A DNA stretch of 64,000 nucleotides from Limnanthes douglasii subsp. nivea (Eukaryota > Streptophyta > Magnoliopsida > Brassicales > Limnanthaceae), in assembly GCA_036936605.1 (NCBI GenBank), contig JAUPFV010000001.1, positions 217,339,530-217,403,529 of the forward strand, in the 5' to 3' direction. Shown piece after piece: positions 1 through 64,000 of this stretch (positions are counted from its first letter, which is position 1; each line of letters begins with the position of its first letter). A program made the translations under genes and the position numbers. The notes beneath the pieces were generated by a model. That model did no database searches. It had not been told where the DNA came from and saw only the letters and a list, made by a program, of their open reading frames with translations.

Positions 1-480
1 GATTTGGGATAAAACCAAGAGCTTCATAAATTTTAGAAAGCCAGCTCCAATTAGTAGGCCAATGGAGGAAAGAAACAACAAATATTGTAGATATCATGAG
101 GATATTGGGCATGATACCAATGATTGCATTGCTCTAAGAAAAGAGGTTCAAACTTTTATTGAAAATGGGAAGCTCCTGACTTATGTAAAGTCGCAGGGGA
201 GCAGTTCGAAAAATAACGTAGTATCAACTTCGAAGGCTGCACCAGCTGAGAATTTGATGATTTTAGATTCAAAGGTTGAAGCATTTGATGCTTCTTCGAA
301 ATATGTAGAGAATGATCCGAACAGGTTGCTTTTGATGGTAGTTGAAGAGCTCATAGAAAAGGGGCATGTGCGAGATTTATGTAAATTCTTTGAGTCATTA
401 GCCATATTCTGAGGCAATTCGATGACTGATAATTCAGATAGTTCGAGGAAGAGACATGTTGTCAACCTGACAATTCAAAT
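1..480 (+). pseudogene. gag remnant of Tat-type gypsy element
   Basis: The reading frame at 62-412 begins near MEERNNKYCRYHEDIGHDT and continues with the CRxHxDxGHDTxxC pattern typical of the C-terminal gag region of plant Tat-type elements, where it stands in for a zinc knuckle. The frame probably enters from the left edge of the window. It ends in a TGA at 410-412, after which the frame is lost before the protease. No intact capsid region is visible here. The lineage is inferred from this motif and from the downstream domain order. Confidence 0.75.
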
Positions 481-970
481 TGAAGGGAATATGTCTACAC
501 ATCTGTATGGAAAAATGCTATTCCTTTCATTTTATTTGATGAGGATGATCTGCGAGGTATAGCAAGGCCACATGAAGATGTTGTGGTTATTGGAGCAGAG
601 GTGGCTGGGGTTGAAATTCGGCGTGTGCTTATTGACACTGGAAGTTCTGCTAATGTCCTTTTAAAGTCAACCTATGATCGAATGACAAATACACCTCAGA
701 TTTCTCAATCAGATCGGATAATTATATGATTTACGGATGTAACAGCTAGTGTTGTTGGGTAATTTGAGGGAGAAGTAAATTTTGGAAAAGGACCATTTAA
801 TAAGAAGGTCCATGTGCTTTTTGTTGTAGTGGACTACCCCACGAGTTACAATTCTCTTTTTGGGAGGTCATGGCTTTCTAAAATGTATGGATTTGTATCA
901 ACAGTTCACCAATGTTTCAAGTATGTGGTTAGAGATCGTATTAGGGTCGTTTGAGGCGACCAGAAGGTAG
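481..970 (+). pseudogene. Aspartic protease remnant of the gypsy element
   Basis: The active-site motif DTGSS is read at 634-648 in the context VLIDTGSSANVLL. A later NxLFGRSWL-like segment near 850-890 matches the C-terminal part of gypsy protease. The frame holds in-frame stops (for example near 727 and 761), so no protein could be made. In an active element this domain processes the gag-pol polyprotein. Confidence 0.75.
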
Positions 971-1269
971 CTAGAGAATGTTATGCCATTGTACTCCGGA
1001 TCCGAGGATCCAGCAGTGGGGATTTAATACATGAATAGCAGTTAGATGGGGTGCCCTCGGATTTAGCAGAAAGGGTTGACGATCCGAGGGAAACCCTAAG
1101 GTCTTTAACGGTAAGTGAAGAAATTGAGGAGTTCACGTTTTCGGAAGGAAGAGTGCTTCCAATTGGAACCTTATTTACCACGCTCTTACGTCAATAACTG
1201 TTAGATTTTTTATCTCATAATTTGGATGTTTTCCCTTAGAAGACAGAGGATGTAACAGGAGTACCAATT

Positions 1270-2560
1270 GAGGTGATTCGTCACAGCTTGGTTATTAATC
1301 CAAAGGTGCAACCAGTAATTCAGAAAAGAAGGGCCTTTTCCTCGAAAACAATCAGAAGCAATTATTGCCGAGATGGATCGATTATCTAAGGTCGGATACA
1401 TAAGGGAGTCACAGTATCCCTTGTGGACGGCAAACCCGGTAGTGGTAAAAAAGAAGAATGGGAAATGGATAATGTGCGTGGATTTTACAGATTTGAATCG
1501 AGCTTGTCCTAAAGATCCATTTCATGTTCCTCGAATAGATAAGCTGATTGATTCTACCTCACGCAATAAAATTTTGACTTTCATTGACGCTTTTGCAAGA
1601 TACAATCAAATTCAAATGGATCAAAAAGATCAAGAATGCACAACTTTCCTAACTAACAGGGGCTTACATTGTTATAGGGTTATGCCTTTTGGATTAAAAA
1701 ATGTTGGAGCCACTTATCAGAGGTTAATGAATAAATTTTTTACCACTCAGATCGGAAGAAATATGGAGGTATATATAAATTATATGGTGGTAAAAATTTC
1801 AAAGGATGAGGTGCATCTTGATGATTTAGAGGAAGCGTTTTTTAATTTAAGGGAAATCAGGTTAAAACTAAATCCTGAAAAATGTACCTTCGGAGTTTAG
1901 TCATGGAATTTTTGGGTTTTGTAATGAGTGAAAAAGGAATAGAGGCTGAACCATAGCAGTTGAAAGCTTTGATAACAATGAATTCACCTTGATCTGTTAA
2001 AGAAGTGCAAATTCTGACAGGAATGTTAGCAGCACTTAATCGATTTATTTCTAGATTTTCTAACAAATACTTTCCTTTCTATCAAGTTTTACGAGTACCA
2101 ATCAGGTTTGAATGGACAGTGGAATGTGAGATAGTGTACACAAATATAAAAACTTTGTTGTCATCACCAGAAATATTGTCAAAACCTCGAAATGGGGATA
2201 AACTATTTTTGTACATTGCAGTATCAGATTTTGCACTAATAGTAGTGTTAATCAGTGAAGATTCAGGTGTTCTGAAGCTGGTGTACTACATCAGTAAAAG
2301 TTTAGTGGCAGCAGAAATAGGTATTTGAAATTAGAAACACTGGCATTAGCACTGGTGATTGCTGCTAGGAAGATGCGTCCATATTTTCAAGCTCACACTA
2401 TTGAATTCCGAACTTCATTCCCTTTGAAAAATGTTTTACAACGATCTCATATTTTGGGGAAAATGACCAAGTGGTCAGTGAAGTTGGGGGATTATGATAT
2501 TTTGTTCACACCTCGGACAACAATAAAGGCGCAAGATTGGCATATTTTTTTTGTTAAATT
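1270..2560 (+). pseudogene. Reverse transcriptase and RNase H remnant (Tat-type gypsy)
   Basis: The open stretch at 1373-1900 encodes RT motifs: KKKNGKWIMCVDFTDLNRAC, a FIDAFARYNQI block holding the first catalytic aspartate, and MPFGLKNVGATYQRLMN. The catalytic YxDD box has decayed to YINYM at about 1771-1785, so both paired aspartates are lost. After a frameshift at about 1900, 2005-2328 holds the RT thumb/connection and the beginning of RNase H, and 2325-2633 continues RNase H. The order matches gypsy Pol. Confidence 0.85.
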
Positions 2561-3468
2561 TCATTCGAGCAGATCGGATGTGGAAGAGAGTAGATGCACC
2601 AGTAAATTCGAGGTGGGTTGTTCGAAAAGATGAAGCATCTAGTGTTTCAGGGTGCAGTGATGGGGTTCAGTTAATAGCCCCAACTGGAGAGACGATGATT
2701 CAATCTATTAAATTTAGTTTTCATGCTTCGAACAATAAAGCTGGATACGAAACTGCTTTGGCAGGTTTAAGATTGGCAAAACATTATGGAGCAACTTCAG
2801 TACTCTTGGAAACAGATTCTCAATTGTTAGCAAATCAGGAATCTGGATTTTCTAAAGCAAGAAATGATCATTTGATTTTATATCCTCAGGAACTTCGGAA
2901 TTTAATGCTTATGTTTGACAATGTTGTTGTGGAATATATTGGTCGAATGAGTAACATGGTTGTTGATTCTTTAGCAAATATCGTTTACAAGGAAGAATAT
3001 CCTTGGATTTTGCTACAAGAAAATCCTTCAACTATTACTCAATCTAATCAGTGTGAATGCACAGATGAGTTCTTTGTTGCATTTGAAATAATCCGAGGTG
3101 ATTGGCGAGCAGATATTCTCAGTTTTTTTACTCAAGGAATATTATCAGATGATTCGAGGTGGCAAAAAAAAAGGATAGGTAAAGCCTTCAGATATATAGT
3201 GTTAGATGGAATATTGTATAAAAAGGCATTGAGCATGCCATTATCACGATGTCTAGGAAAGCAAGAATCACAAGAGGTGTTATCAGAATTGCATGTTGGT
3301 GAAGGGTCAACTCATTGCGGGTTTAAAGCTCTATCACGACGAGTTTTACTTGCAGGATTCTATTGGCCTACAATCATGAATGATGCTAAGAATTTAGTTC
3401 AAAGTTGTGATACTTGTCAAAGATTTTCTAATGTTATTCATAGGCCAGCGGTGCCACTTATATCATAA
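2551..3468 (+). pseudogene. Second (aRNase H) domain and integrase zinc-binding domain
   Basis: This 305-codon open stretch first shows an archaeal-type RNase H domain (SFHASNNKAGYETALAGL, then LLETDSQLL). It then shows the integrase N-terminal HHCC region, with THCGF followed by CDTCQRF near 3310-3425. The extra RNase H between the first RNase H and integrase marks the Tat lineage. It is the longest undisturbed part of this element, but it is cut off from RT and the integrase core by frame breaks. Confidence 0.85.
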
Positions 3469-3469
3469 C

Positions 3470-4400
3470 CAAGGCGATACCATTTGATAGATGGGGGATT
3501 GATCTTGTAGGTCTTTTTCTAATGGCTTCTGGAGGAAGACAGATGATAATCATAGCAATGGATTATTTTACAAAATGGGCCGAGGCAGAACCCATATCAG
3601 GAACAAAGTCAAAAGATGTTATCAAGTTTATTGTGAACAACATTTGTTGTCGTTTTGGAGTTCCTATGAGGATTACAATAGATAATGGCCCTCAATTTAA
3701 TAACAAAGAGATGGCTTCATTTTGCACATCGAAAGGAATTCAAAAATGTTTTTGACAACTTTTCATTCTCAAGCTAATGGACAATTGGAGGTAACAAACA
3801 GAACAATTTTAGATGGCTTGAAGAAGAATTTGACGGAGGCAGCAGGAAAATGGCCAAATTATTTGCAAGAGGTGCTTTGGGCTTATCGAACAACTCCTAA
3901 AGAGGCTACAAAAGAGACTCCTCTTGTTTTGGCATATGGAATGGATGCATTCAATCTCATAAATTCTACAAATATCATCTTTTAGGATAAATTAATATTC
4001 TGAAAAATATAGAATCTACAAATGTCATCTTTTAGGATAAATCAATATTCTGAAAAAATCTAATGATTAAGTTAGAAGGGAGAATTTAGATTTGATTGAG
4101 GAGAAAAGAGTTCGAGCTCATTTGAATGTAATCCACTATCAAACTTTTATCAGAAATATATATGATTTGAAGATGAAGAGAAAATAATTCAAAGAAGGTG
4201 ATAAGGTGTTGAGAAACGTATTCATGCATACAAAGGAGAAAAGCCTCGGAAAAATGCCTCTGAACTGGTAAGGGTCGTATATGGTTGTTGAGAGAATAAA
4301 GCCATGATCTTATCGTCTTTGTGATTCCGAAGGGAGGATGCTTCAGCACCCATGGAATATACAACATTGAAAGCTTTATTGGGAATAAATTTGTCTTTTG
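3470..4400 (+). pseudogene. Integrase core and C-terminal domain remnant
   Basis: The core lies in two overlapping frames, 3522-3755 and 3722-3985. AMDYFTKWAEAEPI carries the first catalytic Asp, TIDNGPQFNN the second, and NGQLEVTNRTI the catalytic Glu. The D, D and E residues survive although a frameshift separates the second Asp from the Glu. Further on, to about 4400, a GDKVLRN-like segment and a WNxxHLK-like tail fit the integrase C-terminal domain, with stops. Confidence 0.8.
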
Positions 4401-4975
4401 TATTTTGGAATTTTCACTTTTGAATGGCGCACTCTTTCCTACCCTGTTGGCCCAGGAAGGTTTTAACGGAGCGCTATGTATATATTCAATATTATCAATA
4501 AAATTCATTTTTGGCCAATGGTTGTTTACAGATGTTTGTTTAAAACTATCTTAACAACTTATCAAAGACTGATCATCTTTGAGGTTGGTTAAGAGTAGAA
4601 TGTTCTGAAGTGTATATCACACTTTTCGAAGAAACAACCATTTTTGAGGTATTATGTTCAATGAACAAATGACAGTTTTGTGAAGTGCAACGCTTAATAA
4701 TGCACTATATTTTTTCGAAGCGTCATGTTCAACAGATATGTGACCAATAATTCGAAGTGCGATTATGTTCAACAACTTCACTAAGGTGTTATATGTTGTG
4801 AGTTTCAAAGTACTTATCATATCTAGTTTAGAATTTTTAACATTGGATAATATACGAAGATGTTGAAAATGTAAAATAAGCAAAACATTTGTCAATTAGA
4901 TTAATTCTTCGAAGTAGAGCAAGCAAATTTCTAAATTTACAAGTACAAAAAGGGTATGTTCAAAGAGCAATAAAA

Positions 4976-5848
4976 TTATTCAGACGACCCATCTTCCTCG
5001 GATGATTCCTCCTCTGAAGATGATGAGTCGGGGATAGGATCGAAGGCTTCACTTGGACGCTTTTCGATGGGAATATCATTCCATAAACTCGTGAGGTTAA
5101 TCTTTGGATAAGTAGCATGAAAATCTCGAAGAAGAGTGATGGTTGTTTATTATTTTCCATTGTTAATGGCAGCCAACATGTCTTTTGACAATTCAGCTTT
5201 GGCAGCAGCAACAACAGCAGCTTTTTCCTCTTCAAAATCCTTCTATAACTTGATTATCTCATCGGTCAACTCTTGATTTTTTGCCTCGCTAGAAGTAAGA
5301 GAGTTTTGAAGACCTTCGGATTTGGTTTTTCATCAGCTAGCTCATTAGTATGATCAGTTTTGAGATTATTAATATCTTTTTCATGAAAAGCATTTAGCTT
5401 TTCTTTGTCAGCAAAATGTATTGTTCGCAGATGATTTTTCTTGAAGAGAGAGCCTCGAATAAGATCAGACCTTGCTAGTTCCTACCTATAGAATTTCTCG
5501 ACAACCTTGCGTTGAAAATCTTCCCTTAGCCGTTTTTCATCTTCAGCAAGACCTTTGTAGCGGACCATGTTTAGGCGCTAAAACTTTGGAAGAAGGACGC
5601 TCTTCGGTTATTGGAGAAGGAGAGAAAGCAGGAATTTTAGTTGGATCAAAATTACCGTAGTAAGTTGTTTTGGTGGTTTTTCCAATAAGAGCGTTGTTAA
5701 TTAATCCAGCAGGTTTATATTCCTCCGCTCTTTGGGTAATACAAAAATAGTTGTATGATCCGAAGACTAAGTTGTTGTCAGGTTCTGGAGATTTTGGTTT
5801 TTTAGGTACATTAGTCTTAGATTTTTTGTTTTTCGAATTTTTTCTCAT
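4976..5848 (-). pseudogene. Antisense coding remnant in the 3' region of the Tat element (function unknown)
   Basis: On the minus strand an ATG at 5846-5848 opens a 101-codon frame rich in Lys, Ser and Pro (to 5543). After a frameshift the strand remains protein-like: a charged, probably coiled-coil stretch (RYKGLAEDEKRLREDF at about 5560-5510 and further heptad-like sequence to about 5330). After more breaks there is a C-terminal part reading TLLRDFHATYPKINLTSLWN that ends in an acidic Ser/Glu/Asp tail and a TAA at 4976-4978. A minus-strand TATAAAT lies at 6014-6020, about 166 bp upstream of the ATG. Antisense frames after pol are known in Grande-like Tat elements. I do not recognise the protein and assign no function. 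Confidence 0.5.
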
Positions 5849-6013
5849 AAACCAGATGAAGTTTAACCGAAGAAGATGATTATTAATCGGAAAGCTTAGG
5901 TTTTCTGATGAAGATATTGAAAAAGATGAAGAATACGTTGAAGGTAGCCAAGTGTCTGAAATTCTCTCTCAAGTGATTTGTGTTAGGAGAATGAAAAATG
6001 AGGCTACTAATGA

Positions 6014-6020
6014 ATTTATA
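6014..6020 (-). promoter_or_regulatory. Possible TATA box of the antisense frame
   Basis: TATAAAT on the minus strand, about 166 bp before the ATG at 5848. Spacing fits a leader of roughly 130 nt. It is AT-rich sequence, so chance occurrence is possible. Confidence 0.3.
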
Positions 6021-6460
6021 GAAAGATAGGAAAACGTATGAAGTGGAAAGGACTCTATGACGATATGGCAGAATACAAAGCGGTGAGAAAATTCAGAGTT
6101 CGACATTTGTTAGACTAGTTATCTAGTTATGGGACTAGTAGCTAGATAGGCATAATGGATTTGAACGGCAATATGAAACGGTAGCATTTGTGTACACTTT
6201 TGATGAAGTTCGATGATTACGTTTTGAAGCTACTTCCACAATGATTCGAAGAGAAATAAAAGAAAATCCTTTGTGATTCTGAAATTCGATGATTATTTTT
6301 TACTTTGAATCTACATCTGTTGAGTTTGTATTATCTGTTGATTTTTGAACTTCGAGTTTTATACGGGGTATGTGACTTCGAGTTTGTATCACAATGACTA
6401 ATACAGCATACGGAAGAATTCGAAGCGATTTTAGTTCTCATTCATTTACTGACATGAGAA

Positions 6461-6472
6461 CTAGGGGGCTAC
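6461..6472 (+). other. Polypurine tract of the Tat element
   Basis: CTAGGGGGCTAC stands directly before TGATATGG, the start of the LTR-like sequence. Position and composition fit a plus-strand primer site. Confidence 0.55.
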
Positions 6473-6856
6473 TGATATGGAAGTAGGGTTTTAAGGACTA
6501 AACTGTCAATAATATAAGTTTAAGGACTCAATTGTATATTTTGTAAGTTCAGGAGAACAATTGTGATTATGTAATATTTTTAGAGACTAAGAATAATTAG
6601 TCCTCTTTTGTAACCGATTACAGTTTAAGGCTAAGTCTTGGCTTCTCTATATAAAGGGGAAGGCTAACCTAATAAGAACACTTTTTCTATTGAACTTATT
6701 CGTACTTAGACTTTCTCTCTCTAAAAGCTCTCTATTTCTTTCTTTTTCTAGGATTTGCATATTACAATTTCCTAAGGCAATATTCTTAATATCTGAACTC
6801 ACCAAAAATGAGTTTGTATGTAGTGAATTTTTAGTCCTTCCTCGTAATTCTTCACA
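6473..6856 (+). repeat. Probable LTR following the first PPT
   Basis: Starts TGATATGG after the polypurine tract. It contains the TATA-like CTATATAAAGG (6647-6657) and a CT-rich stretch, and ends near TTCACA (about 6856). The right edge is a guess because no second copy is in the window. The architecture resembles the LTRs at 6874-7229 and 63155-63443. Confidence 0.5.
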
Positions 6857-6873
6857 AGGACTTGGAGGGCTAC

Positions 6874-7229
6874 TAATAAGGATATAAGTAATTGAGGAGT
6901 AAAAATAATTAATTAAAGTATATTTATTTAAGTATTTTATAGTTAAAGGATTTATTACACAATGTGAATATTAAGGACTTAGTGTGCAATATATAGTAAA
7001 TATGTTTGTATTAAGTACATAAGTGGGGTAAAGTATCGAACCTTCTAACTAATTATGTTACTTGTAATCGCCTATAAATAGGGAGTATGCCATGGAAATG
7101 AGATTGATTGACTTTTTGTCTTACTTTATCTTTTGATTATTTTCTCTCTCTAGAAACTTGAACTATATTTTCTCTCTAAAATACTCCCAATAGTACTTAT
7201 TATTCCACGTACTTTCACAACACTTATCA
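6874..7229 (+). repeat. LTR-like sequence after a second PPT-like stretch
   Basis: Begins TAATAAGG (probably from TGATAAGG) right after GGAGGGCTAC and ends CTTATCA, the inverted complement of TGATAAG. It contains CCTATAAATAGGG (about 7071) and a CT-rich leader with TTTTCTCTCTC. This matches LTR anatomy (TG...CA ends, TATA box, U5). It may be the LTR of a second truncated element abutting the first. Confidence 0.55.
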
Positions 7230-7249
7230 GGGAGATGTATTGATTTTAG

Positions 7250-8780
7250 AGGATATTTCATTTATTCCATCTTATAAATGGAATCTACTATATATAATTT
7301 TTTTTTGGAAGTGATTACATTTATTGGTTTGGTAATTAAGAACTTAAAATCTCTTTTCAAAGTAGATTGGTTGGTACAATTTTTTTTATTGTGTTAATAA
7401 TTTATATAAAGTAGGTAAAATTATTAATTCTCCAAATTTAATTATTGCAACATGTTTACTATACATGTGTTTAGGTCACATCTCTCAAAAGATTATTGAC
7501 AAGCTTGTTGTTGAATGTAGTTTGGTCCCAACTTTAAAAAACATGCAGAGTGTATCAAAGGAAAAAAGACTAAACATTGGAAATTTGAAGCCTCGTGTTA
7601 AACAATCTTAAAGTTAATCCATATAAATATTTACAGTTTAGTATTTACACTATACAATATTATATAATGGCCAAAGATACTTTATATCATTTATGGACGA
7701 ATTTTCACCATACGGTTATCTTTATTTACTTTAAGAGAAAAGTGGACTTAAAACGCGAGAAACAGAAAGACTGTCATAACCGACTATGGTGGTGATATAC
7801 AACGGAAGGTATGATGATTCAGAGAAATAATGTTATAGCCAATTTACTCTCTACCTCCGCGAGTCTGGGATTGTCTCTCAATATACCATGTCGGGATCCC
7901 TACTATGAATGGTGTATCTGAACAAAAAAATTGCACATTAATGGAAATTTTTAGGAGCATGATTTCTCATACATCATTACTCAATAGTGTACCTACCTCT
8001 GTAGCAACTAAAACATCACATGAGTTATTCAAAGGTTGAAATCTCAATTTTAGATATTTTATGAGAATGTACATTTAAAGCTAAGCCTTACAACTCGAGT
8101 GAATAGAAGCTGGAATCCAAAAACATCTAATATTTGAGATAGGAAATATATTATTTTTGTAACGAGAAATGAAATATTTGGGGCAGAAATGCATTATTTT
8201 TTAGGATCCAAATTTTAAGGGGAAGAATTTAGATAACAACGTCACTTTTGAGTAAAAATTATAAATAATTAGTTCATTCATATATATTGATTCTATGTCT
8301 ATAATATACATGCAGGTCATCAAAAATACGTCAGGGAATCTAGTTCCTTGTATTGATGCTCTACTTCTACCTTAAGAACGAATAATATTGTTCATGGTGA
8401 GGAAAATCAACAACCTTGATAAATTTAGCAACACAATGAGCCTACTTTGCATAAATACAATAGAGAGAGAGAGAGAATGAGTGTCATAAATTCATATTAT
8501 GTAGCATTCTTTAATGAACATAATAAGATTCCATACATTTTAGGAAAAAAAGATTCAATCATATTTCATGATGTTATGAAGAGTTCAAACTTTAAATTAT
8601 GGATCAAAGTAATGAACGATGAGTATAAATCGATCGAAGACAATTCAGTATGAGATCTTGACACCTTACCTAAAGGGAAGAAAACACTTAGTTACGAATG
8701 GTTTTTTAAAGTCAAACTTAATGCTTCAGAAAAATGGAAAGATATACGTTAAGGGAATAACTACTTTGAAACCTTTTATC
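7250..8780 (+). pseudogene. Ty1/copia integrase and start of RT, heavily decayed
   Basis: Read across frames, 7480-7800 matches the GAG-pre-integrase and integrase core (HLSQKIIDKLV; a YFISFMDEFSPYGYLYLL-like segment with one catalytic Asp). 7860-8060 matches the NGVSEQKNCTLMEI / MISHTSLLNS integrase region. 8530-8750 gives the conserved start of copia RT (DVMKSSNFKLWIKVMNDEYK, then LPKGKKTLSYEWFFKVK). Stops and frameshifts are everywhere. The continuation of RT lies beyond the inserted 414-bp element. Confidence 0.8.
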
Positions 8781-8910
8781 TAATTTCATCAAATGAATTA
8801 ATTAAGATAACATTTCTCAATTAAGACATAAAAAATGATTTACATGCAACTACCTGAATATTTTGTGTCTAGAGAACCAAAATTGACAATGTATAAACTA
8901 AATAAATTTA

Positions 8911-9324
8911 CATAGTAAAACTTCTATAAATTAATACTCTATAAAGTAGTAATTTCGATAAAATTAATAATGTGTCTACTTCCAACTTTGGACCAGTACA
9001 AAATTGGACCACAATCGATAAAATAATAAGATAATAACTTTTTTGAAATCTGAGTGTAAATATTCGAATGAACTTGACAAGCTGAGAAGGCCAACTTGAT
9101 AGTATCTAAAATATTAATCTTTTCCGGAGAAGAAATGTACAACTCATAACTTTCCAAAATCTTACGGTAAAACCTTTTATGGTAGTAAATTTTAAAGGCT
9201 CTAATTATCCCAACATTACATGGTTGAATTTTTAAAGTCATGTTTAGCGGTAGAAAACAATAACTCAATATTTTGTCACCCCTAGTTTTATCTAAAACAT
9301 GGTTGAATTTATAGAGGTTTATTG
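8911..9324 (-). mobile_element. Lemi1/Emigrant-type (pogo-like, Tc1/mariner) miniature element carrying a transposase end
   Basis: The left terminus reads CATAGTAAAACTTCTATAAA. The right terminus, read inward on the minus strand, is CAATAAACCTCTATAAATTC. Both are close to the known Emigrant/Lemi1 terminal repeat (CAGTAAAACCTCTATAAATT), and TA dinucleotides flank both ends (8909-8910, 9325-9326). It splits the copia relic, so it inserted later. Between the ends lies the C-terminal part of a pogo-like transposase. At 414 bp it is an internally deleted derivative. Confidence 0.75.
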
Positions 9325-9337
9325 TACATGGATTCAA
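8939..9337 (-). pseudogene. C-terminal fragment of pogo/Lemi1-like DDE transposase
   Basis: A 132-codon frame contains LPLNMTLKIQPCNVGIIRAF followed by YYHKRFYRKILE and INILDTIKLAF. These are the segments around the third catalytic position of the DDE_1 family (Tigger, jerky, CENP-B-like) and its helical tail. The family usually has an Asp where this copy has Asn (QPCN), so the active site is lost. The first part of the frame is encoded by the terminal inverted repeat itself. Confidence 0.75.
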
Positions 9338-9369
9338 ACAGACATCTTGTCACTGGTATTATTAATTCC

Positions 9370-10210
9370 ATGATATAGTTTTATCATTCGTTTTAGGATA
9401 TGACCTATGAAGATTATGCATATCATAAGTTCAATATGAGTAAAATATATCTAATGTTGTATTTCATTTACATAATCTACCACAAATGATTTATATGATA
9501 CAAAGAGTTTTATGTCAAACAAATTTTACACGGAGGATCTTTGTAAAGTGTCTTACGTATTGCGGATCCAAATAGTAAATAATCACCCTTACGGCATCAC
9601 GTGTCTCTTACAGAAGGCCTATATTAAAAGCATGATGTTCCATTATAGTTTGGAAAATAGAAAGCCCATAGATACCCATTAAGGAAAAGGTGATAAGTTT
9701 TCAATTTATTAATGCTCTAAGACGGAATCATAAATTCAAATCATAAAGACACACTCATATCCTTCAGCTATTGCATGTATCGTGTATACTCATGTACCAG
9801 ACCAAATATATCCTTTATAGTTGGAATGTTGGGAAGGTATATGAGTAATCTGGGAGTTTCACATTGAAACATTGTCAAGAGGGTGATCTCGTACTTGAAT
9901 AATATCAAACACCACGGGTTGACATATAATATATCATGTAACCTAGAGATCCATGGCTATACCAATTCAAATATTTTCAGGCGCATAGATACTAGAAATT
10001 ATGTATTTATGATGGTGAGAGGCAATATATCGTATAAGAATGTGAAACAGACTCCTGTCACGAACTCCATTATGACAACCGAGTATATGACATATTTTCC
10101 AGAATCAAAATATGCACTTTAGTTAAAATATTTTGTCATAGAATTACGTTCAATAGAGGGAAATAAAATACACTTTATGCTCTAATGTGATAATAGTTCC
10201 GCTATTATGA
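9370..10210 (+). pseudogene. Ty1/copia RT end and RNase H remnant (continuation)
   Basis: Across frames: a VSYVLRIQIV / YIKSMMFHYSLENRKPI stretch (about 9548-9690) matches the RT region after the YVDD box. The stretch from 9750 on (TRPNISFIVGMLGRYMSNLG, then the open frame 9883-10122 with ILRYL-like, HGYTNSN and TTEYM) matches copia RNase H. With 7250-8780 it forms one copia relic interrupted at 8911-9324. Confidence 0.8.
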
Positions 10211-10724
10211 GCACTAGCTCTGATAAAATATAGATCTTAAGTTTATATATGTGAATGATTGAATCTATAATGATTATATTGTGATTAAACACATTGATAC
10301 ACATTCAATTATTGCAATTCCTTTCACTGGGGAGTAACCACCCTCGGTCTTTCAAAAACATATTGTTTGTATGGGTATCCTTAGTTTAGAGGATATTTAG
10401 ATTTAGTTTTAATATTTCAGTTTTTTCTCTTAATACCGAGTTTTAAGCGATCTCAATTTAGTTCATTATGACCAGTTGAAAGTCGATCCGTAATGATTAC
10501 TTGGTCATATTGATTACATGTTGCACGCTATGAGAAGTCAAGAGCCATTGGGGTATTAATTGGCGATGTAGTTATCGTAGGATTAATTTCACAAAGATAA
10601 GTCGTTGATGATACTCTATCGTTCATTCTTAACTATCCTTAGGCGTGGTAATACATACATTGTGTTATCTTGATGTTTCATAAATGCACATTAATATAGA
10701 TAGGTTTTATACACGTGAACGCTT

Positions 10725-10900
10725 CAAGTGAGAGATTGTAAGAAAATCTCGGACTTGGACTATCTCATCACATGTAAATTCAGAGTATCCATGCTTATTT
10801 TTATTTCTCAAATTATTTAAAAGTAATCATTCCCGAGTTACATATATTGGACATACAAATAATAATGCAATAATAATAATAATAATAACAATAATAAGTA
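10725..10900 (+). repeat. Possible copia PPT and start of 3' LTR
   Basis: CAAGTGAGAGATTGTAAG at 10725-10742 resembles the polypurine tract and LTR start common in plant copia elements (AAGTGGGAGATTGT). The LTR would begin at about 10737. Its right end was not found. A short (AAT)n run lies at 10858-10898. Confidence 0.4.
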
Positions 10901-12780
10901 TCATAAGAATATACAATGCATATATTAGTTGGGTTAATTATGAGTTTGAGGGATAACTCACTAATTTAGTATTTTAGTTATTTGGTCTTTAAAACCAATA
11001 AAATTTATTATCCATTATAATGGCTAGTATATCGGACCGTATCAACTTAAGAATTAAATAAAATTTTAATTTAACTAGAGATAAAAGTTATGGGCTGATT
11101 TAAGAATAATTAGTTAGATTCAAGGTATATATGAAATTCGATTCCATAAACATAAATAAGATTATGGTTGACCTAAGATTACGTAAAGAAAATACACTAT
11201 TCATGAAAATGTAATCATTTTTTTATATCTTTATTTTTAAGAGAAAGCTTCACACGTCAAAACAGAAAAAGTACGAAAAAACTTTATAACCTAATTTTCG
11301 TCGGAGTTTCATAATCATACAATTTTCTCTTTGTAGAACGGTCGATCCAAACAAATATGAGATACAAATGAGTAAGTATTCGACTGTATTTGTCGTACTT
11401 CTTTACACGGTTGAGATTAGCACCGGATCGTAATTCAGGGTTTAAAAACCCATATTACGTGTTTTAAATTAAAAAAATCAAATTAATAAAAAACATACAA
11501 TAAATCTAAATAGTTGAAATATTAGATAAAATAGAATTAGGATTTGGATTGTACAAATCTACTTAAAAGTTCTAACTTTATGATGAGTAATATATTCATA
11601 AATTATAAAAATTCAAATGTTAAAACAAACTTATTTTATTTATTTATAATTTTTAAAAATATCTTTATTCATGTTGGCCTTTTAGTTTTGAGAAATTAAT
11701 TTTAAAACCCATCGAAAGTTTTTGGTGAAAATTAAAAAAAAAATCATATTTTTAGACAATTTTTTTTAAAAAGCTAATATTTTATATAAATATTATTAAT
11801 TAAAAATTAAATTGTGGTTGAATTTATTTGGTTTAAATGGTTTACTTCAATTAAATAATAATCAAAAGTGTTGATTTATGGTTGAATTTCTTATATAACT
11901 TAAATATTAACCTTGTTTCTAGACAATAAAAACACTATATTAGTCTATTATTATTTGATGATTTGAATTTAACCTAACTAGTTTATTTAATTAATCATCT
12001 TAAGTATTTATAATAGCTAATATACATCAATTTATTTTTGGATGATACATTTTTAATATAAATTACAATCTCATATTAAGATTATTGCCTGTTTTTAAAA
12101 TATGTTCACTAAAAAAACTTTTTATATTAATATTTAAACTAAAATATATTAGCATATGAGAAAGAATAACAAAACACCAAAATGGTCATTGTTGCAATAT
12201 GTGCACATTATTTAAATGAACTTACATTTTTTTTTATGTATATAGTATGACAATTACATAAGCCTCTAGTCTAACATACCAATATGATATGGTACTATTT
12301 ATTTCAATTTCAGATAATTGTAACTAAATTATACAAATAAGAAATAGAAAAAAAACCAAATCGAATACCAATAAATCAAATGTATATAATGATAATATAA
12401 ATAAGCTTTCCCTCAATGTGTATATCATTCAAACTAAATATGGTAACATGTATATTGTGTTCGTAATATAACAAATCATCAGTAAGAGGAAATAAAAATA
12501 AATAACGTGTTCTTTCTTTTTTCGAGCAATCTCAAAATTTATATTGATCCAAGAATAATTGAATAAGTGTTTGTTATTTATTCCATTAACTAAACTCAAA
12601 TGTAATTTTAGTTATGTTTAATATTTTCTACCTTTATTTGGATTTTTTAATTATTTCATTAATGGTAAAAAATTAAATATATTTTATTACTTGGTGTTTT
12701 TAAATATGCTAAATACTTTATTTTCATAAATATGTAGCTTTAAAAATAATAACTATCTTTTACAACAATTATTTCCATTT
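10900..12780. other. AT-rich intergenic sequence without recognised feature
   Basis: Very AT-rich with dense stops in all frames. No protein motif, terminal repeat or long duplication was recognised. Confidence 0.6.
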
Positions 12781-12842
12781 CGTTATCAAACAAAGGTTGT
12801 TCCACACGTTATTGATCGCTAATATTGTTATGTTGGTCACCT

Positions 12843-13061
12843 TCACTTGTCCATTTGCATGAGGATGGAAAGAATAATAAAAAAAATCATGGTACCTTTT
12901 GTGTCACAAAACCACGTGAGCCTTTCGTTTTGGAATTTAGCCTTATTGTCCTTTGTGATGATTCTTGGTGTGTATATGCTACATATATTAGATCTGAGGA
13001 ATTTTATTATCTCATTGACCGTAAGGTTCACCAATGGATATGCTTCTACATATTTAAACAA
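12843..13061 (-). pseudogene. Integrase core fragment
   Basis: A 72-codon frame reads KYVEAYPLVNLTVNEIIKFL, then ICSIYTPRIITKDNKAKFQN and WFCDTKG. This is the gypsy integrase region around the second catalytic Asp (normally TDNGxQFxN; here KDNKAKFQN, Asp kept, Gly lost). It ends shortly before where the catalytic Glu would be expected. Confidence 0.8.
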
Positions 13062-14608
13062 ATAGTATACTACTAATTGTAAGAACTTTCTTCCTCGCGA
13101 AGATTTTAGATATGATCATGCAATGTCCAAGCCTCATTTATCAAAATAAATTGCTTCAGATATTGTTTCTAGTAGAACCGCCAAGACTTGAATTGAGTTT
13201 GAGAAACATTGTCATGTTTCAAAATTATTTAGTTTGTTTTTTACATCATCTATCATAGTAGGCCAACACTAGTCTTCTAGTGAAATTATTATTTGTAATG
13301 GCTTATAAAAAACATGTTCATTGCCTTCTCTATCATGCAACTCCTCCCGTGTGAATGTTGTTTCACTAGAACTGATGCAGCAAAATAATGATTTGGTGAG
13401 GCCTTATATGTAAAGTGTATCAAATATCCATAAAATCTGGTTGATTTCATTTTGTTTTTATTGCTTTGATCTTGGTTTTCGGAACCAAATGCTAGGTGAG
13501 GTATTTAATAATATGTGTTCGCTAATATTTTTCCTATACTTCTTCCCCTTGCATTACCATCACTCTTGAATATGAGATTGTGGAGAAACATTTGAATGGG
13601 AGGATGATGTAAGGTTTGTCTTAAAAAATGACTCCTCGTGTTGAGATCAAATGCACTAAAGATGTCAAGACATCAACAACGATATTCTAAGCTTTTGGGA
13701 TTTGTTCAAAGATAACATCGTCGAATAAAATTGAATGATATTGAAGTTATTTCAAGTACTTAATAATAATATATATCTTAACTTCGGCTTGACCGAGTGC
13801 CGATGAACCACCAGTTATGAATTCATAAAGATTTGGACTCTCTTGTTTCTGAAAATGTTAGTTAACCGAAAGCCTGCAATATCACGGTTTAATATTCTAC
13901 CTCATTATTATAAGCTAGAAAGCCAAGTTTGATGGATTATTTCAAGATATGTTTGGTATAGAAATTATTTGGACTCTTGCTCCCGAGCGTTGGTTATTGT
14001 TTCCATCATCCGTTTGGACCTGCCAAGTTGATTATGCTTTTTTTATATGTATTGGTGTTTCAGACTTTAACTTAATAAAGAAATCTACCCATGCTTGGGA
14101 TTTGATCGTCGCTCTTAGTCGAACTAAATAGCATAGTCTCCCAGTTCCACATACAGCTTAGTTAATCTTGCAAACATATCGAGCTTGTGTAATACATTCG
14201 TCAAAGGAAAAAATGTCTAAATAATAATTGTATAACCTTCCAAGTATGGTATCATCTTTCGCATTGTAACTACCAATAGTACTGTCAGCTTTCTAATTGC
14301 AAGCATATAGTTTAGGAATTTAATAAGGATTTACTTACATAGTATATTGCTTTTGAGTCATTTCCTTCTTCTCTAATTATATGTAACAAAGATTGTCATG
14401 GCTTCAGCTTCGCTAATTCTTCTGAAGAAGCTAAGAACTTTTAGATATTGTAAAAATGTTCCTCACAAGACGTCATCGACTTAAAGTTCCACGCTTATTT
14501 CAAAACTTGGAAGAAAGTTTGGAATTTGTCTAACAATTTAATGCAACCAATTTGTATGCCAATAATTGTACATTTTTTTGTTTTGTCGTGGATCCATGGT
14601 GGTGAGGT

Positions 14609-14884
14609 TTAAAAGTTGACTACGATCGACTTCAAAGCACCTCTTATCAACGATGTTTTTTTAACCCAACATCGAAAGTACACTTCTTTAGATTGAGTTT
14701 TATATTTGATACATCTAAGGTTGGCGAAGGTTTTAAACCAGTTAGTTAGATGATTTTCTTCTTTAAATTTGTTAACCAACATGTTGTCAATATAAGCTTG
14801 TATGTTTTGATCAAGTCGTGTTACAAAAACCGAATTGATAAGTCGTTGATATGTAGCCCTGGTGTTATTCAGTCTGAAGGACAC
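14609..14884 (-). pseudogene. Reverse transcriptase fragment
   Basis: A 91-codon frame starts MSFRLNNTRATYQRLINSVF and continues with AYIDNMLV. This corresponds to the RT palm segment MPFGLKNxxATYQRLMN and the catalytic box; YVDD has become YIDN, so one of the paired aspartates is lost. Further residues match the HLxxWFxTFxxLR stretch of gypsy RT. Confidence 0.8.
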
Positions 14885-14996
14885 AGCTTTGTCACAATAT
14901 TCCTCGTTATGTAATAAACATTGTGTGCTCCTAAAATCTTATTGTTGGACGTTACATCCACAAGTTGATCGATTCATGGGAGAGTAAAAAAATATT

Positions 14997-15000
<4 letters not shown>

Positions 15001-15032
<32 letters not shown>
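15001..15032. repeat. (AT)n microsatellite
   Basis: Sixteen uninterrupted AT units inside the gypsy relic. Confidence 0.95.
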
Positions 15033-15035
<3 letters not shown>

Positions 15036-15546
15036 GATCTGCAAAATCTACACATATTTTTCACTCTTCCTTCTTTGTTTTTACTAGTATTGTAGTGGTT
15101 TCCAAACTAGGTAATGGGATTCCCAAATGTGGCCTACAACGGTAAGTATATTTACTTCTTTAATAATTGTTTTCTATTATTTATTATGAGAATGGCCTAA
15201 TATTTTGTTTGGTTAGCCAAAAATTATTATTGATAGAGATTTTATAACAAACAACTTCGATTAGGATCCTAGTAACATCATGGGAATTTCGGGAAAACAT
15301 GTGTAAGTTGCATTGTAAAAGTGAAATAACTTGTACCTTCGTTTTGTTGGTATGCTACGATCAATCCTCACTCTTCCTTCCACATTGCTTTTTTCAACTT
15401 CAATATTTGGCTCTAGAAAGTAGGGCCCTCTCTTAGATCATTTACATTATCAAAGATGACAGAGTCTCCCCATTCATTGTTATTTCTTAAGGATTATGAA
15501 AGTTGTGTAAATTCACTTGAGGTCTTCAAACTCCCCATGATTAGTC

Positions 15547-16250
15547 TTATCTTACCATTGATTGTGTATCAAAGTTAATATATGAAGTAAAGACTTTATC
15601 ATGCATTTGATCCATATATGATCTTCCTAAATTACATTTTATGACGAGGGAACTTCTATTATCACGAACAAGTATTAGATTTTTTTCTAAACTTTTCTCT
15701 CCTGAGGGGGTTATCTTAAGTGACTTATCCTTATACATTGTCATCTGCACCGGTAAATCCAGTCAATATCCTTTTAGAGGGAACCGTGGCTGAAATACCT
15801 CTCATCATGTCGTATGTACTATTGTATAGAATGTTAGTCGAGCTTCCGGTGTATATTATAATTTGTTTGACCTCTACTTTTGCTAATTCCACTATGATTA
15901 AGAACGTCACTGTGGAGGTACCACTACTCTTCGCATATCATCATTATTGAATTCCAAAATTGGGTAGGGATTTTTATAGATGTATCGTTATATGTGCCCT
16001 TGGTGGTAGACTTTCATATCATCTGCATGATGTTTCCTTATGTTTTTAATAATATCAAATAATAGACCCCCCAAAAATGACTATAATCATTTGTCTATTA
16101 TGAACATATACTTGTTGTCTATGACCTCGATAACTGGATTGGTAGTTAAGTATTTAGGTTCATCAGGTGCTTCTAGAGCTTTCCTCTCATTCTTTGGCAG
16201 AAGGTATCAATCACCCGATGCATATCTTGGCTCGTTTCTGTAATTTCTCT
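15547..16250 (-). pseudogene. gag end and protease remnant
   Basis: On the minus strand, YTGSSTNILYNSTYD at about 15860-15810 is the protease active-site region (DTGSS in active elements). The catalytic Asp is replaced by Tyr. Downstream, 15750-15547 holds the protease end (NLGRSYMDQM). Upstream, around 16060-16090, VIFGGS matches the conserved gag segment before protease in these elements. Confidence 0.7.
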
Positions 16251-17046
16251 TAACAAACTCTGAGAGTTTTTATTCATCAATTGTATTCCATACCGCATCT
16301 TGTAGAGCTCAGTAATCGATGGTACAGTGTCAGATGTCGTTATGGAACTTACATAACTTGTTCTTGTCTATGTTTTCTTTTAAGGATTTGTAACTTCTCC
16401 AACCTTAAATACTTGATTATATTTTTTTCTCTTTCGTAGATAAGTACAAGATTCTAAGTGAGCTTCTAAATGTTTACATGGTAGAATGTTATTGTATTAG
16501 ATATTTGTTATTATCATTTTAATTGTTTGTACCCTTACTAGTTATGTTGATTGTGATGTATTAGCTTCTTCGTATGCTCAATGTTGTACATAGAGGGTTC
16601 CTGATATGGTTTGGAGTTTACCTCATTACCATAAATTTTTCATTATGTCGTGCCAGAGGATGGTAACAATGGCGGGTATTATTGTGTCTTCATCAATTTT
16701 TACCCTGGAAATCTTAATGACCTTGATATGAAGTTTTACATGCTTAAACCAATTTCCAAAATTGAGTGCATTCTTTGTCATTATGGTATCTCATAAAGGT
16801 CATGGAAATATTCTTTATATGTCATTAAAGTCTTGCAAATTGTTATTTATGTCCATAATCCTTTTCTAATATTCTTTTAAATGTTTCATTAGGCTTCTAC
16901 TTGTAGTGGATGGTATAATCTTCATCTCTTTTTATTACCTTAGAACCAATAAAGTGATTTCTGAAGGCCATACTCAGTATGTTTCAACTTTTATGCACCA
17001 TGGTGGGAAGTTTTTTACCATGTCATGGTGATACCTTTAAACGTCA

Positions 17047-17229
17047 TTAAAAAACTCTACACTTCATTTTTATCATTCGCTCATACCATATTATATTAAT
17101 TTTAACTTGCTTAAAATTATAATTAGGGTCTTTAATACCACTGTATTTGTCCATATTATATTTGTTGAAGTTTGGTAGTAAATATCCATACAAGATGTCT
17201 TGAGCTAATGAGTACTCTACATCCAACAA
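17047..17229 (-). pseudogene. gag N-terminal fragment
   Basis: A 60-codon frame reads DILYGYLLPNFNKYNMDKYS then GIKDPNYNF. The (L)PxFxxYxGxxDPxxH pattern is the start of the capsid region in Tat-type gag. A similar sequence occurs in the relic at about 55380-55300, so the two belong to related families. Confidence 0.6.
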
Positions 17230-17244
17230 GTCATCTTTATCATA

Positions 17245-17350
17245 TTATTGTCTCTTTGTTTGATAAATGGGTAAGGTTGCTGGTGTCCTTGACTTTTTTA
17301 TTGTGTCTTTGTTTGATAAATTGGTAAGGTTGCTGGTGTCCTTGACTTTT
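17245..17350. repeat. 53-bp tandem duplication
   Basis: The unit beginning TTATTGTCTCTTTGTTTGAT is repeated once with period 53 and only a few changes (copies at 17245 and 17298). Confidence 0.85.
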
Positions 17351-17990
17351 TTATTTCTCACTTGAATATGTTATAATGCTCTTGCTCCGTAATGTCGGCT
17401 GGTACCTCTGGTCGTATTGAGCATGGTAACGGTTTAGCTGAGCTGATGGGTGGTCTCGTTGATTGTTCGGCTCAAGGCCCAGATAATTTAAATGAATCCC
17501 GTGATGGTTCAGTTTATCCTTGTACATCTGGGTTGGTATGTGCTGCTAACTTACCTTCATTATGATCGAGGTATGGGTGTATCATTTGTTTATGTTGACA
17601 TATATTAGTGTATAATTTCACTGAGGTTGTTGTAGAGGTGGAGGTGGGTGATAATGAATTTGAAAGAGTCCCGACTGTGGTACCAGAGCATGCTCATATC
17701 CAGGTTGGATTTCCACTAGTACTATAATTTATTAATGGTTTGGTTAAAATACTAGAGAAGATTATTGGAAGTTCGATAAATAAGTTTTGGTAATTAGTAG
17801 ATGTACAGTTATGTTGCTTCATCTCTATGTGTTTTGGGATGCAGTTTTGTGTTTAAAGAATGTATGCCTTCGGGATGCATGAGTGATCACCTATAATTGT
17901 TGAGCACTTGGACCGTGGGACGTATGGGGTGATGTTGTGGATATGTATCGATATATTGTTTTAGTTTTTGAGTTTGAATGATATCCATCT

Positions 17991-18876
17991 TGATGTGTTC
18001 CTCGTGGGAAGAACACACCTCCAAGATCTCAACGGCCGAAAGGAAGTTGCGGAAGAAGAACTGGATGGTCGGATAGTACGAGGTGAGGTGATGGTGGAGG
18101 GATTGGCTATATCACCAAGGGATGATTCTCCTTGGAAAAACCAGCTGAAATCCAAACGGATATGATACACCGGTAGAGTCAGGGATTTCATGAACATCAA
18201 TTGGATATAACACACCAAAAGAGATTCAATAGAGAACGATCGAAAATTTGAATGAAAAACTCAATAGAGATTCTGTAATTCAGAAATTCGATACCAAATA
18301 TAAGGAAATAAAGCGTTTAAATAGGCAAGCACATGAGCCAGCGAAGAGTCACGCGCATGGTAAAATGGCACAAAACACCATTCTTGAATAAAGATAAAAA
18401 TTATATGGAGACTTAATTGCAGTAGCTAGAACAACTCCGCTTTAATGTTTTAATCTTGTAAGAGCCTTGAGGCCCATGCAACTTTAGCCAAAAATGAGTT
18501 AACTTTTTCCTGGATGAATTTGGTCTTTGATCGGGTCATAAGCCCACTTGGAATGGTCCAAGAGCTCCGGATGTCCGACTGCACTCCTCGGATGTTTGGT
18601 TGTTCTCGGTCCTGACTTGGTCTGAGGGCCTGACTTGGCATGTTCGACGAGTAGTTTAACCTCTTAGATTCTGATCCTTTGGTCCTCGGGTCCTTTAGTC
18701 CGCTGGTGTCTGACTGTGTTCCTCTGACGTTCGGTTGTTAAAGGGACTGACTTGGCATGTTTGACGATGCGTTCAACCTTTCAGATTCTGATCCTTCAGT
18801 CCTCGCTGGTTCGAGCTGGATCACATCATCCGACGGTGTTCCCCGGACGTTCGTTGGTTCGAGCTGGATCATATTA
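17991..18876 (-). repeat. 3' LTR (LTR A) of the CRM-like element
   Basis: 886 bp, matching 23596-24465 with substitutions and a few indels. The minus strand carries TATTTAAA near 18314-18321 and, in its first 430 bp, a coding extension of Pol. The U3 part contains imperfect internal repeats of about 50 and about 115 bp (for example two copies of GTTCGAGCTGGATCA near 18809 and 18858). Confidence 0.95.
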
Positions 18877-20681
18877 TCCCCTCCCACTTGAAGAGAATTT
18901 GTCCTCAAATCCTGATCATCTGCACAAAAGGGAATTAAGTTAGTGATATTAAAGCTTGAACTTACAGAACACTTACCTTGCAAATCCAATTGGTACGCAT
19001 TGTCGTTAATGCATTTAACGACCGTGAAAGTTCCATCAACTCGGGGCATGAGCTTAGATCGACGCTCTTCTGGAAATCGATCCTTGCGTAAATGGATAGT
19101 CTGTTTCCGATGCTTATTAGCGGCATTAGCATACTACTTTGTTTTTGCTTCAATGTAGGCATGGGCCTTCGCGTGGATCTGCTTAACTAATTGAGCTTTC
19201 TATTCCCCATCAAGGCTGGCACGCTCATTCAATGGTAAAGGTAACAGATCCATAGGTGAAATCGGGTTAAAACCATAAATAATTTGGAACGGTAAATGCT
19301 TGGATGCAGAATGAACAGAATGATTGTAAGCGAATTCTACATGCGGTAAGTGTTCCTCCCAAGTCCGAAGGTTCTTTCCTACAAATGCACGCAACAATGA
19401 CCCTAAGGTCCTATTTACTACCTCGGTCTGTCCATCACTTTCTGAATGACAGGTTGTGGAAAAACACAACTTGGTTCCTAACTTAGACCATAAGGTCCTC
19501 CAAAAGTGACTTAAGAACTTGGTATCCCTATCGGAAACGATTGTCTTAGGCATGCCATGTAGTCTAACTATTTCCTTGAAAAACAAACTAGCCATGCGAC
19601 ATACATCATCGGTTTTACTACATGTAATAAAATGTGACATTTTTGAAAAACAATCAACAACAACAGAAATGCTATCCTTTCCATGACGAGTCCTAGGTAA
19701 CCCTAATATGAAGTCCATGGACAAGTCAATCCAGGAATGAATAGGAATAGGCAGAGGATGATACAAACCGTGGGGCTGAGTCGTAGACTTAGCCATCTTA
19801 CACTTAGCACAACGGCTGCAGATGCGTTCCACATCTTTCTTCATATAAGGCCAGTAGAAATGTTCTCTCATGATGGTCATTATCTTAGACATACCAAAAT
19901 GTACCATAAGACCACCAGCTTGAGCCTCTCGGACAAATAATTCTCTTAAGGAACAAGATGGAACACAAAACCAATTCTCATAAAACAAGAATCCATCTTG
20001 AAGGTAGTGTCGACCTGCAGGATTTCTCAAACACGACTTATAAATTTCTCCATAATCTTGGTTAGTTTCATACAATTCTTTAATGTGTTCGAACCCCATA
20101 TGTTTAACTTCTAGAGTAGAAAGAAGAGTGTACCTCCGAGAAAGGGGGTCCGCTACAACGTTCTCCTTTCCTTGTTTGTACTTAATCACATACGAAAAGG
20201 TTTCTATGAATTCCATCCACTTAGTGTGGCGTTTGTTCAGCTTGTGTTGGCTTTTGAGGTGCTCTAAGGACTCGTGGTCAGTATGAATGACAAACTCCTT
20301 TGGCCACAAGTAATGTTGCCACGTTTGGAGAGATCGGACAATGGTGTATAGTTCTTTGTCATATGTGGGGTAGTTCAGTGTTGCTCCCCCAAGGTTTTCA
20401 CTGAAGAAGGCAATGGGCTTTTTCTCCTGCATAAGCACTGCTCCAATTCATATCCCTGAGTTGTCACATTCAATCTCAAAAGTATTAGTGAAATTAGGTA
20501 ACATAAGAAAGGGTGCATTAGTGAGCGTATTCTTAAGAGTTCGGAACGCTTGTTCTTGTGTCATTCCCCATCGGAAACCTCCATCTTTCTTGATGACTTC
20601 GGTCAAGGGCGTGGCTATGGTTCTAATCCTTGACGAACCGTCGATAAAATCTGGTAAGACCATGAAAGCTTCGGACTTCAC
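18450..20681 (-). pseudogene. RNase H, integrase and LTR-encoded C-terminal extension of the CRM-like Pol
   Basis: 20681-20448 carries the end of RT and start of RNase H. The 412-codon frame 20438-19200 has RNase H ([12 protein letters not shown]), the integrase HHCC finger (HFG...CSRCAKCK), and the integrase core with all catalytic residues ([30 protein letters not shown]). After a break, 19049-18738 holds the integrase C-terminal domain ([20 protein letters not shown]). That frame passes through the PPT into the LTR to a TAA, then stays in the same frame to 18450 with the motif GLMTRSKTKFIQ. The single TAA replaces a Glu codon preserved in the other LTR. Confidence 0.85.
18877..18889 (-). 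other. Polypurine tract of the CRM-like element
   Basis: AAGTGGGAGGGGA on the minus strand, directly upstream of the 3' LTR. It is simultaneously translated as part of the Pol frame (QVGGDN). Confidence 0.85.
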
Positions 20682-20765
20682 TCACGGTTTTAGGTGCTGA
20701 CCAATCTCGTATTGCCTTGACCTTCTCCTCGTTTACTTGGAATCCATCTGCACCAACTACAAATC

Positions 20766-21332
20766 CTAAAAATATAAATGATGCGTACCAAAGGAACATT
20801 TCTCCAGATTAGCAAACAGACCCTCACGCCTATGAACATCTAGGACAGCCTGAATATGTTTAACATGATCCTTTTGACTTCGGCTATAGATTAAGATGTC
20901 ATCAAAGTATACTACAAAAAAATTCCCAATAAACTCCCTAAATATATGGTTCATTAACCTCATAAAATTACTAGGTGCGTTGGTAAGACCAAATGGCATA
21001 ACGAGCCACTCATAAAGACCATGCTTAGTTTTAAAAGTGGTTTTCCACTCATCACCTTCCTTCATTCGGATTTGGTGATATCCACTTCTTAAATCAACCT
21101 TAGAAAATATGCAAGCATCATACAATTTATCCAGCATGTCATCTAGCCTAGGAATGGGATGTCTATATTTTACCGTAATGTTGTTGATTGCACGGCAATC
21201 AACACACATTCTCCATTTACCGTCTTTTTTGGGAACGAGGAGGATTGGCACGACACAATGGCTTAGGCTTTCGCGGATATGGCCCTTACATAGAAGTTCT
21301 TCTACTTGCCTCTGCAGCTCCTTGGTGTCCAC
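20766..21332 (-). pseudogene. Reverse transcriptase of the CRM-like element
   Basis: An undisturbed 188-codon frame with all RT motifs: [35 protein letters not shown] (first Asp), [17 protein letters not shown] and [11 protein letters not shown] (the catalytic YxDD). A stop follows at YF* where the protein would normally run on into the RT thumb, so it is cut off from RNase H by a small frame lesion. Codons 1-10 overlap the end of the preceding frame (21689-21354). Confidence 0.9.
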
Positions 21333-21353
21333 AGGATTGGTCCGGTATGCGGG

Positions 21354-22080
21354 TCAGTTTGGTAAAGCGGATTCGGGAACAAAGTCTATCTGATGCTCTA
21401 TTCCACAGACTGGGGGAAGACCGTCCGGACACTCTTCAGGAAACACATCCTGATAATCCTGTAAAACATGACTCAGAAAGCTCGGAAACTCTGGCTTCAG
21501 ATTAGATAAAGCAAGACAATATTCCTTAAAAACGAGCATAAGGACTGGTCGCTTACACACGAGACTCCGAGTGAGGTCATTACCCTTGAGAAAAAAAATG
21601 GTCTTACCCTTTGGAATGTTGACCTTACCGTTTGCAGCCTTCTGTTGTCGAAGGTAGAGTTTTTCCAAATAGACCTCCTGATGGGTCATGGGAACCAGAG
21701 TAGTCTTTTATCTATTGAAGAAGAAGGAATGCCGGTTTTTAAATCCATCATGGACAACCCGACGGTCAGATTTCCACGGACGTCCGAGGAGTGCATGTCC
21801 AGCGTCCACTGGTAAAACATCGCATAGGACCTCATCATTGTACTGTCACATCTCAAACGGAACTCATACTTGTTGCGTGACACGCAAATCACCTGAATCA
21901 TTTAACCATTAGAGAGGATACGGGTTTTGATGTTTGAACTCCTTCAACCCAAGTTTTCTGACCATAGACTCGCTAGCAACTTTAGTGCAACTACTGTCGT
22001 CAATAATCAGGCTACAAACCTTGCCCTGAATTAGACATCTAGAGTGAAAGAGATTCTCTCTTTGTTTTGTAGTGTTAGTT
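21354..22080 (-). pseudogene. Protease and RT leader of the CRM-like element
   Basis: Around 22030-21985 the minus strand reads CLIQGKVCSLIIDDSSCTKV, the gypsy protease active-site region (usually IIDxGSCTNVAS; here one Gly is replaced by Asp). Further on, 21901-21686 and 21689-21354 cover the protease end and the linker to RT, with the pre-RT segment PEECPDGLPPVCGIEHQIDF. Several stops interrupt the frame. Confidence 0.75.
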
Positions 22081-22149
22081 TTTTATTGGATGGTTAAGGC
22101 TCACATGGACACACCAAGAGTTGTCCGACAACTAGTGCTTGAAGCCTTT

Positions 22150-23340
22150 CTTGGACGTCTGATTCGGAACTCGGTTCCTCTTCACGTTCATCCTTGGATC
22201 GGACATCACCATTCTCCATCATGATCATGACTCTCTTATTAGAGCATTCGCTAGCATAGTGTCGTAGCCCCTGACATTAAAAACATTTGATGTCCCGAGT
22301 GCGGTTGGGACATTCCACAACTTTTATTTGGTCATGGCGGGGTGTGATTGGTTCGGCTCTGGACACGGAAGATTTGAAATCAACCGGTTTGGATGATTTG
22401 AAATCCCTCTGAAAAGGTGACCGGGGAGGCATGTTTCCTACACCAAAAGAATATCGAACATTATGTTTTCTCTTTAGTTGATTCTTAATAAGTAAAACCT
22501 TATGGAGCATCTCTTCAAGTTCAACGTAGTGCTGCATCTCCAAGCGGTCTTGTATGTCCCCGTTGAGTTCACCCAAGAAGCGCGACATGGTAGCCTCGCG
22601 CTCTTCCGTCAAACTCGACCGGATCAAAAGCGTCTCCATCTCCTTAAATTATTCATCAACACTCCGGTTTCCTTGTTGAAGATGTCTAAGCTTCTGGTGC
22701 AAGTCACGGTGAAAGTGGTTGGGTACAAAGCGCTTTCTCATGATCATCTTCATGTCGTTCCAAGTTGCAATCAGTCTCTCTCCATTGCGCCTTCTAGAAG
22801 TGATCAGCTGATCCCACCAACTGAGGGCATAGTCATAAAATTCTGTTACAGCCACATTAACTTTGTTAATTTCATAATAATATTAACTTTTAAATACTAA
22901 TTTAGTCTTTTGCTCCAGTTCGAGGTAGGCAGTCGGATCGTTGTGGCCATGAAAGGGTGGGATCTTCAGCCGTAGGTTTCGTATATTGTCCGACCAATCA
23001 GGTGGTGTTCTTGGCTCACGGTAGCGTCTCTGCCGTCCTCAAATGGTTCGGTCCGACCCACTCGTATGGTTAAATTTGGCCGCAGCTTCATCTTCCATGA
23101 ACGACCTTCGGCCACGACCTTCTCTAGATGAGGCATCTTCACGCTCTGGTTGATCAATGAAGAGCACAAGCTGGCGTGGATGGTTCCTGTCTTCAGGTAA
23201 GCATTGCTGGATCTCGTCACGGATACCATCTCTTAGTCCGATTTGAATGGTTTGGATCCGTTCCTCCATGCTTTGGAGGCGTGTGGTAAGAGCACGCGTG
23301 TGCAGCGCGTCTCCTCAGAACCTCCCTCGGATCTTGCCAT
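22150..23340 (-). pseudogene. gag of the CRM-like element
   Basis: The likely start is the ATG at 23338-23340 (MARSEGGSEE), 242 bp inside the primer site. A frameshift soon moves to the frame 23269-23039 (SxEERIQTIQIGLRDGIRDE). 22855-22649 encodes the conserved capsid segment ([29 protein letters not shown]-like [10 protein letters not shown]). 22639-22277 continues with MSRFLGELNGDIQDRLEMQH. A CCHC zinc knuckle (CF*CQGLRHYASEC) at about 22285-22240 is interrupted by a stop. Gag forms the capsid in active elements; this copy cannot. Confidence 0.85.
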
Positions 23341-23581
23341 AGAAAGGGACTAAAAGGCTAGTTTAAAATTCTAGAAAATCAAACGGTTACACAAATAAAG
23401 ATTCTAAATGATCCAAACGAGTTTTTTATTATTATTAATAAGATGTTTTAGACGAGATACGAACAATCACAAATCGTCAAGAACAATCCTAACCAAATAA
23501 AGTGAAGGAAGATGAAACAACAAGAAAAAAATGAAAACAAAATTAAAGCAAAGACCAAGGAAGAGAAATTGGCCTGTTGAG

Positions 23582-23593
23582 GCTCTGATACCA
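23582..23593 (-). other. Primer binding site (tRNA-iMet)
   Basis: TGGTATCAGAGC on the minus strand, two bases inside the 5' LTR, is complementary to the 3' end of plant initiator methionine tRNA. Confidence 0.95.
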
Positions 23594-23595
23594 CT

Positions 23596-24465
23596 TGATG
23601 TGTTCCTCGCGGGAAGAACACACTTCCAAAATCTCAACGGCCGAAAGGAAGTTGCGGAAGAAGAACTGGATGGTCAGATAGTACGAGGCGAGGTGATGGT
23701 GGAGGGATTGGCTATATCATCAAGAGATGATTCTTCTTGGAAAAATCGCCTGAAATCCAAACGGATATGACACACCGGTAGATTCAGGGATTTCGTGAAC
23801 GACAATTGGATGTTACACACCAAAAGGGATTCACGAGAGAACGATCGAAAATTTGAGAGGAAAACTCAATAAAGATTTTGTAATTCAGAAATTCGATACC
23901 AAATATAAGGAAATAAAGCGTTTAAATAGGCAAGTACATGAGCCAGCCAAGAGTCACGCGCATGGTAAAATGGCACAAAACACCATTCTTGAATAAAAAC
24001 AAAAATTAAAAGAAGACTTAATTGCAGTAGTTAGAACAACTCTACTTTAATGCTTTGATCTTGTAAGAGCCTATTCAAGCCCAGGAAACTTTAGCCAAAA
24101 ATGAGTTAACTTGTTCTTGGATGGCTTTGGTCTTTGATCGGGTCATAGGCCCACTTTGAATGGTCCAAGAGCTCTGGATGTCCGATTGCACTCTTCGGAT
24201 GTTTGGTTGTTCTCAAGCCTGACTTAGCATGTCCGACGAGTAGTTTAACCTCTTAGATTCTGATCATTTGGTCCTCGGGTCCTTTAGTTCACTAGTGTGC
24301 AACTGTGTTCCCCTGATATTCGGTTGTTCGAGGGCCTTACTTGGCATGTTCGATGACGCGTTCGACCTCTCACATTCTGATCCTTCGGTCCTCGCTGGTT
24401 CGAGCTGGAGCACAACATCCAACGGTGTTCCCCGGACGTTCGCTGGTTTGAGCTGGATCACATCA
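23596..24465 (-). repeat. 5' LTR (LTR B) of the CRM-like element
   Basis: 870 bp with intact TGATGTG...CACATCA ends. TATTTAAA at 23921-23928 on the minus strand is the probable TATA box. As in LTR A, the first about 430 bp keep the Pol-extension frame, here with two TGA stops and the motif GPMTRSKTKAIQEQVNSF. Confidence 0.95.
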
Positions 24466-24470
24466 CATCT

Positions 24471-25714
24471 TATTTTATATCTAAGCTTTCTAATGGGTAT
24501 TTTAGATCCCGACGACTACTTCATATGTTCATATTATCCTGAAATGCAACACAATAATTTATTTGAGTATGGGAGACTATTGTTCACACATGGATACTTT
24601 GTATGTTTATTCTTTGGAACTGTATTGATAACTCTTCATATCACCATAGTGATCCTTACTAGCTAATCATATAGGAAAAAAGTTTGGGTTTTGACGCCAA
24701 AGATCGTGATTGTGTGCATTACCCGACGCAAAGATATATTTGCATATATTTTTTCAAATGTGAGAAAATCTTTGCATCATGTCATTTTGGCTTCACACAT
24801 TGCATACTCATGCACAACTGGATTGTAGTGTTGAATACTTTTGGTTAAGTATGCAATGAAATAGTCAAATCGTCCTGAAGACAGTTTTGGTTATTTTTAG
24901 TGGTGCTCGTGAACCAATAATGTTTTTTCTTAAATAATTGTTTTAACGAATTAATATATAGTGTTATGTTCCAAAGGTATCTTCTGAGAGTTACGGCGAG
25001 TTAGCTCATATGAATGTATGTCTGAACTTAAAATGTAATAAATTTAGACATTTATATTATTTTATACGATAATTAAAATTGATTATTGTATTTAGTATTA
25101 TATAACTACTCATTGACATTAAATATAGGTAACACTTATAAGATTATATAAGTATAATTGAAAAATAATACGTTTGTCCATTAAGAATCCCAAGCTATGT
25201 TGGACAATTAATTACTTTTACTCGAGAAATTTAAGCGGGGATGAAATGACTATACTAAAGAGGTAATATCCAATTTTATAATCATAATGATAGTTTGGGA
25301 TCCCCTTACCAAACCTCTTAAATCGTTCTTGTTACTAATTATTTAATATTACAAAATTGCATATTGTTTGCAACCAAATTATTTATATCTTTTTTTACTA
25401 TATCAAAAAATATATTATTAAAATACAATGTTAAACTTTTTTAAAGATTTTAATCGATCAAAATATATAATTATAAAATAAATCAAAATTTTAAAAATAG
25501 GATTTATAAATAAATAAAAATAAAAATTAATATTAAATAAAAAACATATATGAGAACATATTTTATGGATATAAATTATACTTTATTATTTAAAATCTAC
25601 CGATTAACTTAGATATTTTCAATCATAAAACTTATGCGTATAACTAATAAAAGGGTTAGTAATATAGTATTGTTAAGTGAGAAAGGAGTTTAAAAGATAA
25701 AACATTATTAATAC
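24471..25714. other. AT-rich sequence without recognised gene
   Basis: No long frame or known motif on either strand; increasingly AT-rich to the right. Confidence 0.6.
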
Positions 25715-25722
25715 CTTATCAT

Positions 25723-25925
25723 TAGTGCTGGTAATATATCCTTTGTGGGTCGGGTTGGGTCTATCCGCCCAACCAGATTTTTGACATTTTGAGTATGAAT
25801 CTAGTTAGACTTGTTTTTGGGTTTATATTTGTAAATCCGAATTCGTTCATTCATGTCCGTCGGTCAATTCAGTCGGATTCGCAGATATTAATTTTAATAA
25901 TTTTTAATTTATTTTAAATATATTA

Positions 25926-25997
<72 letters not shown>

Positions 25998-26181
25998 ATA
26001 TTATAATTTTCGGGTTGGAAGGTCGGACAAATTAGAAACTCTAGCCCGGCCCGGCTCGGTCACGGTTTACAATTGTTTAATCCAAACTCGATTTGTTCTA
26101 TATTCGGGTCGGACAAAACTCGATCAGACCGGATCGGATCGGATCGAATCGGACCGGACGACATCTGAATTGCTATCCCTA
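25723..26181. mobile_element. Probable hAT-type MITE
   Basis: The ends TAGTGCTGGTAAT and (inverted) TAGGGATAGCAAT resemble hAT terminal repeats. They are flanked by imperfect 8-bp direct repeats CTTATCAT (25715-25722) and CTTATTAC (26182-26189), the duplication length of hAT elements. The interior holds GGGTCGGG/CCCGGCCC-type motifs, a CGGATCGGATCGGATCG run (about 26128-26147) and a 60-bp (AT)n microsatellite. Confidence 0.55.
25928..25990. repeat. (AT)n microsatellite
   Basis: About 31 AT units inside the MITE-like element. Confidence 0.95.
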
Positions 26182-26189
26182 CTTATTAC

Positions 26190-27430
26190 AATAAGTTTAT
26201 GAGATTTTTTTTTATTTTTTTATAAATTTTCAATTGGTTATTTTTAAAAAAATTAAAAATAGTCAAGATTATACTATAATAAATAATAAAAATAAAAAAT
26301 CATATTACTCATAAGTAATGTTTTTTTTTTGTAGTTAAGAATAAAACCAATACATAAATAAAATTATTATATTAAAACTTTAATTTAATATTGTTATACA
26401 TTAATTTAGATTTACTATATCATACCAAATTTGGTTAGACCTCGATATATCGATATAGTAAGATAATATGAACATACAATTTCACTTTTGATGATAGTTC
26501 ACTATGCATTTTTAAGCGTGTTATATCAGGTTTTCTACGTAGACAATTAAGGTACTCGTAAATTTAACTACCAAAATCTATATTTTTCAATGCTTTAGAT
26601 TTTTAAACTTATCTAAATTCGATAAATGCAAAATGGCGATAAAAATATTTGCACTAGAGTTCATTATGTATAAAAGAAATGATGAAATTTATGAAAAAAA
26701 TAGTTGTAATACATGATCAAATTTTAAAATTTATTTTGGACTGACTTCTTGTGAGATTCTTCATTATTAACTCTATGCTTTATATTTTTACATCTCATTT
26801 TAATAAATATGAAATTCGTATTTGTTATCAATGTCAAAATTGAAAAATAATATGAGAAAATGATTAACTTTTTACACACAAAAGGCTTGTTTAGTAAAAT
26901 TCTAAAAAACATATATAAGCTAATATGAGAGGTATATTAGTCGGACTATATTTTATATTTTAAGAAGGTTAAGTAAATTTAGCACCAAAAGTGAATTTCT
27001 ATTTAAAGATATAGGATAAATCCATAAATAATGTGAAAGGTTCTTTATGTAAAGTACAATCTAATTATTGTTCACAAATCCTGAGGTTCGTAAATAACCA
27101 TGAGTCCTAAAGTTGATTCAAAAAGGTCATGTGTTTTGGGCTCGAATGTGGCTTGTTTTTATTAATTAATTATTGAGAAGGCGAATATTTTGATTTCTGA
27201 AGCTGCAAATGTATCTACAATTTACTATTGTAATCTTTATGAGAGGTACTTGTTCTTATTAAACTTGATCAAATCTTAAAGCTTCGCATTGTTGTTTTTG
27301 CAGTTACATGACTAGATTTTATTTTTTTGTTTCCGTATGGTTAACTACCAGTTGTGAATGAGTGAGCAATCTAACACGTTTAGCTCCGTAGATATGAGAT
27401 AACCTGAGTGAAATATATTGAATATCATAG
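26190..27430. other. AT-rich sequence without recognised gene
   Basis: Only short frames; nothing resembling a known protein, RNA gene or repeat boundary. Confidence 0.6.
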
Positions 27431-27436
27431 TTTTTT

Positions 27437-27503
27437 ATGTATGTATGTATGTATGTATGTATGTGTGTATGTATGTATGTGTGTATGTATGCATGTGTGT
27501 ATT

Positions 27504-27537
<34 letters not shown>

Positions 27538-27604
27538 TGTATGTATGTATGTATGTATGTATGTATGTACATATGCATGTATGTATGTATGCATGTATGT
27601 ATAT
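27437..27604. repeat. (ATGT)n tetranucleotide satellite
   Basis: About 40 units of ATGT with scattered GTGT, GCAT and ACAT variants. Because 4 is prime to 3 and the unit lacks a stop, all plus-strand frames read Met-Tyr-Val-Cys repeats and the minus strand reads His-Thr-Tyr-Ile repeats. These frames are artefacts. Confidence 0.95.
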
Positions 27605-28022
27605 AATGGAGATGATGAATGAATTTCCAATTGTTTTGGATTCTACATTTACCACTTTTTTAATTACACATAGTGTTCTTCTTGGATTTAATATTGTGCA
27701 TTTTGGATTTGCTTTCGATTGGGTATTTTTTTCGGTTTCTTTTTTGTTTAATTCTGATTGGGTTAGCGACGCTTTTTTGATTTGGATTCTTAAATTTCTT
27801 TTGGATTTACATTCGAGTTTGTAGGTTGTTTTATTTTGGATTTCGGTTTCGATTGGCTTAGAGAAGTTGTTTTGATTTGGATTTTAGATTAGGAATTTGG
27901 GTTTCAGTTTCGTTTCAGATTTGATTTTGTTTTGATTTTGATTTTTTTTTGTTTTGGATTTGATTTTGATTTTGATGTTGCTCGATTGTCTATATCAATT
28001 TGTTTAGTGCTTGTGGATTGTT

Positions 28023-29150
28023 ATGGCAAACATGACAAGAAAGCATAACTCTATGCAGTCTATTAGCACCTAAATTAATGGAAATAACTTTACATATTGG
28101 AGCTATGTTATGAAGAATTTTCTATGTGGTAATCATTTGTGGGGATATGCTTCAAGTACAAAATTCCACCTATTGATAAAACTTATGTTGAGAACCGTGG
28201 TACGTTGCTTGATGTGTGGGAAACCGATAACGTTAAGGTTATCACTTGGATTAATAGCTCTGTTACTCAACCGATTGGTACTCAGTTGGCTAAGTATGAA
28301 ACAACAGAATAGGTTTATGATCATTTGGAAAGATTGTATACTCAATCCAACTTCACTAGGCAATATCAGTTAGAGTATAATATTTGTGCCCTACAACAAA
28401 ATGATATGAGCACTTCTAATTTTATTTTTTTATGTCAGATTTGTAGAATCAATTAGCTCTTACAGAATCGGCATATTTGAAGGCGTGCACACATGGATAT
28501 TTTATTGTTGTGATATATCATTAGGAGAAATTGATAGCACCACACCACCGTCTGTATTGGACCCTAAGATTATGAAATCTTTTAGAAGTTCTCTTACACA
28601 GGTCTATCATCGTCTTCTACTTTCCTTCTACTTTATGGATTTTGGATTCTGGTGTGTTTCGTCATATAGCAAGTTGCATGTCATAGTTTGAGAAAGTGAT
28701 GTGGAATATTTAAAAATTAACACTTGAATATGGAACGGTTGAACTCCACAACCGCATTTTGACCGATCAAACTATTTTCGATCTTCAAGCCAAATCGCCA
28801 AATTGGAGAATGAGAGGACCAAATATGTGCACAGTGAAGATATATAGGACTATATCAGTTTTATGGTAGACAAATATAAGATCCGGCAAGAAATTATTTT
28901 AGAATTCCATCGATGTTTCCCCAATCTTAGGCCATGACCATTTTGGAGACATGTCTCAGAAGTGAAACTCCCTTTGGGGGTATCACCGGAGATCGAACCG
29001 GATTTATGTCCACCTTCGTAAGAAGAAAAAGAGAGGAGTTTGTTGGGGTAAATCGGATCATCCTAAGTCTAGACCTTGAAAATCCGTTGGGTTTGAAGTT
29101 TAAGGCTGAGGCGATGCCTCTGCTCCTCAAAAAAATGTTACTCATGAAGC
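28023..29150 (+). pseudogene. Ty1/copia gag and protease-start remnant
   Basis: From the ATG at 28023 the frame reads an N-terminus, then INGNNFTYWSYVMKNFLCGN and LWGYAS, the start of copia gag. After a frameshift it continues (TLLDVWETDNVKVITWINSS, IGTQLAKYETTE, YDHLERLYTQSNFTRQYQLE). Near 28636-28670 WILDSGVFRHIAS matches the copia protease active site DSGAS. 28980-29140 is Lys/Arg-rich and may be a displaced gag end. It is broken by many stops. Confidence 0.75.
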
Positions 29151-29354
29151 TAAATAATTCTAAGTCCTTATTCGTTGTATTTTTATAATCTTTTAAATCA
29201 CTAAAAGTCCTCAAGTTGGGAATGCATTTTGTATCACGTAGTCTGAGTCATGCGTAATACTTATGTAAATGATTTGTCATGAATTGAACAAAAACTTTGA
29301 TTATACAATTCGAATTTTCACTTTGAGATCGAACACTTGTTGATGATTTTACTT

Positions 29355-29590
29355 TTATATGATAATGGGATTTTTGTTTTACCCAAAAATATCAAAATCA
29401 AAACTTGCAGTAGGCCCATCTATTATGAGATTATTTTAGGTGATAAGGGGAGTTTCGTTTTACCCAAACCCCTCGGCTCAGAGCTCGTAGTAAGACCATC
29501 TTGTTGTTGGAGTTTTTCAGTGAAAAATGAGTTTAGGTTTACCCACCCCTCGATTTCGGAGCTCGCAATAGACTTATCTTTTACAGAATT
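29355..29590. repeat. Three diverged tandem repeats of about 80-90 bp
   Basis: Each unit contains a variant of GTTTTACCCAAACCCCTCG followed by CAGAGCTCGTAGTAGAC(C)ATCT (best copies at about 29440-29500 and 29530-29580; a weaker one at 29370-29420). Confidence 0.55.
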
Positions 29591-29599
29591 GTTTCTTCG

Positions 29600-31572
29600 A
29601 CATTCACTTCGTATAAAAAGTTTTAGTATCTTACAAAAGGTAATAATAAAACTTTCATCATGAATAGATTCTAAAGTTTACTAAAGACACACTTTGCTAA
29701 ACAAGCTAGTTTGCTATATCCATCCAGAGACTTTGAGTTCACAGATAATAAAAGAAAAAAACAAGTAAACAAGATAATTGTAAAAAGAGGCATAGGAATT
29801 ATCTCGGTTAGTCTTGCGAGATACTTGAATAAAAAGGTTAGAAAAAACGGAATAGATACTAACCATGATCCCGATAATTTTTATGTGATTAAGGGCCTCT
29901 TCCTCCTCGAATTAACTCGTACGATTCACACTCGTGGTCTGAGTCTATCTATTTACCTATGGGGATGGCTTGCTCATTGCTATTGTTGGGGACACGATAT
30001 AGATGACCACTAGAGAAAGTGTTCTCAACTATCACATCATTGCGCTCCTGTTCGTGGACAACCCACGGATCCCTGATCCTCCTACCTCAAAGAAACTCGA
30101 CCCATTACCTGCATTTCAACGTATTATGCCATTGTGCTTCACATAATTAAATAACTTACCATTATCTATTAGACTCCTGAAGCCTAGTCATTGAGGGAGG
30201 AAGCCTAAAAAACAACATGATTTGTTACGGAACAAGTAGTTGAAGTTTAAAAAAATAATGGAAGGGATGATACAGGTAGTGAGAAAATGGTAGAACATGT
30301 CAGAAACTAAAAGAAGAAGTAAGAGTGAACAGAAAAAATATTAAGAATAGTTCTCCTAAGCTGTTGTTCAAAATTTAATGGCTAAATTTTTAAAATACTA
30401 AAAACATGTTTTGTATTTTTAGACAATGTTTTAAACACGAGTTTTTATAGACTTTGTTTAAAAATTTACATAATGATGTTTCCGGTCCTAAAACCTTTAA
30501 TACAAACCGTTCACGTTTAAAACTTTTTTAAAACTAAATTACGTTTAAATTCTTTTTTATAAGTTTGAGTCTAATAAAATAGATCTTCATAATTTATAAA
30601 TTATATTTTTTGTTATTAGTGATCGTTTAGTCGATATATTTTATATTTTATAATTCATAATTTAAATATATTTTTATAAATTCTTTAGGTTAATTTGTTT
30701 TTGAAGTATTTATTTGTAAAAAAATGCTTTTATATCGATTTTTAAAAACAATACGATTTATTGTTTTTATATCAGTTTTTTAAAAAATGCTTTACTTACT
30801 CTCAGATAAATACAATTCAAACTTCGTATATTATGTTTCTTAAATTTAAAAAAAATATAAACCAAAAACTTTTCAAATTGAAAACATATCATATTTCATA
30901 AAGTTCGCGGTTGAGATTTAAAGTGGATGTACGTAAATTTGAAATAGAAATTATCATCTAAATCAATTCAGATAGTGGAAATATGATAAATTTTCTAATT
31001 CTTTTTTAATTTTATAAAACTGAGACAACAAATACTTTTAGGTTTGTATCTTTTCAATATAATTTTTAAAGTAAAAACCGATCAAATATAATACATTTTG
31101 GCGTGGACAATTTATAGTCAGGGAGGTATTTTGAGAGTTTGTAGGTTGATTGTAAATTTCTGAGTAGTGAGAGAATAGAGGTGTAAGCTTGTATTTAATG
31201 TGTTTTTTAAATCTAACTCATTTAATGAAGTTGGTTGAGATATTTCTATTAAACTTTTTATTCATGGGTTTTTCGGGTCGGACTCTGAATTCAGGTCAAA
31301 CTTTGAAGCCCAAATCATAAATGGTTCTAGTATACAGCTGAGTCACCATTGACCAAATTGGATTTTTCATGATGGAGTAGATGTAAAGTATATCTGAATT
31401 GCCCCTCTAGATAAACCAACACTACTCTACAATATCCGACCCTATCACTTTCAATTTTGAGATATTAAAAAAGACTCATATATTTTGAACTTTTTATTTT
31501 ATATATTTATTTTTAAAATAGTGATTTGAAATGTTTAATTTTTATAATTTTAAATGAAATCATAAAAAAATG

Positions 31573-31616
<44 letters not shown>

Positions 31617-33060
31617 TAATTTTAAAGTAAATTGTGTAAGATTTTAGTTATTTTTTGCTTTTTAAACTTTTAAATGAGTGTATTATTTTTGTTTCTTTGT
31701 TAAAGTTTTAGTAAAATAAAAACTTATATGAATTTTATATTATTTTTTTCAATGACAATAAAAAATAAAATTCACTATTACTTTTCAATATCAAAGTTTG
31801 TACAATACTACTTGGGTATTGTTACAAAAATACAAGCAAACATCGTCATCAAATATTATAAAAGATTAAATACAACTTCTAAGTATCTAGGAATATATTG
31901 AGTTACTAATCCTATAGTTTTATTTGTTTAGTTATATATATATTATATTATATATATATATATATATATATAACTTTTTGTAATCGATAATCGTAAGAAT
32001 AATGTTATTCGATAGTATTAGCATAAATTGTTTTTTTATTTCTACATTCCTGCATCAACTTCGTTCATCGTTTTTTTTTCAATGTAGTCGTTGTTTTTTA
32101 AATTTTATTATGATTTGACCATTATCAAAGTGAAATGTCTAATTACTATCACATTGGATATATAATTTGAAAAATACCAATCATGGATAATCTTATTCAA
32201 GGTTCAAGCCCGGGTTCATAATATTTTTGAACATATTGTATCGTCAACAAAAAAGATATAAAATCAGGTTTATGGGAAAAAAGATATAAAATCAGGTTTA
32301 TGAGAAAAAAGATTTATGCCACAATTCCTCCAATTTTCCTCAATTTCATTATCGTTGATGATAAATCAACGCAACATTCTCGGGAAAGCATCGACAATCT
32401 CTTCCATATTAACAAGCACTTGCTATCCATGTTTCTCAACCATGAGTTCTCTACCATGGAGCTTGGCAAATTATATACCACCAACTTATATTGCAATTGT
32501 CTCAAGAGTCCCACCGAGCAGCTAAACAAATATTGGGGCTCTTTTTCAATGATCATGCAATAGTTTTGATGCTACTTTAAAGTTTAATGAACCACACATA
32601 TACTTTTTTATGGTTATCTAAAATAAGAAAAAAAGTACTTTCACAGTGGTATATTCCATACTTTCTTTGGTAGAGAAGAACCTGCAAGGTCGTGCTCAAT
32701 ATGAGTATGGTACTTTTATCTTCATTTCCCATGATTCACTGATCGATGGTCGTTCAAATGTCTCGTATATTCTTGACTATCTACTTTTGTAATCATTTGT
32801 GTATTTATCATGATATTGTTTACCATGGAACTTCAAACACAAAGTATAAAGAAGTTCATTGGATTGTCCAACGTCAGACGCCACTATGATAATGACTTTA
32901 ACGGGCATCATATGCTTCGTAGTCGTGGTTTTCAACATCATCAATGTCAGCATTCTTCTTGGTTTTCATGGGCACTATGGTCATATCTTGCATGCTCTTA
33001 TTCAAATTTTAATAGTTGAGTCATGCCAAGTCTCTTTTAAATGAAACCATAATAGCAACA
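29600..33060. other. Mostly non-coding; one unrecognised 100-codon frame
   Basis: 29711-30013 (+) is an open frame starting MLYPSRDFEF that I do not recognise; sequence just after it (30000-30140) also looks protein-like in another frame. The rest is AT-rich, with (AT)n runs at 31576-31611 and 31933-31972 and a 28-bp tandem duplication at 32249-32304. Confidence 0.5.
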
Positions 33061-33169
33061 TGACATGTAGTATGACATGCAACATGACATCATTTTCTTA
33101 TCATCTCGCCTCAGCATTCGGTCTATTTGCCGTTATAACACATCCACCTGACATCAAATGTGCCATGAA

Positions 33170-33570
33170 TACTCTCACGATCAATATGAGGATGCAAAAT
33201 GATATATTGATATCGGTGTAATTTCTCACATGAATTTTTCCAAATGTGAACTCTCATCTTAATTTTCAATTGAACAAAATATTTGTATTATTGTTGATAG
33301 CGACTATTTAATTCCAGCTCATGGGTATGGTGATGCAAAACTATTCTTTCTAAACACCCCTTATTACATTTGCATCATCTTCTTTATGACTCTTAAATTG
33401 TGAAATTTTTATTGTTGGTAACTCATTATCTATGTAATTTGATCTATTGTAAGTGATTGTGCAAGTCAACATGCAGAATGGAATTTTGAGGGACTTCTAG
33501 TCTGGTGGTTAAATTGACAACCATTCGTATTGTTCTCAGCCTTACCATGTCAAAATATGACCCACTCACC
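33170..33570 (+). pseudogene. Ty1/copia protease region remnant
   Basis: Read across frames, YIDIGVISHM (about 33208-33237) corresponds to the copia protease DTGATSHM motif, with the catalytic triad sequence damaged. It is followed by IIVDSDYLIPAHGYGDAKL, matching the IxVGNGxxIPVxGxG segment. The integrase normally found next is missing; RT follows directly. Confidence 0.6.
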
Positions 33571-33579
33571 AGTTTGGTG

Positions 33580-34786
33580 TGAAAAATATCTTATTACATT
33601 GCGAAATCAAAATAATTATGCATATGCATCAATTTATGAGGTCTAAATATCCAGATTATTCATCATATGTTTGCTTATTAAAAAAGTATTTGTATGAGCT
33701 CAAGCAAGCTCCTCGAGTTTGGTATCGGTAGTTTGTTGATTATTCAGTCTTGATTTCCATTATAGCACATCAGAACACTCTCTCTTCATATATCTACAAG
33801 GTAAAACTATGGCTTAAATTATTTTATATGTAGATCATATCATTTTGATAGCTTCCTCTAATGATCTGCGTAAGTTTATCATCTTCTTTCTTCATTCGAG
33901 AAGTTTCTTATGAAATTTTTTTTAGGGTCGTTGATTTACTTCTTGAGTAGTGTTTTCATCTGTCATGCATATGGTTTGTATCCTAATAAAATTACACTGT
34001 TAGAATAATTTATTAAGCAAATATGTTCTCATATAATTTATCATCCACTCCAATTGACATTACACCCAAGCTCAATACTCACTATAGTACCATATATGAG
34101 GACCCTACTCATTATTAGAGTATTGTCAAGGATCTCCAGTACTTCACACTTACATAAATTGGCATCACATATGTTGTGCAATAAATGTGTTTATTTATGC
34201 ATGATCCATTGGAGATTCATATGCATGCACTCAAACTCGTTGTCTAATATTTCCAAGATATACTTGATAATGGGTTACATCTTTATCCATCTACGATTTC
34301 CACTCTCTGTTCTTATACTGTTGTTGATTGGGGTGGTTGTCTGTATACACACAATGCACGTCAGACTACTTTGTATTTATTGGTGGTAATATGGCATCTT
34401 AGCACGTCAAAGAACAACACGCGTTGTCTCGTCCCGGTGCTGAGGCTGAACCTCGAGAGGTCACCTAGTTTTTTAGTCATATTGGTTACAAAATCTTATT
34501 TTCAAGTTTTATTGTCCTATTTAGAAAACTACATTGGTCTATAATGATAATATTGGTGAAATATATATATCTAGTAATATGGTCAAACGTTAGTGCACTA
34601 AATATATTGAGATAAGTATTCACTTTATTTGTGAAAACATTGTTAAGGTACATGTTTGCGCTCTCCATGTTCTGTCACTTCACCAGATTGTAGATATCGT
34701 TACAAATGGTATTTCTTTGGGTTTATTTTGAAAATTTTCAGGACAGTCTTAAAGTTCGTATTCCTCTTGTTTCAACTGCAGGGTAG
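33580..34786 (+). pseudogene. Ty1/copia reverse transcriptase and RNase H remnant
   Basis: Across frames: YVCLLKKYLYELKQAPRVWY (about 33665-33730), the RT YGLKQAPR block; ITPKLNTHYSTIYEDPTHY; LQYFTLT (34138); VCLFMHDPLEIHMHALKLVV (34188-34240); HLYPSTISTLCSYT..DWGGC (34280-34340); and the RNase H end KYIEISIHFICENIVKVHVC (34600-34660). It ends just before LTR-like sequence beginning TGTTAATATATAC at 34787. Stops throughout. Confidence 0.8.
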
Positions 34787-35490
34787 TGTTAATATATACT
34801 AGAATATACTAGTTAAAGATATCAGTCACTCCAAAATATCTTGTGATAGTTTAGGTTACCAATTTTATAACTAGATTTGATTAACTCTAGAGAGATGCTA
34901 GTTATATACTAGTTAATCCCAATTTTCTAATGAGATGTTGAGTTAACGATTTTATAACTATAAAAAAAACGGTATATTCTTTCAAATATAACAAAAAAAT
35001 GTATTATATGCTCTTAAAGATAGTGAAAAATAATAATACTTAAATGCGATAGTGAATAGGTTGTAAATATATATTTTCAAATAATTTTTTTTATTTATAC
35101 CTTCAAAAATATGGAAAAAAAATACTTAAATGCTATAAGATGGATATTGGATCTATTGGATTGGTTTGTTTTCATCTTAATTTTAAAAAACTCAACGCGT
35201 ATTTTTTATTTAACATTTTTAAAATTAAAAAATATATACTCAATAGGTTATATTTTGTCATTTCAGTAAAAACATGCCAAATTATGTTATTTTTTTATCA
35301 CAATCGTAAAAAAAATATAATATTAACAAGCTTGGTCAAATAAATTTAAAATCAAAAACAGAAAAACAACTTGTTCGAAAATTCCACTAAGACACATAAT
35401 TCAAGATTAATATATTTGGAAGTTGGAACAAATAAAACCGGAAAGAAATCAGATGATACGGTATTTTACTTTATAAGATGCCACGCATAT
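34787..35490 (+). repeat. Possible copia 3' LTR and AT-rich flank
   Basis: TGTTAATATATACTAG begins right after the RNase H tail and a purine-containing stretch (GCAGGGTAG), as expected for a 3' LTR. Its right end was not found. The rest up to the Mutator-like element is AT-rich. Confidence 0.35.
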
Positions 35491-35499
35491 TTTACTCTA

Positions 35500-35545
35500 G
35501 GAAATTGCTAAAAAATGGGCCAAAACTACTCCGCGAAGTCGCATG
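35500..35545 (+). repeat. Left terminal inverted repeat of the MULE
   Basis: Matches the inverted right end (43534-43490) at about 36 of 41 positions, including GCTAAAAAA, GGGCCAAAA and TACTCCGCGAAGTCG. Confidence 0.9.
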
Positions 35546-35762
35546 TTTCTGATTTTAAATATTTACAAAAATGTCACTAGGCAAAAAACCCAAAAAACCC
35601 TTTGAAGTCTAAATATTTACAAGTGATGCCATTGAAGAGAACCAAACTACTCCATGAAGTTGCAAACATAATTTCAAACTTCATCTTCTCCAAACCTACT
35701 AAAAATAGAAACTTAACAACCAACAAAACCCATTTTTTAAAAAAATTCAAAACCTTTACAAC

Positions 35763-38700
35763 ATGGACGGAAAAGAGTCGGAAGTACTTCCCACGGATAG
35801 TAGCATGGTCGCCGAGGAGCTACATTGCATTTCCCTCTTTTATTTTCGCCAAAAAATAGATTTTGTGAAAAATTTTGTATATGGTGTTCGTCGCCACCCT
35901 CCGGCGTGGACGACATGCCGTACGCCATCCCAAAGGCGTATGGCACCTTCCCTTCGTCATCGGTTGGCGTGTGGGACACTCTGTACGCCACAGTGTGGCA
36001 TCCTGTCTGTCTCCCACGCCAGTGGGTGGCGATGGGAAGGTTCCATACGCCTATGGGATGGCGAAATATGCTTCCCTTATCCGGAATGCCGGCTTAATTT
36101 GTTTTTCTACTTCTTACGTATTGCAGGAGGTGAACGAATGCGATATTTCGCTTGTTTCGGACTACACTCACCATTTCACCACTCACGACGAGTATAGCTT
36201 AGAGTCGATGACCGAGTGGGTAAAACTAAGGGGGAAAACGTTGGGTTTTTCGATAAACGTAGCATCGAAGGAGGTATGGAAGAGGGGGAGAACACCGAGA
36301 GTGGATTATCGGTGCGAGCGATCCGGAATTTTCAAGTCGGTCGTTAAAGAGTGCGACCGTAAGCGTAAGGCCACCGGTAGCAAAAAAATAAATTGCCCTT
36401 TTCATTTGGTGGGTAATCCGTTAAAAGAAGACGATAAGTGGGCTCTTAGTGTCCTTTCCGGGAAGCACAACCACGAACCGATCAAGTATGCCGAAGGACA
36501 TTTGCAATGGTCCAAGTTAAAACGTAAGGAAAAAGAGCTCGTTGATCTTTTGACGGTGAACGGGACAAGTCCGCGACAAATATTTGGTGCTTTGAAAAAG
36601 GTCGATCCGGAGAATGCTTCAAATATCTGTCACGTTTACAATCACCGTCAAAGAACGAGGATGGCTGAAAACGGCGGTCGATCCCAAATGCAATGCTTGT
36701 TAGTTAAATTAAAATTGCACAAGTACAAGTATTGGACACGGACGGGGAATGACGGTTCTAACGTCATAACCGATTTGTTTTTCGCACATCCGCTTAGTAT
36801 TGACTTGCTACAGACCTTCCCACGCTTGCTAATCATGGATAGCACATATAAAGTTATTCGTTACGGGATGCCTTTGTTCGAAGTAGTCGGGGTAACATCG
36901 ACCAACAAAACATTTTGCATTGGTTTCACGTTTATGGTGAGTGAAAACAAGACAACTACGAATGGTATTTGGGATGCTTGAAAATGGTAATGGAGGAGAA
37001 TGATTGTGAATTACCGTGTGTTATCATTACGGACCGCGAACTAGCCTTGATGAATAGCATCGACAAATTTTTCCCTAGCGCTAGTCACATGTTATGCGAG
37101 TGGCATATCAACAAAAATGTTAGCGGGAGAACGAAAAAAATGTTTGAAGACGGAAATGTGGCTAAAAGTTTTTTGGTGGCTTGGAACGACGTTGTTTCAT
37201 CTGATACCGTTGAGGTTATGAACGAGAGGTTGGCTAAGATGCGGTCGATGTTCAAAGACCAAGATAAGGCGGTCGATTATGTGGTTGACTCGTGGATTAC
37301 GCCTTATAAAGAGAGGTTTGTTCACGCTTATACTAACAAGATCATGCATTTTAATAACCACACCTCTAATAGGGCCGAAAGCTCGCATGCTACATTGAAA
37401 AAATATGTGGGGTCTAGCCGATTGGATTTCGATGGGTTTTGGGATAAAGTGCATGGCTTGTTAGCGATGCAACATTCTACTATTAAAGAATCGATGGAGC
37501 TTAGCAAGTGTCGTTTAATTCACAAATTCCAAGATTTCAAACCGTTCAAATTTTTACGGGGGTATGTATCACCTATTGCATTGGCGATAGTATACGATAA
37601 CTATGTTGATAAAAGCGGCGGTGAAAAATCTATGTGCGTTTGCACCGATCGTACGATCCATGGTTTGCCGTGTTCCCACGACCTTGAGGCAATCCGAAGA
37701 GTGGACGGCCATGTACCTACTCGGATTATAGATGAGCATTGGAAGAGACTAGATATCGTTTCGCGAGTTAAACTCACCGGTGAAGAAGAAGTAAAATTTA
37801 ATTTCGCAAATCTAAATGCGAAACTTGAAGAGTTTGATGTTTACGAACAAAGTCATTGGCTCAAAAAATTTCAAAATTTTTTGGATCCTTCGACTACACT
37901 CCTTTGCGAACCCCTCGAGAAGGTTAAAACCCGCAGTAGAACTCCCGGACGTGTTGGAAACCGTGGTCGTGGACGGGGTCGGGGTCGCGTTAAGGGTAGA
38001 AATGTCCAACGTGATTATTCTACGAAAAGAGATCCTTCGTGTCACGAATACGTCGAACAAGAAATGTTTGAGTCCCATGATAGTGCCGAAACTCCACGAG
38101 TTGTAACACCCGCCGCTAGTATAGCAACCCCGGTCGGCACTCTCGGTAGCACCGCAAGAACGGTTGCCGCACATACTCCGACTAATTCCGGAGCAAAACC
38201 CCCAAAAAATATAGCAAAACGGGTTCAATGCGTTGGTTTAGGCACTCCGGATACGTCGAACCACATCAAGGCTATACCGTCATTCACGGCTAAACCATTC
38301 CCGACTAGATTACCAAATGTTTTGGACTCGAGATTTTCAAAAGACATACCTCAATATATGTGTCCTTTCATAAGCCGAATTACAAATGTAATGCCCGACG
38401 GTAATTGTGGTTTTAGAGCCATCGCGCATGGTATGGTTGGTAACGAAAGTGGATGGCTAATGGTTAGAGAAGCCTTGGTTCACGAGGTAAAGAGCGATCG
38501 GGAGTTTTATAAACGGGTTGCATATTACGGCGATGAAAGCGAAGTTGATATGGAGATAAACTGGTTGACTTTTAATAAAGAGAATGCACCTTACGCAAAA
38601 TGGATGTCCTTGCCTAGTTGCGGAAAACAAGTCGCGACTACATTCAATTGCGTTTTCTATTGCCTCGCTCCCGGTGGATGTACGACTTACCTACCGGTGA

Positions 38701-39038
38701 AAAATGCACCGCCGAGCGATGGTTCTTTAAAGGAGATCGGCGTGGCATTCGTCAATAAAAACCATTTTGTTCATGTGAGTAAATAACTTTAACTTTTACA
38801 CGCATTTAAGAATTTATTTTGTAAACGCGCATTGATATTGAATTTGTAGGTTGAGTTGGTTAAAGGGTCACCCATACCGACTATAGATCCTACGTGGATG
38901 AGATCGGCGAGAGAAGACGCTATTTCTTGGTCGATTCCTTTGCTAGATAGAGTCCGTGTATTTTCAAGACTTCAAAATCCCACAACGACACACTTCGTTG
39001 AACATGATGATTCGATAGTGGACTTAACCAAAGATTGA
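35763..39038 (+). CDS. MULE transposase fused to OTU-type cysteine protease domain (one frameshift)
   Basis: Proposed exons 35763-35876, 36127-38774 and 38850-39038. Both introns are GT-AG and phase 0. Exon 2 is one base short of a whole number of codons: at about 36945-36952 an A seems lost from an A-run, shifting SEN.. to the frame reading NYEWYLGCLKMVMEEN. Allowing for that, the protein is about 983 residues. In order: WRKY-GCM1-type finger (YRCERSG, NCPFHL, GKHNHEP), DDE core (MDSTYK Asp 36838; ITDREL Asp 37032; CEWHINKN; NRAESSHATLKKY Glu 37377), SWIM finger (CVCTDRTIHGLPCSH, about 37635-37680), RG-rich linker (GRGRGRGRVKGR), then OTU with PDGNCGFRAIA (Asp 38397, Cys 38406) and NHFVHVELV (His 38763). 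The transposase part would bind the ends and move the element; the OTU role is unknown, though its catalytic residues are present. Confidence 0.85.
35877..36126 (+). other. Transposase intron 1 containing hairpin cluster 1
   Basis: GTATATGG donor and a pyrimidine-rich ...TTACGTATTGCAG acceptor; removal keeps phase 0 between KNF and EVNEC. It holds at least five short inverted repeats of the ACGCCA...TGGCGT type (for example CCGTACGCC-N8-GGCGTATGG at 35918-35943, GTACGCCAC-N3-GTGGC at 35983-35999, ACGCCA-N4-TGGCG near 36016-36031). The segment can also be read through in frame. Confidence 0.6.
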
Positions 39039-39580
39039 ATTTATTTCAAAATCGAATTTATTTTGTGTTCGGTTATGTTTTTGCTTTTTTGTTGTAAACT
39101 AACAATGTGTTGTACCCTTTTAACCACGTTCCTTTTAATGAATTTTTTTTTATAAAAAAATTGACTTAATAAATTCGGGATAGTAGTTTTCGCCAGCCGA
39201 ATGGCGTAAATGACGTTCAGCGCGCCATTCGTTGGCGTAACTGGAGCTCCCCACGCCAAGGGATGGCGTGCAGAACGTCCCCTACGCCATTCGCCTGGCG
39301 TAGAAGACACTTTTGAAGCCTCTGTCCCAAAAGAACAGAGGCGAACCAAAACATTAACCCTATTGCCGCCACACGTTGGTGAAAACGGGTATCCCTACGC
39401 CGTTGTGTGGCGGCAATAGAGTAGAATTAGTAAAAAAAAAAATTCTAAATTTTTTAAATTGAACCGCTAATTGAATGATTATGTATTTTTCTTGTTCTAA
39501 ACTCATTATGTATTGTATTCAAGTTCCAATTTCTATTCAACTAGATTTTTTTTAAAAATTGAATTCAAAATTTAAGAGGG
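39039..39580. repeat. Hairpin cluster 2, downstream of the transposase gene
   Basis: Consecutive inverted repeats at about 39189-39290 of CGCCA-N5to6-TGGCGT type (CGCCAGCCGAATGGCG, GCGCCATTCGTTGGCG, ACGCCAAGGGATGGCGT, TACGCCATTCGCCTGGCGTA). Then GCCTCTGT-N7-AACAGAGGC at 39318-39341, and 14-bp perfect arms TATTGCCGCCACAC / GTGTGGCGGCAATA (39360-39418). The cluster is bounded by AT-rich sequence. No coding function was found. Confidence 0.85.
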
Positions 39581-39654
39581 ACCCACCAACACAATTTCCT
39601 AAATTACTCAGTAAAGTTGCATAGATTATTAAATTCAACCGGGACCCACCAACA

Positions 39655-39800
39655 CAATAACTCCCGCCAAAAAAAACCCACCAACGTTTAATCCCCGCCA
39701 ACACAAATACTCCCGCCAAGAACTCCAGCCAAAAACTCCCGCCAAGGAGTCCACTAAAGAAAAACTCTCGCCAAAAAATAACTATATTATATAAACATGT
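39655..39800 (+). promoter_or_regulatory. Promoter of the small MULE gene with repeated CTCCCGCCAA motifs and TATA box
   Basis: Six imperfect copies of CTCCCGCCAA between 39661 and 39776 (39661, 39691, 39710, 39723, 39736, 39765). On the minus strand the motif reads TTTGGCGGGAG; the first copy fits the plant E2F consensus WTTSSCSS, the others match it only partly. TATATAAA follows at 39788-39795, 75 bp before the ATG at 39870. Confidence 0.5.
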
Positions 39801-39869
39801 CAGAGAATACAATATTCATAATAGAAGCAAATAGTCCACTTAAGAAAAAAAACACAAACACTTGAATAC

Positions 39870-40247
39870 ATGGAGTTTACAGCTGATGAAGACTACCATA
39901 TGCTCAAAGCGGTGAAGGTTGTCGCCCGACAAATGGGGGAAGATAGTAGCGATGCTTTCTTCGACCGCCTCCTATGTCAGATGTATTTCAACTATGGGCA
40001 TTTAGGAGCAGGAGACGTTCAAGTGTGAAGTCGTGACGAAATCAAATCCAGGTACAACTTCATCCAACCGCTCACTGCTCTGCTTTTTCAACCAGCCAAG
40101 ATTAAGATAGAAGCACCTTTGGTCTGGAACATGACGCTAGTAGACTACATCAGTAGGGATATGGTGGCGTATCTGGAGGATAGGATTGTGGTAAGGAATG
40201 AGGGGGATGATTCGGATGACAATTTGGGATACGATTTCGACGACTGA
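39870..40247 (+). pseudogene. Small acidic protein gene of the MULE, function unknown (one in-frame TGA)
   Basis: From ATG 39870 a single frame of 125 codons ends in TGA at 40245-40247, broken only by TGA at 40026-40028 (codon 53), which a single C-to-T change in an Arg codon would explain. It starts MEFTADEDYHMLKAVKVVAR and includes FDRLLCQMYFNYGH and FIQPLTALLFQPAKI. It ends in an acidic tail (EGDDSDDNLGYDFDD). It is mainly helical-looking with no Cys/His finger, signal or membrane segment. It has its own TATA box. I do not recognise the family. Alternatives are a regulatory or accessory protein of the element, or a captured host fragment. Confidence 0.6.
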
Positions 40248-40576
40248 TCATTTCACTATTTCCGTGTTTGTGCCGTCGAGTTATTATGTTTAGTAGTCTG
40301 TGTTTAAATTAAGTAACTCCAGAATGTGTGTTGTTTTAGATGGTACTACTATTTCAATTATGTTTGCTATTGTGTTTAAATTATGTTCAACTCTGTTTCA
40401 ATTATGTTAAAAATTATGTTAAACACAACCAAAACATCTAAGTAATTTCCAAATTACAAAAACATTCATTTCAAACAGAGTAAACCCATAGTACGTGTTC
40501 CAAAAAACAAGCAAACCAGCAAAGTAAGCGACAACAGAATCAAAGTATCATACAAACAGAAAAAACATCATAATGT
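40248..40576. other. Short region between converging MULE genes
   Basis: T-rich then A-rich sequence with repeated TTATGTT motifs; probably the 3' ends of the small gene and the PMD gene. No frame seen. Confidence 0.5.
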
Positions 40577-42420
40577 CTATGAAAGCCTCCTGGCTGTGGA
40601 CAAAACATCGTCATAAGCCCCAGCCAGACGATCGAAATCATGATCAAACTCGCTCACTCCAGGAAACAACGAGATCCTCCGCATACCAGCACGCAAATGT
40701 CGGATGATAGCTCTCTCTCGATCCTCATGGACGTAGTCATCGAGCGAGTAGATTGCGGTGTTGACGAGGTCGAACCAGCTAATACTCTGGTGAAGTAGTA
40801 GGTACTCAGGCTCACAAAAAGACTCCATCTCGTCTGTCACCATCCCTCCTCGAAAACCACGATGCAACTTGTTCCTCCCCCGCCGCTCCCAATCATCCGG
40901 ATCGAATGCATACACCATCGTCTTCGGTTTTCTCCTTGATTTCGACTGCATGTCTAACAAAGGATGCGCGATAGCCCGCTGGATACGGCCAAACTGTCGC
41001 TGAACTCGCTCTGGATAGTATGGGTGAGAGTGCTCCACACTGCATATGACATCCCGAAACCACGATATATCTTCGAACGGGAAATGCTCGCGTATAGCAC
41101 GATAAGGATCAAACAATACCTGCAATATAAACGGATATGAACATAAACACAAAAATAAATCAATTTTGGGATCACTAAAGATTAACACTTACATTGCTCT
41201 CTTCCAGGTTGTTGACGGAGATACGAAGGTTCAGCTTCGTCCGTGAGTCAGATACTGCTGCAGCTGTATCCCATCTACCAATAGTGGGGTCACGCTCAGT
41301 GTAGGTGCGTCGAGTAACAGGCCGGAGCATGAAAAAATGATCCCGTATCCACGTGTCTTCCATACCGATACATCCGGCCATAGTCCTCGTGTCGTGCAGG
41401 GAGGCCTCACCCAGATGGTGGTACAAGTAAGCGAGAACAGCACTACCCCATGAGTACCTGCCAACACCCTCCGGAGTCAAATCGCGCAACAAAAACAAAT
41501 ACTTGTAATTGGAGTACATGTTGCTCTTGTCGGGGAATATGACCGTGCCGAACATATGCAATATATAGGCGCGGACAGCCGCATCCACCATCAGATCACT
41601 CAGACCAGGGCTGTCATCGCAGAACTCTGGCCCACTAAACCTACTCCAGAGCCATTTAAATCTCAAACCAACGCCCTTGCATTTCTCAACCTCCGTCACG
41701 GAGGATAAATCATCCACCATAAGCATTTCAGCGCACTCGTGCATGGCCAGAGTCTTGTCAGAAATATAGGGAAACACAGCAAGCTCACCATCAACTGGGA
41801 GTCCCAAAATAGTATGGACGTCGTCCAGAGTAATCGTCATCTCTCCGAAAGCCAAATGGAAGCTATTGGTCTTCGCATGCCACCTCTCTAGGAAAACCTC
41901 TGTCATGTTGGAGTGTGTGTGCATCTCATAGAACGGCTCTATGAGACGACCGAACGGGGTGGCATCAACTACAGCGCGTACCCTAGTCTGTGCAGCCAAA
42001 CTCCATGCTCGATGACTAGGATAATGGGCATACAGCCGCATCTCGCTCCTGAAAAGATTTGTTCCCATTATCATAGGACAAAACAAAATAACTTCATAAA
42101 ATGTAAAATTGGAATTTCGATATTACCTCTCCCATCCAAATGTGGTATGCAGTGTGGGAGGTGAAAGCCTCGCCGAACAGCGGTGGCAATCTGGCCGGAG
42201 GAGGAGCTCTACGCTGCCCTGTAGCCGGTGGGGGATGACGTCGTCCGCGGGAAGCGGAAGCTGAAGCTGAACTCGATCCGGACGCATGCGGTCCGGAGAC
42301 TATAGGGAGCTCATCCATCTGGACAGGTAAAACTGACTGACCAGCGTCACGTACCCTACTCCGCTTATTTTTTCTCCTAGTCCGCGAGCCATCAGACTGT
42401 GCATCGTCGTCGTGATCCAT
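40577..42420 (-). CDS. Plant mobile domain (PMD) protein encoded by the MULE
   Basis: Exons on the minus strand: 42420-42127, 42041-41193, 41119-40577 (561 codons). The N-terminal exon is basic and low-complexity (RTRRKNKRSR, a possible nuclear signal; Ser/Ala and Pro runs). Exon 2 is the PMD: MRLYAHYPSHRAWSL, FLERWHAKTNSFHLAFGEMT, ITLDDVHTILGLPVDGELAV, FKWLWSRF, YSWGSAVLAYLYHHLGEAS, WIRDHFFMLRP. Exon 3 continues with FPFEDISWFRDVI and PERVQRQFGRIQ. PMD domains occur in MAIN/MAIL host proteins and in transposons. Intron 2 (41192-41120) is clean GT-AG. For intron 1 the best acceptor (CAG ending at 42049) shifts the frame, whereas AG directly before ATGCGGCTG at 42041 keeps it. A TTTTTCAG acceptor just upstream of the ATG hints at a 5' leader intron. 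Confidence 0.85.
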
Positions 42421-42559
42421 CACCTGAAAAAAAAAGTACTAAGTATCAGGTTTCGTCGGAAACACAAATTGTCACGCTGATACATTTTTTAGACAAATAA
42501 TAGCATAAAACGGGCTAACACAAACCAAAGAGCAAGAATAAACCGGTCCCTGTCCATTC

Positions 42560-42800
42560 CTGTGACCGGAGCTGCCATACGCCACCAATGTGGCGTGGGT
42601 ATGTAGACGTACGCCACAATGATGGCGTACGTCTACATACCCACGCCACAATGGTGGCGTATGACAGGTTTCCTACGCCATCTCGTGTGGCGTAGGGTTG
42701 GTGCCCTACGTCACATGGATGGCGTGGGGAAGCTGTTCTTCGCCCCCGTGTGGCGAAGAACAGCTTCGCCATGGCAGAAGTTTGAAGCTTCTGCCATGGC
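42560..42800. repeat. Hairpin cluster 3, upstream of the PMD gene
   Basis: Seven or so hairpins in a row: CATACGCCAC-N4-GTGGCGTGG, ACGTACGCCA-N6-TGGCGTACGT, CCACGCCAC-N4-GTGGCGTATG, CCTACGCCA-N8-TGGCGTAGG, CCCTACGTCA-N6-TGGCGTGGGG, then perfect 14-bp arms AGCTGTTCTTCGCC / GGCGAAGAACAGCT (42731-42765) and perfect 13-bp arms GCCATGGCAGAAG / CTTCTGCCATGGC (42768-42800). The first three combine into one 88-bp hairpin. Confidence 0.9.
42576..42663. repeat. 88-bp near-perfect hairpin
   Basis: Arms 42576-42616 and 42623-42663 are reverse complements over 41 bp with a single mismatch (perfect over the inner 27 bp); the loop is CAATGA. Confidence 0.95.
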
Positions 42801-43489
42801 TTACGAACAGCCCAAAAATCAATTTTTTCAACAAATCTACCCTAACTAAACCTATTTAAACCTAACTAACCTATCTAACAACAACGAAATGGACTTACAA
42901 TGATTGTTCGATTCCGGTTGCTTCCTGTTACTCTGACCAGACTCTTCGGTGACGATTCCGGTTTATATGGATCGTGTGGTGGTCGTAATAGGTGCCGGTG
43001 GGTGTGAAGAGTGGCCGGTTTAGGGTAGATTTCGGTTTAGGGTAGATTTCGGTTTGCTCTTTGTGGCTGCTCCTGCTTTTTGTGTGGCTGCTCCTTGCTC
43101 CTGCTCTTTGTGCTGTGCGGTGCGGCAGGCAAGTCTTCTTATCTTTTGTTTTACTTTTGTTTCTGTTTTAGTTTTGTTTAGGTTAATTTAGTTTTAGTTT
43201 AGGTTTATTTAATTTAGGTTAGGTTTATTTATTTTAAGTAAGATTTTAATTTTAGATTTAGATATGTTTTAATTTATTTTACTTTAGGTTACTTTTAATT
43301 TTAAGTTATAATTATAGTTAAAAATTTTATAATTTTTTTTAGAGAGAAGATAGAGCAAAGTTAGAGAGTTTGAGGGTTTTTTTTGAAATTATGATAACTT
43401 CGCGTAGTAAAATTGAGTATTTATACGATTTCGTAAAGACAAAATCGTCAAAAAAAATAACTTCACAGAATAGTTTAAAAAAATAATTA
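42801..43489. other. Probable leader/promoter of the PMD gene and subterminal region of the MULE
   Basis: Contains a 17-bp tandem duplication GGTTTAGGGTAGATTTC (about 43017-43050) and degenerate TTTAGGTT repeats (43140-43320). Copies of the subterminal motif ACTTCGCGTAGTAA (43397-43410) and ACTTCACAGAATA (43460-43472) lie near the end. No coding frame. Confidence 0.5.
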
Positions 43490-43534
43490 TAAACGACTTC
43501 GCGGAGTAATTTTGGCCCTTTTTTAGCAATTCCA
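43490..43534 (-). repeat. Right terminal inverted repeat of the MULE
   Basis: Inverted partner of 35500-35545. Flanked by TTTACTCTA at 43535-43543. Confidence 0.9.
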
Positions 43535-43543
43535 TTTACTCTA

Positions 43544-44950
43544 TTATTCTTGGTGTTCAAAGTATATATTGTCTTTTGCGTTAATAGTTGTTTAATTAAT
43601 TTTCAGAAAATTTATTGCTTTCAATAATCCAAATAAAAAAATAAAGCAACCGACCTGTCAAACAGTACAACTTGTAACGTGTCAGCCTCCTAATGGAGAG
43701 TACATTACACCACCCATCAGCATCAGGTGAGATGCTGACCCAGGCTAGCTTTACATTATTTACGGCTGGATATAAACAGAGACACTTTGTTAACGGAAAC
43801 ACGTGTCGGTAGTCAGATTTACTGTGTCGCTAAGTCCACCATTTGTCAAAAATTTAATTTGTTGTGTTGTTATGGTTTTTTTAGGGTGGGTTATACATTG
43901 ATGTCTTCCTAAATATTTTATTGTTAATAGTCCCTATGTTTTATAATATAAGTTTTATTAAGAAAAAGTTTGTGTTTGTAATATAAGTTGTTTTCGTTTT
44001 CCAATGCAACATTGATCACATGTATTTCATTTCTCACCAATAAAATAGTTAATCTCTTATCAACTCCACCAGTCAAATTTATTATTTTTTATATCTTTAA
44101 ATTCATTATTATTATTTTTAATATCTGTGAAAAAACCTTAAACGCCTATATTATGAAACGGATGGAGTATTTAAAATTGATAAATTATTTAAAATATAAA
44201 ACTAGACAAAAATATATCTTTAGTTTAAATAAATAATTTCAAGCCAGCAATAACTCTTTTTTTATTTGTAGGGTCCTTTTTCTCATTCCTCATACACTTT
44301 CCAAGGGTTAGAGCTTTTTTTTTAACTTACCTATTTTCCACTAACGACCCGAAATTAACATAATCTCCGATAACGTTAAAATTAGCCTCTGGTTAATCAT
44401 CAAGAATTTTGGTTTCTCATCTTCAATAATTTACGCAACCTTCTCCATTTTTTTAAAATCCAGATTTCAACAAGTAAGCAACGTGATAGTTTTTTATCAT
44501 CATTTTGTAAGTAACATGATTTAAGTTAGTTTACAAGCATTGAAAATGATAAATATAGGTTGCTTGTGTGGTTTACCCATGAAATATACGTTCGTACGGT
44601 GATATTTAGGTAAACCAGGTTTTGAAAGTATGTAAAGCTCTCCATTTTTCCATCTCATGTATTGTATTTTTCTTACTTGTTTCGAATGTGTAGTTCAATG
44701 TCACATTGTTTGTTGTTTTGAGTGTCCATTTTGAGTTTGACTCGGTTTGAAGGAGAAATATCAAAATATCTCACATCTTTGATGTATGCCATGGTCAAGT
44801 TTTGCTTGGTTTGCATGGTTTAAGGTTTGTTTTTCACTTGTATCGTATTTTACTACATGTTCTTTGTTTTTAGAATGTATCGCATCTTACCACGTGTGTT
44901 TGTGCATGAAATGTTCTTTTTATGTTTCGCATATGTTCATGGCACTAATC
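43544..44950. other. No recognised feature
   Basis: AT-rich flank of the MULE. Short frames only; none resembles a known protein. Confidence 0.55.
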
Positions 44951-44956
44951 TCGCAT

Positions 44957-45122
44957 GATTTCTTATAATTGGTCGCCTGATTTCTTATAAATGGTCCAAC
45001 CTTGTTTCTCTTAATTTGTATCACTTTTTTTCTTATAATCAGTCCCACCTTGTTTCTTATAACCGATCTCGTCTTTTTTTTATAATCGGCAGTGCTTTTT
45101 TTCTTATAACTAGGCTCGCGTT
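44957..45122. repeat. Minisatellite, about 24-bp unit, seven diverged copies
   Basis: Units begin TTTCTTATAA and continue like TTGGTCGCC; successive copies vary (TCAGTCCCACC, CCGATCTCGTC, TCGGCAGTGC, CTAGGCTCGCG). Confidence 0.7.
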
Positions 45123-45148
45123 ATTTTATTAAAAAAATTTATAAAACA

Positions 45149-47810
45149 TGTCATTAGAGATCAAGTCTAGTGAGGAGTCTAAATTTGATGAGAGAGAAGC
45201 ATGTCGTTAAGGATGAACACATAAAAAATACTAAAGAAACAACATTCTATACCATATTGAAGACTTCATATTATCTGTGAAATGAGAATCTAAAAATGAA
45301 GAATCATTATCATATAATCATCGAGATCATAAAATATCGATAAATAATGATGCTTTCATATTGGGGTTTAAACATCTTAAACTCGTCACCAAAGACGTGA
45401 AGACTATCTTTGGTTTGAAGCACTCGAATGAGAAAATGTTTTTAATTCCAAAATAAACTTCATACTTAAGCAGAACGATGGTGAAGAACTAGAGTCCTGG
45501 ATCATCAAAATATACTTTCTTGACGAAAATTCAAGAAAATAATTAAAAATAAATCGAAACCCCAAATAATTTGATAAAGGTATAACTTTATCGCTCATCT
45601 CGTATTATTAGTGACATTTGTATCGCATGTTCTAGTTGTTAATAAGTTTGTTAAGTATCACATAATGTAGTTGTAATAGGCTCACATGTTTGATTTGATG
45701 TAGTCTTGCATTGTATTAATTTATTCTAGACTCGCATTTTTAGCTGCACTAATTCTACATGTAGTATTTGCAATTGTCTCTCGTGTAATGTTTTGCTCCA
45801 GTGTCGCATGCTCCAGTTGCAGTAGTCTTGCATCAATGTTTTTTAATTGTTTCAGTCTCGCACATATTTAATATTTAATATTTATCATTTTATGTTTTAT
45901 ATGATGGAATATACAAAGTTATTGATACAGACAGAGAACAAGATGTAAAGAATGTGGTTATTTTGTTGATTATGTTTATGTACTCTACATTGTTTTATTC
46001 AGTATTATGCGATCCATCGGGTACAACAATACTTTTCTACGTGAAAAATCTTGACAAAATAAACAATTATAATTGGTCTGGAGCAATTAAGGAGAAGTTG
46101 CTTAGGTCAATTTGGACTTGTACTTAAACAGAATGAAAATTGAAGTAATGATGCTGATATGTTTTTTCATACAACTATTCATCAAGGAGCACCAAACCAT
46201 TCCACAATAAGAAGCAAGGTCAGACATGATTTCGAGATGTTGCAAATGGTGGGGGTTGGAATAAAAAACAACAAACTTGTATTTGATTGAAAATCTGAAA
46301 CATCTCAAAGATGAAGAGGTACCACATGTTCCCATTATAAATAAGCTTGCTCACTTGTCATATGTTTTAGTTGCAATAGTATCGTACATAGTAATTTTTA
46401 CAAGTATAGCATGTAGTATTTTCTCTAAAATCGCATTAAGTACATGAAGTATTCTCATATGTTTTATTTGAAGTAGTCTCTCATGTGTTATTTTACTCCA
46501 GAATTGCATGTTTAAGTTAAAGTAGTTTCGTATGTAATAGTATAAGTAGTCTCTCATGTAGTAATTATGTATTGTGCATGAATCACATGCTAATTTTTAT
46601 GATTGCCCCAGTATTGCATCCTTTACTAAATTTTTATTATATTATAGGCTTTGGAAGGTGAATTAACCCTAACGGCGACGGAAATAAGTGCATTTAGCGA
46701 AGATAAAGATATTGGGCATGATATGGGAGATGATCGAGTTGGGAATCCAAATCATGCACAAAGACAAGGCCTAAAAAGATGACTAAATCTCTAACACAAA
46801 AAGAAAAAGGGAAAAGGCTATAGAAACCAGGCAACCACCAACCAGAACAACCCCAACATAAGTCAGAACACCCCAGGCCGACCCTAACCAGAACAAAACA
46901 ATCCCGCAACTAGAACAACCCCAACCCCAACCAGAACCAGAACCAGAACAACCCCAATCCCAAAACCAACCTAACCCCAACCAGAAAAACCTCAGCCCAC
47001 AACCAGAATAATACCAATTAGAACACCCCCAACGGAAACCAGGGTTTGAAGAGATGACCTTGATAATGATACTGATAATGATATGTACCTAGACCAATAC
47101 GTCTTACAAAAAGAAAGACTCAAACCCTAAGGACACTCCTGACACAACTAAGAACACTTCAACCACCACCAATAACACTCTAAGCACCTTCAATAAAACT
47201 TGAACCACCTCTTAAAGGAACACTACAACCACCTGCAAATGGAGTTATCTTTCTCAATTAGTGGAATTAAATATATGTAACAATATGTACAGGTGGTCAG
47301 TGGAGTAAAAACATATGAAGGTTTTGCTTGAAAGAGAAAGGCATGCGCTTGCCAAAGAAAAGAGAATTGTAAGTATATATTTATATATAAGTCTCACATG
47401 TTTTAGTTGATGTAGTCTCGCGTGTAGTAGTATCAATAGTCTCTCATATAGTATTTTGTTCTGAAATGGCATATTATATTGAACTATTTTTATTTTGAAT
47501 TTGCAGTTGAAAGAGAAGTATAAAGTGATGACCAAGTTACATGAGAAGTTGTTATTACAAGATATTGACAAAACACTATATCTACCTCTTTGTGATCCAT
47601 AACTCAATAAGACATTATCAAGTACACCTAACAACCAACCAGAAGCAGTCAACCAACCAAGAAATTTCACCAACCAACCAAGTAATCCCACTATTCAACC
47701 AAGAAAATCCACCCCAAAACCAATAAGAATCCACCGACCAAGTGATCCCATTAGTCAACCAACAAGAACCCACCAACCAAGTAAAACACCATTCAGCCAA
47801 CCAGGATTAT
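45149..47810 (+). pseudogene. Remnant of a possible PMD/DUF1985-type transposon gene
   Basis: Protein-like patches in the plus strand: 45350-45450 reads GFKHLKLVTKDVKTIFGLKH, resembling the (F)xLT/VxxEDVxxIFGL segment of PMD-like proteins. 45950-46120 reads a stretch ending FYVKNLDKINNYNWSGAIKE, resembling the YxxxLDxxxxYxWxxA segment. 47510-47610 (KYKVMTKLHEKLLLQDIDKT) is helical and charged. Asn/Gln/Pro-rich repeats follow. The patches are separated by intron-like AT-rich stretches full of an AGTCTCGCATG motif. The family assignment is tentative. Confidence 0.35.
46815..47020. repeat. Degenerate minisatellite, CCAGAACAACCCCAA-type unit
   Basis: About a dozen variants of CCAGAAC(AA)CCCCAA. 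In one plus frame it reads as Asn/Pro/Gln-rich peptide. Confidence 0.75.
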
Positions 47811-47960
47811 AAGTGATACCATCAGTCAACCAAGAAGAATTCACCAACCAAGTGATAAAACCAGTCAACCAACATTTATCCCACCAATCAACCAACCAGA
47901 ATACCAATTACTAACCATAACACCAACAAGAACACCAACACTTACCAAGACAAGAAAAAC
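47630..47960. repeat. Degenerate minisatellite, CAACCAACCAAGAA-type unit
   Basis: Repeated CAACCAACCAAG / AATCCCACCA blocks, partly in a 24-30-bp rhythm, reading as Asn-Gln-Pro-Ser-rich peptide on the plus strand. Confidence 0.75.
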
Positions 47961-48479
47961 ACACCAGATAAAACAAGAAATAATATTGCATAATTGGTAA
48001 ATATTATAAATTTCGCATCTTCTACATATGATTATTATTTTATACTGGTTTATATTATAGTCTCGTGGGATTTTAGAACATGTCTTGCACTGGCTAATAT
48101 TACTAGTCTCGCTTCTTTTTTTATACAATTCTTGCATTATAATACTGCCCCAGTATCGAATGATGCATCTTTTATGTGTGCTTATACAAGTCTCATATGA
48201 TAGCTGGTCTCGCCTTTTTTTTATACAAGTGTTAGATTAAAACATTGCACCAGTATCGTATGTCGTAACTTTTATTTATTGTTTTGTTTATTTTGACCTT
48301 GTTTACATCAACCAGAACCAAAAGCAGTCAGCCCACAAAAAGAATAATCCCAACCATGAAAACCCCAATTATGAACACTACAAAAGCGCAAAACAAAACC
48401 ATCACTATATGTCTTAGGTGTTATATCATCTAAAAAAGCATATACTTCAAAACAAATTGATATTGAAACAACAAGATTT

Positions 48480-50170
48480 ACACATGAAGATACGACCTTT
48501 TGTGAGAAAATACGACCTTACGTGTAATTTGCTTGCTAAAAAGAAAATGTGTACTAGTTGTAGAATTACATGCAAATATGTTGAGAAAATAATAAGAACA
48601 TAGTTGAGAAAATATGACTTTGGTTACTAAATAAGTGTAATTGTGTGAAAAATACAACTTATTTTTATGAAAATAAGTGTTAATTGTGTGTAGAACAACT
48701 AAATTTTTTATAGTTATGAAAATATATAATTTTTTGTGTTAATAAAAAAAATTAAAAAAACAAATTGTGTACGACTGGCGGTTACATTTATAATTTGGTT
48801 GCAACATTAGTTTGGAAAAAATAATTGTGTTCCAATTGCAGAATTACGTGTAATTTGGTTGTTAAAAAAAAATTATGTTCTATTTGTAGAATTACATATA
48901 ATTTGGTTCCAAAAATAAGAAACAAATCTCCAAAAATATCATTTATGGATTTTGTTTTGTTTGTAAAAAATATAAATATATGTGTTTTGGAATAATTTTT
49001 AAGTTTAGATTTGAAAGATATGGAGTTTAGAAGGTTAAAATTAACTAATTTTTTAAGGTTGTCCGTGTTTTTGTATTCAATGGTATTAGTGGAAGAATTT
49101 ATGGTGCAGAATCTTGGTAGATATCAATAATTTAATTTCTAACTCTCCCACACAAAAAAGTACTCTAACCACCTAATATCGAATTTATTTACCAATAACC
49201 ACCTATGGTTTAATAAATTATGGATAATCATCCCCTGCTAAATTAGTATTTATTATAAACCACTGGTAGTCTGAAATACCACTGACCGTTTTTCTCTATC
49301 CTATTTTTTATGTTTTTTAAAAATGTATCTCTTTCAAACCATAGTTCCAAAATAATATCTAAAAATATCATTGGTTTATTTTTTTAAAATATGTACAAAA
49401 CTAAATCCATGAAAATGTATACTTTTTATTTTTTTTACCTATGAAATTACGTGTAAATTGGTTGCAAAAAATAAAAAGTTGTTTAATTGCAAAATTACAT
49501 GTAACTTGGTTACGAAAACCAAACTGTTGTTTAATTGGATAATTATGAGTAATCTGGCTTCAACAATTAAAATATTGTTTAATTGTTTAAATATGTGCTA
49601 GTGTGTTACAAAAATAAGAAGAAATAGTCGTGGAAATAGGACTTTGGTTGTTAAATAAGTCTGGATATGTGAAAAAACTTGTTTTGTGAAAAAACGTGTT
49701 TTGTGAAAAATAAGTGTCAATTGGGTATGAAACAATTTTTTTTTGTAATTGCAAACATTTATGCTTCTTTTATGGTTAAAAAACTTTTTAAAAAATAGAG
49801 TTATGGAATTACGTGCAACTATACTTCGAATATAAAAAGAAAATAGTTGCGGAAATAGGACTTTCGTTGCTAAATAAGTCTGATTGTGTGAAAAATAAAA
49901 TACGAATATCTTTTTTTTGTGAAAATAAGTGTTAATTGAGTGTAAAATAACTTTTTTTGTAGTTGCAAAAATATGAGCATATTTGTGAAGAAAAAACTTA
50001 AAAATAGGCTTCCAGAATTACATGCAATTGGATTACAAAATTAGTATGAAAAACAACTTTTGTTCAATTGCGAATTTGTCGTGTAATTTGGTTGTGAAAA
50101 AGTAATTATTTTTTACTTGCGAAACGAAAAACAATTTGGTTGCAAATTTGGTTTTATAAAAAAACTCTCC
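48480..50170. repeat. Diverged repeats around GAATTACGTGTAATTTGGTT
   Basis: Variants of (AATTGCA)GAATTACGTGTAATTTGGTTG plus an A-rich tail recur near 48510, 48560, 48785, 48840, 48890, 49445, 49490, 49800, 50020 and 50080. A second unit, GTGAAAATAAGTGTTAATTGTGTG, recurs near 48670, 49710 and 49920. Confidence 0.6.
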
Positions 50171-50187
50171 AAACATATCACTCATGT

Positions 50188-51765
50188 GGCGGATCTAGGA
50201 ATTGAAGTAAGGGGACCAAAATTCTCGTCGAATTCTCGAATTTTATCTCTAACATCACTTAGAATTTTCAATAAGTTTGCGTAGTCCCAGATCACTCACT
50301 ATATATTCATTCAAATGAAATTCTACACTATCATCATTAGGTCACTATATATTCATTCAAATGAAATTCTACACTATCATCCTTAGGTCTTGATATAGAG
50401 GGGATGATTCATATTAGCATTACTCGAGCTAACAAAACTAAATTTAATATCTTAAAAAGATATTTTAAAATTTACATAAAAGTAAATAAAATTTGTTATA
50501 AAAAAATAGATACAATTTGTTATATAAAACATATTTTTAACACATTGATGAAAATATTAATATATTATTTTTAAAAGATATTTAAAAAAATAAAATATAA
50601 CAAAATCACTCAATATATAAAAGATATTTCAAAAGATAAATGTATAAAATATATTTTTGAGAAATGGATAAAAATAAATTCAATTTTGTTTATATAAAAA
50701 ATAGTTTTCAAATATTTATAGATAATTTTATGTAAAAATTATATAAAATTATGATCAAATTTGTATTAAACATAATTTATAATATAAATATATAATTTTA
50801 TATTAAAAAAACTAACAAATATTTCCATATATATTGTCTTTAAATTAAGTAAATGTATTTTCACTTTCCTAAATGACCACAAATCACATCAGAAAAAAAA
50901 TATTGATTAACAAGTGTTTCAAGATCAAAATAATAATAAAATTTCAAAAGAAAAAAAAACATACATATCTTGAAAAAATAAATTGGTGAAACTCCTTCGG
51001 ATCGTGTTCTTCTTTTCCCCTTTTTTTTAATTTCTTTGATCGAAATATAGTCTCGTTAATATGTAGCAACTCATTATCTTTTTCTAAATCAAAATCAAAG
51101 TAAGAGATAAAATATAATTAATTAGAAAGATTAAAGGAATATTAAATCAAAACAAATTATGGCAAAAACAAATTGAGAACATTTACAAAATTATGGCAAA
51201 AACAAATTGAGAACATTTACAAAATCAATCGAGTTCTAATATTATAGAGATTAAAATGCTCGAGACTACATCCAACCATTTATAAATATCAACTTAAAAT
51301 TTTCTTTTAAAATATTCAAGATTTCTAACTTAAATTATTCTTTAAAAATAGCCATAATCCAAGATGTTGTAAATTAAAATTTACACTGTTATTTGAGACT
51401 TTTAATTAAAATATATCTTAAAAATAGTCAACATACTAAGTTTTAAATTAAAAAAATTCTACATTTATTTCAGACATTAAATTTAAAACATTCCTAAAAA
51501 CCAATTATTATCTTAAATTTTTAATTTAATATTATTTAAATAATTATTACTTTAAAAAGGTTATAAAATATATATTTTAGTGAAAGGCTGTAGAATTGTT
51601 ACTTTAATATTATTTAAATAACTATGACCTTAAAAAAATTACACAATATATATATTTTAGTTAAGAGGGCGTAGAATTTTTATTTTAATATTATTTAAAT
51701 AATTATTACCTTAAAAAAATTATAAAATATATATTTTAGGTAAGGGGGCCTAGCGTAGATCCGCC
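50188..51765. mobile_element. Possible inverted-repeat-bounded non-coding element
   Basis: GGCGGATCTA at 50188-50197 and TAGATCCGCC at 51756-51765 are perfect 10-bp inverted ends, followed inward on both sides by (T)AAGGGG(G). The interior is very AT-rich, with a 46-bp tandem duplication (50296-50387), a 34-bp one (51157-51224) and three 70-75-bp repeats next to the right end. No coding sequence. Its class is unknown and no target duplication was found. Confidence 0.4.
51525..51750. repeat. Three tandem repeats of about 70-75 bp
   Basis: Each contains AATATTATTTAAATAATTAT, then TTAAAAAAATTA and ATATATATTTTAG followed by an AAGGGGGC-like segment. Confidence 0.8.
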
Positions 51766-53740
51766 GGTTTCGATTTGTTCATCTTTAAAAACTAGAAATA
51801 TATGTGTTCTTGGAAAAAAATTGAATTAGAGTTTAAAAGATATAAAGTTTTGATGGTTAAAGTTTTGATGGTTAAAATTAACAATGTTCGAAGGTTGTGT
51901 ATTTGATGAATATTGCTGGAAGAACTTTTGCTACATATGATATTTTGTAAATTCTAAAGCACATGTTATGACTAATCTAATTTATATCCGGATGATTACC
52001 CTTAAAAAATAGTTTTAAATTGAAAGAGTTCTTAAATTTATATATATTTTATTTTCTAAAATATGTTTAGAAGTTTTAATAACAATTTATTATAAAAAAA
52101 TTAGATATTATTTTCCTTTTCTAAATAATGGTTTTTAATTTTTATTTTCTTTTATATTAATTATGATTTTTTGAACTAAATTGATTTTTTTATATCAGTG
52201 ACGATTTTTTAATACTTTTCAAAATTTCATTCAAATATTAGTTTTAAAATTAATTGTTAAATAGTTTTTGAATTTTGAAAATAAAATTTAAAAATATTAT
52301 TTTGAACTTTTTATTACTTTTGATTTTTTTTTTAAATACTTTTTTTTATTCTTCAAAACCTCATGTGACTTAGCCTAGTCAAGTTAAAAAATTTGACATA
52401 ATTGCATGATTATTTAATAATGATATAATTTGATATTTTATTTAATTTGGTTAGATATATATTTATAGAGTTACAAATACTTTAAATATAAGAAATACAT
52501 AACATCCCATTTAATAAAAGATATTATTTATTATTAACTAATTATATTTGTTTATGGACATATAACAGTAGCTGAAGTACTTTCGAAGAATGAATTAATA
52601 AAAATCTCACAAAATCTTACGACGAGGAAATCTGAGACTTGAAGGTTCGGCATGAACGAGATTTTATTTTATATATTGTAGTTGCAATTTTTCTTTTGAA
52701 AATATTGGTTAGTCGAAGGTTGCTACTTGGTGGAAATTAAAGATGATGATTGTTGGACGCTAGAAGTAATTAATTGTATGATTCGTTGCAGAGAGAAAAT
52801 AATTTTGACAAATGCTTCAAACATGTAAGATGATGGTGTATTTGATGAAAGAGATTTCTTCTTTAGGATATTTGTCAATGAGATAAGACTAAAAATGATC
52901 AGAGTATGATCAGAGTAATGTTATTCATCAATGAATCAATTTTTTTACAATGACTGAATCTTCTATTTATAGCTATTTTATTTCTAAATTTTAGATTAGA
53001 TGACATGTAGATCATATGACACGTGTTAGCCATCTTTTACGATATATTACTAAAGATGATTTTTTTACCCTTTAACTACTATGAACATTCTAGTAATATA
53101 TAACTCTTTCTCAAATATTTTATTATCTCTAAGTTGTCATATCTTCAGTTGGGCCACTTTTACCGTCGATAATCTATTAACATATATCTTGACAATGTTT
53201 TCTTCTTGCTATGTTGTTTTTTCCTTTTAACGATGTCTTTGAATAACTCTTTTACTAATGTATATATCTGCTAATCATTTGCTTAATTTTTTTGATGCTT
53301 TATCTCTTCTACAAATATCATTTATACTTTGAATGATCAATTTTAGTAAAAAGGTTATTACAATCTTTATCTTATTAACATGAAAATTTTATTATCATGT
53401 AGTTTAATAGATCCAACTACAGAAGTTCCTACATAAAATCGATTATACAAAAATCCTAAAAAATATTATTGTGATATGAATGAGATACATAAATTTACAT
53501 TCATAATAAAATAGATACTAACAATGCAAGTAGTTTATACTTGAGATTGGTAAAGATGTCTCAGCCAATTTGTCAAACTTTACTTACTTCTGTATGGGTG
53601 TTCTCTACTTTCTTATTGGGCTATTCGAGATGAGAAACCTCTCTGGACTCATCCATATCATCAAAAACGACCGACATCCTTTCAAATTGCTATTTTTTAA
53701 GGGCTAGAGAAGTTGCACAAGATTATTTAATTGCTATTTT
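51766..53740. other. AT-rich sequence; possible LTR piece near 52600-53170
   Basis: No coding frame. A minus-strand CTATAAATAGAAG at about 52965-52977 resembles the TATA region of the gypsy LTRs in this window and lies downstream of the gag-protease relic on the same strand. This alone is weak evidence for an LTR. Confidence 0.3.
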
Positions 53741-55390
53741 TTAAAGGCCTGAGAAGCTGCATAGAATTCTCTTGAACTTGTATGATTCTCTTTGAATACT
53801 CCCATATTTTCCATTAATTAGGAACCATATCATTGATGGTACTATATATACTACAATATGAGTGTGATCTAACCAAAATATTCCTAGAATTACATTGTAT
53901 GAATAAGACACATCCACTATCATGATCAATATTAGACCTTCTTCATGAAATCTTGTTTAACGAGGACCACGTCCACAATTGTCTCACCAAACACATTAGC
54001 ATATGCTTCGATGCAACCATTAAGAATATTTTAAGCTGGAACTAGTACAATGGACCTTTCATTGTATCATAACTCTTATTGTATAGGATGTTGGTTAAGC
54101 TCCCAGTGTCTATCATGACCCTTTTTACCTATACTTCTGTAAATTTATAGTTATCAGTATAACATATTGGTGAGGTGTTGCGAATCCTCTTAGGTCGACA
54201 TCTTTGAATCCCAACATTGGGTATGAATTTTGATACAATGTGTTGACACTCTATATCGTTTATGTACCTCTTTATGGACTTCCTAGTGGTTTATGAAAAA
54301 AATTCGCCCGTAATTATACCAATGGTTTTTTTTATCTGGTTGTATTTACTCTTCTTCTTTCATGTTTGGGTTTGTTTTTGTGTTTGGGCTTGTTTTGGAG
54401 CTTGCTTTGTGTTTCTTTCTTACGGATTCCGAAAGTTTGGCTTCATCTATCATGTTTTGGACTTCATATTTTAAAGTCAATACACTTTGGTGTAGTTCTC
54501 AATGTTATTATAAAATATACAAAACTTTATCTTATTTGGGAGAGTACATATTTTTAATTCGCATATACTTTATCATGTATTTTACTTCGTTTCCATAAAT
54601 GGCCCATAAATTGTCAATCAACTCAATGTAGGGTCTTTAGATAAAACGAGTTAGTCTTCAAATTAACATTGTATTACTTATTATAATTGTCGTTATGCTT
54701 CCCTCTTTATCTTTGCCATTTATTTTAGTGTTTAGTTGTGCCGAGGCTTCAACGTTATTATGTTTGAAGGTCGAGACTTCATTATGTGATTTAGAATTGA
54801 CTTCTGCTAAAGTAAGTGCTGGTAATATGGGTATGCATTTAGAGTTATGGTGTCTTTATCCATCATTGCTCTTAAAGTATCATCCACTTTTAGTTTTCTT
54901 TCTACGTGTGTTAAAAGGTCTCCGAAGCTGAGTGGCTTGTTCTTCATAATATGCTGTGGCATAAGTCCATATATAATATTTTGCTTATATTATGCAACTG
55001 TCACCAAATCATGGCAGTCCTGCAGCTCGTTCTTTGTTTCACTTCAATCTTTTGGTGTAATCACTCAAAATCTTCTTTGTCATTTCCTTGTAATGTGTGA
55101 TGTATTCTCCATCTACATTAATGATCTTAGATCCAAGGAATTAATTTTAAAAAATCGTTCAAAGCATCTTGAAGTTTTTGATGCACTCGGGAAAGGTTAT
55201 TGAATCAAGTCAAAACACTATCCTTAAAGGGCATGAAGAATGTTTTACACATATTTTCATCCCCACCAAAATGTAACACGTCACTTTTGATTATTTTATG
55301 CAGTGTTAAGGGTCCCTTTTGTCATTGTACTTGTCCATTTTATTGTTGTCAAATTTCAACGGTAGATATCCATTGTTAAAAAGAAGAGGT
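53741..55390 (-). pseudogene. Tat-type gypsy gag-protease relic
   Basis: Minus strand: the gag start LPLKFDNNKMDKYNDKRDP at about 55355-55300 (the PxFxxYxGxxDP pattern), degraded gag to about 54200, then the protease active site VMIDTGSLTNILYN at about 54110-54070 with the catalytic Asp kept, and the protease end SYNVILGIFWLDHTHIV at 53929-53741. RT, RNase H and integrase are absent, so the element was cut or deleted. It is related to the relic at 17229-15547. Confidence 0.7.
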
Positions 55391-57076
55391 CAATTTTTTC
55401 AGAAAAATACATCTAATTTTGATATTTGTATCAAAATTGTTTGAGTTAAAGAAACAACTGATTTTCTATCCATCATGTGATTTTAAATGACACGTGATTT
55501 GAACATTATAGTTTAAAATTAATTGCATGGAAACAAACTAACTTTGATCATCTCTCTCAAAATTAGTTGTTTTGTAACAAACAAATTTTGACACGTTTAT
55601 CAAAGTCGACAACTAAAAAAACAAAACAACGATGAACCATAAGTTTTTTAAATTTTAAATCCAACCTAAAAACAGCAAATCGAACTATAGAATACATATG
55701 AGATAAATACAACATAAAATAAATTTAAACAACTCAAATATTAAAAAAAAAATGTTGGCTATTTTAGATATAAATTAAACATTCAAGCTCTTTGCGCCTA
55801 ACCACCAACACTAAAAAAATAACGTACATATATAGTTCAAGCTCTTTGCGCCTAACCACCAACACTAAAAAAATAACGTACATATATAGTTAAATGATGA
55901 TTTAATAAATAATTTTTTATATTTAATCTTTTGAAATTAAAAATTGATTTAGATTGGTTTTTTAGCCTAAAAGGGTTCGATGCTTGTTATCTTTTTAAAT
56001 AAAAAGATAATAATCATTTTTAACAAAAGAAACCATATAAAAACAAATTCAAATGTAATTTGATGCCTAAAAACAAATCTAACAATTTAGAGGATACCTA
56101 CATAACCTAATAGTAATAGGAACACTTACCAAAGCCTTTCACAAATCATGCTTGCTTTGCTCAATCTTAACGTGTTGATGTTATACGATGACTTGCGTGC
56201 GTAGATTTATGATGTTTGGTTTTTTGTTTCATTCTCGTTTTTATGTTTATGAGTTTTGGTTTTGGTGTCATACTACTTCTAAATTCTTATGATGTTTGGT
56301 TTTTGTTTCATTCTAGTTCATGAATTTTAGCTTTGGTGTCATACTCGTTCTTAATTCTTGTGACGTTTAGTTTTTGTTTCATTGTCGTTCTTATGTTCAT
56401 AAGTTTTGGTCTTGATTTCATACTAGTTCTTAATTCTAATGTTGTTTGATTTTGGTTTCTCTCGTGTTATGATATAGATAATTTTTTGTTTTGGTTTCTT
56501 ACTAGCTTTTATGATGTTCAGTTTTTTTTGAAAATTTGGTTAATCTCTGGACAAGTTTTTCTATTCATTCTTCAATCATATTTCCAACAAATATGGCGGG
56601 GTTCCAAAATTATTATCATTTTTTTCTTATATCTCACCCGATAAAAGAAACACATGGAAAATAATAAATTCTAATATCTCACCTGGTGAGAGAAACACGT
56701 AAAAAATAAATAAACAAAAGGCCCAAAAATCAAACCACTACACCAGCCTAAGCTGACCAGGAAAAAGATATATGCAAAATATTTTGTGTTACTTAAAAAG
56801 TATTTTTTGTTACAATGCTTTAACATTCTCAAAGATAATCTACAAACAAAACGTATGCGTATAGTAATAAGGTAAGGTACAAGAATACAAACTAAATCTG
56901 AACAGCAACAAAAAAGTGCACAAATACTAAAAACTCGATGCATTATATATAAATAATAGAGTATAATTCCACAGCAGGAGCCTTCTGCTTCAGCACCGAC
57001 ACTTTCCAAGAACAACGACCTGTACTGTGCAATTCACTTTTCGTGTTGGGAGTCCAAAAACTCGGTTTACTAGCTA
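55391..57076. other. AT-rich spacer and 3' flank of the COBRA-like gene
   Basis: Holds a 54-bp perfect tandem duplication (55782-55889), repeated TTTGGTTTTTGTTTCATTCT-like blocks (56210-56460), and presumably the 3' UTR of the COBRA-like gene in 56950-57076. No other gene. Confidence 0.6.
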
Positions 57077-59804
57077 TTATGCATAAGCTAACAAGACGAA
57101 GGCAGAAACTGAGATGGTCATAAGTGTTCGGAGAAAAGAGATGACTTGTCGGACACTGCTATTCGGCAACCATGGATAAGAATCGGGAGGTGGCATCACA
57201 CAGTTATCGCCGTTAAAATATACCCTACGAGGAAAAGCCCACCCCTTTTCTAGAGTGAAGGTTGATGGGTCTTTTCTGATTAACAGCTCTGATTGAACGT
57301 TCCCAAGAGCTTGAGGTCCAGCTTGCGAGAGAAAATCGTTATAAAACTTCACACCCCATAACATTGCCGTATCATCTGCAAAACCAGTTATTAGTTTAAT
57401 TGCTTGGATTCTCCTTTCAATGTTGTAGTAATGTTTAGAAGTTGTTTGTATCGTATAGGTTAGTTTGGTCCAACTTTTTAAACAGTAAATAAAATGCTTG
57501 TTTCATCTAAAGCTTTTTTTTTCACATAAAATAAGAAGAAAGTATGCCTAAACATGACATGACTTCTCTAACAATTTTTTTTTTGTCTAATAGAAACTTA
57601 CCACCAAACAAACCATACCAATAGAAACTAAGCACACTCTATTTTGAGCAAGAAAAGGAGTTACTTATTTATACGTGATAAGGATGATTGAACTTACTTA
57701 ATCCCGCATAAGGAGTCAATGATTTGTAATTGTAGCTGAAAGTCTCGGTAAGATTATCGAAATTCGGATGTTGCACGACTAAATTCCATTGCGAGTAATT
57801 CATTCTATAATTAAAATTTGTAATGGTGACCTTCACGCGCCAGTACTCTTTGTAATTGAGCTTAACATGCCAATGAACTCGAATAGGACACATATGGCTG
57901 GTACACTGAACTAGAGGCTGAGGCGCATTCCCTTGTTTTGTTATGGTCGGAACAACCGAAGCCAAATGTAAATGGTTTGGGCTGCAAAATACCATCAGAA
58001 GCTAATGTCATAAGAAACAAATATTAATGGCATGACGAGAAATAAAAAAAGATCGTAAAAAGACATCAAGACAAACTTACTCCACACAGCTAGTGGGATC
58101 TGTTCCATTATTTTGACAGCCACATGTACAAGTTGGGCAATTTACTATGGTGTTGTTATAGAAAGCCGAAAGCGAGACACAGCATGTTGGTGTCCTTTGA
58201 GCCAAAAATTGTGAATATGTGCAAGTAACGTTCCAAGTCACTGCCATACAACAAATTTAAGATATCGGTTATATCTAGATCTACAAGAATGTTTTTTCAA
58301 TTTCATGTTTCGTTTTAGACTTGAGAATACTTTAGTTAAGAAACTTACTCATGGCTTGAGTAACCCTTCGAGTATCTGAAGTAACAAACTTAGTTGGTTT
58401 AACGATCTTAGCAGGACCGCAGGTGTAACCAGGCCCGGGTGCTCTAAGTGTGAAATTTCTCGGCACACGAACAGTTTTATTAGTGGTTCCAGCAGAGCCC
58501 ACGCTGATTTGGAATGAGCTTGCAGCATTAGAAGGGTCCTGCACCCAAGAATTCAGTACCCCTCCTTTGCAACAATTTGAAATCTGCTGGTTGTAAGGCG
58601 TTCCGGGTAGTAAATCGACAACCGTAGGAGTTTTTTGGCAGCAATGAGGGATGTTGCCTTTGAACTTTGAACAATCTCCTTGCTCCGTAGTTTGGCCTCC
58701 CACCATTCCCCAAATAACTTCCTTCTTAGCCCATGACCACCCCAGTGTCCAACCTGGCGCTTCGATATGACGGTACTTCTGGAAGTTAAAAAGTGTAACC
58801 ACCGCCTGTAGAAACCAAACAAGACATCGTTAGGAAATCACCGTACGATAAATTAACAACCAAACCCATATTGTTTGTATGTAAACTTACAACATAGCCA
58901 TCGGGTGTCCAACTCATTACATCCCATTTTAATGTGATGTTTCCTTCTGGATCAAGTGAATCGTATGCTTCTGCATAATATTCAGCACAAAAGATCAACA
59001 CTCAAATATCATAAAGATCTTGTAAGTTCGGATTTGACCATTTATGAAACTGAATACAACCCATTTTATATGGATGCAGTAAATCAAGACATCATTTTAA
59101 CAACCACAAAGACAAAACCAGACTTTCTCTTTTCGCACACAAGATCGAATCAAATCTCCAGTAAGTGATTCACTTTTTGATTTTGTAACTTTAGCATTGC
59201 AACTTCATTCCAAACAGTATCATCAACCAGATCATATGCCATAACAAACTAAAAAGAAAACCAATCTGTGATAGTAATAAAAATAAAAAACCAGAAGCTT
59301 AACAAAAACTTATTTCTAATAATTCACAAATCAATAAACATAAAGAAGATTATCTCTCTGGATCCATGTACGAATCTATAGGGATGGTTTCTTAATAGAG
59401 CAAGCACAATTGATTAGTTAATTCCATGAAGTTAAGATAAGCTGATTAACAAACAAGAACCCGAATCGAGAACTGAGAAAAACAAATTGCTATAGAAAAT
59501 TCCAGACAAAACTAAATCAAGATCGGAATTTATGTTTTCAAAATTGGTGAGTAATCCATACCGACAGTAAAATCAATAGTCAGTGACATCAAGTTTGTTG
59601 GGAACTAAAAGACAGTCTTAGATTAGAGTTAGATAAACTACAGAAACAAGACAGGAAGCCAAATACGGAATTTGTGTGTGTATGTTTTGAAGAGAGGTTA
59701 CCTGTGGAAGTGAAAGTGGAGCAAGAAAGCAAGAGCAGAAGAAAAGCAAAGAAAGTGGTTAGCTTGGTGATGGATCTTGAAGTTGATGCAGAGAGAGACT
59801 CCAT
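57077..59804 (-). CDS. COB: COBRA-like GPI-anchored cell-wall protein
   Basis: Six exons on the minus strand: 59804-59702, 58970-58891, 58805-58349, 58240-58081, 57981-57698, 57375-57077. All junctions are GT-AG, 1,383 nt in total, giving 460 residues, the usual length for COBRA. An N-terminal signal peptide (LTTFFAFLLLLLSCSTF) is followed by the COBRA domain (GNITLKWDVMSWTPDGYV, APGWTLGWSWAKKEVIWGM, CCKGGVLNSWVQDP, RVPRNFTLRAPGPGYTCGP). Then come the family's Cys-rich CCVS motif (PTCCVSLSAFYNNTIVNCPT, CTCGCQNN), the C-terminal region (NYKEYWRVKVTITNFNYRMN, GWAFPRRVYFNGDNCVMPPP) and a hydrophobic GPI-attachment tail ending AFVLLAYA. Family members sit on the outer plasma membrane and guide cellulose microfibril orientation and anisotropic growth. 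It is closest in my memory to COBRA itself; COBL1 is the alternative. The gene appears intact. Confidence 0.95.
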
Positions 59805-60060
59805 TTCTTGATGCGGAGCTTACAGATACGAATGTCCGAAGTTTGGTTTTGTTGTTATTGGACTGCGCAAGATCTGCTTAACTTAAGTAAGTTAATTAGA
59901 GAGACAGAGAGAGAGAGTCACTTAGTTATGCACATGGAAGTTGCTTTTCTTGAAGCTGAGGAAGACTTATAAAAAGAAAGTGTATTTTCAAGAAATGGAA
60001 TTACCTTAATTTCAGTAGTCTAATGATATACTTTTATTACATAAAGATGATTAATTTTAG
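59805..60060 (-). promoter_or_regulatory. Probable promoter and leader of the COBRA-like gene
   Basis: Upstream of the ATG the minus strand has a CT-rich run (complement of the GAGAGA tract at 59902-59923) and CTTTTTATAAG at 59967-59977, about 165 bp before the ATG, as a possible TATA element. Confidence 0.45.
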
Positions 60061-61274
60061 AGGTAACTATTTTATTTGCTTTATTTTGTTGGTAAGTTTA
60101 TTATGTTATTTTTAATTTTTTTAAGTAATTGCTTATCTATTTTATGAATAAATATAAAAACAGAATGGTGCTTTTATAAAAAATCGGGTTACAACAATTC
60201 GATTTTACATACTTACGTTGTCTATAATTATTAAAAATAAACGTATTTTTTAATGGATAACTTTTACGAATACTTAAGTTGGTGACAAATTATGAATTCG
60301 AATACAATCTTTTATCGTCGGTGTTTGTGATTTTGTGTTGTTTATCTTATAGCGTTAGTTTGCAAAGAGGATTTACTCTCTCTTTTTCCGGCGCCAAAAG
60401 GTAAACTACACAAGGTGAGTGCGCTGGCAGGCTCAGCCGAGAAAACGTATGTAGAGTGACTCATAAAAATACCATACTCAACCAACTCGACTACCCCTTA
60501 GAACAAAAAGGATTTACTCTATACACATTAGATCGAGTGATTTATTATGTGCACATTAAACTCAGAAAGAATTTATTGTGTACCCATTCGTCGAGTAGCG
60601 GCTGCGGAATAAAAATAATTAATAAAAGTTATATTGTTTTTATAAAACTCGTATTAGATTTTAATGATAAAATATTGATATAGAACCAACATTTTGGTTT
60701 GGATTATTGTTTTAAAAATTATTTAATTGTTTTAATTTTAAATAATTAGTATTTATTTTTTATAAGTATAAGTAGTTGAAAAAATTAATTGAACTTTTAT
60801 CTAAATACTATTTGTTTCTAATATTTGTTGGTAACAACTTTTTTCATATAATATAAACTGAAATATTCAATATGAGATAACTTTTAATATCTTTATTTAC
60901 ACTTTAAAATTTAAATTAGATGAAACAAAAAAACCAATTCTAAAATACCAAATTTAATACTAGATTAGAACATATAACTATAAGAGCTTTTATTAAAAAG
61001 AACACAAATACACTATACAAAAGAAAAACACACAAATTAAACAAATCACAAAAATTAAATATATAATTGAGATGTTTTAAGGATATAGTTTAGTACACCC
61101 TTTGTTCTAAATTAAAAAGTAAATTTTATTAAATATGCATAATTGTAGAGTAGATTTATTTGGAATGTAACAGTAATAAGGTAAAATTTAACATAACCCG
61201 AAAATTAAATATTACTATCATTTATGCAGCACTTCCACTCGATGTACATTTTGGCAAAAATCTCAATTTTTTTA
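60061..61274. other. AT-rich sequence without recognised feature
   Basis: Short frames only. No motif recognised. Confidence 0.55.

Positions 61275-61346
<72 letters not shown>
61275..61346. repeat. (AAT)n microsatellite
   Basis: About 24 uninterrupted AAT units. The apparent poly-Asn frame across it is an artefact. Confidence 0.95.
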
Positions 61347-61347
<1 letters not shown>

Positions 61348-62307
61348 TTGTTGGTTGTGGTGTTTTAGAACTAAAGAAGACAGCAAAGGGAAAGTGGGAT
61401 AGACAGTGACCCCTTCAGGGTTTTCTGTCGGTGGAATGAAAAATACAACAACTCTCGCTCACTAAAATACACACGCTTTTGTCTTGATACATCTCTATCA
61501 TGTCCTAACCACCGTGTCAATTAATCAACTTATTATCTTTTTTAATTATGCTGCTAACTAATTCCGTATTATTATCTGTTAGAAAAATGAAAGAAACTAA
61601 AAGAATTCGTTGACCAAGAAGCAAAACCAAGATATTTCAGCCTATTGTGTGAAACTTATGCTTATTTATAACAATTTTTCTTTTTATAATAACTGATTTA
61701 TAAATGTATAACATCAATAGAATATGATTTATATGATCTATAGATTATTTATGTTTTCGATCCTTAAAAGGTTGTTTCTTGTTATGAGGTTTGGTTTTGA
61801 AATGACATGTCTTGAAAAATCTGTGAACTTGCAAAAACAACAAACTTTATGTGTTTTATATGATTGAATTCAGATTTTTGTTACGGTTACATATATCTTC
61901 CCTGTTCATAGAATTATAAAATATCTCAAAAGAATAGAAAACAACCTTAGTTAATTTCGAAGAAAGAAAATTCTTAGCTAATTATGAAAGGGTTAGAAAA
62001 TAGAGTTTGAAACAAAATTTACATAAATAATATGATTTTTTATTGAAAAGTTTGAGAGATTTATTATGTAGGTTTTTTTAAATATTATTTTAATTTAGAA
62101 ATGATTATTATAAAGAGAATAATAAGAAGTAGATCTGAAGTGTCAAAACATTTTCAAAAATTTTGAGTGTGCAAATTCCTTCAATAAACTACGTTATTGT
62201 CTACTGCCGTTCCTATTCAATAATTTTAAGAAAACTCTGATTCGTCAAGATCAAATCAACCAAAATCTACTTCAATCCCTCACAGTGGTCAATCAATCAA
62301 GACGAGA
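61347..62307. other. No recognised feature
   Basis: AT-rich. No frame of interest before the LINE relic. Confidence 0.55.
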
Positions 62308-63154
62308 ATGGCTCCAAATCTTCAATATCTCGAAAGCACTACAACGAATCCTTCAGATGATTATTTCACCCATGACTGGATCTCGAAAGTCAATCTCATC
62401 AGAACAGGAGATGTGTTCGAATCCGATATTTAAAGTTTATCCACTCTCAAATTAGAAAGAAGTCAAAAAATCATTTTTTAGATCTTCCCAAGCCACAAAG
62501 CAAGATCTTCAACCGCCAGGATGTCGAGTATCAGACTAGAAACGAGCACAAGGCTATAATATTCAAGGACAAAGATATTTTTTTCTCTTATTTTAAACTT
62601 GAAATTCATATTTGTTGCTAAATCACTGAACCACCTGAAACCACCATCAAACAAACGAAATATTATAACATCAATAAAACCAATAATGACAACCCTTTAA
62701 ATGAATATGAAAACACCATCAAACCATCTCAAGATTCAATGATCATTCAATCTAATGTTGTAAACCTTATAAATGAATCCGAAATCACTATTATTATCTC
62801 AAACTCATCAACCAACACCACTACTGTATCCTTACCAATCTCACCCAAAGTCATCAACCAAACCCATCACGTAGAATATCTAGTTCAAACAATAAAATTT
62901 GGATAATTCATAACCAAGACTATCAAATTAACCCTCTCATCAATCATGACCAATTATTTCATATGAAGGTGACATATTCCTCTTGCCACAGAGAGGTTTT
63001 GATCACCATCATATATGCCAAGTGAACTAGATTACAAAAATTTCACCTTTGGAATAATTTCAAAAACATCTCTGATCCCAAAACTGAATGGTTGCTAGCT
63101 GGAAATTTCAATGTCATCTCCAATGCTAATGAACAGTTGGCATGTTCTACCCTT
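62308..63154 (+). pseudogene. LINE relic: ORF1-like start and endonuclease fragment
   Basis: The endonuclease is clear across 62895-63150: KIWIIHNQDYQINPLINHDQ, a LITIIYAK segment, and FKNISDPKTEWLLAGNFNVI. This matches the apurinic-type endonuclease of plant L1-like LINEs (YAKC..., WLxxGDFNVI; the Asp before Phe is Asn here). The ATG at 62308 begins MAPNLQYLESTTTNPSDDYF; together with 62480-62600 it may be the ORF1 end, though this part is not firmly recognised. Several stops interrupt it. Confidence 0.65.
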
Positions 63155-63443
63155 TGATAAGGGTATGAAATATTAAGGGCCTAAATGTAATAGAATTAAA
63201 GTCACATATGATAATTTGTATACTTGTTAAATGGATTTTAGACTATTTATAAATATGGGGGGCTGTAACGTAATTAACCATTTTTGTAACCGCATTAGTT
63301 ATACAAGTTTTTACACCTATAAATAAATGTTGATGCAGTGAATGAAGAAGAGGACATTTATTCCACAAGACTAATTCGACTTAACTATTTATTTTCTCTC
63401 TTCTACAATTCAGTCTCTATTTCCTATATATTATTTCTTACGA
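63155..63443 (+). repeat. Probable solo LTR inside the LINE relic
   Basis: Begins TGATAAGG, the same start as the LTR at 6874, contains ACCTATAAATAAATG (about 63317) and a CT-rich TTTTCTCTC stretch, and may end at CTTACGA (63437-63443), close to the CTTATCA expected. A target duplication could not be confirmed. Confidence 0.45.
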
Positions 63444-63455
63444 ACCAATGTCCCC

Positions 63456-63641
63456 TTGGTTACTGCTGAAATTAGAGCCCTAATAGATGGATTAATTCTT
63501 TACCACAAAAACAAGTGTTCCCATGTAGACATTGAGTCTGATTCTTTATCATTAATTGTGTTAAGATCGATGAGGTCCCCTTGGTTTTTTCCCTCCTTTA
63601 AATTGATGCAAAAAAATTTATTACACCTCATACGACCTTAA
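63456..63641 (+). pseudogene. RNase H-like (RVT_3) fragment, probably the LINE end
   Basis: A 61-codon frame reads TAEIRALIDGLILYHKNKCS then HVDIESDSLSLI and PWFF. This is the plant RVT_3-type RNase H pattern (AExxALxxGLxLA...VxxESDSxxxV) with the Glu and Asp kept. Such domains end plant LINE ORF2 proteins. RT is missing between the endonuclease and this piece. Confidence 0.6.
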
Positions 63642-64000
63642 AGCATATCCATCATAAGCGGAATTTAGATGCAGATTGAATCTCTAAATGGATTAGTCAA
63701 TCCAAATCAAAATAAAATTGTTCAATATCTAATACTCATGCAAAACTTAAAGCTATTGTTTATTTGGAAAGAATTAATTTAGGTTATTTAAGGTTAACCA
63801 AATAATCATTTGGATCAACTTCGATCACTTCAATGTCTAATACTCCTACCCATGTTTTATTTATTTTACTCTTCAATCCTAGGTCAATTTTCACACTATG
63901 AACTCATATTCGGATAAACTTCGATCACTTCCTTTAATTAAAATTTACAATAATCCTTCACTTGATTAATGACATCTATTATATCATCAATGAGACAATT
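63642..64000. other. AT-rich flank at the window end
   Basis: No feature recognised. Confidence 0.5.

Follow-up and report, generated by a model that had tools for sequence, protein, structure and literature searches.

The element at positions 35500 to 43534 of the analysed window, a 64-kb stretch of DNA from Limnanthes douglasii subsp. nivea, is a damaged member of a high-copy Mutator-like (MULE) DNA transposon family that produces 9-bp target site duplications (TSD). It carries a transposase, a small acidic gene (S2) and, on the opposite strand, a PMD gene. Its features are given below as window coordinates, strand and description.

35491..35499, unstranded: left TSD, TTTACTCTA
35500..43534, unstranded: whole Mutator-like element, 8035 bp, with terminal inverted repeats (TIRs) and 9-bp TSD
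35500..35541, +: left TIR, inverted-repeat match to the right end
35763..35819, +: predicted exon 1 of the transposase, whose splice donor is lost in this copy
35923..36063, +: hairpin H1, inside the predicted first intron of the transposase gene, with TGGCG/CGCCA motifs
36127..38774, +: transposase exon 2, encoding FAR1 DNA-binding, MULE DDE, SWIM-like CxC..CxH, linker and OTU regions
38346..39038, +: OTU-like cysteine protease domain, extending into exon 3, with DGNCGFR and NHF motifs and a fold match
38850..39038, +: transposase exon 3 (predicted)
39191..39300, +: hairpin H2, past the stop codon of the transposase
about 39367-39425, +: further stem beyond H2
39663..39745, unstranded: four CCCGCCAA sites upstream of S2
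39788..39793, +: TATA-box-like site, 82 bp ahead of the S2 start
39870..40247, +: small acidic gene S2, interrupted in this copy by an in-frame TGA at 40026-40028
40577..41119, -: third coding exon of the PMD gene (predicted)
41193..42048, -: second coding exon of the PMD gene, bearing the Pfam PMD domain, with a two-base shift at its start
42127..42420, -: first coding exon of the PMD gene (predicted)
42424..42898, -: intron predicted in the 5' UTR of the PMD gene, with GTAAGT as donor and TTTCAG as acceptor
42572..42667, -: hairpin H3, within that predicted intron, with 45-bp arms that are 96% complementary
42720..42800, -: two more short hairpins, also within the predicted 5'-UTR intron
43494..43534, -: right TIR, inverted-repeat match to the left end
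43535..43543, unstranded: right TSD, TTTACTCTA

The boundaries that the initial annotation had called firm were recovered at exactly 35500 and 43534, with TIRs and a perfect 9-bp TSD, and its three genes (OTU-fused transposase, small gene and opposing PMD gene) were recovered as a single mobile unit. The TIR arms at 35511-35541 and 43494-43524 are 94% complementary. The 21-position TIR core, with up to three mismatches allowed, occurs twice in the 64 kb against 0.04 expected, and identity at 9 of 9 flanking positions arose in about 0.0002 of 20,000 random pairs allowed equal offset slack; these two results rule out a chance origin of the ends. A MULE-type DDE transposase, TIRs and a 9-bp TSD (the class range is 8-11 bp, usually 9) identify the element as a MULE. 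This copy is dead, with all three genes broken, which the initial annotation missed.

Family ends number in the hundreds in the 1.78-Gb host genome, which also contains many open-frame copies. The commoner family form of the left TIR has 376 exact genomic occurrences (its reversed control has none), and a 9/9 TSD was found in 15 of the 21 sequences compared, the window copy included; the annotation's proposed search for other copies with the same ends and 9-bp duplications is thus answered. So is its question of whether the three genes always travel together: transposase, S2 and PMD, some damaged or partial, are found in all 19 long copies, which comprise 18 of 20 fetched left-end matches and the window copy. 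At least 34 of the 73 listed transposase matches have a PMD match within 9 kb, invariably on the opposite strand (34/34). Copies with the same ends that lack PMD, named beforehand as a finding that would count against the unit, do exist as L027 and five other 2.4-kb elements, and the objection holds in part. These 2.4-kb satellites, overlooked in the initial annotation, carry a single small gene, S4, intact in five of the six examined. They are divergent, and two hairpin clusters recur in them. At least one copy, L054, has PMD and small genes and is missing the transposase and the left end.

Of 17 other readable copies, 16 retain the splice donor after transposase exon 1; the exception, L027, is a satellite without a working transposase. 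The window transposase also has a one-base frameshift in exon 2, near 36,940. Its Pfam FAR1 and MULE matches both exceed their cut-offs; PF10551 does so on either side of the frameshift and, at E 0.01, is matched in all 23 members of the alignment. Pfam SWIM gave no match in the transposase, and a SWIM-like CxC..CxH is visible in the alignment. The Pfam OTU gathering score was missed in the window transposase (13.9 against 23.3 bits, E 0.081), and none of the 23 alignment members matched Pfam OTU at E 0.01. The catalytic motifs are present, with Cys in 21 and His in 19 of the 23 rows, and the predicted fold of the domain matches OTUD1, OTUD3 and DUBA with probability 1.00. Because the Pfam score lies below its cut-off while the fold and the Cys/His motifs match, the domain is termed OTU-like, and its predicted activity is the cutting of ubiquitin.

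The PMD gene belongs to the PMD family (PF10536, E 3.8e-39, 135.3 bits against a gathering score of 34.9). Its second coding exon begins with a two-base shift compared with all 15 other readable copies. Comparison between copies, as the annotation had advised, revealed purifying selection on PMD (pN/pS 0.31-0.54), on S2 (0.29) and on the transposase. Clear constraint was not detected by pN/pS for the OTU domain, nor for S1 and S3, small genes that are optional across the long copies and absent from the window copy.

S2 belongs to a family, S1-S4, whose other members are 25-40% identical to it, which rules out a lone isolated ORF; its pN/pS rules out a noncoding accident. The description of its product as unrecognised was borne out: the S proteins had no match at E 0.001 in a database of 5.8 billion proteins, by a word-based search that can miss distant relatives, and nothing in Pfam below E 0.2. 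The predicted structure of S2 likewise gave no Foldseek match at E 0.001. The S proteins are predicted to have a helical core of three helices that is weakly Myb/trihelix-like. Upstream of S2 lie the four CCCGCCAA sites, which we take to be E2F-like; no further site was found elsewhere in the 64 kb.

The long TGGCG-motif hairpins, two of which (H1 and H3) lie in predicted first introns, had been overlooked by the initial annotation. The stems of H1 and H3 show compensatory changes between copies, so that their arms covary; covariation in H2 is weak, with a double change in one of 32 pairs of the predicted consensus structure. The TGGCG motif is almost fixed across copies, its columns being about eightfold less diverse than the remaining stem. 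The motif cluster ahead of S2 showed no folding, most copies having z near 0, and folding of the right-hand motif cluster is weak in L010 (z -4.2) as in L016 (z -2.0). Repeated short motifs are present in the noncoding DNA of the element, as putative sites of protein recognition.

Several parts of this arrangement have precedents. PMD genes adjacent or antisense to MULE transposases are already published in the available portions of PMC6446971 and PMC5418596. Plant MULEs with PMD include the MUDR, MUDRAVI2, MDR and MULE-Solanaceae_1 groups (Dupeyron et al. 2019, PMC6446971), the last listed there with an unknown ORF and an antisense PMD, and fusions of PMD-C to MULE transposases are described from grasses and Amborella (PMC5418596, in part). 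What the available text gives as common to such elements, a 9-bp TSD, a SWIM-like MULE transposase and a PMD gene that is often antisense, also applies to the window family. Unlike them, the window family has a transposase with a FAR1 N-terminus and a C-terminal OTU, small genes (one core, two optional) that lack database matches, hairpins carrying the motif, and small-gene satellites; the main text of PMC6446971 contains no occurrence of OTU. Kaonashi and related MULEs with Ulp1 also bear a protease for a ubiquitin-like modifier, according to a portion of PMC13317346, whereas the window family has an OTU-like fold fused to the transposase, and no Ulp1 is among its listed Pfam matches. Some Ginger1 families have a C-terminal OTU on the transposase, and OTU also occurs in some animal Helitrons; Ginger1 differs in its integrase-type transposase and its presence in animals, and the available part of the source (PMC2836005) mentions neither PMD nor small genes for Ginger1. 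Convergence probably accounts for the shared OTU. Databases contain repeated instances of MULE proteins with OTU, seen at the protein level in Perilla, Rhododendron, Rosa, Camellia, Spinacia and Puccinia; most of 22 aligned database proteins have a MULE domain and the OTU Cys/His motifs. No plant MULE of this kind was evident by title among the papers listed in literature searches, confined to open-licence papers, for OTU with MULEs and for MULEs with subterminal hairpins. The three-gene OTU/PMD unit is real; of its parts, MULE-borne PMD is published and OTU-MULE proteins are recurrent. The window family is a variant of a known MULE theme, and neither MULE-PMD nor OTU-MULE is new by itself.

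VANDAL elements with VANC (PMC5735166) resemble the window family as MULEs with extra proteins and a fast-evolving short motif that recurs across introns and intergenic DNA. In the window family the motifs lie in paired hairpins and the small proteins are predicted to be Myb/trihelix-like. By this analogy the family may bear a VANC-like anti-silencing module in which S2 and PMD would probably keep the element expressed against silencing, a model to which we give roughly even chances. Cut-and-paste movement of the element by the transposase would proceed via the TIRs. The small proteins, by their predicted three-helix core, may bind a repeated short motif in the noncoding DNA, the candidates being the TGGCG hairpins or the CCCGCCAA promoter repeats. 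Once bound they might recruit host chromatin factors or shield the element from them, in the manner of VANC proteins on VANDAL elements. The MAIN/MAIL-PP7 silencing pathway of the host could be a target of the PMD protein or be decoyed by it, and the OTU domain could strip ubiquitin off the transposase or insertion-site chromatin. We infer such an anti-silencing role for PMD and OTU; that MULE-borne PMD serves in this way is a speculation already made in the available text of PMC5418596. A bolder and rather doubtful version is a counter-silencing module independent of VANC, in which orphan tiny Myb/trihelix-like proteins would read a TGGCG code on intronic hairpins that covary, with PMD and OTU as backing and with satellites having shed nearly all but the small protein and the hairpins.

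The hairpins might instead act as RNA, spliced out as part of the introns predicted for the transposase and PMD genes, then diced to small RNAs or serving as decoys that tune silencing, while the small proteins aid transposition, for example as complex subunits. The long near-perfect stems, the compensatory changes in H1 and H3 and the position of both within predicted first introns (the donor before H3 is readable in 10 of 21 sequences) are consistent with this; conservation of TGGCG well beyond the needs of pairing, the location of H2 outside predicted introns with its single double change, and the absence of any Rfam match in the window make it unlikely. Homogenisation of the arms within each copy, by repair or gene conversion, would produce covariation without function and leave the motif as a palindrome seed. 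Complementarity at non-motif stem pairs is indeed higher to the own arm (0.908) than across copies (0.777), and arm units are gained and lost from copy to copy, but neither the low diversity of the motif columns nor the recurrence of two hairpin clusters in the divergent 2.4-kb elements is explained, and this too seems improbable.

The accessory genes could also be passive host-derived cargo, in the style of Pack-MULEs, with no role for the element. MULEs often capture host genes, as parts of PMC5418596 and PMC13317346 report, and S1, S3 and OTU are without clear constraint. The presence of the core genes in 19/19 long copies and pN/pS values far below 1 for S2 and PMD are hard to reconcile with such cargo; they rule it out for these two genes and make it very improbable as an account of PMD, OTU and the small genes together.

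To our knowledge, the escape of transposons from plant silencing is understood in molecular detail for few systems, chief among them VANC. Here one genome offers a large family with many open copies, selected accessory genes and putative recognition sites readable from covarying hairpins. The purpose of PMD carried by MULEs, a question raised in the available text of PMC5418596, becomes testable with the family's small protein and short motif and its naturally occurring satellite. Accessory genes that likely sustain activity against silencing would make the contest between element and host testable.

The element in the window is a new variant of MULE. The initial annotation had delimited it by matching terminal inverted repeats (TIRs) and a 9-bp flanking repeat, and both were confirmed: the inverted ends are complementary at 94% across 31 bp, TTTACTCTA is present at either flank, and the TIR core occurs twice in the whole 64 kb against 0.04 expected. 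The family end (26 bases) has 376 exact occurrences in the 1.78-Gb assembly, and the reversed control has none. The features are as follows.

35500-43534: whole element, with inverted ends and flanking duplication
Hairpin H1: within the transposase gene, predicted intron 1
39663-39745: CCCGCCAA repeats upstream of S2, just ahead of a TATA-like site
39870-40247, plus strand: small gene S2, after the transposase and before the PMD gene
Minus strand: PMD gene (PF10536, E 3.8e-39)
Hairpin H3: in the predicted 5'-UTR intron of PMD, GTAAGT donor

The transposase lies on the plus strand and has FAR1 and MULE domains (Pfam) followed at the C-terminus by an OTU-like domain that scores under the Pfam cut-off. 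An AlphaFold2 model of a 600-residue part of the protein has a mean pLDDT of 64.9 and a pTM of 0.33; over the OTU part the majority of 10-residue blocks exceed 85, and the top solved-structure matches are OTUD1, OTUD3 and DUBA, each with probability 1.00. When the window protein is aligned with 22 of 28 database matches, the OTU Cys motif is found in 21 of the 23 proteins and the His motif in 19. Database proteins with MULE and OTU come from several eudicots and also from Puccinia. The Puccinia (rust fungus) proteins P0098 and P0100 share the MULE plus OTU motif layout of the plant transposase, and a deep or horizontal link is possible.

The window copy is dead, but the family is not. Its transposase has a frameshift of one base and has lost the exon-1 donor, S2 is interrupted by a stop, and PMD has a two-base shift at the second coding exon. 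Among the scored matches listed from the 1.78-Gb assembly, window included, 123 of 137 PMD exon matches and 49 of 73 transposase matches lack an internal stop; these lists are best-scoring and so favour intact copies, their numbers are lower bounds, and the counts cover the matched exon, frameshifts and splice losses beyond it being uncounted. Other open frames in the window, at 1319-3468 and 19200-21353, resemble Ty3/gypsy reverse transcriptase and integrase fragments, and one at 58332-58829 resembles a COBRA-like cell-wall protein.

Twenty stretches were fetched at left-end matches (the 20 best-scoring after the window, of 41), of which 18 are long copies, or 19 with the window. The proposal that three genes travel together holds for these, as transposase, S2 and PMD are present in 19/19, some damaged or partial, but PMD is absent from L022, L027 and five elements of 2.43-2.51 kb. 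S2 is shortened in L013 and L025 and has a shifted or truncated end in some other long copies; L009, L015, L019 and L020 have a rearranged or partial PMD. Thirteen long copies carry a full S3 and one a partial S3; for S1, eight carry it in full and one in part. Together with S4, which short copies carry, S1, S2 and S3 form a single protein family, with 25-40% identity to S2. On contig C334 (about 226.75-228.27 Mb), eight PMD matches with 306-residue open frames lie on one strand within 1.5 Mb; L054, fetched from this cluster, keeps S2, S3, PMD and the right part, and its transposase and left end were not found. The cluster is a candidate for duplication or co-option.

L022 and L027, the exceptions among the 20, have only a transposase fragment, with S4 present, and L022 additionally has an S3-like frame. 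The right ends of L022 (308-5462) conflict, with a 9/9 duplication and weak TIR at 1.65 kb and a strong TIR lacking a duplication at 5.15 kb; nested or adjacent elements are possibly involved. Contig C1 has 98 exact ends among the matches listed, forming 19 adjacent forward-reverse pairs within 30 kb and none in reverse order. Thirteen pairs span 8.2-9.8 kb, one 6.4 kb and five 2.43-2.51 kb. These five short elements, to whose type L027 belongs, each have a transposase fragment and two folded hairpin clusters, and none has a PMD match; S4 is intact in four (broken in L031), and the duplication is 9/9 in four and 8/9, within an A run, in the fifth. In the best-scoring list, S4-like frames number at least 150, 130 of them stop-free, at 74-100% identity.

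Selection was estimated as pN/pS pooled over pairs with a codon bootstrap, whose intervals are approximate because shared ancestry is ignored; L022 and L027 were removed, as were copies covering <60% of a gene for that gene. Values are 0.50 (0.42-0.59) for the transposase, 0.29 (0.18-0.51) for S2, and 0.54 (0.36-0.77), 0.31 (0.23-0.44) and 0.39 (0.28-0.57) for the PMD exons; without stop-bearing copies they are 0.39, 0.25, and 0.54, 0.32 and 0.33. S1 (0.78), S3 (0.87) and OTU by itself (0.67, 0.42-1.13) are not distinct from 1, and the control, intron sequence in the exon-2 frame, gives 1.09. S4, from 20 diverged stop-free frames hand-picked across the identity range plus L022 and L027, gives 0.70 (0.50-0.999).

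All 15 copies with a readable S2 start have 3-6 CCCGCCAA sites ahead of the TATA-like site, and none elsewhere in the fetched stretch; the stricter pattern TTTSSCGS occurs 0-3 times at the same place. We take these sites to resemble E2F sites, which, if so, would suggest S-phase expression of S2.

TGGCG/CGCCA has a density of 4.5 per kb within the element versus 0.38 outside, and three GC-rich clusters have 7, 10 and 11 occurrences, where a first-order Markov control gives 0.7-0.9. The window's long hairpins H1, H2 and H3 fold with z of -11.4, -9.7 and -14.2, and folding of the matching clusters, each compared with 20 mononucleotide shuffles, is also strong in most of the other copies, but weak for the right-hand cluster of L010 and L016. 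The motif cluster upstream of S2 shows no folding. The H3 donor GTAAGT can be read in 10 of the 21 sequences, among them the short elements L022 and L027, in which it lies ahead of S4; in L013 the aligned site has a different sequence, and the search string has no match in 10. Both-side changes occur at 14/54 pairs of H1, 9/46 of H3 (8 sequences) and 1/32 of H2. H1 has 49 cells versus 15.1 in shuffles (0/500 as high) and at most 9 in slid versions, and the weakest of five measures, further pair types, is matched by 13/500, although kinship of copies can inflate such shuffle comparisons. An action of the stems as RNA is a live rival explanation. Diversity in the H1 stem is 0.027 in motif columns versus 0.221 in other stem columns, and the own right arm is the best or tied partner in 11/19 copies.

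Parts of this arrangement have parallels. PMD near and antisense to MULE transposases is already published (PMC6446971, PMC5418596), an anti-silencing role of PMD has been guessed (PMC5418596), and OTU is borne by the Ginger1 transposase and present in animal Helitrons (PMC2836005). The open-licence literature searched yielded no report of these features combined with small genes of a separate family, with motif hairpins that covary and lie in predicted first introns, and with satellites carrying a small gene. By analogy to VANC, the anti-silencing proteins of VANDAL MULEs (PMC5735166), motif-directed anti-silencing is the most likely mechanism: the family would encode its own protection from silencing, directed by the motif.
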